This document shows, piece after piece, positions 1-64,000 of a DNA stretch of 64,000 nt. Source of the DNA: Sipunculus nudus (taxonomy: Eukaryota; Annelida; Sipuncula; Golfingiida; Sipunculidae); NCBI GenBank assembly GCA_026874595.1, contig CM049321.1, positions 24,580,479 through 24,644,478 on the forward strand, written 5' to 3'. Numbering within the stretch: position 1 is the first letter of the stretch; each line of letters begins with the position of its first letter. Below the pieces are notes generated by a model. That model did no database searches, was not told the DNA's origin, and was given only the letters and a program-made list of their open reading frames with translations. The position numbers and the translations under genes are program-made.

Positions 1-50
1 ACATGCACATAATTGTGTGCGCCATTCCGTTTTGTTTAATTAATTTCCAG

Positions 51-60
51 ATTGACTCTT
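51..60 (+). other. Possible end of a 5' untranslated exon of TRIM copy 1
   Basis: A strong donor (GTAAGT) begins at 61, and a good acceptor lies about 205 bases downstream (T-rich tract then AG at 264-265, just before the ATG at 267). This would make the coding exon the second exon, with the first ending at 60 and starting at or before the window edge. An acceptor-like TTTCCAG also ends at 50, so the exon could be a 10-base stub. The evidence is splice-site shape only. Confidence 0.25.
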
Positions 61-266
61 GTAAGTGAAGCTTTGCTCAGCATATGAAAGTTAAGTTCAA
101 TACTCATCGAAAATGATATTCGTCGGTCTGTTTTTCGGATGAAGGTTCTACAGTAAACAAAAGTTATTTTGCGTAATAAAAAGAGCAAGAAGGGAGTTTC
201 ATGTCAGTTTATGCAAAAAAAGGAAAGTACAGTCTTATGAATAAACAAATTTGTATTTTTTTTAGG

Positions 267-3200
267 ATGGCCATGTCCAGACCACTTCCGCAGAATGATG
301 GTAGTGGTAGGAATTTTGAGTGTTCCATCTGTTTATTGCCTATGGATGACCATAAACCACGTGCTCTTCCTTGCCTTCATACATTCTGTGAACCATGTTT
401 GATTAAATGTGCGGAGAAAGAACGGAATGATAAAATCACTTGCCCTACATGCAGACAGGTAACGCCTCTTCCACAAGGAGGAGTTGCTGCACTTCCCATC
501 AATTTTCAACTTAAGCGGTTTTCTACGATTCTTCACCAAGATAGGTACTGTCAAAATTGTATAGAAACTGTAATATCACCGCCTCTGGCAGCTTTTTTCT
601 GTGATACCTGTCAAAAGAAATTTTGTGGTTCGTGTACGGCAAAGCACAGAAACATTCATTTGTTTTCGGAGCATTTATCGGTTCCTCTTAAGAAAGACAT
701 GTCGCATAATTACACAAATGGCTGTGCACAACATGACATGCCGGTAGATGTATATTGCTCAGTTTGTCAAGAATGCATTTGCGCGTTATGTGCAATGAAG
801 GAAAAGCATAGCGAGCATTATGATAAGCTACTTGACTTAAAGAAGGAAGTTGATAACGCCTCTACACAAGCGACGCATGCGCTAAACCAGATAAAACCTA
901 ACTTATCTTTATTTGACCGTTCACTTAATGATAGCTTACACAGTCTCAACCAACTGTATACACATATACGAGAGAAAGGGAATGAAAGAAAACGATACAT
1001 TGACTTGGACGTCGAAAAGCTCCAGAATGAACTTGAAGAAAGCTTCATTCAACCCGTCAAAGAATGTATTAAACGCGTGAAACTGTTTGAGGATAACATT
1101 AGAAAGACAGAAAATATCATCGAAGCGAAGCAGACAACGTTAAATACATTGACAGAGCTTAAGCGACACACTTATGAGTGTATTGAAAAGAACCAGCGTT
1201 TAGTGGAAATTGTGAAAACGTTAAGTGACGTTCCGGAACTCCAGGTGTCCCCAGAACAGTCAAGCTTTGGAGCACTATCTTCAAAAGCCGGTCCTCGAAG
1301 AATGCAACTCGGTAAGATACTGTTCCCATCTTTACATATATGTTGTATATGTGTAAAACGTGACTGTAACAAGACACGTGAAATGTTGTACCTAAATCTG
1401 AACATTAAAAATGTAGTATGAAAGATTGCAGTATAATACATATTTACCATTAAAATCAATGGCTGGCTGGTAATGATCATATATAAACGTTCATGTAACA
1501 TGTGTTAAACATAATACGTGTGTTACATGACAATACATATATAAGCATGTTCAAGTAACACTGATATTGTTCAGATATGAATTCACCTATTTCATCAAGT
1601 GATGGGTGTAACTGAGTCCATTTGTTATTTAATTAATAAACCAACCGCTGAGCAACAAACCTTCTGGCCTACTGAGGGTCTAGCTATCATTGCGCTACTA
1701 CGATATTATTGAATGAATTATGTTAAGCCTGGAACGAGTGCCATAGTCCAACATTACAAGTTCAACAGTGCTAATTTGTGTTAACAAGCTTGTTATCTTG
1801 TATCGGGGACTAGGCAAAGTTTTCTGAAAACAAGTGATCTGATTTCTAGGCTTTGATATAAAAAAGCTCACAACAATTAATAAGTATTTTATAAAATAAT
1901 AATGACCTAGCTTTACCAAAGTATGAACCCGACAGAAAGAGCTTTGCATCAAGGATAATTATAAATATATAACATGCTGCTCGAATTCAATAGTTACTAT
2001 CTTATACTCTAAGATTATGCAATATGACATGGAAATACCGTGTAGTAATCAACGATGCCATTCACCAACTTTGCCTGGTTAATGCGTATTATTTCATATT
2101 AAGTCTACATCACTTTGACTGAACGGAGGCAATCAGTGATAAATATGGTGGACCGACGACTTTTAATTGTGAAAGGACGATGATTTATCATTTAATACAT
2201 GCACATCGTAACCAAATAATTATTTTATACTGAAATTGCATTATAGAAGAAATACCTGAGGAAGAAGATACCGAGAGGGATCCGGTAAAGAAATTTGGAG
2301 AACGCGTGACAAGGGTATCGGGCCGTGGTCCCGTAAGTATATAAAACTTATTTTGTTATTGTTTATCAGCAATCCACAGAGTTATATGCTGCACAGATTC
2401 ACAAAGGTACATATGTCATCACTCGAACAATATGCATCACAAACAATAAATATCAATACATCTACAGGTAAAGGAATTGTGTCTTTAACTAGGGTTATTT
2501 AATTACATCTTGAGCGAGAAGTTCTGTACAGAAGAGAAACGTATTAAAGCTCCAGTGTGTTTGATTTTCTGTGTATCTCTAATATTTTTTCAGACATAGT
2601 GGACTATATTTAAGTATGTCCCTTAATTTGAATCCAAACAATTTATATTTACGTGAATCGTGTAGTATATTCAGAATAGTTAACTCATGTAATAAGCTAA
2701 TTAATTAAGTAGCAGTTCCATCTAATTTTCCAAGATTTACGGCATGACCAGTATAGATGTTACAGTGTCTCAATATCATTGTTAGAAAATGTTGCTATCA
2801 TATCAGTATTAATCTTCCACTTATATTACCAACCGTTGTCAGTGAAAAGTCATGCAGCATTCGTTTTTAAAGGAACTGTGATTTACATTTAAACATCCAT
2901 TGAAGAAGATGAAAAAGTTCAGTTTTCCTGTTTATAGCCATACTTTCAATATATGTATTGACCTGTGTGGGAAGGATTACCTTGGGTTGCTTCTTTCCGT
3001 AATAAAAATACATTTGGTTATTTTTAATAAAAGGTATTTCATTTTTAGTTAAAATTTCAGTAGTCTTTAGCTTTCTTACTTCATTTGATCTGTCTCTTTG
3101 TTTCAGGGATTTTTAAAGTTTAAATTATTCCTCTCCACTGCATATGACATCTAAGTAGAAAAAAAGCGTATTTTCTAGGTACTAAATGGATTTGTCTCTA

Positions 3201-4160
3201 CCATAGCACATGCCATTATGGAAAGATTGTATATATTTATATTATTTTATATGAAATTATAACATTTACTTTGCAAGTTTCCAGGGCAAAGATTCAGGTG
3301 GCACAATTATTTAACAAGGTGATCACCTCCTCTTTTAATAAAAAAATACGTATACACAGGTGTCCATGATTAATAATATTTCTGAATAGTTCAAAGAATC
3401 CACAATATTTTGTCAAAATGTACTTTATTTATAAAATTTAGCTGATGTTTCATCACTACATGGGCTTTTCTTTGATTTTATGCCTATTAATGCAAACAAG
3501 TAGACGCGAGTTTGAGTAAAAAATTTCCATAAAATTGCCGCTCAAATTCCAATATTTACTTCAAGTCAGCTTGCAATCATCAGCCTACAGACATAGTTCT
3601 TAATTGCATTTTTTCCCAAGATTCGAAATGTACTTTTTTTTTCATTCATGCCACCTGACTTTTGACTTAGTTATTACAACCTTAAGGTTTTTCTTGATCT
3701 ACCTTATATGACAGATGATTGATCGTTCACCTGTATATCTAATGGTTTCTCTTAAATTCTCAGATGTTCCTTTGGTTCTTTCTCTTTCATCTAATCTATA
3801 CCTCATATGCAAATCTAATAATGATATTGATTTATTTATAAACGTCACGGCAATATAAATGTATGAGGAAGTAGATAACAATATGGTGAATAGATAACTT
3901 CAGTTTAATTTAAGGATAAACGTAAGTTTAGCAAAAAAGAAAAAAACTGTTAATCAGTAAGCTTTCTAATCCCTATCTCTTACAATCGCTTTAAACTTGG
4001 CAAAATTTTTCCCTTTGCCTTATAGGTTGTGGTTGGCACTGTTCTGGGCGTGTGTGGCACTGGATCTGTGGCCGTGCGGTGGGATAATGGTGTCAACAAT
4101 TTCTGTCAGGCAGAAGACCTGAGAGTGCTACATGATTATATGGTTGAACAAAATATATGA
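267..4160 (+). CDS. TRIM-like E3 ubiquitin ligase: RING, two B-boxes, coiled coil, MIB/HERC2 (intact, 3 exons)
   Basis: Three exons, 267-1311, 2247-2332 and 4026-4160, join in frame to 421 residues. The RING is C3HC4 (C19, C22, C36, H38, C41, C44, C59, C62). A B-box-1-like finger spans about 95-136. B-box 2 is canonical (C153, H156, C164, C167, C172, C175, H181, H184). Residues 185-320 are charged and heptad-like, a probable coiled coil for dimerisation. Residues about 363-421 resemble a MIB/HERC2 domain: G-x-R-V-x-R, then G-T-V and the WDNGVNN motif, split between exons 2 and 3. RING/B-box/coiled-coil proteins are typically ubiquitin ligases; MIB/HERC2 domains bind partners in Mind bomb and HERC2, so this one may select substrate. 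I chose ATG 267 because an acceptor (T-run, AG) ends at 265, so the longer frame from 201 is probably intron; a second ATG follows at 273. All introns have GT-AG ends. Exact substrate is unknown. Confidence 0.8.
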
Positions 4161-4448
4161 TGTCTTATGTGATATTGCACGTAAACGATGATGTTAATAC
4201 CAAATTATTTACAAGCTTGTATATTCTTCAGCTTTAGTTACATTTAGATCTCATAGCTATTGGCTCTCATCATTATCAGGTGGTCAAGGTAGATTATATA
4301 CATATTAACCTGCCACTGAGACCATAATGAAGAAAAGGTTAGAGTAATTACCATAGCCTCATTTGTCTTATTTTGCGTTTGATATTGGGGCTTTCCTCCT
4401 CGTCCAAAGACAACAGGGACACACATAACCCTTGATACACATCTTCAC

Positions 4449-4454
4449 AATAAA
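4449..4454 (+). terminator. Poly(A) signal AATAAA of TRIM copy 1
   Basis: A canonical AATAAA lies 289 bases after the stop codon at 4158-4160. It is the first canonical hexamer I saw downstream. Confidence 0.5.
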
Positions 4455-4785
4455 TCATTTACAAAATAATTTAAGCCTACGAGGGAGTTTTATTTCGCCC
4501 ATTAGGGCAATAACGATACTTCGATTCTCACTTTGCTTCTCCAGGTACGACAAGCGTTACAATTAAGTGTTCTTCACTGTTTCCGGAGCTAAATCACCTT
4601 TTCATAGACCCTTTCCCCCTTTGCCCCTACGCTCCAGGCATACTGAATAATGAAACTGGCCCTTAAATTGGTTTGTTCAACGGGACTTTAGGCAATCAGA
4701 TGACAATTAATGATTTTTGGCCATTCATGCTTTGTCTAACATACGCTTGACTGCTCATAATAACTAATTGCCGAAGTCGCTATTC

Positions 4786-4788
<3 letters not shown>

Positions 4789-4850
<62 letters not shown>
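4789..4850. repeat. (TA)31 microsatellite
   Basis: An uninterrupted TA dinucleotide tract of 62 bases. Confidence 0.95.
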
Positions 4851-4853
<3 letters not shown>

Positions 4854-5369
4854 CGCATGAACACCGACTGCTGATTATTAGTTTAAAACAGCTTCAACAA
4901 AACATTGACAATATAAAATTTCGAATATTCTTGTTGTGCATTAATTTGAAATTTCATTAAAATGGTCTATTAATTGTTTTTTTAAATTCGTGAATATATG
5001 CATCATGAATCACGCTAGGTTCTCTGACAAAAAGAGTTCCAATATATCTAATGAATAAAAATGTAATATAAATCTTTTTTTTTAATGTGACAGAAAGTAA
5101 TTTGTTTTAGCCATTTTCTGTCTGAACCGCTTATACAAGATGGAAATATAGGCCCTCTTTTTCACTACAAAAACTTAGCATGCACATTCAATTATTCTGA
5201 GCTTCAGTGAAAACTGCTAACATTAGTTTTGATCGTTTACATTGTCTTTGATTTTCGAACAGACTCGATGTATAGATTCTGTTTTTGAAAGAAACTATAT
5301 TATCAAACCTTATGAAATGGCCCAAGATATAACCTAGATTGATCATTGCATGTTTATACTGTATTTCAC

Positions 5370-5530
5370 AACGGGGGAAAGGTGCGTAGGACCAAGCTTA
5401 ATTATGGTGATATTGGTGGTTAATCATATCAATTGATCTTGTTTTAAAGTACATATTCGTATAAATCATAAAAAATAGAGGATTATGCTGCCCGAATATA
5501 TTGAAAAGCTATCGCCCTAGCAATGGCAAG
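5370..5530 (+). repeat. 3'-flank block duplicated at about 11361-11525
   Basis: Shared anchors in the same order and orientation are GGGAAAGGTGCG / GGAGAAAGGTGCG, then GTGATA-TGGTGGTT, and a CTGCCCGAATA-like motif. Similarity is patchy, as expected for old non-coding sequence that was duplicated with the TRIM genes. Confidence 0.5.
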
Positions 5531-7470
5531 GACTGTCGATTAACATAAAAAAAAATTAAAAGCAATCAGATGTGACAATAAATCTCTTTTTCCACGAATG
5601 AAACAACGCTGCAGCTTATGAATCTTTATATGTCAAAACGTCTTTTTTGTAACATTTTTTTAATCTCCCCCAGAGTATTAAGTGTACCTCGCAGAATGTC
5701 GCATTATTAAACATTCCCTACCGACATATGTAGCACATATAAACAGCATATAATACCCGACCGAACAAAACGATTTCCCCTGTTTTTACACGCCATGTGA
5801 GGAGGTATTTATTAATTTGACTTTAGCAGACATTTCATAGACATGTACGCATTATTTATCTCCGATATGGATTGGTTGCTGTATGGATTAGATCATTGAC
5901 AGATGTGTTTGGCTTGTCACTAATTAAAAGGAAGAGTGCACATGTAAAAAAGTCAACAACATGCAAGCGTTATATGTAAATAAGCAACGTCAACGCGTAT
6001 ATAGAGCAATGAGTGTACTGAGGCACTTGGTATTGAGATATACTACTACTGCGAGGGTGCGCGAGGGTGGATTTAGGATTTTGGATTTGATATACACCAA
6101 GGCACAAATTCTCTTGAAAATTTCACACCTTCAGCAAAGAGAGCTCGCCTTGATAAATCGGCGATGAGGTGCACGGCAAGAATAAAATTTCATTCTGTTC
6201 ACTTGTTACATATCCCCCACGCTCTTATCTGTCATTGATCGCGTATAGTTTGCAATGACTAAAGCATTTTACAAGCACATTTAGTAGACAAAATCAATAC
6301 AGCTGTTTATCCAATCCTGCCCTGTATGATAGAAACCCCGTCCCTGTTGTCACGTTGTCAGTGGAATTTCCCAGTATTATGGGTCTTGATTTTTCCAAGA
6401 ATATTCTACTTACCCCCAGCTAATGGCTGACATGATGTCATTAGGGTCGATTGCCGGCATTATACTTAAGTTTGTCCTGTCCTTGTATATCAAACTGTGT
6501 CAACATTTGTACGGTTTTATATATGCGTACATAAGCTTGGTATAATAGCGTGTGTTTTCATAACAAAATTTTTTTTCATGTCATTGTTGGTGCCATATGA
6601 GAGCGTCTTTTATGTGTAGCTAGAGTATGTTTATCCGCGTAAGAGGATATATACTGATACTGACCCAGGTAACAGACACGCCGAATGAAAGCTTGAGTCG
6701 AAGCAAAGTGGTGTTACATTTACGCTTACGTAGAAGTAAATTTTCATTTCAGAAATGTAAATCGTTTGCATAGGAGTAAAACCCACACATTTTATTTGGT
6801 TTATAAAACGAGTGGGATGAATGAAATCGGAAACACACAATTACGGTAGGGAATAACGAATATCTTCGACAAGTGTTACTTTTAACATGATCCAATACCA
6901 GGCAAGGATTTCTATTATGTTAACAAGAATTGGCAGAACATTAACACCTATGAATTATGAGTATTTTTAATAAATTGAAATATCAGGGCGGCTTTATTAG
7001 TTGTGTTTGGCAGGGTGTGAGTGTGTGTCATCTGCAGAGTGACACTCGATGGATTAAAATGCATTTTCACTTACAAAACCCAACTGAACTTTATTTGACT
7101 GTCAAAACCTAAAAACAGTTACAAGCTGCTCATTAAAGAAGAGTCACACTAAGACAGGTTGTAATATATTGACAACTGTTTGTATTGACACAGTGAATTT
7201 GTACACATCCTAGGACCGACCATTTAATAAATTGTAAACACATATCACAGCTACTATAAGCTAAGCTTCACATAAGCTTATATCAGTACTGACCCATCAT
7301 CTTTCACTGGGATCTATTCGATTAAAGGCATAAGCTTAAGTTCTGTAATGCTTAGTACTAGTATGGCCCCGTCCATTGTCCTATCAAAAAAGCCAAAAAG
7401 ATATACACATTTATTTACACATAGATTTCAATAGAGTATACACGCGCTATGTGAAACGTGAAAAAAATGA

Positions 7471-7474
<4 letters not shown>

Positions 7475-7530
<56 letters not shown>
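7475..7530. repeat. (TA)n microsatellite
   Basis: About 28 uninterrupted TA units. Confidence 0.95.
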
Positions 7531-7531
<1 letters not shown>

Positions 7532-8282
7532 GTTACAATAAACAGGAAGTAACTCACTCTTTTACCAAAGAAGTGTACGTATACATATTATGTGGTTATA
7601 TGGAACTATCATTCCTAATACGCGCCGCGGACACAGTCATGGACTTTATACATGTATTTGATATTGACACTATTATCGCCCACATACGTTGTAGTATTGG
7701 AGGAACTAGTATACACTTTGTCCACTAAGGTGAGCAGTCTTCTGTAATATTCAAATAGGAAAGGCAGTTGCACTGATATACATAGTTCCAGTGAGAAGAG
7801 AGTGTTGTACAGGCCTACATATATTCTGGTTTGTCAATGTTACCTACTTGAACTTTATTAAATTGCCCGTATCGAACATAGAGTACTGTGCGCTTTGAGA
7901 TCTGTATCATGTAATATGAGTGACGTATTGATTGTTCTACCGATATCTTTTGACAACTAAATCGCCTTGATCTGGATTAATTCTATAACTAAGATATGTT
8001 GTGGTGATAGTTATTCTCCTGAAGGCAGGACTTGGTGATGTCAAAAGAATTATCCAAGCCCTGTACGCATTGTTAACAGCCGACAGTCAAGTGGAATACC
8101 CCGGTATTATAAGAATATTAAAATGAAATATTTATGCATTATTATATTGATTTTTCATACAAAAAAATGAAAGATCTGAGGAAAAATGCCTGTATTTGGG
8201 GCCTTCCAGATATATATTTTAAACCTATTTCAGATAAGGATTTCTATTAATTATATTGTGTGGATGTGGTTGAAGGATAGCC

Positions 8283-10207
8283 ATGTCCAGACTGCCGCAG
8301 TCGACTGATGATAAGGGTGGAATCTTTGAGTGCCCTCTCTGTTTTTTGTCCATGACGGACCGTAAACCACGTGCTTTGCATTGTCTCCATACGTTTTGTG
8401 AAACGTGTCTGGTGGAATTTGAGAAGAAATGCAAAAAGGGATCAGTAACCTGCCCTAACTGAAAACAGGTGACGCCACTATCACAGGGAGTAGTTTTCGC
8501 ACTTACACAAATTTACCAACTTGGTCAATTTTCTTCGATTCTTCGACAAGAAAAATACTGTGAAATCTGTGTAGAAACCGTAAAGTCTCCGCCGTTAGCG
8601 ACTTGTTTCTGTAATAAATGTCAACAGAAATTCTGCGAATCCTGCAAGGAAAAGCATATATCTATTCCTGTGTTTTCAAAGCACCAGCTTGTTCCTCTTT
8701 TGGAAAATAAGTCGAAGAAGGACACAAACAAGTGTGCGAGACATGACTTGGACCTAGATTTATACTGTCCAGAATGTAAAGAATGTATTTGCACGTCATG
8801 TGCTATGAACGAAAAGCACAGCGATCATTACGAAAAACTGTTTGACATGAAGACAGAAATTGAAACTCTGTCCGAACAAGCGTCAACAGTTATAAAACCA
8901 AGGAAAATAGACTTGTCTTCATGCTCTCGTTTATTAGATAAAACCATGGAGCGCCTGTATGAACTTAGTGAAAATATACGAAAGGAAGGGGATAAAAGAA
9001 AACGACAGATCGACATGGAAGTAGAAAAACTTCAGGTGAAATTGGAGGAGAACTATATTCAACCTGTCCAAAATTGTATCACCAATTTGAAAGGTTTCAT
9101 GGATAATATTAAAAGCACAGAGCAAATAATTGAGGCTAAGAAAATAGAACCTCAAACATTAGAACTATTGAAGGTATATAATTCTGAGTGGAAAACTAAT
9201 AACATTATTTTCGAAAAACAAAATGAAAAAATTGAAGAAAGTGCCTGAGTTTGTAACCTCACAGGATTCTCCAAGCATTGGACATCTGGGTAAGACTATA
9301 AACCCCATCAATATATTTTGTTACCGTGTATTACTAAAATAAGGAGGCTGATCATGCTGCATAATACAGCATTACAGTGCTCACTTCATGAAAAGAACTA
9401 TAACATACATAATAAAATAATATGTACAAAATACATAATAAAAATAGGTGTAGTTTAAATTCACAGGCTTCATAAGGAAGAATCGGGCATGAGAGTATGA
9501 ATTCGATGAGTGACAGGCAATGGGTTGGTTTTTTACATACAAAAGGTTTATATGCAGAGCTGAATTGATAAAGGCCGTGACTGTAGCTAGGTTTTTTCAG
9601 TATTTGTTTCCTACCATATACTTCCATTCATATATAATTATTTTGAATCTCGTTTGTAAAGGTTAATTGCTAACTCATCTTTAACGCTTCGTCGATAATG
9701 TCTGTGGAGAGAGACCTCGGTGTCCATCGGTTTGGGTAATATTGTCAGCAGTGACTCTGAGTGACTACCTTTGTGATTCACAATTACAGACAGCTGGCTT
9801 TACCAATGTGTTGCTCATATTTTAATGGTTTAACTACAGTTATCATTTATCGTTAAAGGTGGTGTATTTTAACATACGGCCCCTCACTACACCAGATGTC
9901 TTATGCACCTGCCGGAGACCTTGTTTTTAATAAATCTGAAGTATGTTATTTCAGTTGAAATACCTTGCCCTGAAGATTTGGAGGCCATGATGAAACGAGG
10001 AGCTCGCGTGGTAAAGAGATCAGGTTTGGGCCTCGTAAGTGTGTTGGAACTCGTTTTGCTAATTTTTTAATCATAATTGTGGCAATTTAGCGTCATAGCG
10101 AACTAAATATCTCACGAAATAGATACCCATGTGATCTAATAAGTTTTGTAAAGTTTACAGAAAGTAAAATTTAAAATTAATGTTTTACAGGTAATTCTCT
10201 CCTCTTG

Positions 10208-10262
<55 letters not shown>

Positions 10263-10445
10263 TATACAGAGAGAAAGAGACAAACTACATATACTCGTGT
10301 ATTTTTACAGGGTTTAGAATCCCTAGTTGAAGGAACAGTATCGGGGGCATGTGGCGGTGGCTCTGTAATAGAACAGTGGGATAATGGTGCTAACAACACA
10401 TGCATTGTAAGCAACGACGGTCAGTACGACCTCCGGCTGACTTGA
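8283..10445 (+). pseudogene. TRIM copy 2: RING/B-box/coiled-coil/MIB-HERC2 gene with in-frame stop and frameshift
   Basis: Paralogue of the gene at 267-4160 with the same three-exon plan: 8283-9289, 9955-10034, 10311-10445. The RING starts normally (C17, C20, C34, H36, C39, C42, C57), but the codon for the eighth zinc ligand is TGA (8460-8462) where copy 1 has TGC. After it the frame stays open to 9248 through an intact B-box 1, B-box 2 and coiled coil. A net +1 shift near the A-run at about 9225-9232 then moves the reading frame; in the shifted frame residues VPEFVTSQDSPS align with VPELQVSPEQSS of copy 1, and the donor at 9290 is phase-compatible with exon 2. Exons 2 and 3 are undamaged and carry G-A-R-V-V-K, E-G-T-V-S-G, WDNGANNTC and a terminal YDL. 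The upstream acceptor has lost its T-rich tract. Most likely a young pseudogene; assembly error at the A-run could explain the frameshift but less easily the TGA. Confidence 0.75.
10209..10267. repeat. (TA)n microsatellite in last intron of TRIM copy 2
   Basis: An almost pure TA tract about 45 bases upstream of the exon 3 acceptor at 10309-10310. Confidence 0.9.
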
Positions 10446-13400
10446 ATCAATATTTGATATCGTTGATGGACATTTCTTTAGGAAAACGTTTCGTCATATT
10501 ATAATGAATGCTGTACAATTTTACACTCTGGTTGAGTTTCCAAACATATGGTGGTTCTGCTAGCCAAGTCTTTCTTGCTTTCTCCAAATATTAGAGAAAA
10601 CGTACAAAGAAAACCCATAAATATACTACTAAGAACAACATATATATCGACCGAGAAAAATATCGTGGGTGGTTTTGAATATTAGAGATAGTATGTTCAG
10701 AAACTGTTATCTTCAGCATCATGACTTAGCCATGGCATTTATGACTCGTCATTGTTTTACTATGGCACCGTTTTAATCCTTACAAAATAAATAGAGGTCA
10801 ACAGCTGGTCATTTCTCAGAGGAGGAAGGCATTCCAAACCAAACATAATTAGAATTGTGCACTGGAATATGAATGTTAAAAGTATACCTGTTGAACAAGT
10901 CTGTTATTAAGACTTGTATTTATAATAAGACTGCAATTGATCATGACAATGTACATGGTTGTGTACATATTCATCAGACTTCGCCATTTGTGAATGGAGT
11001 ATTTTTCTTTTTTCGTTTTTTTTTTTTTTTGGATTCTGTAAATCTTATTTGATAAAAATACCTTAAATATCAACAAAGTCTGAGCTTCATACAATCCCCT
11101 AAAAGCACATCACTAGCCCAATTTAAATTAACGAGCAATTTACCTCTTGGGCATCCATCACGTCTACAATAATTGGAGCAGACATTGCCACAGTAATTGT
11201 AGATGCATCTTCTAGTTACAGCCATCGGGTTTCGATATGTTGTATTATGTTTAATCTTTATGTATTGGTTCTGATTTTACCTTATAGATCCCAGGATACA
11301 AAGTCTAATATCACAATGTTTAACCTTGATTGTTCTTCATTTTTTTACGGTACTCTTATATGGGAGAAAGGTGCGATGGGCAAACCTTAAATATAGTGAT
11401 ACTGGTGGTTGAATATTTCTGTTCATCTTATTTTTCAAAAACCATTATCACATATCTTATCAAAGAAATACAGGAGAATACTGCTGACCGAATACTGCAA
11501 AGGCATCCCAGACTGGCACTTTCCAAAAAGCCTTGTTTAAAGAGCAAAGGGGACTACCGCCTTTTTTAATAATTTTAATATACAGCAGCGGCTTGTTTTG
11601 TCTAGCTCGGTGAGGTCGAATTTATTTTGTTAGTAAATGATAATGTATGCCACCGCAAAATTTAAAAGATTGCCAAGATCAAGCTTACCATACAGAATAT
11701 TTAGTATAGTGCTAAAGTGAGTTATGTCTGTCATTACAATATGTAAAATATGCAATAATGCTCTTCTGAACAAGGATATATATCATTTAAGAACCAGTGT
11801 TGTTTAAAAGACCTTAACTTTCCCTTAAGTCAATATCCATTGTTATAATCTGTGGAAGGGAGTATCATGTTCTTCCAAATATCTATACTCACCGTAGGCA
11901 TTCTTAAAAGTGATCGGCATGAGACTTTTTAAAGAGAAGGCTAGATATTCAAGTACCTAATCCAATAATCAGTAGTGGTGGTTTGGTTTTAGCGAACATA
12001 CATATTACATCAATAATGAGAGTAGGGAGCTTATTATGTCCAAACCATCAAACTCCAAAACCGAAGGGACTAAATAAAGGGAGGGGAAAACAATGTTGTT
12101 TTAAAGTAATTGTAATCGATTATAATAAGCCTACGGCAAAAGTGAAACTCTTCGATTTGATATGTTGCTATTCGATTCTTGCTCGTTGCATGCAAATCAC
12201 CCCAGGGAAAATTAAACTGCTTAATTCAAGAAGCCTTGTAGATCATTGTGTTCAGAGGTCCTTAACCTAATTTAGAAATAGAATGGCTCATCCATAGACT
12301 AAGACTAAATGTCCTGTACACACAATCAAAGGCAAGCTTTTCGTCGGTGTTTACAAGAGCAGGCTACGGAATAGCTTACAGCAGGTGAGTCGGTCGTCCT
12401 CGTTATTCTCTTTTCATTATCGAAGCTGGTATAATATTTATATTTTGGTAAAAACGGAGGCCAAAGGCGAAAAAGAAACATTTGTGAATATGACACACCA
12501 TTGGCTTAGCTGAGCTATAATTTATGGAGTTACAACGCTGGTTACCTGACCGGTTTCGAGTTCTACATCTTTTTCGTAATTTAAAATATTGTGTATAAGA
12601 CCAGGATCAGCAATGAAAAGGTCATGTATGTAACTACATGCAGATTATGTTAAATTATTTGCTGATAATAAATGCTTTTGTTTAACAATGTCTCATATAG
12701 AAATCGCATATAATTATGGTTTGCAGAAAGAAGACAAGATTATATTGAATTTGAATGAAAAGTAAAAATAACATCTATTCTAGTATTACCATGTTGTGTT
12801 ATTCTGATTTATCTAGAACCTTATCACAGCTCTTGAGTTATTGACCCAATCATCGCCGATGTCTCTTAAAATAAGCTCCTGCTAAGTGTTTTTGCTTATA
12901 AGATAAGAACAACTCACATAATATTTATATATTTTTTTCCTGTAACCAATAGTTGCACATTCGTTTGTGATATATCCCTGGAATAGTTCTTATATTATAG
13001 TAAATGTACTTATTATTGATATGCTAAATTAGGAGGACACTGAAGAATATTTTGCTAAATATGCTTCCAATAATTCAAAAGATTGTGATCACATATTCAT
13101 GTTTTCAATGCAGTCTAATAATAACTTAGGGCAAAAACATGAGGAATTGTTCACCAAAAAACTGATAATGCTCGAAATTTTAAGAAAAGAGAAACCTCCA
13201 CCAAAGTGAAATATAAAAACAAATATTTGAACGCAATTTTGAGCACTCCCTTGATATATACATGACAAACAACTCCGCATTAAATAGATTCATCTTGAAT
13301 AGTCCTGCACGACATTAGCCCAATAAAAATTGTGTTTTGTTTCCTTAATTTCATTCTCTTTGACCCACTTTTAAAGCGGATTCGATTTAGTTTTTTTTGT

Positions 13401-13689
13401 TAGTATTTAATAACTGATATTCCGATTATTCAGCATATATAACATGCCATAATTGCAGGTATGTCAATCCATGAAAGAAAAAAATAACAAAACTAACCAG
13501 TCAAGTTTGACTTGTTGGATGGTGAAAGTAAACCTCTCGTGAATGCTTTCATTTTAGGATATAGTTTAAGTGAAATTAGATCACATTCCATATGTAAAGT
13601 GTATAAAATACATGCATTGAAAACCAGGAAGTAATTGGAAGTAATTTACTTCAAATAAATTTGTGAATTTGTGGGTCTTAAGGCAGGGA
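10446..13689. other. Intergenic stretch between TRIM copies 2 and 3
   Basis: No supportable gene. It contains the duplicated 3'-flank block at about 11361-11525 and a second duplicated block at 12121-12590. Open frames at 11330-11569 and 11983-12270 overlap those blocks and show no domain. Confidence 0.6.
12121..12590 (+). repeat. Segmental duplication block, first copy (second at 16045-16530)
   Basis: About 470 bases align collinearly with 16045-16530. Shared landmarks are AAATGTCCTG, TTTTCGTCGGTGTTTACAAG, GTGAATATGACACACCAT and TTTCGAGTTCTACATCTT. Each copy lies roughly 1.5 kb downstream of a TRIM coding exon set (copy 2 and copy 3), so it looks like part of the tandem gene unit. Confidence 0.8.
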
Positions 13690-14600
13690 ATAATCGATGA
13701 GTGGTCGATCTGGTTTTTGTCTATGATGGGCACCAAACATGTCTTCATACTTGTTGTGAGCTCTAGTTGACAGAATGTGAGAGGAATGCATGAAAGGCTC
13801 AATCACCTGTCCAATGTTAAGACAAGTCACTTCGATTGTAAAGGGAGGTGTTTTCGTACAACTTTCCATACAACTTCATATTTCTCCAATTTTCTTCAGT
13901 CCTTCGTCCAAATTAATACTGTCATATTTGTATAGAACCCTTACAATCACCGACGTTCACAAATCGGATTGTTTTTGTAAAATATGTCAACAGAAATTAT
14001 AAGATTCGTGCAAGGAAAAGCATCAAACCATCTCTCTATTTTCAGATCGCCATTTTGTACATCTATTGCCAAGTAATTTGAAAAAAAATGTAACATTCAA
14101 ATGTGCCATACACAATATGGCCTGGGATATATACTGTGAGGAACGTAATGAATCCATCTGCACGTCACGTGCTATGACGGAAACGACATTGCAAGCATCA
14201 AGAAAACCTTATAGAGAAATGGGCACCTTCTCTCAACAAGCCTTTCTCCATGCTCATCGCATGAAATTGTGCAAACATGCGCAAAGTAGGGGATAAAAGA
14301 AACTCAACGAGTGTCCCAAAGCTTGAGAAGCAGCTGGAAAAAGTTCAACAATCCCGCCCAAGAGTGTATCACAAACCTCAGAAGGCTAAGCGAGAATATA
14401 ATAAAGATGGATAGCAAAATCCAAGAAGAGCGGATATCCGTGAGACCAGTGGCCGACCTGGGATTGACTATTTCAAGTGCACAGTAAACTGTAATATAAA
14501 GCAGAGTTTAATTAACAGATGGAAAAGCTGACAAAGGTACCTACTCCTGAAGTATCACCAGAACATTCAAGATTCGGATTTATGTCTCAAAGCTTTCAAC
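13690..14600 (+). pseudogene. TRIM copy 3: heavily decayed RING/B-box/coiled-coil pseudogene
   Basis: Collinear with exon 1 of the TRIM genes but broken by several stops, indels and a RING deletion. Recognisable pieces are the RING end at 13808-13822 (C-P-M-L-R-Q, final cysteine replaced by TTA leucine), a B-box-1 remnant at about 13915-14030 (CKICQQKL then a stop), a B-box-2 remnant at about 14099-14175 (FKCAIHNMAWDIYCEE, with several zinc ligands replaced, for example ICTSR), and the exon end at about 14536-14595 (VPTPEVSPEHSRFGF, matching VPELQVSPEQSSFGA in copy 1). I see no MIB/HERC2 exons downstream. It cannot encode a functional ligase. Confidence 0.78.
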
Positions 14601-15645
14601 TGCTGGTGTTAATGATTGTCCCTTCATCTGTTTCTCATCTTTCTATGACACCTTTGCTCAGAATTTGCTGACTTTCGGCAATACTTAATCGAAGTACGGT
14701 CCTCGGTATATGTGATCACGGGTTTGCAGCAGTGCAGAAAGAAGCTGGCTATATAAGCTTCGCCCTTTGATTGGTTTTACTTGAAAAAGTGTCAGTTGGT
14801 GTGTTATACAAGATAGGTTGTCTTGCAGGATATTGCACATATAAGACCTTGTTTTTCATTATATCAGTTTTTAATCAATATTTATCACAAAAAATATATA
14901 TTTTGTACTGCAGGATAATCCTCCTCTTTTAGAGGAAAATTATTGCAAAAAAAGCTGATAAAATCCACGTTTATTAAAAAAAAGATGAACAGCCCGTGTT
15001 TCCTAAAAAAACTTGTCTACCTAGATCATTCACTGGCATAAAATGGATTTTTTTTTTCTAATTAAAAGTTGCGGTATTAACTCAGGTTTATCGAGCTTAA
15101 GGTCTCTTTATCATTTTTCCTTGGTGTAACTAAGCTCTGATGCAGCCGTCGAGGTAATGGACTAAAACATACGATTCCCTTGGCTATTGGCCATAATCAA
15201 ATATCATGATCATACCAGAAGCCAGGGAAGATCCGGATTTGATTGAAGCACCCGGTGATGATGGCGCCAAACTTTTTTTAATTTGTTTGATATGAAGGGC
15301 GTTTAATACCAGCATGCTAATTTACTCTGGCCAATATTATTAATCAACTGTTTTATGCATTGTAGTTTAATATATTAAACCATACACTGGTAAACACACT
15401 GTGCACTATGAGGCAAAGTGTTAAACTAATGATGAATTTAAATCGGTCATCAAACATACTATGTAAGATTTTCAAAAAAAATCATTTGTGGTGCTTTTGT
15501 TCATTATAATCAACTGTACTGGGAAACTACCGAAGTTATAGTAGCGCTTTTCATCAGCCTTATTTGTAGAATTTATGGAATATCCTGGGTACACATTAAC
15601 AAAACCTTATGTAACTCCTGCTAGGAAGAGTTGTTACAGTGCCCC
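14601..15645. other. Intergenic stretch after TRIM copy 3
   Basis: Non-coding. It includes the first copy of a roughly 120-base repeat (15153-15272) that recurs at 16530-16655. The two MIB/HERC2 exons expected here by analogy with copies 1 and 2 are not recognisable. Confidence 0.5.
15153..15272 (+). repeat. About 120-base direct repeat, first copy (second at 16530-16655)
   Basis: Shared landmarks: ACATACGATTCCCTTGGC, ATCATGATCATACCAG, GCCAGGGAAGATCC and TGATGATGGCGCCA. Identity looks high, with only scattered substitutions. Confidence 0.85.
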
Positions 15646-16045
15646 CGTTATGGATACCTCAGCTTGGTTTTCTACAAAGCGTGATTGGTACCCTAGTTCG
15701 GTTATCTACAGGCGTGATGAGTACCACAGCGTGGTTAACTACAGGCGGTCGGGTACCTCTGCTCGGTTATCTACAAACGTGATGGGTCTTCCAGCTTGGT
15801 TATCTACAAGCGTAATGGGTACCCCAGCTCGGTTATCTACAAACGTGATGGGTCTTCCAGCTTGGTTATCTACAAGCGTAATGGGTACCCCAGCTCGGTT
15901 ATCTACAAACGTGATCGGTACCCAAACTTGGTTATCTACAGGTGTGATGGGTACACCGGCTAGGTTATCTACAAATGTAGTGGATACACCAGCTCGGTTA
16001 TCTACAGACGTGATGGCTACAACAGCTTGGTTATCTACAAATATG
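15646..16045 (+). repeat. 33-bp minisatellite, about 12 copies
   Basis: The unit reads roughly GTGATGGGTACCCCAGCT followed by CGGTTATCTACAAAC. Copies 5-6 and 7-8 are the same 66-bp dimer, so the newest growth was by dimer. Because 33 is a multiple of three, the array makes an open frame at 15575-16057 with an 11-residue period (VMGTPARLSTN). Copy 1 is 34 bases and copy 4 is 32, so copies 2-3 are read in a different frame. That argues against selection on a protein. I treat it as a satellite, not a gene. Confidence 0.88.
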
Positions 16046-16530
16046 TGGCTAAAATGAAACTTTTCGATTTGATGTGCTGCTATTCGATTCTGGCACGTTG
16101 TATGCAGATCGACCCTGGGAAATGAAACTGCTTTATTAAAGAAGCCTTTAAGATCAGTGTGCAGAGTTCTATTAGCCTCATTTTAATATAGAAAGGCATC
16201 CATAAACAAAGACTAAATGTCCTGCAAACACAATCAAAGCCGAGGTTTTCGTCGGTGTTTACAAGAGTAGGCTACGAAATAGCTTGCAACAGGTGAGCCA
16301 ATACTCAGCGTTATCCCTTCTCATTATCATGGTAGGTATAATATTTATATTTATATTAATGGGTATTAATTGAGTTCTCAACCAACGGACGCCAACAGCA
16401 AAAAGAAAAAAGAAATATTTGTGAATATGACACACCATAGGCTTAGCTGGGCTATCTTTTATGGGGTTACAACGTTGTTATCTTACCTGTTTCGAGTTCT
16501 ACATCTTATTCTTAATTTATAATATTGCGT
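16045..16530 (+). repeat. Segmental duplication block, second copy (first at 12121-12590)
   Basis: Collinear with 12121-12590 with indels; see that entry for the shared landmarks. It abuts the minisatellite on its left and the second 120-base repeat on its right. Confidence 0.8.
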
Positions 16531-16655
16531 AGGGGACTATAACATACGATTCCCTTGGCGATAGACCATAATCGAATACCATGATCATACCAGCAGCCAG
16601 GGAAGATCCAGATTTGATTGAAGCACCCGATGATGATGGCGCCACCTGTTGTCAC
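16530..16655 (+). repeat. About 120-base direct repeat, second copy
   Basis: Matches 15153-15272 in the same orientation; the match ends shortly after TGATGATGGCGCCA in both copies. Confidence 0.85.
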
Positions 16656-17034
16656 TGGGGAGAACACATGACTGAGTGCTGATCTGTGGGCACTTTACTT
16701 TACAGAAATACTTTGATACATTTACAGGTACACTCGGCTTTATCGCATGAAATATTGCAAAATCGAATAAACGATTAAGTATTTGGTCCACCACCAAATA
16801 ACCTAATTTGCAATGAGAAAAGTAAAAAAAAAATTACCATTATTCATGTTAGTTTTATTATATTTGGCCACAAGTTAATTACATACGGGCAATTTGAGTA
16901 AATGACGCAATTTACTCATATAACATTCATTACATTTTCTCTATAAAAAAACATCATGGAATGTTACATCAAATATTGATCAAACATAACTGTTTTTAAT
17001 TTGTCTTGATCTGAATGTGACGATTGTTAGTCAC

Positions 17035-17190
17035 AGGCGGCTCTGGGGCACAGCCTTCCCATTAAGCCTGCCGAGCGCTCATCCTGGTTGGATGCCGACC
17101 GTGATTTTGAAGTTTTTGAAGGGATTTGAACTCATGACTTTCCGGCTCCGAGTCTCATGCATCACCCCATGACCACAGAGTCAGGTCTTT
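17035..17190 (-). mobile_element. tRNA-like SINE fragment
   Basis: Read on the minus strand, the segment has a Pol III B-box-like GAGTTCAAATCCC (complement at 17121-17138) preceded by a tRNA-like region. No cloverleaf good enough for a real tRNA gene is visible. Probably a SINE head, family not identified. Confidence 0.4.
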
Positions 17191-17194
17191 GTTG

Positions 17195-17430
17195 GATTTG
17201 TTAGCTCAGCTGACTATAAGTCATATAGCTATAGTCGTGGTCCGTTCGTCCGTATGTCCATCCGTCCATCCGTCCGTAATACTGGCACGTCTTGACACCA
17301 TTGGACCTACGAATATGAAATCCTGCATTCAGTTAAAGTCCCAAAAATCTCCTACCATGCCGAAAATTGGGTCAATAGGACTTCGTTCCTTCGAGATATT
17401 AAGGAAAAACCTCATTTTTTTATCACAATC
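17195..17430 (+). repeat. Dispersed GTCCGTCC-type repeat (inverse copy at 31440-31675)
   Basis: Starts TTAGCTCAGCTGACTATAAG, then a run of CCGTCCGT variants, then CGTCTTGACACCATTGG. The reverse complement of 31440-31675 aligns along its length (TTAGCTCGGCTGACTGGAAG, CCGTCCGTCTGTCTG, CGTTTTGACACAATTGG). Two copies in opposite orientation indicate an interspersed element rather than local duplication. Confidence 0.7.
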
Positions 17431-19271
17431 TATTTCACATTTCAGGACTGCATTTAAATAAAACCATTCATCTGATTGTCTTTATATTTCCCATAAATAT
17501 TCCTTTATATAGTTACTATGTATATGCCAGAAATGAAGTCAGTATTATATAATTTAAAAAAGTTATGGGCCCAAACATAATGAACTTTTTAAAAAAACCC
17601 GGAAAGATATTTGGTCAGTCAAGAGAAAAAGTGTTAAAGTAAGGGACTTTTTTTCAGTTATATAACTTAAATTAATCGAAATTTAATTGTATATCAAAAA
17701 TTAGATCAAAATCTGTCAAATTTTAAATATTTGCAAAAATATAAAATTGGTACCATAAGTTTTGCCCAAGTTTGACCATGGCACTTTTTTTTTTTTCTTG
17801 TAAGAACATTTGATTTACTTTCTCAGTCGGCATATATATAGATACAATCTGTTCAATTCTGAAATTTGAAAGTAAAAGCTTAAAAAATTATTCTAGTTAT
17901 TGAAGTCTTTCTGAGGCTCTAATGTATTTACATTTTGAACCTCCAGACCAGCAATGTCCCGACGGTACAGCCTTGTCTGGGTAAACGTTTTAGTGATGCA
18001 ACACTGCCTTCACAAATGTAGAAGCACATGTGGCAACCGTGACCTCCCCCCCCCCCCCCCCCACCAGATATGCTGCATTACTTACATTTTTTAACCGATT
18101 GCTGTTACCGATCCGATGTTTACAACTTTTCCAATCCTGAAACAAGTGTTATTTTCAAATATTTATGGTTTTGCAAATTTAAAAAATTTATTTTTAGAAA
18201 AAATAAATACATCTGTGTCTATAAAGTGATGCTGCCTGTGCAGATTAACTATAAATGTTGATGCAATTTAGAATTGTTAATTGACTTTAATTTTCAAATG
18301 TAATTTATATATACTGTAAATGTATAGTTAAATTTATAAATTTTGTCCAAAATCTCCCTTTACAAAAAATTTATGTATTAAAAAATGAGGATCTAATGCA
18401 AACATTCGTTCAGTACTTTTCTGCCTCAGTAGAGTTGGAATTAAAGTGATTTGCTTTGTTTTTCTATCTGTCTGTCTGTTTTTAAATATTCAATAATTAC
18501 GAAAAACAAACTTTTTTTAGCTGTTAGAACTTTTTTTTATTATATTTTGTAATCTGTTTCATTATGCAAAGGTGTTGTAACTTTCCTCACTCCTTGCAAC
18601 TGAGTATTTTTTTGGGACAATATTCTTCTGGCAACTATATAAAATTTATTACTGGTAAATAAAGAAAAAAATATACAGAGGTACAAAGGTGTTTTTTTCA
18701 ACTCTCATCCCCCCCCCCCCCCCCTTCCCCCAAATCAGGTCTTTCCACCTGTGGGATGGGAACATTATGTTTGTATATATTTAAGAACAATGGATTTAAT
18801 TTGACAGTGTAAACTGCTGAACTGTCAACAGCTTATCAAAAAGTCAACTATTGATGTCGTTTTTTTTTACTTGTAAATAAATAAAAAAATGAATCTGATA
18901 AAAATTATTAATGGAAAAAATGGATATGCTAAAAAAAATAGGCTTTAATATAAACTTAAATGTATTATTCCTTTGAAAGTGAAATGAAGGCCTGTCCAAC
19001 TGTAAATTGTTCATATGCATTACGGTATCTCAAAACTTTTACTGTTTTTCATCATGACAGTCTTGTCAGAGTATTAGTTTTACAATTATATATTTAGAAC
19101 TTTACTATAACCAAGTAGGAGGGCCCCTTTACTCTTAGCTTCTCATATGCTTATATATATGAAAAACATTACAATAGATTATTTTGCATATTTTGCCTTT
19201 GCAAAAACTTCAACTGCAGCTGAGCGCCGTGACCCATGGGTCCCTTGTTTAATTAGGCACCAACAGCTCCC

Positions 19272-19298
19272 TACACACACACACACACACACACACAC
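19272..19298. repeat. (CA)n microsatellite
   Basis: About 13 CA units. Confidence 0.9.
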
Positions 19299-20079
19299 GT
19301 TACCAACGCGTAGATATGAACAACATTGACCACCCATGCACCGTGCTATAGGCTTTATTTGTCTTATTTTAAAAAAAAGATTCGAGAGATTAACTACACG
19401 TCAAGTACCAGAGGCCCCCTACAGCCTGCCTACACCCTTAATTGGCATAATACGTGCTTCCCATTGCCGAGCTGGCATATGGTGGTATCGTGGATCAAGA
19501 TAACGCTTGTTATTATCAATAGGCACTTGATGTCACAATGAAGATAACATGAGAGTGACCACTTATGACCTCAGGTAAACAGTTTTGCTGTAAGGACGAG
19601 CCACATATGTGGGCACAGAGAGCAACATTCTAAGTGTCCTATGTTTCGTTTAATCAAGCGTCCTTCGTAGATATAAAGGATATAATAAGGAACACATACC
19701 CCTGTTTTCTGAAACCTTAGATAATATATACCATGCACACAAACCTGTTAGGTTAAGATACAGTCAGATCTGTTTGATCAAGATGACCTAATTTAAACAG
19801 TCGGACTGTTGTAAACACAGATAAAAAGTTGACACATATTTGGTTGATACACATATGGTTTGAGGGGCGACTGATGCCCGAATAGAGATGTCCTTACATA
19901 CATGTTAAATCGGCAAAACTAAATAAAATAGAAATAACAGTTTGTAGTGTGTAGTCTCTGTAGACTGTTCAAATAGTCATAATAACGAATACATCATGGC
20001 ACTCTCCATGGCGTTTGGTAGTTTATTTTTGAGTGTCTGTGTGTGTGTGTGGGGGGGGGGGGGGGGGTCGCGGACCGAA

Positions 20080-20195
20080 GGACCCAAAGAAAATGACGGC
20101 CTTGGAGGGCAACCTTACAACCACGCCGGGATCGAACGCTGGTCACCAGTGGGGTGAGCCGCGAGTTTTACCATTTGGCTGTCCAGGTCACTAAT
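20080..20195 (-). mobile_element. tRNA-like SINE head
   Basis: The minus strand reads an A-box-like GGACAGCCAAATGGTAAAAC and, about 45 bases on, a B-box GCGTTCGATCCCGG (complement at about 20127-20142). Spacing suits a tRNA-derived Pol III promoter. No acceptor-stem pairing was found, so a SINE is favoured over a tRNA gene. Confidence 0.5.
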
Positions 20196-21246
20196 CAAGA
20201 TAACTAAGAATAAATACCGTAATATTGCTGCATTAAATCGCGAACTTTATTTAAAGTCACTAAGTCAGAGGTTTTTAAGTGTCTGCCTCATCAATATAAT
20301 ATCATACCATCTGTGGTGTTTCCTCTTGGCAATCTTTGTCTCCTTTTTCACGAAAATTGAAGTTTGCGCAACTCCATTTCTATTTATTATAAAGATAGCT
20401 TTACTAATGGTTTCAACATTTATCATGGCACAATACATGTAAGGCCGTATAAGGGGTCCTTTATCTACAAAAACGGAAAAGAGGCCTAGATTGGGGCTGG
20501 GGTATCAAAGTTTATATTTCAGATGTAGGCCTATCACGGGTCTAGTTACTTTGAAGGAGTTAACCTGCCGACACAAGAAAACTTGCAATTATTTTCTTAT
20601 AATAATATACAAAACACACATGCATACTAAAATCGAAATATTTATTTATTCATAAACATTTCCTTTAATAAAGTAACATTTACCAGCAGCATTCAGAACC
20701 TACTTACTCCAATTTTCAATTTTGTTTTTCATTTAACTTGTAAATTTTTACATTAATTTTAAGGATAATCACACATAGGAGTAACTAGTAACTGTGATAT
20801 GGCACAGGTCATCTCAAGTCAATGATACAATCTGCTGTCACTGGGTTTGAAATATTGTAAACAAAATAAATATACACTGAGCAGTTAAATAACTTTCCTA
20901 AAGTTATACCAGAAGTTATGCATTTACAAAATGAAATCGATGTAAAACCTCGCTGTTTGAATGGTCAAATAGAAATGCTTGCCTTCCGAAGGTAAAAATC
21001 GAAAACTTCGAAATAAGGATCAATACTCTCTCAGGCTATCAAATTATCATCCAATCCAATATAAACACATGCCTTATATAACTGATGTGTAGGAAGCCAA
21101 AATGTACAGATTTTGACGTTTCACCTTTATCTAATAGCTCCTTATTTGGGGCATCGAGGTTAAACATACTTTTTTTATCGTTGCTGGAGGAGGACGCCAG
21201 CGGCATGAGGTTCAAGACTCTTTCAACTGCGGCATTTTTCATTTCA

Positions 21247-21252
21247 TTTATT
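21247..21252 (-). terminator. Poly(A) signal AATAAA of CD225 gene A
   Basis: AATAAA on the minus strand, about 70 bases after the stop codon of gene A. Confidence 0.55.
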
Positions 21253-21322
21253 CTAAAACGAACACAATCGTGTAGTATTTTTATAGCTCATGGATATCTT
21301 GTGTTGAGAGGTGTCTTTCATG

Positions 21323-21825
21323 CTAAAACTGGGTAACAAACACCGTAACGATGACTACAATCGTTAATGTCACAACAAACCCGATCATGTCCATCAAAAA
21401 GCTGATAAATACTGCCCTTTGTGATCTGTCAAGGTTTGTCTCATCTTGTGCCTTTTGTGCGTAAATAATCCCAACCACAGCAAACACGAAATTAACTGGC
21501 AAGCAAAACATGGAAAAACACAGAACTCTCTCTGCACGTTTGGCTGTCCGTAATCGAAGTCTTTCCGTTTCTTCTTCTAATATTGGCACAGTTGAGCGTG
21601 TGGACCTCCCGCTTGTAGATCTAACAAATGCTGGACCCTGAAAAAATGGGAAATTCTTAATAAATTCTTCCGTAATGCTGCTAGACATGTCATATATTCT
21701 GTATCTCATAGCATATGTAGTTCTTCAAAGGGACCTTTTAACACAACATGTGTTACATGTTAACGAAATATTTTCGTTTCTCCAAAAAATAATAAAAATA
21801 ATAATAATATAATAATAATAATAAC

Positions 21826-21871
<46 letters not shown>

Positions 21872-22135
21872 GGATGGATGATCGTTAGAGTGCATTTTCT
21901 CCTGCGATTTGTGTCACAAATCAAGTACAGGCTGACCCGCCTACTGAGTGGTATATTCCTGACTTCTGATATATAAGCTCACCGATTCTTCTGTTTGATG
22001 GGTGGAGTTTTGATCCACTGGAACCTCTCCGTTGGGTTCCCCAACATCATCAATCCCGTTACACATGTGAACTCGGACCTGCAGGGGATTGCTTTCCGCA
22101 GCCTCGTTCTGATTCTCCACGTGACCCGACGTCAT
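21323..22135 (-). CDS. CD225/dispanin (IFITM-like) two-pass membrane protein, gene A
   Basis: Two exons on the minus strand, 22135-21983 (51 codons) and 21637-21323 (104 codons plus stop), give 155 residues. The intron is phase 0 with GTGAGC donor and TTTTTTCAG acceptor. The N-terminal half is polar and acidic, as in cytosolic tails of the family. The C-terminal half has a first hydrophobic segment with two cysteines (LCFSMFC, candidate S-acylation sites), a polar loop (AQKAQDETNLDRSQ) and a second membrane segment ending VTVFVTQF. This layout fits the CD225 fold; IFITM members restrict virus entry at membranes, others shape synaptic or endosomal membranes. It is the most diverged member here and the only one on this strand. 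An acceptor just upstream (AG at 22157-22156) implies an earlier, probably untranslated exon ending its intron there. Frame upstream of 21637 in exon 2 is open for about 24 more codons but lies before the acceptor. Confidence 0.72.
21786..21871. repeat. (AAT)n microsatellite in the intron of gene A
   Basis: Nearly uninterrupted AAT units over about 85 bases, inside the intron between the two coding exons. Confidence 0.93.
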
Positions 22136-23405
22136 TTCGCGTTGGCCTGTCTCGTCTGCAAAAAAAAAAAATCATTTTTTATCAATTATGTATTCCCTTT
22201 CTGAAACCATGGCCGGGACGAGGCTCATCAAGGCATGTGTCGAAACCCGATACTGCATTTTTTCAGCAGGGAAAGATGCCAAACCTCGAAGCTCAATCTG
22301 CGCATGCAATAAGACTTTATCCATCACACTGGTGAAATCTGGTGTCGACCACTAACACTATTCTTTTTATATATATATTGACAAAAAAAATATATTTGTT
22401 CAGATGAAAAAGTAAACGATGCTACGCAATATTTCAAGTTGAGAATATTGTCGGAGTGCCTGACAGGTAGTGAGGCAGTCAAACAGGAGCAACCCACTGC
22501 AGACTACGTCACGTGCGTTGCGTGCGCAGGAGGAAGTTTTCTTAAAGGAAAATTGGAACTGCCATTTAATATATCTATATAAACAAATTATATGTATAAT
22601 TATGTTAGAAATTAAATAATGCTTTTTTAACAGACAAAATAGGCGTCCGCAAATCATGCAATTGTAGTTTAAAGTTCAAGTTAAAATGGCAAATGCTTCA
22701 CAAACGTATTTATGTTAATATGGCCGGTTTGTTTTTATCATTGTGTTTAAATAAACTGTACAGCTGATACGCCAAGCGAGTAATCTTAACTGCAAAATAT
22801 GCGGTAGCGTATAGTTACTGTGAACATGTTAAACACACTGACTGAATTCTTAATTATGGAAACAAGGAAACTTATAAGAATTGGCAAATAAGGAAATAAC
22901 TTGTAATAAACATTTGCTGAGCGATTAAAAAGGGAGGATATGTGGACCGTCCATCTTATCCCATACAATTTAAAGTTTCTAATCGTTGAAATTACACCGG
23001 TCGCTAGGATTTTGGAAAGCAAATATTATGCTCGAATATTCATCAAGTATTGACCGACTCGTACTCGTGTACACATTACCATGGCAACAGTGAACAAAAA
23101 TATTTCAAAAGCCAAAAACATGTATGTATTAATTCATTTTTAAAAGATTCATACCCCCATATCCATATTTGTGTATGGATGAACTATTCTATGACTAAGA
23201 AGTTTACGCGAACCTATTGAATTTCGCTAAGGAAAATATGACAGATCTAACCACTAATATTACGTTGGTGCTAAATATATCGTTATATGTGTAACTGGTT
23301 GATTGCTGAGTGCGAGAGTCTCGATTTAAGGCTCGAATGTTGGCTTAAGATTATTCGCACTGGAGTACCTTTCTACGGTGTCTGGTTAAGAACACAAACA
23401 GTTTT

Positions 23406-23467
23406 TATGTCGAGATCTCGAGATAACATATCGTAATCTAGACATATTATCTCGATATCTCGACATA
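23406..23467. repeat. Inverted repeat with ATCTCGAGAT core
   Basis: Arms 23406-23426 and 23447-23467 are reverse complements over 21 bases with one mismatch, loop about 20 bases. Related words recur at 23516-23530 and 26461-26476. Likely the relic of a palindromic dispersed repeat. Confidence 0.7.
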
Positions 23468-23739
23468 GAATTTCTAAAAAAAGTAATTAGGAAACAGAAA
23501 AAAAAATAAACGTCATGATCTCGAGATAAAATTTTCAGAAAAAAATATTTAAATCCCCCTTGGCGGTGTACGATTGATTCGATGCTTAATTGACGTAAGT
23601 TAAATGAGCTTATTCATACGACTGTAAAATAAATATAACCCCTTGAACTAATCCAACGGGGTACAGGTTGTCCCTTTTGTTTATATCCACGTGTTTATAA
23701 CATGGGGGGGGCAAAAAAAGGCCGCCGGTCGTAAACGTT

Positions 23740-23835
23740 ATAGGTTGACTTAAGGTAATCTGAGCTATAGTTATAGTCCATTATAATAGATAGGTTGACA
23801 AAAGGTAATCTGGGCTATATATTAGTATAACTATA
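23740..23835 (+). repeat. Tandem pair of about 50-base units, inverted partner at 25605-25645
   Basis: ATAGGTTGACTTAAGGTAATC at about 23740 is repeated as ATAGGTTGACAAAAGGTAATC at about 23789. A reverse-complement relative (CCCAGATTACCCTTATTCAACC) occurs at about 25616. Family unknown. Confidence 0.5.
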
Positions 23836-24008
23836 GAAGGCCCCCCCCCTACCAACCCGAAACCACAGTTATCATTTTTATCATATTTCGATATATGATG
23901 GTCCTATGGCACCATTTCATAAAATAGCTGAAAAAAAAGAAACATTGAACTGAATGCGTGTTTCCATACCATGCTCAATTCTAATTGTATTTTTAAAAAG
24001 AATAAGTT

Positions 24009-24046
<38 letters not shown>

Positions 24047-25134
24047 TTAACATGTGTATTATTACAGAAACATACGTTCGGCCATTTGTAATCCATAATG
24101 GGGCGAGAGTTTTTATCTAGTCCACAAAATAAAACCCATCGTTGTTACCTCTAATCTAATACTTATTAAAAGAATTCGGTCCACCTTTGTTCACAATATT
24201 CTCTGAAACCGCGTTGCGTGTGACACTGTGCCATACCTCAATTTAGAGGATATTGTCCCTGCATTGGCCTCGCCAATATAAGAACAAAATTATTTTTAAT
24301 GTACACATCATTTTGAGTATTTTTTCGTGGTTTCTAAATTGCGTGGAGGCTATATCATGTACCGAGAATGACTGTTATACCTGCGTTCACAAACACCACT
24401 TGACACAGAAACCTCAAGCGAGGGATTATGGACAATTGTGCACATGAATATCGTCGGTGTTAGAATGTTTGGCCTGACATTTGACCTAATCTCCTACCCA
24501 CGTGCAAGGCCAGTAAATGTGAAAAAGTGACTCGAGATCCCTTAGCACTTAATTCATATGTCAACCAGCCAAAATGGTTAATCTCACATTTCAACTAGTT
24601 AACCCTTACAATGTTGAAAATAACCGCTACAAGTGTCGTTGCGCTATCACCTAGCATTTACATCTTATATCAACAGTTCTGGAAACAGTGTATCACGTAA
24701 ACTATCCAAGAAAGCACATACTTAGGTTATGTTTATATTAACAATACCGCTTCAGGGATATTACACTGAAAAATAGATCCACTAGCCTATCAAAATACAA
24801 AATATGTTTTAATACTAAGGCTAAAATACCTTCTGTTCGTTATATTTTGTATATTTTATACTCTGTGTTTGCTCCATTTAATTAATTGTAATTACACTCT
24901 GCGAGTTTCTAGCGTATCAGGGAGAAACAGTGCTTAATACAGATAATCAGAGCACCGTCATGGCGGCCATTCATCAAGACTTCACAGATTGAACGTTATT
25001 ACCTAACTATTTGTGGCTTTCTACTTTAAATACATACTATATAGTCCCTAAAATACACATTATTCCTTACTTTGATTAGTTCCTCATGAACACACCATTT
25101 AATCACTACACAACCTGAACAGGGGAGTCCAGGT

Positions 25135-25155
25135 GGGGGGGGGGGGGGGGGGGGG
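25135..25155. repeat. G21 homopolymer
   Basis: Twenty-one consecutive guanines, the longest of several G or C runs in this AT-rich window. Confidence 0.9.
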
Positions 25156-26020
25156 AGGTCCACGAGTAGCTCTAAAACCCCTCAAACCGGGTTTATCATG
25201 CAGCTAGTAGGTTAAATACAAACGATTTCTGCAATGTCGTTCCTTTTCAATTCATGTCTCTGTCAAATGAGAAATCTTATATATCCTGTGGGGTCTTTGC
25301 GTCTATAAAAGTAGGCGAATATATTTTCGAATGTTTATTTACACCGGTATAACGCCTTGGATCCACTAAATCTGAAAAAGAACGAAATCTAAAATTCACA
25401 AATAAAAGTATCGACAATCATCGTTTGAGTCAGCATTTACGTTTTGTCCGAACCTTGCCCGTGTTTTCTAATATATAATGGCACTTCATCTGTTTAATTC
25501 ACAATGATTTTCTCATTCCAGCCCCACAAACTAAAAAAAAAATCCTGGATCCGCCCGTGGTTATAGTCTATACTGAAAGATATGTTTAAAGCTAGGCTAT
25601 GGCCTATTGCCATTGCCCAGATTACCCTTATTCAACCTATCTAACTCATAAAGGATTTAAACCAATGAATAAATGGTTTAAATATTTCGATCATCTCTCA
25701 TCTTGATTATCATTTTTCAAATTACTCTGCTTTGGTCCGAAAGCTTTTATTCACATGCCTTTTTATATATTATTGTGATACCGGTTTACTCTGCATGTAC
25801 ATATTAAAGAAACTATAGGTAATCCCTGGTGGGAAAACTTCTTATAGCCCCACTGTGACTAATGTTTATGCTTTTTTTATCTTCTGGCTTTTTTTTACAC
25901 ATGGTACTTGAGTCAGTGTCAACATACAAAAAAAACATGTAACTGAGGGCGGAATGAATATTGAACTGCCCCTAGATGATGTTCGTGTGACCATATAAAG
26001 CAATGCAATATATGTAGCTT

Positions 26021-26250
26021 ACAAAACTCTATAAAGAATTGAAGCCAGATTTATTTGCCGGAAGTATTCCTTTTTCAACCAGCGGTTACTTTTACCCGGC
26101 CCCCCGCGGGTTGTGACAGCATATGAAGCAAGGTAATATTAGTCATTTATAAAACTCTTTACTGTCCGAATTGAAGCCAGATGTCTATGCCGGAAGTGTT
26201 TCTTTTATAACCAGCGGCCATTTTTGGACCCCCGACCCCCACCAGTCCCA
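26021..26250 (+). repeat. Tandem duplication, about 127-base unit
   Basis: The first copy (from 26021) and the second (from 26148) share AAAACTCT, GAATTGAAGCCAGAT, GCCGGAAGT and AACCAGCGG in order, with many substitutions between copies. Confidence 0.7.
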
Positions 26251-26619
26251 TGGTATAAACACGTGCATAGATATAAACAAAAGCAAGAAACCCATACCCT
26301 GAGGGATTGACTGATTTTTATGAAAGGTTCAAGGGACTATGTTTATATAACAGACGTCAGAATGGGTCCCTTTAACTTTGATTTGCTTTACGTCAATAAA
26401 TCATCGAATGGTTGATACAACGCAAACGGGGACTTAAATATTTTTTTGTGGAATTTCATAACGAGATCTCGACATAAAAAAAATGTCCTGTGTCCTAAAT
26501 CAGCCACCGTACCTTTCAGTCCGAATTTTGACCAAACGTACTGCGGTGAAGGTTTTGTATGAACTCAGTGTGTGGTCAATCATATAGCTATGTACAATGT
26601 TCTCTAAAATGCTTGTTTC

Positions 26620-26960
26620 ATAATATGTACATTATGTTATCATATAATAATACACATTATATTAAATTTATTGTATAATTCAATATCATGTTATATAATA
26701 CTATATTATTTTATATTGTATCATATTATATTGTATCATCTTGAATCATGTCACAGTATATTTGACTATTTTATATCATTGTACATTACATGGCATTAAA
26801 CTGCATGTCATCACATTAAGTCATATGTAATTACATAACAACGTTTTATCCCGTATAATGTTAAATTATATCATATTTATGTAAATTTATAGTAATTTGT
26901 ATATGCTGATATCAATTTATATTATATTCATTTAATTACATGTACATAAATGTTGAAGTA
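26620..26960. repeat. AT-rich cryptic repeat (TATCAT / TATTATAT words)
   Basis: Irregular repetition of TATCAT, ATATTATAT and similar words over about 340 bases. No exact period. Confidence 0.5.
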
Positions 26961-29900
26961 TATAACTGGTAACCAACCGCATGTAATTGTTGCCTCTGCT
27001 GTACGCTCCGCGGGAATCTGGCTAACGAGTGATACTACATAGAAACACGATGTTACTCCAACAATAATGATAAAACGTATTCAGCAAACAGTGAGTAATT
27101 TGTGAGTGAAGTGCTCCTCGTTATCACCTAATAGTAAACATTAAATTTAAACAATAACAAATGGTTATAGTTCATATGTCGGGAGGATGCTGACTGTAGC
27201 AGGCATAACATGCCCTTGAGACCAGCTGAGAAGTTTAATTAAATGTAAATCTTCGCACAGTGGCTTATCCAGGATGTAAAGATGGAGGGTAGGCGCAGCA
27301 CTAAATTCGGGGCCGAGGTCCTTTACCTGTTTTCTGCTAGTAAGTGATATATATCAGAAAAAAAACACCATCTCCTGTTAAATATTTATTTCACTTTGAC
27401 AGAGAGAGATGGAATGATCTCGTGAGATTGTCGCAAAATGATTTTCCTTAGTGAAGCACTCCAACGTAATATATTTATTTGAGTCTAGCATTAGCACGAG
27501 TAAAAAATAACCTATTGGAACAGATCAACCATATTTTGTGGACTGATGTCGATGTTTAACATATTCTTTAGTTCAAGTTTGAAACTGGGAAAACGCCCTG
27601 TCCCACAACTACCGAGCGCAAAACAAAACGGCCTGCCTATTTTACAGCTGGTCGCTGCATTTTACCATGATAATAACATTAGTCATAACCACACCCGTGT
27701 AGACTGGCCCAGTCGTTACAATGATTAAAAATTAATTCTTCAGAGTCATCAAACGAGCTCTTCCTGTAGCGCAGGTACTACCACCTCGCGGCAAATTATA
27801 CCACTAAACTACGACTCTGGCCGACTATTTCATCAGTGGTAGGAGCTAACGCTGAATTACGTCTATCGGTAAATGAAATAACGACATTTTAGACATTAGA
27901 CATTTTAGACATTTTTTTAATAGCGAAAGTATATACTAAAGCCCAGGCAGGGCTACATCCATAGAGAGGCATGCATAAATTTTACTTAAAATGCCATATC
28001 TTATATATGTGCGTATACTAAAATAATCGAAGGTAAAATAAATGTGTTTACAAACAACACTTGCTAGTAGTTGACTGGCAGGTGTTAAGTGTTAGCAGAA
28101 TAAAATACGCCCCTGTTGCATAGATACTAACGATCACAAGTACATGGGATACTTATTCGTATTGGTCGTAATAATGATTAACCAACACAGCTAACCCCAT
28201 ACGCTCTGAACACAGCGCCTGACCTCTCGAAGACCTTCCACTCACACGCTGTGACAAATAGAAGTTTTTTTCAGGTTTGGCAAGTTGCTGAACGCCCAGT
28301 CAGTTTGCGCTAGATAAGCTAAATCTGATGCCTCAGCGTACCTCGTCGAACAGCACTGCAAGAGAGGAAAGTTGCAAACAGTGCGGGATAATTAACTGAC
28401 CCAAGACCACACCAGCAAGTTAGTAAAGAGACTGCTCTGAAAGGTTATGACTACATCCTCTGTATAACAAGGGGGGGGTTAAATGTTAGGCGGAAGGGAA
28501 TTCTACAGAGGCAGTATCGCCTGGTGGCCAAACCTGACGGGCAACCGCGGTTTCTTGCAGCGGTTAGTGGAGCGAATAGAGCATAAACTAACCCCGTGCA
28601 TATGACACTTTTTCGAGAGACAGCTATATATAACGCGGAAGTAAACCACACCAAAGGTCTAATAACAGATACGCTTTATAACATACAACAGAGTCCTTCT
28701 TTCGTGAGTTACCCATTACTTGTAGCCCGTGACAACTAGCACACTAATGGATACCCCCTCTCCCCTCCTTATACCCCTAAACACGGTGTAGGGTTTGCTT
28801 AATTTAAAGGCATCAAAGTTCGGACCCCCACCCAATCCCGTGGCAGGGGCGTCAATATAGGGGAATTATGAGTATATATCCCCACACACACACACACACA
28901 CAATCACATTTTTGCAAGGGGGGGGGGGGTGATTTAGGCAATTAACCCCCTGCTATTCAGAGAGTAAGATTTATATACTGGAAATAAAATATATCAATAG
29001 TTAGAATGAGAGACTTCTGTTTAACTTCTGCCTTTCTGCTTGACCATACTTTTTAATCTTATATGTTTATTATAATATCTAAAATATATAAAGGTTCACA
29101 TGTTAAATAGATACATATATAAACACACACAAATATATATATAAGGAACATTGCGATATTTCAATATTCGTGTAGTTTTACAAAAACACTTAGCTCCAAC
29201 CTACCCCTATAAGTCACCCCCGCCCCTTGATGTTAAATTGAGGCTACTGCCCCATGTGGTAGTTATTGCCTGCAGAACCACTTATTGGATAACACTTTTC
29301 CCCTCCTATCTGCGAGTAAATACTCTACTTCAGTTATTACTATACAGTTATATTAAACAATTACTCAACTTGATATAATTATTCATTGTGTGTAATTACC
29401 CCTGGATAAAAAATCCGGGGAGTCAGTTATGCTTACAGCGAAGTATACAATGATACTCAATAATTGCACAAGCAGCTGTAATTGTGTTTCTGTAAGGATG
29501 AATTTCAAAGCACAACGGAGAATGACTTACCAGTCAGTTGGCCTGAGATTTCACAAACATATGTTCACAATACATACGTATATAATCCATTTCCTAATCT
29601 ATTTCCTGACAATATGCGTCTGGGAAAGTGAAATCGTGTGTTGAAGCGATAAAAATAAACAATGCGCCATCAATCGCTTTTTAGTTTCATTTAAGCATAA
29701 TTAATGCTTGTGTGGCTCACCAGGAAGCAGTGATTATAGACCCACACCAGAGCCAACGCTAGACTTTCACCACTCCCTTTATCCCCGCGTCGCACTCACA
29801 TATATCCGGGTGATTTTACGGTATGCCCATATGGCACGAGTATTATTTGCTTTTTTCCGGTGCTTGTGACTACGTGTTTGATAATGTCTAACCGACGCTA

Positions 29901-30227
29901 TGTACAAGTTAACCAGTTCATCTGTGGCGCGGCCTTTTTATTAGGATACTTGCACTTTTTATATTTAAATATAAAATTACATATGGCATAGCATTCATAG
30001 TTAAAGTGATATAGATGAAAGCTAGCGTTCCATTTATGAGTATGCGTATACTTAGGTGGTTTGTATGCGTGTGCTGCTTCGGATCGCACCCATTATATTA
30101 TCTTGGACTGATTCCATATGTACGTATGCACGTATGCATTTCATAAAATGGCGTATCCAGGATTTGAAAATAGAGGGGGCGCAGCCCTCCAGTCGGGAAA
30201 GGAGCTGTTCTGCGTCTTTTTGACATG

Positions 30228-30231
<4 letters not shown>

Positions 30232-30284
<53 letters not shown>
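30232..30284. repeat. (TA)n microsatellite
   Basis: Uninterrupted TA tract of about 52 bases. Confidence 0.95.
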
Positions 30285-30285
<1 letters not shown>

Positions 30286-30791
30286 CTTTATACTTTATAT
30301 AAATATAACTTTATATATGTATACATTCGTAATTAGAGAAACAACAATATTTAATAACTTATACGTTATATTGTATCTAAGAGTGAGTTAACAAACATTA
30401 CCCTTGCCAGTAGTTGACTGGCATAATTAAAGGGGAAGGGGGCGCCTGTTTGCGCCCCCCATATGAATACGCCCCTGACATATGCGTATAAACGTATGCA
30501 TATACAGCACGTTTCGATCGCTTCCTGCAGCGGTTTAAAACGCATGTATGATAACGGCCTGTGTAATTCGACACTCAGACGTCAGTGGTTCAGGGTTTTC
30601 TCTGGCAGAGAGCTGCTCTATTAAAACGTCACAACGACTAATGCAGCATTGTAATATATCCCTCATTTTCCTGCATACGTACTGCATACGCATATTTAAT
30701 TATTAGGCATTAATTGGATCACGGATGTCACTTATTGGGTCACCCCCCCCCCCCCCACATACACCCACACACACATAAATATATATATCTT

Positions 30792-30794
<3 letters not shown>

Positions 30795-30833
<39 letters not shown>

Positions 30834-30909
30834 GTAACAAATTATTTTTCTTTCTTCAACAACAACAAAAATGATAATAATAGTAATATTAAAAATAATA
30901 ATAATAATA

Positions 30910-30948
<39 letters not shown>
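30795..30948. repeat. Compound microsatellite: (TA)n, then (AAT)n followed by (ATT)n
   Basis: A (TA)n tract at 30795-30831, then AAT units (about 30895-30909) that switch to ATT units (to 30948). AAT and ATT are complementary, so the junction is a self-pairing hairpin. Open frames across it on both strands are low-complexity artefacts. Confidence 0.9.
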
Positions 30949-31439
30949 TTCATAAACCCATTTCTTTTTATTGCAGTTTAATCAATTAAAACCCTGGGAA
31001 TAAATGTAATAAGAAATTACAAGAAATATAATGATCTTTAAATAGACTTTCTCTTGGCAAAGTCACTATTGCCTCTGTTAATATAAACTTTATTTTTTTT
31101 ACATGGATTGTAAAACTGGTTATAATAGCTAGTACGAGGCACTCTCCATGGCTCGGATGTTGGCGCTCGGTGAGTCGGTAACGTCTCTGTTACCCCTCTA
31201 AGGATGGGTCAATGCATTAAATTTTGTTTTAGTGTATGACCGACATCTAAAAACGAGTCAAATAAATATGTCATTTAGAAGCACTTGAAAACTTTTCAAA
31301 ATTAAGTGTGGAAAATTGGTGTAGTGCAATGCAAAACGAATTTCCGAGAACTAACAACCCTAGTCATGGCTAATATTAAAGCCTTAATTCAGCGAAATCT
31401 ATGCATACATTGTCAAGATGTTTCAGCTCATCAGATATC

Positions 31440-31675
31440 CAATTATTCTGGGGGGGGGGGGGGGGGTTCTTACGAACCCCACTGCTCTGAGGATATAGGT
31501 CACAGTGACCTAATTTACGGTTTACAAGGAGATTTTATGGACCACTCTAGATATTCAGTATTAGGTTTCTAGAGCCAATTGTGTCAAAACGTGTCAGTCT
31601 GACAGACAGACGGACGGACGCTGCCCGATCACTATAGCTCAGTTGACTTCCAGTCAGCCGAGCTAAAAATTCCTT
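31440..31675 (-). repeat. Dispersed GTCCGTCC-type repeat, inverse copy of 17195-17430
   Basis: See 17195-17430. A G17 tract (31450-31466) lies at its far end. Confidence 0.7.
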
Positions 31676-32098
31676 TCTTACATAGGGGATCATATGATGC
31701 GAATATTTCGGATCATGTGTACGGGCTGATATAGTCTTTAAAATTGACCTAACTAATAGACAACTGTCATGAGCGTAAACATACGTATTATTACAGACAC
31801 ATACAATCTATCAAATCTGCGTTTATAATCCTCAACATTGGTCCTCCCCCCCTCCCCCCCCCCCTCAGCTCCCATTATCACAAGCACAGCAGATATCACG
31901 CCTGTAATTTGGGTCAGCCTCTGTATGTTTTCTCACCTGTCAGGTACTAACGTGGTCCTCTGGCGATTTCCATTAAGTCACAGCAGGTTAGTTAGTTCAG
32001 CACTTTCTTATCAGTTGTCGCTTGCAGGTGGCAGATTTCGCTCACTTATTATCACTTGGTGTCGGGAACACGACATACAGTTCAATTTCACAAACAAT

Positions 32099-34488
32099 GC
32101 GACACGCCCATTATCAATCTCCACCAGAGCTCGCTACCGCTTCACATATCTCGGTTAAAAGTCCACCATTTTGCAGAAAACCATTTCCCAGAAATTTCCT
32201 ATGATTTGCGTACTATGGTTGGCTTTTTGTCCTAGAGGGTTTCAATTTAACGATAATAACAGAGGGGAAATTATTGCGAAAAGAATACCAGAATAAATCG
32301 TCACATCTCCACAGTTGAACATTAATTTATTCTCTAACCTCAATGGCATCTCAACACGCATTATGTTACCAGTAATTCACTGATTAATAATTTGAAGAAT
32401 AAAAATTCTGTTGCATGGCTTCTCCTAATACAGAATTGAATAGAGAAATTTCCCTGTCCTATATTCCCTGACCTATCCTCGTACAATAGTAATATGGGCC
32501 CAATCACAAATAAAGCATATTGAATTAAGAGAAAAATGGCTTCTTCCCTTTAAAATTAATCTGTACCTGCCAAAATATTGTCTTGAAACCGTTTGCTTAC
32601 TCATGTAAAAAGGGCTAATAAACAAGGGACCGGGCGCGATCACAGGTGTTAACATAAACACAGCGCGTGGGGCCGTGTGCATGGCGGAGCCATAACACGT
32701 ATCAATCAGGAGATGCCCTGACTAACTTGGCCCAAAATATAATACATGCCCCCGTTGACTGAAACACCGGGTGGTGAAGTATACAATCGGATCTCCGGTC
32801 CTGCACCCTTGTTATGGTAAACAGACACACGATGTCTGTGTTTACCATTACGCAGAAACATAACAAGGTGTTAAACAGCCGAATGCGAGTCACTGAGATT
32901 GTGTGCAGGGATGGTTTAACTGGGAATCTTTTGTATAAAGCCAAACTGATCTAAAAGTGTTAAATAATATAACATAATATTGCTCCTGAAAATGTGCCTT
33001 TACGATTTTGCGTAACCAGAAAGAGTAACACTGTTGTAAAGAATATAATAATGGTTATATACATTATGTCAGTTACTGTATGGTAAATCACGAAAATGAA
33101 TCCCACGTGAAACACAGAAGTGAATAATAAACATCGCGAATGTATGCCAACCACAGTGTTTTATTTGGATGTAGATGTACTGGTTCTTATTAAATCGATG
33201 ATAAAAGATTCAGAAACAATTGATGTTTAACCATTATCTCGAATAATAATATAATAATTTTGGGCTAAAATATGGCATCGTTCTTAACTAGGCAGATATT
33301 CATCCAACGGACCATATTACGTGGACAACGATAGCATGGGAAACCAACATGATACACATATCAGTAGCAAATGGTTGAAAACTACATATATGACATACTA
33401 AGGTACTAAGAATTATTACATTGAATCAAAAATATTTTGCAGTTCCTATCATAAGAATGGTTTAATCCAAGTAAGATGATGTAACTCCGTGTTGACAGCA
33501 CGTTTTGCCATGGTGACATAGGTCGAGGAGAATTCATCCTTAGTTCAGGTCCAGTACTTACCACTTTGATAAGCCCTTGCCGACCATTCTGCAATTATAT
33601 TGGACCTCAGTAATACAAACACACAATCAACGAAGATCACATCATAACATCGGATGTATTACCTCAGTACGTTAGCGTCATAGCTCTGCTAATTAAAGAT
33701 AGTTACTCGAATACATAGAGTTTGCGGGAGGAAACTAACACCTATATCAGTATGAAGGAATCTTTAAATAAACACGCCTCGATGCCATTATCACAAGTAT
33801 ATAATTATTTCTAAGCATTTTGTTAATGAGATGGAAGGTAATCAGTCCGTAGCAAACTAAAAAAAACATAAGCCGATCCTAAAACGGGTTAACACGCCCC
33901 CTTTTTTAGCCACTGCAGTCCTTTTCTTTCTTTTTCATGACTTTTTCCAGCCGAAGTTATTCTAAAGTTTTTATTAAAGTTATTCTCATTTGTCTTTTCA
34001 TTTGTTGGAACCCTTCTGATAACAAATTCTGGATCGGTCCCTGAAAAGGAAGGAAAAAGGGTTGTAAATTTATATTGTCAGCACGTGTATATGGTGATCC
34101 TTAATCTAATGTTTCATTGGTATAGTCACCATTTATCTATCCTGGTTTTAAGTGCTGGACTCTTTTAGAGCAGTAAATTAGGGCAATCTCTCTGAATGAC
34201 AGCAGTTCGAGCAAACGCTCGACTATATCACTTGCACGACGTGTCGTAGCTATGGCGTAACCAGGAAGTAATTATGTTTTAAAAAAAGCCCTGTAGTCTA
34301 GAGCCAATAAATATTTAGGTTATAAACAAAATCAACTGCTTATTTAAGTGTGACACGCTAGGTGTTCATTTCAGCTTAGAAAGTGGATGTTGCTATATGA
34401 ATTGCTAAATATCCGTTAATTTTATGTATCCGCGGCTTGACAAATAACAAAACAAAGTACAGAGGCGAATTACCTGGGAAACGTTACC
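32099..34488 (+). repeat. Duplicated upstream region of CD225 gene B (matches 42724-44631 upstream of gene C)
   Basis: Collinear anchors: GCGACACGCCCAT, TTATGTTACC-GTAATTC, ATAATGGTTAT-TACATTATGT, ACACGCCCCCTTTTT, CAAATTC-GGATC, and the last 100 bases before the ATG. Divergence is large with many indels, but order is kept. Confidence 0.7.
34394..34400 (+). promoter_or_regulatory. Possible TATA box of gene B
   Basis: CTATATGAATTGC, 95 bases before the ATG, aligns with CTATATAAATTGC at the same place upstream of gene C. The B version departs from consensus. Confidence 0.4.
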
Positions 34489-35898
34489 ATGGAAACGAAT
34501 CACCAACCAACGGAAGCTCCAGGAGTGAGTGACCATACAAAAGTCTCCATAGAAGGGACGCGGCGGCCTGAAGTGTCGGCCACCAGCAATAGACGGTTTC
34601 AACAGCAGGTAAAGAAAACCAAGTTTAGCTTTAGCTGCTTGAGAACAGATGTTTGCTTTAGAGGATACCGTTTTTAAAAAATCACATACTCATTAAACAA
34701 TCCTAAATTGTTTCTTCTAGTTAAAGAAAGCCGAGTCTGTTGTCTGTTTCAAAATCCAGGATCGGCCATCCATTTAAAAGTGGAATAACTGAATATGGTC
34801 ATCTTTCATCTTATTTGATTCTTATATATCTATATAAGGTAAAACTTTGTGTAGAAGTCGAACGGACAGCCGTAAAACATTGATAGGCTTAAGGTGCAAC
34901 ACACACTGGATTTACTCGTTGATAATTTATCTTTCGAGGAAAATTCTAATGTGTTAGTTCAACACAAGGGTAATATTCAACCTACGCGTGTCCTATATAT
35001 AAAATGAGGGTAATAACCTCAATGTAATTTATGATACGTGTGACTTTTATAACAGAGGAAATATTATCATACAGTAAAACTCGGCCTGACAACGACTCAT
35101 TGGATAATGACTATTCCATTATTATTGCCATTAATTTTGTCCGGTCAGAGCACTTGCCTAATAAAACCACTCTGTTAGTTCATAACTACGGTATACTGTT
35201 ATAAATGAAAACTTACAATAATTCTGTAATTTTATTAATGGAAGGCAAAATCATGTGAAATATTTGTATTCTGTAAGGATCACTATAATATATGTATATA
35301 TTGCATGTGCAAATTGCAAGCTTTGACATTTGGGAGTATGGTTGAAATAATATCCAGGAAACGTGCTTTATTTTGTTTTCCTTGCGTTGGAAGTGTTCGT
35401 GTACAAAAATGTGTGTAATGTATATTGTAATGAGTTTAGCAGTAAAATATATAAAAAGAAAACTACTGTATACCGTTCCGAGAGGCCCTAGTTTTAGTTA
35501 GGGTTAGCAAAAATTGATGTTCCTTTAATCTCTTTCAGGGTATCTCTGCACAGCCTGTGGCTCAGCAAGCCGGCCTGCCGCAGAGTGCATATTCTAGAAC
35601 TTGGTTGTTGAGCCAGCAGGCCGCCGCGCAGAGGGAAGAAATGATCAAATCCACAGAGAGAGCAGTGTGTCTATCGATCGTCTATTGCCTTTTCGTAAAC
35701 GTTCTATTTGGGATCGTTGCCATGATTTTGGCCTGGAACGCCCAGAACGACGCCCATGATGGCAATCTGGATGAAGCTCGGAAATGGATACAGCGAAGCC
35801 GCGTTGCAATGGTGATTGGAGTCGTGGTATCCTGTGTGGCCGTTGCATTCATCATTTATATCTACGTGACTATGCCAGACTGGGTTTTCAAGCACTGA
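34489..35898 (+). CDS. CD225/dispanin (IFITM-like) two-pass membrane protein, gene B
   Basis: Exons 34489-34608 (40 codons) and 35539-35898 (119 codons plus stop) give 159 residues. The intron is phase 0, donor GTAAAG after FQQQ, acceptor CTCTTTCAG. The first 80 residues are polar and hydrophilic (METNHQPTEAP start). A first hydrophobic segment spans about 82-105 with C84 and C90 as candidate palmitoylation sites. The loop WNAQNDAHDGNLDEARKW resembles the conserved polar loop of CD225 proteins, followed by the S-R-V-A-M-V-I-G helix and second membrane segment at about 128-150, and a short tail ending VFKH. CD225 proteins such as IFITMs sit in plasma or endosomal membranes, where several block virus fusion; here that role is inference from family only. 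Exon 2 is about 89% identical in protein to gene C. Confidence 0.86.
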
Positions 35899-35954
35899 CT
35901 TGGTCACCAAAAGCGCCAAAACGTCGTTTCGCTGTACCACACAAGATTCGATTA

Positions 35955-35960
35955 AATAAA
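35955..35960 (+). terminator. Poly(A) signal AATAAA of gene B
   Basis: Canonical hexamer 57 bases after the stop codon. The aligned site in gene C reads TAGTTAAA and is lost. Confidence 0.7.
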
Positions 35961-36429
35961 GTCACTGAATTCATTCATTGAGGTTTCATCCCATTTTAAA
36001 TCCTTAAAAGTAAAATCCCTGGCGCAATCTAATATTAAGAGGTTTTTGCCGAGGATTCTACCTTAAATGAAACTGTTTCTTTGCTCATAATATAAAAATA
36101 AGGATTAAAAGAAAATAATTTTCATAAATTATCCATATTAGGATATCCATCTTGATTTTACTTACCTACCTGTAAACTATAGGTATTTGGGAAGATGAGA
36201 ATATACCTTTACGACACAGAAGTTTAGTGGTACGCGTGTGACTGACATTGTTTTACTATGAAGATGTTAACAGGATGAAACATTTGACAAAAGTTCCAAA
36301 TGTAAAATTCATAAAAGTTAAATTTAGTCGAGAAAACATGCTTAACAGATCAGGTGAGGAGACTCAGAGGATAAGCATGATTTGTTAATTAGAGGTGGAT
36401 CCAAAAAAGCCTTTTGGAGATTTCGCGTC

Positions 36430-36665
36430 ATAAATAAAATAAAAATTGAAACTTGAAAAAAATTTTCCTATAAAAAAAATCCGCAAATCAGTCAAATGTT
36501 AACAAGACCTAATCAGGCTAAAACACCTTCATCTACCATTTTAATTAGAATCGGATCAAAATAAAACTTTGTGATATATCGCGACGCAAAGAAATTGTTT
36601 ATCGACGGACAGACAGCCAAACAGCAAGACAGACAGACGAGCGTACCCCATCTCTTAACCCCTTG
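36430..36665 (+). repeat. Dispersed repeat tail with GACGGACAGACAG motif
   Basis: ATCGGATCAAAATAAAAC, then TATATCGCGACGCAAAGAAA and a GACGGACAGACAG tail. The same ordered pattern (ATTGGATAAAATATAGG, TTATCGCACAGAAACGAAA, GATAGACAGAAAGACA) recurs at about 58340-58425. Confidence 0.5.
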
Positions 36666-37599
36666 CTTAACTGAAGCGTTGGATAAAAGATCGCAGCTTG
36701 GTACCCCTACTTCAAAGAGGTAATGTTGATATAATTGTTGGGCTTCAATGGTCTAACCAGATGGAAAGGGAAAACATGAACTGATAAAAATCGTTATATA
36801 TATGTGCTTAATGAAGGCATAAGATAAGATAGGATCAGACACTATTAGCCATGCAGGCATAAAAACTTGGTTTGCAAGCATTTACAGCACAGGAAGTAAG
36901 CACAGCACAGGTATTGTACATGTAACTTAAAATGAAAAATGGAAAGTATATGTATTCATAATCATACATAAGTAAAAGCAAATTTTAGACATATATACAT
37001 ATACAGAGGGTCTATCCAACAACTGGAATAAATACATTAATGAATAGGTGCGTAAATGAATATTTCAAATTATATATATCACAGTAGCTTTCACATCGTT
37101 AAGAATTCTGGTGCAAGCAGGTCCGAATGTCTCGGTGTTCACCACCGTATGTATCTTAGCCTTTTTTCCGACCTTAGAGTGTTATATAAGCCTGAAAACT
37201 CATGAGAGAGATTGACCTTGATAGCCTTAGTTTTCAGTGTGACACTGCAAGAGTAAAGCTAATACAAAAATTATAAATTCCCTAGTTCCAGTTTAATACT
37301 CAAATAAACAATTATTTCAAGTTTATTTTTTGACTGGACACTTCAATTTCCAAACCAGCCTGCAATACAAAAAGTAAGTACAGACTGTATTAGTGACATA
37401 TAGAAAAGTTACATTATTTTTGTGTCCACTTTCATCCTGGTACAAGTTGCAGAGCATTTGTATTATTAACATTTTGCCATATACTAATGCAACAGGTTGC
37501 ACAACAAGCCAATATCCTAGTGTATGGCCGGCTTCAGGAGTTAAAATCCTCCTGGATGGGATTGCAAGTTACCTTCCCAGAATACTGGTACCCATTTCT

Positions 37600-37740
37600 A
37601 CTAATCAGGTGGACAGAGGCACACTTATTTACGCCTGCCTAAGGATCTTAGCGCGGTGGGGGGTCTGACCGGGCTTCGAACTCACAACCTCTCGTTCATG
37701 AACCCGGCACCTACACCATAACACCACTGCCCCGCATAAG
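37600..37740 (-). mobile_element. tRNA-like SINE fragment
   Basis: The minus strand reads GGGGCAGTGGTGTTATGGTG (A-box-like) and then GAGTTCGAAGCCCGG (B-box; complement at about 37671-37686). A-to-B spacing suits a Pol III promoter. A SINE is favoured over a functional tRNA because no stems close. Confidence 0.55.
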
Positions 37741-37799
37741 ATATCGGGATGGGGCCCTTTAAATAAGTTATATAATTCGTTTTAGACAATGGATATGGA

Positions 37800-40700
37800 T
37801 ACACTGGACAGAAATAATACATAGATGAGAGGTCGAGAGGAGGTCCTAGCACAACAGGACACTGAACTTAAAAGTAAAATTAAACGGGTCAAAGAAGCAA
37901 ACAAAAGGCAATGAATTGAAAATAAAAATAAATAAATAATTGTCTGAAGAATCAAATAAACAGGAGCGGTATCTGGGCGAGTGGAACCTGCGTCTTGTAG
38001 GAATTTGAAAGACTTGCAATTCGGAATATTGTGTAAATACAGCTGAAAATATAATGTCTACACATAAGCTCTTGGGTGAAAAGAAAGAAGAAGATGTGAG
38101 AGAACTGATAGAAAACGCCAACAGAACTGGAAAAAAAGGTGAACGACCCAGGACATATATTTTTCAGTAGACAGTGTGAATGGGAAACAGCTTCTGAAAG
38201 GGAAATTCTCCAAGTGACTGAAAATCTCACAAAGGCCGACTATAGACTAAAAAAAGGCAAAACCGCAGATGGAAGAAGCACACCGGGCAAGCCTTAAGAT
38301 TCATTATTGGAGGGGCCAGCTGTACATTCAAGGCAAACGGATCCAAATCAGGGGTGAATAGAGTTCAAGCATTGACACCAAGCATTGATTAAAGTCAAAG
38401 ACAGGGCAATACAAACGGATAACAACACTGACTGTCGAGAGTTTGCACCAAGGCACAAACTGAATAAGTACCAGTGGTTGATGACAGATGGCAGCTATTT
38501 GATAACATGGCGAGGTAAATAGACTTTTTGCGAAGCTCGGGTAAGGCGCTAGCCAGTGGCCGTGACAATTATAATAGTTTATAACTTGACGCCTTGGATA
38601 TGGTCTAAATATTATTTCTTTTTAATTTCACATGAATAACATCAGGGCTGGCAGGCATTTGTATACTGGCTGGCTGGCAGACCCCTGGCTGACTTACTGG
38701 AGTCCAGCACAGCTCTATTTTAAACTCTCTCTACCGTTAATGACGTGTCTGGACTTTAATACATACATGTCAGCAGGGAGCTGATTGGTCAGTCAAAGCT
38801 GACCAACGATACCCCTTGAGTAGCTAAGTGAGCCTAAATACAAATTATTGTGTTTCCTACGGAAGACATTATTACTTACCATGTCATAACATTAAAGTAT
38901 AATGCTATGTAACTAATACTAACAAAAGATCATGAATAGAAAAATGCCTTTGCCAAAATTCATCTTAAAATATTAAATATTTATATATTAAATCCTAGCA
39001 TTTAGTTTTTGTAGAATATTGCTGTCTGATAATGATATTCATTAAATTCAAAATTTTCCAATAATTATGTAAACGAGAGGGGTACCAAACTTTGTGTGCA
39101 GGCAGGACTAATAGGTATATGGTTGTGAGTGCAGAATCATTAAAGTTGAGGGATGATCTGCTGAGCAAGGTGATTCTGAACCTTCCTCAACAAACACAGC
39201 AATGGAGGCTACCGTATTAACATGTGTTACTTATATACCTGTATAAGATGACCAGGCTCTACCCTGCTTTGAAGGCTGGTTTAAGCACTGGGCATCACAG
39301 CATCGTAATCTAGTTAAACTCATGAGAATAATAGGGTTTCTGCAATAAACGTAAATATGCCATTACTATACCATACCATGAGGGGATACATAATCGTCAA
39401 TACAAGATACTCATATAACGGCAGGTACTCATGTACTCTCAGTGAATACCAGTGGATTAGGGAATTTTATGAAAAGATGTGAAATATTATATTGGTTACA
39501 GAGAAAAAATAATTTTAATATCATATTTTACAGGAGACGCATGGTTGTGGTGAAACAGAACACGTATGGAAGGCTGAATGGGATACAAGACAATTTTTAG
39601 TTATGGTAGCAACAAAGCATGAAAGGTCCCTGTACTTGTTAAAAATAATGTATTATGTGAAATTTTAGAACAGAGGTCAGTCAAGGATATTGGATTCATA
39701 GTTTTGTACTGTTTATTGAATTATTTGAGACTAACATTGGCAAATATATATGGACCACACGAATTGCCCTGGATGCTAAAATAAAATGTATGAAATAATT
39801 AATGACAAAGTGAATGCCCTTATGTAATTGGTGGGGACTGGAACGTCATCCTTGTTATAGAACTAGACCAATCAGAAGTACCTCAACATATAAAACAGAC
39901 CACCAAGCATTGTTTATAGGATTTAACATTCAAATTCACAAAAAGGGACCAGATTACTGATAATTGAATTATTCTTTGTTCCATAAACCTGACTATATCG
40001 ACCACATAAAGAAAAATGTAAGCAATACAGTGGAAGATAATGCAGGAGCTAAACCAGTTTCGCTAAGGGAAGTACTTAAAATGAGAATTCGAAGTAAATT
40101 AATTGCGTTTATTATTAATATTAAAGAGTAGAAATATGTAAAACTAATGCACTTGAATCAATAGTTAACATTTAAAAAGATGACCAAAGCAAGGACAGTC
40201 AGATATGCATTGCTGTAGGTACGAAAGATCTACAGAAGATTATGGGGGACAAACTAAAGGGGATATATTTAGGAGTAGAGCCAGATGGTATGGTATGAAT
40301 ATGGAGAGAAACCAACAAATTATAATCTGAACTAAGAGGAAAGGAATACAACATTAAAGTGATAGTTAAAATAAATCTTTCCGATGGAACAGCAGTTGAG
40401 AACCCTGATAGCATTTTAACAGGACAAAATAAATTTGACTATCTCTACAAATCATCAATTACAGATAACTAATAGCTTTTTTTCGAATTGTCCCTTCATG
40501 AAAAACTAAATGAGCAAGAGAAAGAAAGTCTAGATGACAAATTAATAAACAAAAATTAAAAAAATTTAAACTTTTTCAAAGGTAAGTCATCCGGTGTACA
40601 TGGCATTCCAGCAGAATTCTATAAAGTTTTCTGGGCAGACTCAAAAGAATTGCTTATGGTTGTACATGAATAAAACATTAAAAAAAATTGAGTGTTGTCT

Positions 40701-40880
40701 TAATTTAATATATCCCATATAACTAATATATTGAAGAATAAATGATTATAGAATGTATTACACAATTGTAAGATGCCATAAATGCTCTTGTTAGAGGGAA
40801 GATACAATTTACGTTTCTTGACTGCACCTGAATAAACTTTTTTATTTGAGCATTGTCAATTTTTTTTATCTCTGTACTAA
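37800..40880 (+). mobile_element. Decayed L1-type LINE retrotransposon
   Basis: Collinear protein relics with many stops. An ORF1-like coiled-coil region (about 37860-38100) ends in HYWRGQLYIQGKRIQ (about 38310-38355), like the C-terminal part of L1/Tx1 ORF1. The endonuclease region gives QETHGCGETEHVWKAEWD from 39531, LANIYGPHE at about 39735-39765 and GGDWNV at about 39831-39848. The reverse transcriptase entry gives GKSSGVHGIPAEFYKVFW at 40580-40635, matching the S-x-G-x-D-G-x-x-x-E-F-Y-K pattern with one altered residue. It cannot be active. It lies between genes B and C. Confidence 0.82.
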
Positions 40881-41978
40881 ATGTATGAGAGTATAAACTA
40901 TTGAAAAATACTAAGTTAACATTCTCCAGTTAAATAAATTTCTAAAACTGATATTACACCTTCGGGACTTCAAAATTCTATTGGGGCAACCTACAATTGG
41001 CATTTTCCCCGGGAGAACTTCAAATTGTAAGTTGCCTCAGGGGTACTTCTTATTTTTACTTCCCCTTCGGGAATTTCAAAATCCTACAGATTTGAATTTC
41101 CACCATTTTATATATATATATAAATCATAAATATACACGAAATAATGCTTATCATAATATAGAGGAGGCCCAGTTACCTTTTGGTTTATTTTTTCATTAC
41201 GATCCAAGTGAATTTTTTGGACTTAGTTTCTTTGAGTAGCTGTTAATTGGAACTCTTCAAACAGTGGGGAATCTTAAATCTAAATTTTGCCGCAAAAGAA
41301 GCTTCCTTGAGAGGGAACCAACATACTGTAAATAGTTAACGGCCAGGCACTCATCAAGATTGAGTTGGCACTAGAATAGAAAATTAACCTATCAAGCAAC
41401 CATCTAGGCATATAGAAATATAAACATATTAAATTTGAATGTGATTATTACTAAGAAAAACATGGAATTTTCCATTAACATTGAATGCCAGCATTTCAAT
41501 AATTAAACAAATGGTGGAGGCGTGGGCTTTGTGGACAACACAGTTTTATGGCAAGGCGATATCATCTTGAAAAAAAAAATCAACCGACATAACAGGAACC
41601 GTATTATTATAGTATATTTGAATGAGTAACAAATGCTACGTGTCAATTAATGGAAGATAAAAGGATAAACTAAAATATTAAGACTTTATCTATATTAAAA
41701 CTGGAATTTTTTTATGGAACTGGCAGAGCCGATACTGCAAAGCATTTTTGGTTTACAAATTGCAGTGTTTATAATTTGAATTTATTTAGGTTGATGTAAC
41801 ATTGGTCATGCCTTTTTTTCAAATAATTATGAAATAAACAGTCAGCATGTTATGTAAATAAAGGGCATTAATTATGTGTAATACCTGGTTGCCTTATTCC
41901 CAGACTGGACCCCTTTGGACCCGAGTACCTTGAGTCCTTAATTGTCCTATTTCGTCGCGTGATGGTCGGTTATTTGAA

Positions 41979-41983
<5 letters not shown>

Positions 41984-42022
<39 letters not shown>
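41984..42022. repeat. (TA)n microsatellite
   Basis: Uninterrupted TA tract of about 39 bases. Confidence 0.93.
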
Positions 42023-42024
<2 letters not shown>

Positions 42025-42223
42025 CTTTTGGTTCTGGCATGTACTACATTGCGAGATATTTTTAGAAATAATACCGGATGGCATTGTTAATATTTTATCA
42101 TAGTTTATAAACATTAGATAACCCGAGGAACAAAATCCAAAAGACAAAGAAAATACAGGATTCGATTGTTTATGCATCAACCAAATCAGATATATAGATA
42201 TACATAACAATGTTATTCCTCAC

Positions 42224-42660
42224 CTCATGCTGAATATGATCAACATGTCAACTTTATAATCTGATCATGAAGGGTTTATTGCTAGCCATTTGTCTATACG
42301 TCGCCGTTTCCGTTATCTCTTTCACGTCATATCATGTGTCCGATCCGAAATTTAATTGTTAACAGTGAGATTTGTTAATCATCTAACAAAAAAACTGCGT
42401 AGAGTAAGCGATGATAAAAAAAACGCTGAGAGAGCTGTGTGTCAGTGTTTTCTAATATTTGTTTTAGAACGCTCCGCTCCGTGCCGCGGCAATATACTGG
42501 CTTGGTGGTCAGACTTACGCATTATTTCTAGGCCTACTACATGTGATCATTATAAATCAAGCTTTATTTTTAGCATGCATGCCCGAATGTTGAAAGTTCC
42601 CTGATATGGTGATGAGAGACTGGCTTAAACTCTATATAAAAATCATTCAGATCGTTATTT
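42224..42660 (+). repeat. Duplicated unit-start block, copy 1 (others 46560-46960, 55303-55760)
   Basis: Three copies share, in order, GATCAACATGTCAA / GATCAACACGTCAA, TTGCTAGCCATTTGTCT, TCTCTTTCACGT, a CGCTCCGCTC / CGCTCGACTCC stretch, and CATGCCCGA. Spacing to the next CD225 gene shows each marks the start of one duplicated gene unit. Confidence 0.8.
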
Positions 42661-44540
42661 TTAAGTTCATATATTGCTCTGTGTATGTCATTTAGTGTGA
42701 AAAAAGACATGTGTCAATTTGTTGCGACACGCCCATAACTAATCCGCACCAACTGTGCCGGTATCACCAATCTTAGCACAATTTTTATGTTACCGGTAAT
42801 TCAAAGGTTGATAATTAGTTTTATCAAAATTCTGTTGTATATCTGCTACTCTTGTAGAATTGAAAAGTTTTCTCTTTTTCCTTGTCCCCATAACGCCTCG
42901 TACAAATTGTTATGATTGTGCGTGCCCATTAGGTAAAGGAGACAATATAATGGTTATGTACATTATGTTAGTAAATGTGTGGTAAATTGCGAAAATGACA
43001 TCCTTGTGAAACACTTCAGAAGCGAAAAGTGAACATATTAAACCTACCGACTATTAGGCCATCCCCAATATTCTTTTGGATACATATGTTGTGGTTCTTA
43101 TGATATCCATGATAAACATACGAAAGTTTAACAAACAATTGATGTATAGCCATTATCTCTAACGTTAAGGCTTAAACAGGGTATTGTTATAGGGCAACAA
43201 AATATTTATTCATCATACCAAAATAAAGACACGTATACAGCGATAGCATTGGTAACCAACAGGATAAACACATTCATTACAAATGTTTGATAACTACATG
43301 ACTGGCATATCAAGTTTTACTTATTTTAACAATGTATCACAAATGTTTGAAGTTGCTATCATACGGACGTTCAAGTTTAATACAAATTGCCTATGTAACT
43401 CAGTGTTTACAGTACGTTTAGTCATGGTGCCACCGGTTCATGACCGGGTCCAACAGAGACAGACAGCTATTCAGGTCCGAAGCAGACTTACGGCACACTA
43501 CCACCAGAAATTGTAATTTTGGTTAATTCGTTAGACACCTGGAACAAACCCTTGTATCTCTTTTTCATAAAAACTATGAAAAATTTCATTTATTTCAATG
43601 AAAGATCAAAGTAATAAAACATAATACATGTTACCGTCTGTTTAACCAAATTTAAAATAATATTTCATGTATTCACTTATTCATACCACCCATAAAAAAT
43701 TAATCAGGGTCCTAATTTTATCTAGAACTTAGTCATGTTGTCTCTAGGTACTTTATGCTGACCACTTCATTAGCTCTTCCTGACCAGTCTGTAATTATCC
43801 TTTGACCTTAATAAATACAGACACACAGATAGTCAACAGAGATCACCAAAAAAAATCATGGGAAGTAATACCTCAGTAAATAGCCGTCATGGCTCTTTTA
43901 CTTTTAGATGTTTCTTCGAGTAGATAGAGTTTGCAGACAGAAACTAACTTCTTCCTAGCAAACAGAAGCGGATCCTTTAAAAGGTGAAGAGCTCTGAACA
44001 CGCCCCCTTTTTAGCAACCGCAGTCTTTTGTTTAATTTTCTCATCATGTTTTGCCGATTACCATCCCCCCCCCCCCGCCCCGATCCCCAGCCGACCAACA
44101 CTTCTGGACATGACACATTTTTAAAAATGTGGTCAAATTAATTGGTCTTCATGCTTTGGAAAATTCCTTATAGCAAATTCAGGATCAGCCCTTAAAAGAA
44201 TTAATAAAATTTGAAAATTTCCATTTTCAATACGTGCACATAGTCATGCTTTATCCGAGGTTTTGTTGGTACTGTCACCACTTGATCATAATCAAGTAAG
44301 TGCTTTGATTTCTTAGAGCAGTAAATTAGAACAGTCTCTCTTGGGGACTGCGGAGTGAGCAAACACTCCATTAAATCATAAACACGACCTATCATAGCTA
44401 TGTTTATCGACCAGGAAGTAAATATGTTTTAATAAAAAGACCTACAGTTTAGCGACAATAAAACTTTTTGTTATTAACTCAACTTAGCATTTCAGTTGCT
44501 CGCAAGGTATTCATTTTGGCTTAGACCGTTGATGTTACTA

Positions 44541-44546
44541 TATAAA
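44541..44546 (+). promoter_or_regulatory. TATA box of gene C
   Basis: CTATATAAATTGC, 91 bases before the ATG at 44632. Conserved in position with gene B and near consensus. Confidence 0.55.
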
Positions 44547-44631
44547 TTGCTTTATATCATTTTAATTTATATATCTGCTACTTGATAAATAAAAGACCAG
44601 TACAGAGGCGAGTCGCCAGGGAAACGTTACC

Positions 44632-46001
44632 ATGGAAACGAATCACCAAGCAACGGATGATGCCGGAATGTGTGACCATACAAAAGTTCCCATAGAAACG
44701 ACGCCGCGGCATGAAGTGCCGGCCACCAGCAATAGTTGGTCTCAACAGCAGGTAACGATAACCAAGTCAAATTTTGGCTGCTTCTTTGGCTGATTTTTGC
44801 TTTTCAGGATACCGTTTTTGATCAATCACATACTCGTAAAATAATCCGAAAGTTATTCTTGGTTATAGCCCAGGCTGTTGTTTTTTAAATATCATTCAGA
44901 ATCGGCTATAATTATACGTGGAATTGCCGAACATGTTCATCTTTGTCATCTTTTATAATGTGCATACTTGTATAAGTTTAAACATCATGTGGAAGTCGAA
45001 CGGGCCGCCATAAACCTTTGCTTTGATTACTTGGCAATAATTTAACTATGGTTGAAAATTCCAAATTGCTAATTCAGCAAAAGTGTAATATTCATCCTAC
45101 GTGCGTACGGTATTTCACTGTTTTTTTTCAGAGAAATAACAACCTTTAGATTTATGATATGTATGACATTTATAAACGGAGGAAGAATTATCATCCAGTA
45201 AAACATTGCCTGACAGCGACCTACGTAAAATGACTTCTCCATTATTAAAGCCTTTAATTTTTGTTCGGTCAGAGCACGGGAAATTTAGTCATCCCGCTAG
45301 TTCACAACGACTGTGTACCATTCTAAATTATAATATAGAGCAGCTTTGTCGATTATTTACGAGGCGAAGCACGGATTTTTGTATTCTGTAGGGACCATTA
45401 GAATATATGTATACTCCATGTGCCAATTGCGAGCATGGTTGAAAAAAAAATATTCAGGAAACGTGCCTTGTATTAATTGCATACATTGTATTTGATGTGA
45501 TCGTGTACGAAAATTTATTAAATGTGTATTGCATTGAGTTATGCAATTAAACATACATGTCGTTTTAAAAAAAATACTGTTTATTAGTTCGAGAAGCCCT
45601 AGTTTAAATAGGGGTTTTCCATAAATTGATATTCCTTACAGGTTATCTCTGCACAGCCGGGGGCTCAGCAAGCCAGCCTGCCGCCGAGTGAATATTCCAG
45701 AACTTGGTTGATAAGCCAGCAGGCCGCCGCACAGAGGGAGGAAATGATCAAATCAACAGAGAGAGCAGTGTGTCTGTCGCTCGTCTATTGCCTTTTCGTA
45801 AATGTTCTATTTGGGATCGTCGCTATGGTTTTGGCCTGGAACGCCCAGAACGACGCCCATGATGGCAATTTGGATGAAGCTCGGAGATGGATACAGCGAA
45901 GCCGCGTTGCAATGGTGATTGGAGTCGTTGTATCCTGTGTGGCCGTTGCATTCATCATTTATATCTACGTGGCTTTGCCAAACTTGGTTTTCAAGCACTA
46001 A
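44632..46001 (+). CDS. CD225/dispanin (IFITM-like) two-pass membrane protein, gene C
   Basis: Exons 44632-44751 (40 codons) and 45642-46001 (119 codons plus stop) give 159 residues, the same length as gene B. The phase-0 intron has donor GTAACG and acceptor TTCCTTACAG. The N-terminal exon (METNHQATDDAG start) is more diverged from gene B than exon 2. Exon 2 differs from gene B at 13 of 119 residues by my count, mostly at its two ends; the span from SQQAAAQREEM to IIYIYV is almost unchanged, with C84 and C90 kept. Membrane layout and probable role are as for gene B. The poly(A) hexamer seen in gene B is mutated here; an AATAAA at 46283-46288 could replace it. Confidence 0.86.
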
Positions 46002-46282
46002 CTTGGTTCCTAAAAGAGCCAAAACGTTGTATTACTGTACCAGACATGATTTGATTAGTTAAAGTCAATTAATTCAGATTCAGTTTTAGATATATTGAAC
46101 CCAAGTCCCATTTACATCAATTAACCCGTTAAAAAATCCCCAGAAATTAATTTAAAAATAACATCTAAAAAACAGTTTTGAGACTGTCAGGTAGTATGGA
46201 AAGAACCCATTAAATGTGGCTTGCTGTTACCGGTCTCTTAAAATTGTGTATCATTTAAAAAACTAAATATTTCGAAAATTAA

Positions 46283-46288
46283 AATAAA
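46283..46288 (+). terminator. Possible replacement poly(A) signal of gene C
   Basis: First canonical AATAAA after the gene C stop codon, 282 bases downstream. The position aligned to the gene B signal is degenerate. Confidence 0.4.
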
Positions 46289-46559
46289 TTTGAATATCTA
46301 TTACCTTTTTAAAATTGGAGCTCTGTAATTTGTTATGTACTTAACGTGGTATAATCTGTTTCAGCTCAAAGAAGTCATAAATAAACAATACATCAGTCTG
46401 GAGTCTTGCCGGCAGTAATCTTTGCTTTCAACGTATGGTAACACGAACAATCATAACACCTTAGTATTGCAATAGGTGAAAATAGAGTACCTTAAAATAT
46501 ATTAAATTGCAATAAAGCACAAATGACTATTTTGATTAAAAGTATACAGATTCACATGT

Positions 46560-46960
46560 ATAATATACAGATCTGTTGATTGACCTTAAAAGGTATTGTT
46601 AGCCATTTGTTTTTTACGTTGCCATTTCCTTGATCTCTTTCATGGATGTCAGGGGTCCGGTTCGACATTTATGTATTAGGATTGAATTTTGTTAGTCAGC
46701 TGATAAATACTGCAATGATAAAATCTGCTCAGCGAGCTATGTATCAGTATTTTTAATATATGTTTATTAATGCTCGACTCCGTTTCGCTGCTATAGATCG
46801 TGTTTGTCGGTAAGACTGATGTATTATTTCTACTAGGCCTATATGTTATCATTGTAAATAAAGCTGTATTTCAAGCATACATGCCCAAATGTTCAATTTT
46901 CAAGGATATGATCATTAGAGACACGCTTAAATTCTAAATAAAATTGTCGAGAAAGTGTAT
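46560..46960 (+). repeat. Duplicated unit-start block, copy 2
   Basis: See 42224-42660. Homology with copy 3 continues to the right to about 48170, matching 55303-57530. Confidence 0.8.
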
Positions 46961-47424
46961 CTAATGTACCTAATTTGAGAATTATGAGTCAATTACTCCC
47001 CCGTCTCAAGATTTCACCACCTGTCGTGACGAAATGTGGAAAAGCACGCCTCTAACAGCATCTGATCTCATTTTTTTTTCTACAGACAAAAACAAATTTC
47101 ACATGATTATTTACTAAATTTCTTCTTTTAAAGAAAAGAAAGCCACATAATAATGGCAATTCTAATGTCTTTATAACAACAGCCTTCTGCCCGGCCTTGT
47201 AATATTACATTTGGTCCGGACATACACAAAATTGCCAAATGCACAATTGTCTCTTACACCTTTGCCGCCAATAATGGTAAATTTGACAAAATTGAACCCA
47301 TATCCAATGGACCCGTGGTGTCATATCCTCCACTACAACCGAAATTTAACTTCGCGTAATTTACTGGATTTTCAAGCATTGACAGTTTTGGTAAAATCTA
47401 CTTTGATCCTATTAACAAGAGGCA

Positions 47425-47490
47425 TCACTGTGGTGAAGTAGCCCGGCCTTGTACTTGGGCTGGAAGGTCAGGTTTCGTGATACAAGACAA
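47425..47490 (+). mobile_element. tRNA-like SINE scrap
   Basis: GTGGTGAAGTAGCCCGG followed by ACTTGGGCTGGAAGGTCAGG and TTTCG, an arrangement typical of tRNA-derived SINE heads, but with a poor B-box. Confidence 0.3.
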
Positions 47491-48290
47491 AATGTGTCAA
47501 CTCAGGAGAAAACAGCAAGCAGAGAAACGTGTTTGCGAACTAAAGGGAGAATATTTGAAATATCAAGATAAAAATCTTTATCTTCGCACCAGGACTTCAA
47601 GTAAATTAAATTTGGGAGCTGTAACAGAAATATATAACATGATACTGAATATCAATTTGAAAATGCTTTTAAAACTATTTTATAGGACACGTACCTGGAG
47701 TGGAGTAGCTTTGCTTCATTTGCACTTGGAATAGAAAATTTGCCCACTGGCACAGTAAGCCTACAGAAATTGATTATTTGAAATCAAAATTCAGACGTAA
47801 CCATGTCTAACTTTAAATCGTTAGAATGTCCAAAACCCTAAATGCCTATGTCATGTGATTATAAAGTTTAAATGAAAGAGAACATAATACAGTCCTGTCG
47901 TCCGGATTACCTTTTTAAAGGTAAATATCAACTAAAACACCCGCTCTATGTTGACATCCGAGCTACCTCCTGATCATGCTGACGAAGAAAATAACAAAGC
48001 CACACAAAAAAAAGTATTGTTCTATTGACTCTTGGAAACACACATTTAGTTCGATTACGAAAACAGCTTTTTTTTTTCATTTAACGGTCATGACACAATA
48101 CGTGAAATGTTGCCAGCTTGCCTATGGGAAATAATATCAGTTGTAGTTCTTGAAATAGTGTATATACGCAATACTATATTTGCTTACAATAGTTTTCCCA
48201 CATGTTATGCCTGGGGCCGTGTCCACGGTAGTATGATGTTTGCGACAGCGGCCCAGATGGATAGTGGTGCTGATTGGCAGGGGAGTCACG

Positions 48291-49115
48291 TGTGACATGT
48301 GACGTCAGTAAGTGGATCAAAAACTGGAGAGCGAGCGATTGTCGGCTTTGAGAGTGGAGCTTCTCCTGTATAAGCTGCAAGCAGTCCAACCGGCTGGTCT
48401 GCGTTTCTTCGGCGAGTCTTCAGGGGCTATAGCGTCATAGTGTAGAGACAGTCTAGTCTTAGGGTGACGTCTTCTGATGCTAAGTGCAGTACTGCAGAGA
48501 ATGTAGTGATGATTGCCGATGAACAATTCGGGTCGTTTAGACAGCTCCCAGTAACAGGCGAGGAACTTCAGTTTGACGCTGAAATATAACGGTGCTGAGT
48601 TTTACTAGTGAGAGTTTACTCGGTATCCGACAGCCGGAGAGTTATAGTTGAGTGCACATTAGATAGAGAGAGCCATTGACAGAGGTCTCTAACTCAGGAC
48701 ATTTCTTGATTGGCGCTCGATTCGTATCCACAGACAAGAAACGTTTATTCAACAGTGTTTAACGTTCGTAAAAAATGATCATCATTATTATTTAGTGATT
48801 AGTGGTGTTGCGTGTACAAATGGACTAGCCGAGGGTCACTGAACTGTCTATGGGAAGGATCATGTGACTTGGGGCAGCAGAATGAGGGACTATGTTCACG
48901 TGTATACTATGGCATAGGACTTTGTGTGAGACCAAGATTTTAGATCTTGGGTTGTTGACACCCCCCCCCCCCCCCCAGTGATCTGTAACTAAACATTCAT
49001 TTGTTATTGTATTTTTTTTATTACGTACAACTGTCTTTTATTGTATTTGGAGAGTGAGTGTAATCTCAGGTCTGCCTGTTGTTTTAACTGACTGAAACTA
49101 ACCTGGAAGTTCACA
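48291..49115. mobile_element. Candidate solo LTR
   Basis: A block richer in G+C than its surroundings interrupts the duplicated spacer. It begins TGTGAC and ends GTTCACA (TG...CA with a short inverted repeat), and has a TATAAG at about 48369. I found no convincing target-site duplication and no internal element, so the boundaries and the call are tentative. Confidence 0.3.
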
Positions 49116-51029
49116 TCCCTTTTGGGGTGAAAAGCATAAATTAGCAACATTACCAAGGATCTGGTCTCAGATGCAAAAAAAATGGTCCTCGACAAATTGG
49201 AGCGGCGAATCCGTGGAACACTATTTTGTATAGCCTAAACAGGTAAATGTTTTTGTGCAATTTATGTATATGGTAACGTTTGTTCTACCCAAGTTACAAT
49301 ACCTATATAACCCAACTTGGGGTACAGTACGCCATGTCTTTTACCTTCGTTCTTTGAGCCGTTACTCGGAGACGTGACGCATAAGCAAACATAACTTTAG
49401 GGTCGCACATTACCGAAGCGGATCCAGGGGACGGTGTCATTGGATGTGGCCTAATGACAAAACTGTTGGCAAATTGTAAATGTCTAGTTAAATGCGATTT
49501 CCGGCATTGCATAAGCACGGCACACTTAATACCATAAAGCGTTGCGATCTAGTTATGATACTTAAACTCATATCGTAAAACACATATCATGCTGTTACAT
49601 TCCCTTTTATAACAAACAGTTAAATAGTTATGGTTCACACTGTATCAACGCTGGAATAGAAAACATATATAAAGTAGCTGCAGAGTCTCTAATATTGATA
49701 TATGTATGAATGTTCATTATATGTCCGATATTGTACTTGTGACACTTTTTAGTGAAAATACTATTTAAACTGTAAATAACTTATTGGTTGTTCATTTACT
49801 GTTCATAGCGTTTACCTAGTTTTATAACTTCTCTGTCGTAGAGCGTATGGTATGTATCATTTGAACCTACTGTAACGGAAGATGCATTCACATAATTACA
49901 CACTGATATTGTACTGTCCACAGGTGAAGCATGTAGACATAACAATGTGAGTCCCGTGTCCTCACCGGATTCTTTAGATTTCACAAGAATGTCCTTAACA
50001 ATGCGGACATTTCAATACTGTTCATCAAAATTCGCCCATATAATTCACGGGTCAGGTTTAAGTGCCAGGTGTCTCCTATAGCGAGGAGAATGTGTGTAAC
50101 AGCGGTCTCGCCCTGAATGTTTCTTAACTTGAAATACAGTTCACACAGTGTCCTTAAATATCTGAAAACACTCGGCTTCGTTACTTGAACGCCAATCTAC
50201 TTCACTTGAACGCCAATCAATATGCTCGGTCATTGTAATGCACAGTGGAGTTACTTGTTGGTCAACAGTCAAACTATTGTAACAGTTATGTTTGTTTGTT
50301 CACGAAAATAAATCAATCAAAACAGGTGCGCGTTTGAGGTACTTACGACAGCAAAATGTTATTAGTGGTCAAACTTCACAACTGTTACTTGATCCCGTGC
50401 TGCTACCATGCCATGGGATGTGGCCAAATAACGCAACACTTAGTTTTTAATGTCCCGCTTAATGCGATTTCTGGCATTACATGAGAACGGCACACTTCTT
50501 AGTTATGATACTATACGTCATGTTGTAAACACATATCGTACTGTTACAGAGGGGTCCAGGGGGTCTCTACCTCCCCCCCCCCCCCCCCACACACACCTTA
50601 AAAGACAACGGTTTCAGTCTATATTTGCGTCCTGGACCCCCGGTAGACCTGGAGACTATTTTTTGCCATTAGTCCGTATGATGTGGAGCCTCCTCCTCCT
50701 TAGTCCCGGGTCCGCCCCTGCATTATAATTGTCTCACGTCATACCGCCCTTTCAAAACAAGGAAGAAAACATCATTTTGTATGCGAGCAACCTGCAGTGA
50801 GTAGGCCAATCATTGAGGTCTCGTTTTAAATAGACAACCTCAACAAAGATATTCACGGTGCCGACATCTATGGTAGATTCAAATGATGAATGTAATTCCT
50901 CTTAGGTTATTGAGGCTGGTAAGAATTTATAACATTTATTTATACCAGAAGAAGATTTAACGAAGAAAACGTGGATGCAAATTCGAACACTACTCCGGCG
51001 TAAATCCTGGGAAAAATCTACGAGTACAT

Positions 51030-51089
51030 GTGAACACAGACTTTCCGGTTCGTGGATTATATGCAAAGGTAGTTATTTCCAAACGGCAG
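51030..51089 (+). other. Candidate 5' exon (or exon-1 relic) upstream of gene D
   Basis: The end CAAACGGCAG followed by GTAAAGAAAATCA resembles the end of exon 1 in genes B and C (TTTCAACAGCAG, GTAAAGAAAACCA). A matching site lies at 59574-59599 upstream of gene E. An acceptor-like ATTCATTCAG ends one base before the gene D ATG, so this could be a spliced leader exon. Confidence 0.35.
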
Positions 51090-51875
51090 GTAAAGAAAAT
51101 CATACTTCAGAAGGCTTTTAGCTTTTTTTTACTCCGCTCGGAGAATATGCGTTCATATCCGTTCGTGAGTGGGTTTGTGTGTTTGTCTATAACATGTATG
51201 GAATTTCATGCAATTTTCAGGGCATTTCGGGAATAGGCTAATGTAGAATCAATTAAATTGTGGTCCGGATCCCACACATGATCCGATTCAAAAGCATCAT
51301 CAAGGAATATTTACAAATGTATAGACACTTATGCACGAGTTAACATGGAACTTTTGAGCTTTTGTTGATGACACATTTAAGATAGATCCTTCCTGCTATG
51401 AAATATTCACAATCATGACCTACATTTCAGTTATATCTATGCATGGGCATGCACATGCTTATTTTTGTCGTTACAGTCAGCACTCATCTAGCTGTCTTAA
51501 TGGAAAGTACATAACACTTTACTGGGATATAATACTTGACTATAAACTGAAGTGGTCTCACTTTGTTTCGTCACAGCGGGCGTACATTCCAATACATCTT
51601 ATAAATTGCATAGCTACATGAAGCAAAAGGGTCTATAAACTAGAGGGAAGTAACTATATTTCTTCTTTTTGTTTTTGAAACTACCTACAGGCTACAGCCA
51701 GTATTTTGTGATTTAAAAAAATTGCTAGACTTTGCACTTAACTTGCCGATGTTATGTGTTCATTTTCTGTGTTTGCTGGGGATGTAACGGGTTTCTTGAC
51801 ATCTGTTAACCGACAGGGTTTTAAATTTAAAAGGGACTAGTGGAAGAACAGAATGTCCACTGAACAAATTACCTG

Positions 51876-51883
51876 TATAAATA
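51876..51883 (+). promoter_or_regulatory. TATA-like element before gene D
   Basis: TATAAATA about 41 bases before the ATG, too close for a long leader. The surrounding 50 bases are missing upstream of gene E. It competes with the alternative that the ATG exon is internal. Confidence 0.25.
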
Positions 51884-51916
51884 TAACTGTCAAGAGTTCA
51901 TTTATATTCATTCAGA

Positions 51917-52269
51917 ATGTCAGAACCTAAACAGCCCGACCTGGGCGAAGAGGAAGGTCGTCAGGCAACCGTTTCAATGGGTACGAATCAACAAGCAGCG
52001 GTAGCTGAAGAAATGTGTGACCTAGCAGCGGTCTCCATAGAAACGACGCAGCATGTCCTAGCGCCAAGCAATGATTGGTTTCAACAGCAGGTACCGTTTA
52101 ATAGTTACAGAATGGATCTAAGCTTTATTCCATACTGACCTCAAACGTACTCTAGAAATAACACGAACTTCGTATTTATCAGTTTACAGAACGCGGTTGG
52201 GTTGGTTTTAAAAGATCACTTGTTTCAGAATCTGCGAGTCTAATAGTAATTTTTTATGCTACTAACTGT

Positions 52270-52310
<41 letters not shown>

Positions 52311-52423
52311 GAAATAATGCTAACCATAATATACTGACCTTAAATGTACTCTAGAAAATAAGATGAACCTCGTATTTATAAAATCCAGAACCGGATTGTT
52401 TGGTTTTAAAAAATCACTTAAAT

Positions 52424-52485
<62 letters not shown>

Positions 52486-54419
52486 GAAATAATGCTTACC
52501 ATAAAATATAGAGAAGGCCTAGTTACTGCTCTGCAGCATGTACAGACTAAAGCCACAATTGGTCAAGATATACATTTAGTCATTCTGTGGAAGGGACCGC
52601 CAAATACCTTACATACATTTTTATTACTTTTTCTCTTTAGTGTTGTCTTAATACCATGAATATTAATTTTCTTGTTTGATATTCATTTGATTCTTTTTCA
52701 TCATCGATATTACCATTGTTCATTTTGTAAATCACAGATTTATTTCCTTTGGATTTACATACTTAGTATATTTTTACGTATACATGTTAAACACCTCGGC
52801 TATGTACGTACACGTTAATTTATAATACCCATATGCATATAGCGGGGGTTTCTTACAAAGTGGATTTTCGTGGTGATAGCCTCACTTCCGTTTACAGTTA
52901 TGCCATACAAGAGCAAATCTTCTGTGCTCTGAACTCACAGCTCCAATTTTTCGTGCATCTTTCATTTTCGCCATTGCAGAGAATGTCCTTGGTAATGTTG
53001 CCAATTCTTAAAGGTATGGACAACGAACTAAATGGATTGTGGATAATAAACACCATTTGAAGAAAACCTGAGTGTTTTCCAGGCATCTGGCAAAGGTGCG
53101 CCTGATGTGTCAAAATGAATAAAAAAAAAAGAAAAAAAGAAAATTTTTCCGCTCTCGCCACATTTTTTTTATGTTCCCACGGTCCGTGGAACATTTGTGT
53201 GTGTGGCAAAACTTTTAACCACTTTTACACAAGCAGAGTTCCACATCTACACCCAACAATGAATTCTCATAGAAGTATCATAAACAGTATTCAGAACACT
53301 GGCATTGGTGATATGAATTATAAACTCGACATCTTATGAAATATTAAAAAGTAAAACTCCGGCTGACGGCCACCCATGAAAAACCACCATCCTCATACTT
53401 CTTAGTTAGTAACTCTTTTATAGACATTGATTACACGGCCCTCCCAGGCATCTATTTCTTGAAAAATAAATAATACAATTGAACCAAACAAATTGCTCGA
53501 GTGCACCCTTTTTTGCGGATAAGGTCGGACATATTGATCAAAGTGGAGCTAAACGTAGCTATCAGTAGTTCGCCGGAGTGAGACCTCAGGTTTTAGTAAG
53601 CCCTTTCATGGTGAGGCGTAACGTCACTAAGGCTTAGCAAAAAGATTAAAAAATTTACACTTTGACCCTACTGGGCCCCTAACGAACCGGGGAAAGTTCT
53701 GCCAAAGAGTAAAGTACGTCAACTGTTCTTTTCAAAGTGCAAGGCGGCAACAGGGGACTCGCAACGGACCACCACGCCTATAGCTGTAACATGAGTATTC
53801 CATTGGGGCTCCAGTAATTCACACATTCCCGCTTTTCGCGTTCTGGTCGCTCTGGACGGTAGGAAAGTGGACTACGTAGTTGATAGTAGCAAATCGTAGA
53901 AACCGTATCACAACCCCACCAGCCGTTGCGGTTCGTAGTGGGACCTTAGTACCGGCTTACTCCAGCAAATCACGTTGCCGATTGATAAGGGTTTAATTTT
54001 GTTCGCCAGGTTTGAGGACTCACCACGATTAACTAGGAAATCCAATCGTAGTACCGTAAAAGCACGTAAATGTCTGCAATGTGGGCTTTTAGCCTTACTG
54101 AACTTTTTACCGAATTTCTTTCCAGATGGAAATTGCATGGTTACGTATCCGAAAGCCAAATCGAGAGAGGGAACATTTGATACTATCCGCTAAGAGGGCA
54201 CTTCTTCAGTCCTTGGTCTACTCGCTGTGTTTTAACCTCCTGTTTGGCGCCACTGCAATGATCCTGGCGTACCTTGCTAAGAGGGACGCATATCATGGCA
54301 ACATGGATGAAGCTCGTAAAATGATTAGAAATAGCCGCCTTGCTATGGTGTATGGAGCTGTATTTGTATTAGTGTTTACCCCATTCATCATATATCTTTC
54401 CCTGACTAGGGTTCACTGA
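51917..54419 (+). CDS. CD225/dispanin (IFITM-like) two-pass membrane protein, gene D
   Basis: Exons 51917-52090 (58 codons) and 54126-54419 (97 codons plus stop) give 155 residues; the intron of about 2.0 kb is phase 0 with donor GTACCG and acceptor TTTCTTTCCAG. Residues 21-58 (MGTNQQAAVAEEM to SNDWFQQQ) align with exon 1 of genes B and C, so the first 20 residues (MSEPKQPDLG...) are an extension; M21 at 51977 is the alternative start, but the first ATG has A at -3. The domain exon starts MEIAWLRIRKP and is 22 codons shorter than in B and C. The membrane pair (LVYSLCFNLLFGATAMILAY and LAMVYGAVFVLVFTPF) and the loop GNMDEARKMIRNSR are conserved, but the two cysteines of genes B/C at the start of the first segment are replaced; one cysteine lies further in. 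Role as for gene B, by family only. Confidence 0.78.
52132..52505 (+). repeat. Tandem duplication of about 198 bases with (TA)n tails in gene D intron
   Basis: Unit 1 (52132-52329) and unit 2 (52330-52505) both run CTGACCT, GTACTCTAGAAA, CGTATTTAT, CCAGAAC/ACAGAAC, GGTTTTAAAA, then a (TA)n tract and ATAAACGAAATAATGCT. A related end (ACGAAATAATGCTTATCA) occurs at 41138, also beside a TA tract, so the unit may derive from a dispersed element. Confidence 0.75.
53500..54110. other. GC-richer block of unknown origin at the end of gene D intron
   Basis: Composition differs from its surroundings: I count 59 G/C in the 120 bases 53701-53820, against roughly a third elsewhere. No open frame, RNA gene or transposon signature is recognised. 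It ends at the branch and pyrimidine region of the gene D acceptor. Confidence 0.4.
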
Positions 54420-55302
54420 ACTTTAAAACAATGACATAACGAGACAGAATATTTGCTAAAGGAAATGTTCCTTTACGATATGACAGACATTACTTTGCAT
54501 TTCCTGATTTCATGCTTGTTTTACTGGTTGGTTGCAAAAACAATCAGTGCTTAAAATCTAAAATCAATAGAAAAAAATCGTAAACTTGGTACAAAACTCT
54601 TTCTAATGGTATATAGATTTATTTAATTTTCATATTAAATTCTAACAGTTTTGAAAATTTAAGATATTTCAATGGTACAATGACTTTAAGCAACCAGTTA
54701 CAGCAAATGAACCTTTCAATCGAACAATATTGCAATATCTCCAAACCATTTTTTTTTTCTATAACATGTCTCACCCACAACAGTTCTTGTGTCCACCCAG
54801 CATTACAAATGAGTACCGGATTAAGTGGCATGGCGACCTTAAAAGCGTGTGTGCACTCTGAAGTGTCCTCAAGGAGCCACGATCCGGGAAGTTAATGTGT
54901 AGTCTTCTGTGCCAGTTACTTGGAAGGGGACTTAAAACTTACAACTTTTTTAACTTTAACTTTAGTAACGCATAAGCGTTGGATATATAGAACATAGACC
55001 TCATTAGGCGAAGAACAAGTCGGTGCAACCGCTAACGCCGAAAAAAAAGAATACTTTTGAATGTGCGTTTGTGTATCCTATAACATCATATTACCTTCAA
55101 AGGGTTTCGGATGATTTATATATATAGATATATATTCATGTAAGTGGAGAGTACCTCGTATGAGTCATTATAACTAGTTGTTAAACCATGCAAAAATAAA
55201 GCTCATAATAAAAACAAAAAAAAAAATTCGCGTGTGCACTACGGGGCTAAAGACCACTTTTTGCTCTAACTGTTGTGTAGAATTTATGTAATTAATGGCT
55301 TC

Positions 55303-55760
55303 GTGCTTGCCATGATCAACACGTCAACTTAAAGATTGACCTTGAAGGGTATGTTGCTAGCCATTTGTCTGTTTCTCTTTCACGTGATGTCAGGAGTAAG
55401 ATCTGACAGTTATTTATATTGAGCTTTGTTAGTCAGCTACAAAGAACTTGTAGTAAGCAATATGTAGTAAGCAACGATAAAAAACGCTCGGAGTGACATG
55501 TATCATTGTTTTCTAATACTTGTTTATCAACGCACGCTCGACTCCATGTCGCTGCTACAGATCTGGCTTTGCGGTCAGACCGATGTATTATTTCTATTGA
55601 ATGTTATCAGAATAAATAAAGCTGTTTCATGTATACATGCCCGATAGTATGTTGACAGTTAGAGCATAGGGTCACAAGAGACTGGCTTGAACTCTATTTA
55701 AAATGCCGAGAAAGTGTATCTAATATTTCTAATTTAAGTGTTAATACGAGTCAATTTCTC
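55303..55760 (+). repeat. Duplicated unit-start block, copy 3
   Basis: See 42224-42660. It continues rightwards as homology to the gene C-D spacer, including CCTGCCCGGCC, TATTACATTTGGTCCGG and CATTTAACGGTCATGACACA. Confidence 0.8.
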
Positions 55761-57971
55761 CCTTGTCTCAAGATTTTACAACCTGCCGTTACAAAATGTT
55801 GAAAAGGCATACCTCTAATAACAGTTGATGTCATGTTTATTTTTCTTTGCAGTGAGATTATATTTGCCGGATTATACAGCTAAAATCCTTTATAATAATG
55901 AAAGAAAAGCCGCATATTAATGGCCCTTCTGTTGATTTTATAATGAAAGCCGCCTGCCCGGCCCTGTCATATTACATTTGGTCCGGTCCTACACGAAATT
56001 GCCAAGTACACTATACGTACTCACACCTATGCCGCGCATAATGGTAAATTGAACAAAAATGGGTATTGAGAAGCCTTATATCGTGGGACCTTGTTGTCAT
56101 ATGCTTAGCTGCAATCGTCATTCATCTTCACGTGGCTTACTGGACTATCACTGACAGTTTTTGAAAGGTAGGCAAAGTCCTTGTCGGAAGAGAACTTTGT
56201 CAATTAAAATTGGACGTGCAGATTGGGACACACTATAGAGAATGATACATAATTGCGAACTATTGAAAGATATTTTTTAAGTCAAGATTGTACATAAAAA
56301 GCTTTACCTCTGCATCGAGAGGTAATGTATTTAAAAATTAAAGTAAAACACCTGGAACTACAACAACAAAACATAAACAATAAAGAATATCCAATTAAAA
56401 GTTTTTAAAATGAGGATATTTTATTGGACTTAAGTCGAGCTTAAAACACTAGGACTCTAAAGTACTTTAATTTGAAAATCGAACAGCTTGGATTCTGAAA
56501 TACCCTTGGACTAGGATGGTGTTAACTTGACTTCAACACTGTATTACTGGCACAGTACACGATTTCTTTATTATAATCACACTCCAAATGCACCTACGTT
56601 TAACTTCAATGGTTAACATGTCGCTATATGTTTTAATTGGTCATTTGTAAATAAAGTTTAAATGAAACTTAACATACTACTGATCTAAATTCCGGGTGAC
56701 CTTTATAAGGGTATTTATAAACTAAAATACCACCTCTATCCTGTCACCCGCCAGTTTATAATATAATTTAGTGGTAGGAATTGGTTTTTCAATCATAATC
56801 GATGATTGAAAAATTAAAAGGACCAGTGATCGATTATTAATCGATTATTTTATATACTTTCTTTACAACCTTGAAATCTGCTGTATATAGTAAAATATTG
56901 ACCCCAGTAAATAGTCACCTGTGCATGGCTATTCATAATGAAACCCTCATCTACCTATATCCAAATTCAACTTGCGGTCGGACGATTATTTTCTGCGCAA
57001 GGTTGTTTGTTATCTTACCGTTTTGATGCTGTTTGCATATCTCTGACAAGAAAAGATTCTTTGCATGTGCATATATAATCGTTTTTAATCGATAATGCAA
57101 AAAAATGCAATCGATTTAATTGATTATGAAAGAAAACAACAAAGCCTCGAATTAACGATAAATCGGCACACCACTATCATATATACCACATGTGTAATAC
57201 GATTTCATGTGACTGGGTAGCTGATAACATGCGCCCCCTGGTGAGAGTAACTCATGTATTGATGACTTTCGAGATACCTCCTGATCATGTGACCGAAGAT
57301 TCCATGCGGTCCGATGAAGAGAATAACAAGGCCGTAAATTAAACAAATTATTGATATACGGACTCTGGAAAACCAAACATTTGATGCAATATTTTCTCCT
57401 TTTTTTCATTTAACGGTCATGACACAATACGTGGAATTTCGCCAGCTGGCCCATAGGAAATACAGAAGCTTCACTTCTTGAAAAAGTGTATATACACAAC
57501 ACTACATTTAGCCCACTTACCAAACTTTTAATAAATTGTGGGCGCATTTGTGAAATAACACGAATAAGGACATTACCGAGGATTTTTTTTTTGCCGAATC
57601 CACACCTGTGATGCATCACAGTTGTGGGAATTATCTGTACAGTTAGGGCCTGCAATTGGGACATTGAAGAAGGCGTTAAATTGAAGAAGGTGCTAAATAT
57701 ACATAGAAAAATGCATCAGTTCGTGTCTTTGGCAGTACACTATAAATGGGTCTTTCTGGCAACATAACCAAGTTCTTATCTTGTTATTTTTATTAAACAT
57801 TTTCCCCTAAAGATCCTTGTAAGCCCGCCGTGATTTAAACATAACAAGCACATTTCGACATTTAATGTCCTAGGCTTTGGGATCTTGTTGTCTTTCATGC
57901 TTGTTAGGCAACCAAAATTATGACGTGGATAAAATCTTGAGTGAACATGAAAACTTAAAACAGATCAATTA

Positions 57972-58250
57972 TGACATGTGGAGATATCTGCAAGCGAACA
58001 TACAAACTAAACACATTGGGAAATATGGCCAAAATCCACTACGACATGTTGAGACATCTGCAGGCGAAAATAAAAACTAAACACATTGTGAATATGACCA
58101 AAATTCACTACGACATGTGGAGATATCTGCAAGCGAACATACAAACTAAACACATTGAGAAATATGGCCAACATCCACTACGACATGTGGAGACATCTGC
58201 AGGCGAACATAAAAACTAAAACACATGAGAAATTGGACCAAAATTCGATA
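57972..58250 (+). repeat. 70-bp minisatellite, four copies in an A-B-A-B pattern
   Basis: Units of 69-70 bases beginning ACATGTGGAGATATCTGC. Odd copies read AGATATCTGCAAGCGAACATAC and even copies ACATCTGCAGGCGAA-ATAA, so the array is a dimer of about 139 bases repeated twice. Copy 2 is one base short, which breaks any long frame; the open frames here are by-products. Confidence 0.85.
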
Positions 58251-59519
58251 ATTTTGTTTTTGAGCTGGAGAGAATTATTTTTCAGATGTACACTCAAAAT
58301 CAAATTCCAACCAAAGTATGCATGAGAGCATTCCCTGACCAAAATTTGAATGAAATTGGATAAAATATAGGAAGTTATCGCACAGAAACGAAATAACCTG
58401 ACGGAGTGATAGACAGAAAGACAAACCTAAATCAATGCCCCAGCATCCGCCGAGCGGGGGACAACAAACAACATGAACTTGTTGTGAACGGACCTTGATC
58501 GTCTGATACCCTCCACAGACCCCTAATGTCGCCCTCTTTTTCCAGTTCCACCTGCGATAAGATCAAAACAGGGTCCCAGTCTCAGTCCTGTGAAAAGGAC
58601 CGTTGGACACTTCCTGCAATCATGGCGACATATTCTCTATGTAAACATTAGTGTTCTTGGTAAAATAATGGATGTGTAGGGCAATTGTACATTAAATTTG
58701 TGCAACCTTTCAGAAGTTTTTTAAAATATCCAAAGGCCAAAAAAAGGTAATTATCTTGTATATGCCTAAAAAAGTCACTTATATGATTCCGAAGGGGTAA
58801 CAAATTTCGACCTTGCATGGCGTATTCGTATGGGTCATTTTCAAGACGTTGATGTAGAACATCAGAGCGAATCGGAAATCGGAATAAAGCGGCTTGGAAC
58901 GATACAACAAAGGACTTGGTCTTCATTGGCAACAAAATATAATCCATGAAAAAGAGCAGCGACGAATCCGTGGATCAATATTTTTATGTAGCCTAAACAC
59001 GTTAATGTCTTTGTGCAGTTTATGTGCACTTTTATGTTTATTCTACTCAAGCCTTTCAAAGCCACAATGGGTATTGGACCCAATTTGATGGTTAAGAACG
59101 TAATGTCTTTTACCTTCGTTCACTGAACCGTGACATGGAGTGGTTCCGCATTAGCACACATACCAACATATCTTTAAGATCGCACATTTAAACTTCAGCT
59201 GTCTTACGTCATACCGCCGATTCGCACCAGGAAGAACATGTTTATTTTTTTCTCTAGCCATCTGCAGTCTGTAGCTCAACCATTGGGATTAAAACAGACA
59301 ACATCAACTAGATACTTACGTAGCCGACATCGGTGGTAGAAATATAAGCTTGTAAGAATTATTGACATTTATTTATACCAGAAGAAGATTGAACGAGGAA
59401 AACCGAGGTGCCAAATCAAGCACTTCTGCGGATTTAATCGTGAGAAAAATCCACAGCTCGGCAACCTAACACTCTGTGGAACCTGATCTGAACGCAACGC
59501 GGTTAAAGATACACGTGGC

Positions 59520-59586
59520 TCAACCCAGACCTCCGTGGAACAAACGCAAAAGTCAACAACCGAATGTGGTGATTTTCAAACAGCAG
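59520..59586 (+). other. Candidate 5' exon (or exon-1 relic) upstream of gene E
   Basis: Ends TTTTCAAACAGCAG followed by GTAAAGAAAACCA at 59587, closer to the gene B exon-1 end and donor than the gene D counterpart. See 51030-51089. Confidence 0.35.
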
Positions 59587-61348
59587 GTAAAGAAAACCAT
59601 AGTTTAGAAGACTTTCAGCCTTTTGCATCAACGAGGAGGTTATGCGTTCATCCCCTTTCGTGTGTAAGTTAGTGTGTGATTTTGTATGTTTTTTTTTTCA
59701 AAACATGTACGGAAACTCATGAGGTTTTCAGGGCATTTCGTAAATAGGCCAATGGAGAATCGATTGGATTTTGGTGTGGATCCGGCTCATGATCCGGATT
59801 CTAGTACGTCATCAAGGGATATTTGTAAATGTAAATTCGTAAACCTGGGAATATTTGCCGAATGAGTGAATGAAAACACATGGCGGAAGTTTGAAAACTC
59901 CTTCGCAACCAAATGTTACGTTCTACAGAGGGTCTTGTATGAATTTGTCAAGATGAGGGGCAAATAGCAATATTGTCACATTTTATGTTCAGCGAACCAG
60001 CATTTTCCGATGAATCATATAATTGAAAAGCATACTTCTGTAAGTCCCGTATCTCTGCATGTTGATATGCACACTGTGAGTAAAATCAGTGCAACTTTTC
60101 TTAACAATATTGACTTATATTTGTAAAATTCCATAACAAATGGGCCACTTTGAGTGAACATTTATAAGTAAGAAGTGAAGTTTAAAAAAGCTAGCATGAA
60201 ATGACCTTGAATTTGTATACATATTGATCTTAGATAACTTTATAATCTTAGATAATGCCTTTTAAAGAAAAATTAGAGTATCATAGTTATTTTGAAATTA
60301 ATAAATATATCATCATACTTATTATTTTACACTTTTCCTTATCATTTTATATTTCGCATATGATCACAAAACTGAAACTTCAGTTACTCCCCCTTCATTG
60401 TAATTAGCCCACCTTATAGACAAAATCATGCAAAACAGAATAAGCAAAAGTTGGATGAGTCATCTTTTTTTTCTCTAGTTCACTTTGAATAAATGTTAAA
60501 TTAGTTAATTAGCGAAGTAAATTCATTACGAAGCTCGTACGTCACATAAGACTGTACTGAGATATCATTAATTTCTTCGTTTATTATTCGTTCATATTTT
60601 CCTTGTAAATTTGAAAAGAGCAAACACAAGGTTTGTATTGAATCAGAAATATAAGGCACTATATAGCATATTCACTTTCTGTATCATAATTCACCTGAAA
60701 ACTCCTTCAGTAATGTCCCAAATATGTTAAAAGTCAATCCTGGAATTTAAGTTTAAATATCATTTAGTCTCCCAGTCTGTGCTGCAGCTGACTTGGTCTC
60801 TTTTTCATATATCATAATATTTCATAATTGGTCTAACATTATAAACAATGGCTAAGCTATGTCAATGTTTATTCTTTTTTTATTAACAGTTTTCATTTAG
60901 CCTTCATTTACGATACTCATTAAGAATTTTAAATCACAGGATTATCATTTAATATGCAAGTATGTTAATTACTGGACAATCAGCAGCTACAGACAGAAGA
61001 AATGTTATTATTTGAATATGTAGCCGGAAATTTCAGTATATTAAGAAAGGAAAGAACTACATGCAAACAAGAGATAATTTTAAATGAAGGTCACGGTATT
61101 CAATACTAAGTTGAAATACTATATATGTGTATTATGTATTTATATATGTGGATGTTTGTACTCTGAGTAGTTTCTTTTTTTCTCTTCTTCTTCTTATGAG
61201 TATAAACTCTATAATATGAAAAACAACGATTTCAAGATAGCGTGGAAAAAAAATTGTCCAAGGAAATAGTCTAAATTAATCCTTGAGATATATTATGTCC
61301 AAGAATAATCATTTAAATAAAAAGCCTACCACTCAAGACCCCTTCTCC

Positions 61349-61351
<3 letters not shown>

Positions 61352-61389
<38 letters not shown>
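61352..61389. repeat. (CT)n microsatellite
   Basis: About 18 CT units. Confidence 0.93.
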
Positions 61390-61392
<3 letters not shown>

Positions 61393-63983
61393 TATAAATT
61401 AAAAAGTTAAATTTTAAGACTCATGATTTTATATCCCTGTAAACAAAGTCAGTGAAACCCTATGAGCTCCAATGAGCTTTTTTGTTTCTAATTTCTAAAC
61501 CTATGACACATTATGTGAATATAATTATCATCTGTTTTATATAATAAGCCACCAAGGCAGCATTTTGAGCCTCAGTTTGTTTTATTGCCAAGGCATTCAT
61601 TTTTCAAATCCGCATGAAAAATACATATTACAAAATAATTACGAAAAAGGGTAATATATTCAGCTCAACGCTGTCAACTTTCTGTTCAAAACGCCCGCAT
61701 TTTTCAGCTAAGCATCAGCTGATTTCCTAAAAGGTTTGACGTAGGGAACAACTTTTTATATGCTGCACCTGTTTGACCTAATTGGAGCAACCTTTGTTCA
61801 AGGCATAAAAAGCTGACATGGGATAGCAATTGCTGAACAAACATATCTGCCTGCTTTAATTTGTATATCAGGAGTCATAGTTGCCGTATTTTATATTTTA
61901 TATTTTATATGGCCGTGATTACATTACTCAGTACGCTCTCTACACAGCGCTTTACCTATAGGGCCACTACCTATATCGTAAGCGTTGTTTGTTATGACAT
62001 CGTACCCTGAATTGATGCACCGGAGGGGAGCACTGTATTTTTGTCCAATCAGATGAGACCTTGTGCTGGAAGACACAGCCAAGCGAGGTATACACGGAGC
62101 CAATCAGGTTCATTTCGTTTTAAGGGACAGCCCATCGCCTTGGTAACCGTCTGAACAGGCCACAGGCTCAGAGAGAATTGCCCCAGACGTGGTTTGCTTA
62201 AGGCGTTGGGATACCCGGTCGGTGAGCTGTAATTCAAACTAAACGTTACAACAAAGGCTGCGTGCACACCTCGCTGGCTGGTTTCAGTTGCAAACAACAG
62301 ATACATGGCTACGCTAACACAGTCCTAATTTCATAATCGAATTGGTCGATGATGCGAGAATGCAATAGGAGAAATTAAAATTCCACTATAAACTGTCATC
62401 AAGCGGCGCTTGAAGCGCAGATATGGACGGAGCCAGGAAGCCTGTCGAGTGTGTGTTTATTGGCATCTGGTTGGCTGCTTCTCACATCATATGCACGATT
62501 TTTTCATCGGACAACGAACCGCCATATGGTGTCTAAATATATCATAAACGGTCTTAGCTGGCAGCGTGAAAATCAGTTGCTTCTTTAGAAGCGCAAGATT
62601 TCCGCTGCCTCGGGAGCGTAATTACACAGTAGACTCAGAAAATTAAACAACCATGCTGTGGGATTTATTAATATGCTGAGTTTAAACTATTTTTTTTTCA
62701 TGCACATGTTAGATGTTGTCATAGAACCTATTTCTATCTAATGGTAATCCTTGTTAATTTTACGTGACAGTGTACATGTGGGTCAGGAGACGCTGTAAAA
62801 ATGATGAAAATATAATTTTGCATTCTCACAGAGCCATACAGAGTCCTTTGTAAAAGATATAAAGACTGTCTGACGCTGGTAGACTCTCTATTGTAAGACA
62901 GCTCAAACGGCGCTAGAGTCACAGTTTTAGTTAAGGCCCCTTTACACAGGGCTTCGATCAATATGACCGGGACGCTCAATGGTCGCCTAAACCCAGAAAA
63001 TCCTGTTTCTATGTACTTGTACTTGGGAAACTTTTGCCTCCCTTAACAATCAAATGCAAATTTCGGCCATTTTAATGCCCGCCTCCCCTGTGCTTCCCTT
63101 GCGCAACCAACGTAACCACTGTGTCTCTCTCTGCAACCATGGCAATGCTTGTGCCTCCCTTCTGCCTTCTTTGAGCCACCTTTCAGCAACCCACCTCTTT
63201 GGCGACCATTGTGGGACTGTCTTGAACATGTTCAATAATTCATGGTGACCAGGGCGTCCATAGCGAAGTTTAAAACTCCTGTGAACCACCTTTTGGCCTC
63301 CGACGACGACCTGTTACATTTCATGGTCGCACAAGGGAGGCACACGCCATTCTTTGTAAAAGCCAATTTAATAAATATATTTGCCCAAAAGAGTATGCAG
63401 GAAAAGATATGAATGCCTGAAATTATGGAACTTTGAAGAAAGGCGTCCGCGGTCAGAGTGACTCATCTTTTGATCATTTTAATATTTTGTCGAAGATATA
63501 ACAACTAATTCCTTCATGTCCATAAAATTTTTATTAGCATTGCGTAAATTCCTGTTTTTGACATCTGTGTATGGCAGTACACATGGTTAATCATTTCGTC
63601 GGTACAGTCGACACTTGTCCAGCTGTCTTGAAAGTAATTACATGGCAATTTAGCGGGCTATGATACTTGGCTATAAACTGAAGCCGTCTCACTTTATGGC
63701 AACAGAGCAAGTTAGTATTCGACTACTTATTCATCGAATAGCTACATGGAGCAACATGATCAATTTACTAGAAGGCAGTTACAACATTTCTTCTGTTTGT
63801 TTAAATATCTCCCTGAAGGGTTAACAGGTATTTTTGATTAAAAAATAACACCTGTACCTTACTCTTAGATTGCCGACGTTTTGTGGTAATAATTTGTCTC
63901 GCATGGGATGTTACGGGTTTCTTGATACCCGCTCAAGTGACGTGGGCTTCAAATGTAAACATTTCATTTATATTCGATTCAGA

Positions 63984-64000
63984 ATGACAGGAGAAATATC
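63984..64000 (+). CDS. Start of CD225-family gene E (cut by window edge)
   Basis: ATG at 63984 begins M-T-G-E-I and runs off the window. The call rests on the roughly 400 bases before it, which align with the sequence before gene D: CAGTC-ACACTTGTCCAGCTGTCTT, ACTTGGCTATAAACTGAAG, GGGATGTTACGGGTTTCTTGA and ATTTATATTC-ATTCAGAATG. The TATA-bearing stretch of gene D is missing. Whether the gene is intact cannot be seen. Confidence 0.5.

Follow-up and report, generated by a model that had tools for sequence, protein, structure and literature searches.

Does the gene at positions 267..4160 of this Sipunculus nudus sequence encode a TRIM ligase that ends in a MIB/HERC2 domain? The window, that is, the whole stretch of DNA analysed here (64,000 nucleotides), starts at base 24,580,479 of contig C16, in a genome of 1.43 Gb and 153 contigs. 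TRIM ligases are classed by the module at their C-terminus, which presumably determines the ubiquitination targets, and a MIB/HERC2 tail would add a class. The C-terminal classes listed for these proteins are SPRY, NHL, FN3, filamin, MATH and PHD-bromo. From the analyses described below, we consider it likely that the gene, referred to as TRIM_A, encodes a TRIM-type RING E3 ubiquitin ligase, and that two small exons supply a MIB/HERC2 domain as its substrate-binding module at the C-terminus.

The predicted junctions of TRIM_A join 267-1311, 2247-2332 and 4026-4160 into one frame of 421 residues, with introns in phase 1 and then phase 0; the three exons, phases and frame given in the initial annotation were all reproduced. 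Exon 1 (267..1311, + strand) encodes the RING, B-box 1, B-box 2 and the coiled coil, and ends in phase 1 at the donor GTAAGA. An acceptor-like TTTTTAG stands directly 5' of its ATG, so an untranslated 5' exon could lie upstream. Exon 2 (2247..2332, +; phase 1 in and 0 out, donor GTAAGT) encodes a linker and the first MIB-like part (FGERVTRVSGRG). The second MIB-like half (GTV...VRWDNG...DLRVL) and the stop codon are on exon 3 (4026..4160, +).

All eight zinc ligands of an N-terminal C3HC4 RING (aa 19-62, 321..452, +) are present, as judged by the ligand pattern and Pfam (PF13445, 1.4e-7; PF00097, 1.8e-6), and this part also matches the TRIM2 RING in fold. Two PF00643 stretches follow C-terminal to the RING. 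B-box 1 (aa 95-136, 549..674, +) was assigned from its zinc-ligand pattern, and the ligand positions show at least 90% conservation among 18 aligned TRIM exons; the eight ligands of B-box 2 (aa 153-184, 723..818, +; PF00643, 1.1e-5, and ligand pattern) are invariant in this alignment. The AlphaFold model (mean pLDDT 80.7, pTM 0.38) and heptad periodicity place the coiled-coil helices at aa 191-286 and 292-318 (837..1220, +). Their 3.5-residue periodicity was equalled in 0 of 500 shuffles, a test that covered TRIM_A alone among the loci described here. No SPRY, NHL, FN3, filamin, MATH or PHD-bromo module was found in TRIM_A (Pfam, E≤1).

A sequence search of the PDB with TRIM_A gave 16 matches, the top five being TRIM2 (three), TRIM3 and TRIM56; TRIM23 and TRIM25 are also among these relatives. 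The fold search gave 12 matches at E≤0.001, nine of which are TRIM RINGs or TRIM72 (seven TRIM2 RING chains, TRIM72 and the TRIM23 RING). The remaining three are Toxoplasma pre-conoid chains, and two of them top the list with low TM-scores.

The initial annotation had counted two copies sharing one exon plan. The plan itself is upheld by the second copy, TRIM_B, which retains four splice sites and has small exons of 80 (9955..10034, +) and 135 bases (10311..10445, +), compared to 86 and 135 in TRIM_A. A second working gene, however, it is not. Exon 1 of TRIM_B (8277..9289, +) has ATA in place of ATG, a TGA at 8460-8462 where the RING should have its last cysteine, and a frameshift near its end, before the donor. 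We therefore rejected the possibility that both copies in the window are working genes, and describe TRIM_B as a pseudogene. Its exon 3 has a MIB-type ending, GQYDLRL, that is absent from TRIM_A.

A relic of a third TRIM copy lies at 13740..14761 (+). The three forward frames of 13736-14800 contain 14, 15 and 16 stops. A part of it, 14528-14761, weakly matches (E 0.19) the end of exon 1 and the MIB part jointly, without an intron-sized gap. Judged from its sequence, the relic might be a retro-copied TRIM. Beyond the relic is a tandem array (15646-16051), with a unit of ~66-67 bases by self-match offset and ~80% likeness. No TRIM copy was found in the 10 kb upstream of the window (best E 4.7).

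We searched the genome with the 421-residue protein; 100 matches were listed, and 99 of 518 first-look candidates were scored. The TRIM exon family looks very large, and a good number of the matches listed fall within a single frame of ~600-750 residues. MIB-type exons were located 3' of TRIM exons, on the same strand, at eight loci (A to H), seven of them on C16 and one on C10. Intron phases are 1 and 0 in the six resolved models (A, B, C, D, F and G), and exon 3 is 135 bases long in A, B, C and F and 183 in D.

Four of the eight loci (A, C, D and F) look intact, with the RING, both B-boxes and the MIB tail. Locus C (C16:24553663-24552550 / 24551884-24551805 / 24550136-24550002, − strand) encodes 442 residues, and no module of the listed TRIM C-terminal classes was found in it at E≤10 (Pfam). 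Locus D, also on the − strand of C16, has exon 1 from 24528185, exon 2 at 24524365-24524268 and exon 3 at ~24513540-24513358, the last exon being ~10.7 kb beyond exon 2. Locus F (C16:25569993 region) has exon 2 at 25571880-25571995 and exon 3 at 25573108-25573242. Locus H (C10:53482512-53483357, −) has no B-box 1 pattern, and its exon 3 (53473947-53474051, borders approximate) lies ~8.5 kb after the TRIM exon. The other three, B, E and G, are broken. Locus E (C16:24564566 region, −) lacks the first half of the RING and has an exon-2-like stretch only; no exon 3 was found between this stretch and gene C. At locus G, in the C16:25594839 region and with its exon 3 from 25596429, the RING and the B-boxes are in different frames and a tryptophan takes the place of the first RING cysteine.

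Nine full-length COX1-type frames that are nearly equal, at 577-578 residues, and have no stops in the standard code were also noted on contigs C60, C61, C62, C66, C72, C74, C75 and C89 of the same assembly. These frames suggest the presence of bacterial contigs, from symbionts or contaminants, in the assembly.

Next, we consider the identity of the tail. The expectation that a Pfam search of the 421-residue model would return the RING, the B-box and MIB_HERC2 was borne out for the first two, but not for the third: MIB_HERC2 (PF06701) matched neither the TRIM_A protein at E≤1 nor its tail at E≤10. For TRIM_A taken alone, this is an outcome that the initial annotation had named as refuting its reading. 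A search of the PDB with the tail also gave 0 matches at E≤10. Against a profile built from three MIB domains of this genome, the TRIM_A tail scored 13.2 bits (best shuffle, 13.0), and the TRIM_B tail, which has no MIB_HERC2 match in Pfam, scored 21.3 bits (best shuffle, 8.1). When the profile was instead made from the tails of the six TRIM loci B, C, D, F, G and H, the TRIM_A tail scored 38.0 bits and the best of 5000 shuffles 14.4.

The kinship with MIB/HERC2 comes from the paralogues. The curated Pfam cut-off for this family is 33.5 bits, and it is exceeded by the F tail at 42.8 bits (5e-11) and by the D tail at 34.2 bits (2.4e-8); C (27.1 bits, 3.9e-6), G (23.0 bits, 7.7e-5) and H (21.7 bits, 1.9e-4) are below. 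The profile of the six TRIM tails, which leaves out TRIM_A, matched the three MIB domains of the genome with an E of 9.4e-19 in a single comparison. Loci C, D and E also carry a MIB-type motif, PG-x-R-x-x-x-GPD, in their second exon. We conclude that the predicted TRIM_A tail is an eroded relative of MIB/HERC2, an identity that rests on the paralogues.

When the genome was searched with Pfam's own MIB_HERC2 model, 8 exon matches were listed, none of them in the window or at the TRIM loci; this search scores each exon alone, and the MIB-type domains of the TRIM genes are split over exons. The other MIB exons of the genome were named from their sequences, presumably as MIB1, MIB2, HERC2 and HECTD1. 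Outside the TRIM genes, the MIB exon nearest to the F tail is at C10:18786018 (E 3.8e-5), which we take to be HECTD1. A weak match to the F tail (E 1.22) was also recorded at C2:64078306-64078422 (−), away from the listed C2 TRIM exons.

The proposal of the initial annotation, a possibly lineage-specific ligase family in which a MIB/HERC2 module follows a TRIM-type N-terminus, is supported by the eight loci and by the D and F tails above the Pfam cut-off, although two of its grounds proved weaker than given there: the second window copy is broken and the Pfam test of TRIM_A's own tail failed. The genomic sequence shows the predicted gene structure, the domains and the existence of MIB-tailed TRIM genes in this genome. 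They constitute a real small family of putative TRIM ligases with a MIB/HERC2 tail, whose function we infer from known families.

The tail of TRIM_A might have lost its role. It has neither the motif GPDW nor an ending of the form G-x-Y-D-[LI], both of which are present in C and D, and the failed Pfam match, the three broken loci among the eight, and a TRIM part of the same group for which no MIB exon was found (L014, below) would all be in keeping with a RING/B-box/coiled-coil ligase that acts through its coiled coil and carries a vestigial, decaying MIB tail. We regard this as unlikely. The tail keeps an open frame, intact splice sites and the core GTV / V-x-V-x-WDNG, and pS exceeds pN in its comparisons with all five of the other tails (in 15 of 15 pairs among A, B, C, D, F and G). 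For exon 1, dN/dS was 0.33 between A and C, 0.47 between A and D, and 0.36 between C and D, at synonymous distances of ~0.8-1.2 among A-D. The predicted coding sequence of TRIM_A is under constraint. TRIM_A is a genuine member of the family, with the most worn-down tail domain among the intact copies. The shortening of its MIB part, without GPDW and G-x-Y-D-[LI], probably means that binding has shifted or is being lost.

A tree of the TRIM parts (30 rows) placed the eight MIB-bearing rows within one group of ten, with support of 92/88 on a branch that was not starred. The group also holds L014 (C16:25559215, +) and L015, for which no MIB exon was found within ~9 kb and 7 kb downstream, respectively; the position of L014 in this group suggests that the module may have been lost there. 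The MIB label requires two changes on the tree, and as few were obtained in 0 of 500 label shuffles; a single change was sufficient in only 5% of 200 bootstrap trees. In most of the other rows the MIB exon was sought within 1.5 kb downstream only (3.5 kb further for L016), and its absence from them also rests on searching the genome with the tails of A, C, D and F. Searches of this kind can overlook weak exons, as F's exon was unlisted with the tail of C.

Another possibility is that the tail is not MIB/HERC2 but a different small SH3-like barrel, for example of the UBE2O SH3-C type. SH3-C_UBE2O is the top Pfam match of the TRIM_A tail alone, at 20.9 bits, just below its cut-off of 21, and the H tail scored 20.1 bits with it beside 21.7 with MIB_HERC2. 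However, the D and F tails are over the MIB_HERC2 cut-off, while UBE2O is weak in F (13.9 bits) and absent in D at E≤1; the MIB-type motif is present in the second exon at C, D and E, and the profile comparison relates the TRIM tails to the MIB domains. The paralogue scores and the profile comparison both point to MIB, and we rejected the UBE2O assignment as very improbable. A further alternative, in which the join is an artefact and the MIB-type exons are part of another gene downstream, could draw on the junctions being predicted from genomic sequence and on the long gaps in D and H, but it is likewise very improbable and was rejected, since the same exon order on one strand is seen at all eight loci and the same phases in six, on two contigs, despite the exon-1 synonymous distances given above, and a TAG directly before 4026 closes the frame of exon 3 in TRIM_A.

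If the MIB-tailed proteins act as other TRIM ligases do, the RING would bind E2~ubiquitin and transfer the ubiquitin, the coiled coil would form an antiparallel dimer, and the B-boxes would permit higher assembly; the MIB module would pick the substrate in place of SPRY or NHL. According to PMC11887331, MIB1 uses its MIB-ZZ-MIB part to bind the Notch-ligand N-box. By analogy, peptide binding would be the likeliest use of the TRIM MIB module, which would probably grip a short peptide. In MIB1, two MIB domains act jointly with a ZZ finger, and a lone MIB domain may be unable to bind peptides. A MIB-tailed TRIM would allow the peptide-gripping part of Mind bomb to be studied in a ligase of ~420 residues.

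The family probably originated from one or a few joinings and then spread through duplication, some copies decaying. A more specific proposal, which we put forward as tentative and rather doubtful, is a new TRIM class in which the peptide-binding MIB module was captured once, as two phase-matched exons placed behind the RBCC exon, and the genes then multiplied and decayed in clusters like an immune recognition family, so that every copy would mark a short epitope of its own for ubiquitination.

CD225/IFITM-like exons are also located in the window, at 35518-35895 (+), 45630-45998 (+) and 21326-21724 (−). The first two are over the Pfam CD225 cut-off (2.3e-7 and 4.3e-7, respectively), and the third reached only 0.48. 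The former two lie within a duplicated stretch (33997-35973 and 44148-46076, 74%). Such exons would fit an antiviral neighbourhood if the MIB-tailed family had a part in immune recognition.

No description of a TRIM protein with a MIB/HERC2 tail was found among the titles and abstract openings listed in searches of open-licence literature with limited terms; architecture databases may hold one. A term search of the accessible text of Marin's TRIM classification (PMC3503706) gave 0 occurrences of 'mib' and 0 of 'herc2'. On the sequence evidence, the MIB/HERC2-tailed TRIM is a real C-terminal class of putative TRIM ligases, not found described in the literature searched.

Both domain kinds of TRIM_A are reported to be expanded in bivalves, yet in separate orthogroups: OG314 (Mib-herc2) has 15.1 genes per bivalve species against 0.4 in others, and OG708 (B-box) has 8.9 against 0.1 (PMC8382680, Table 1). 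The parts of PMC8382680 available to us hold no statement that Mib-herc2 and B-box share one protein. A MIB-tailed TRIM would unite these two separately expanded domain kinds.

Like the TRIM/RBCC E3 ligases TRIM2, TRIM3, TRIM25 and TRIM56, TRIM_A has a RING, two B-boxes and a coiled coil in the standard order, but where those ligases carry SPRY, NHL, filamin, MATH or similar modules at the C-terminus, it has MIB/HERC2. As in Mind bomb (MIB1 and MIB2), a single ligase combines a RING with a MIB/HERC2 domain. The order in Mind bomb is MIB-ZZ-MIB first, repeats between and RINGs last, whereas in TRIM_A the RING comes first and one MIB domain last, with no ZZ or ankyrin match in Pfam. HERC2 and HECTD1, which are HECT-type giants, each have one MIB domain from the family to which the TRIM tails belong; TRIM_A, in contrast, is a RING-type protein of ~420 residues with no HECT match in Pfam.
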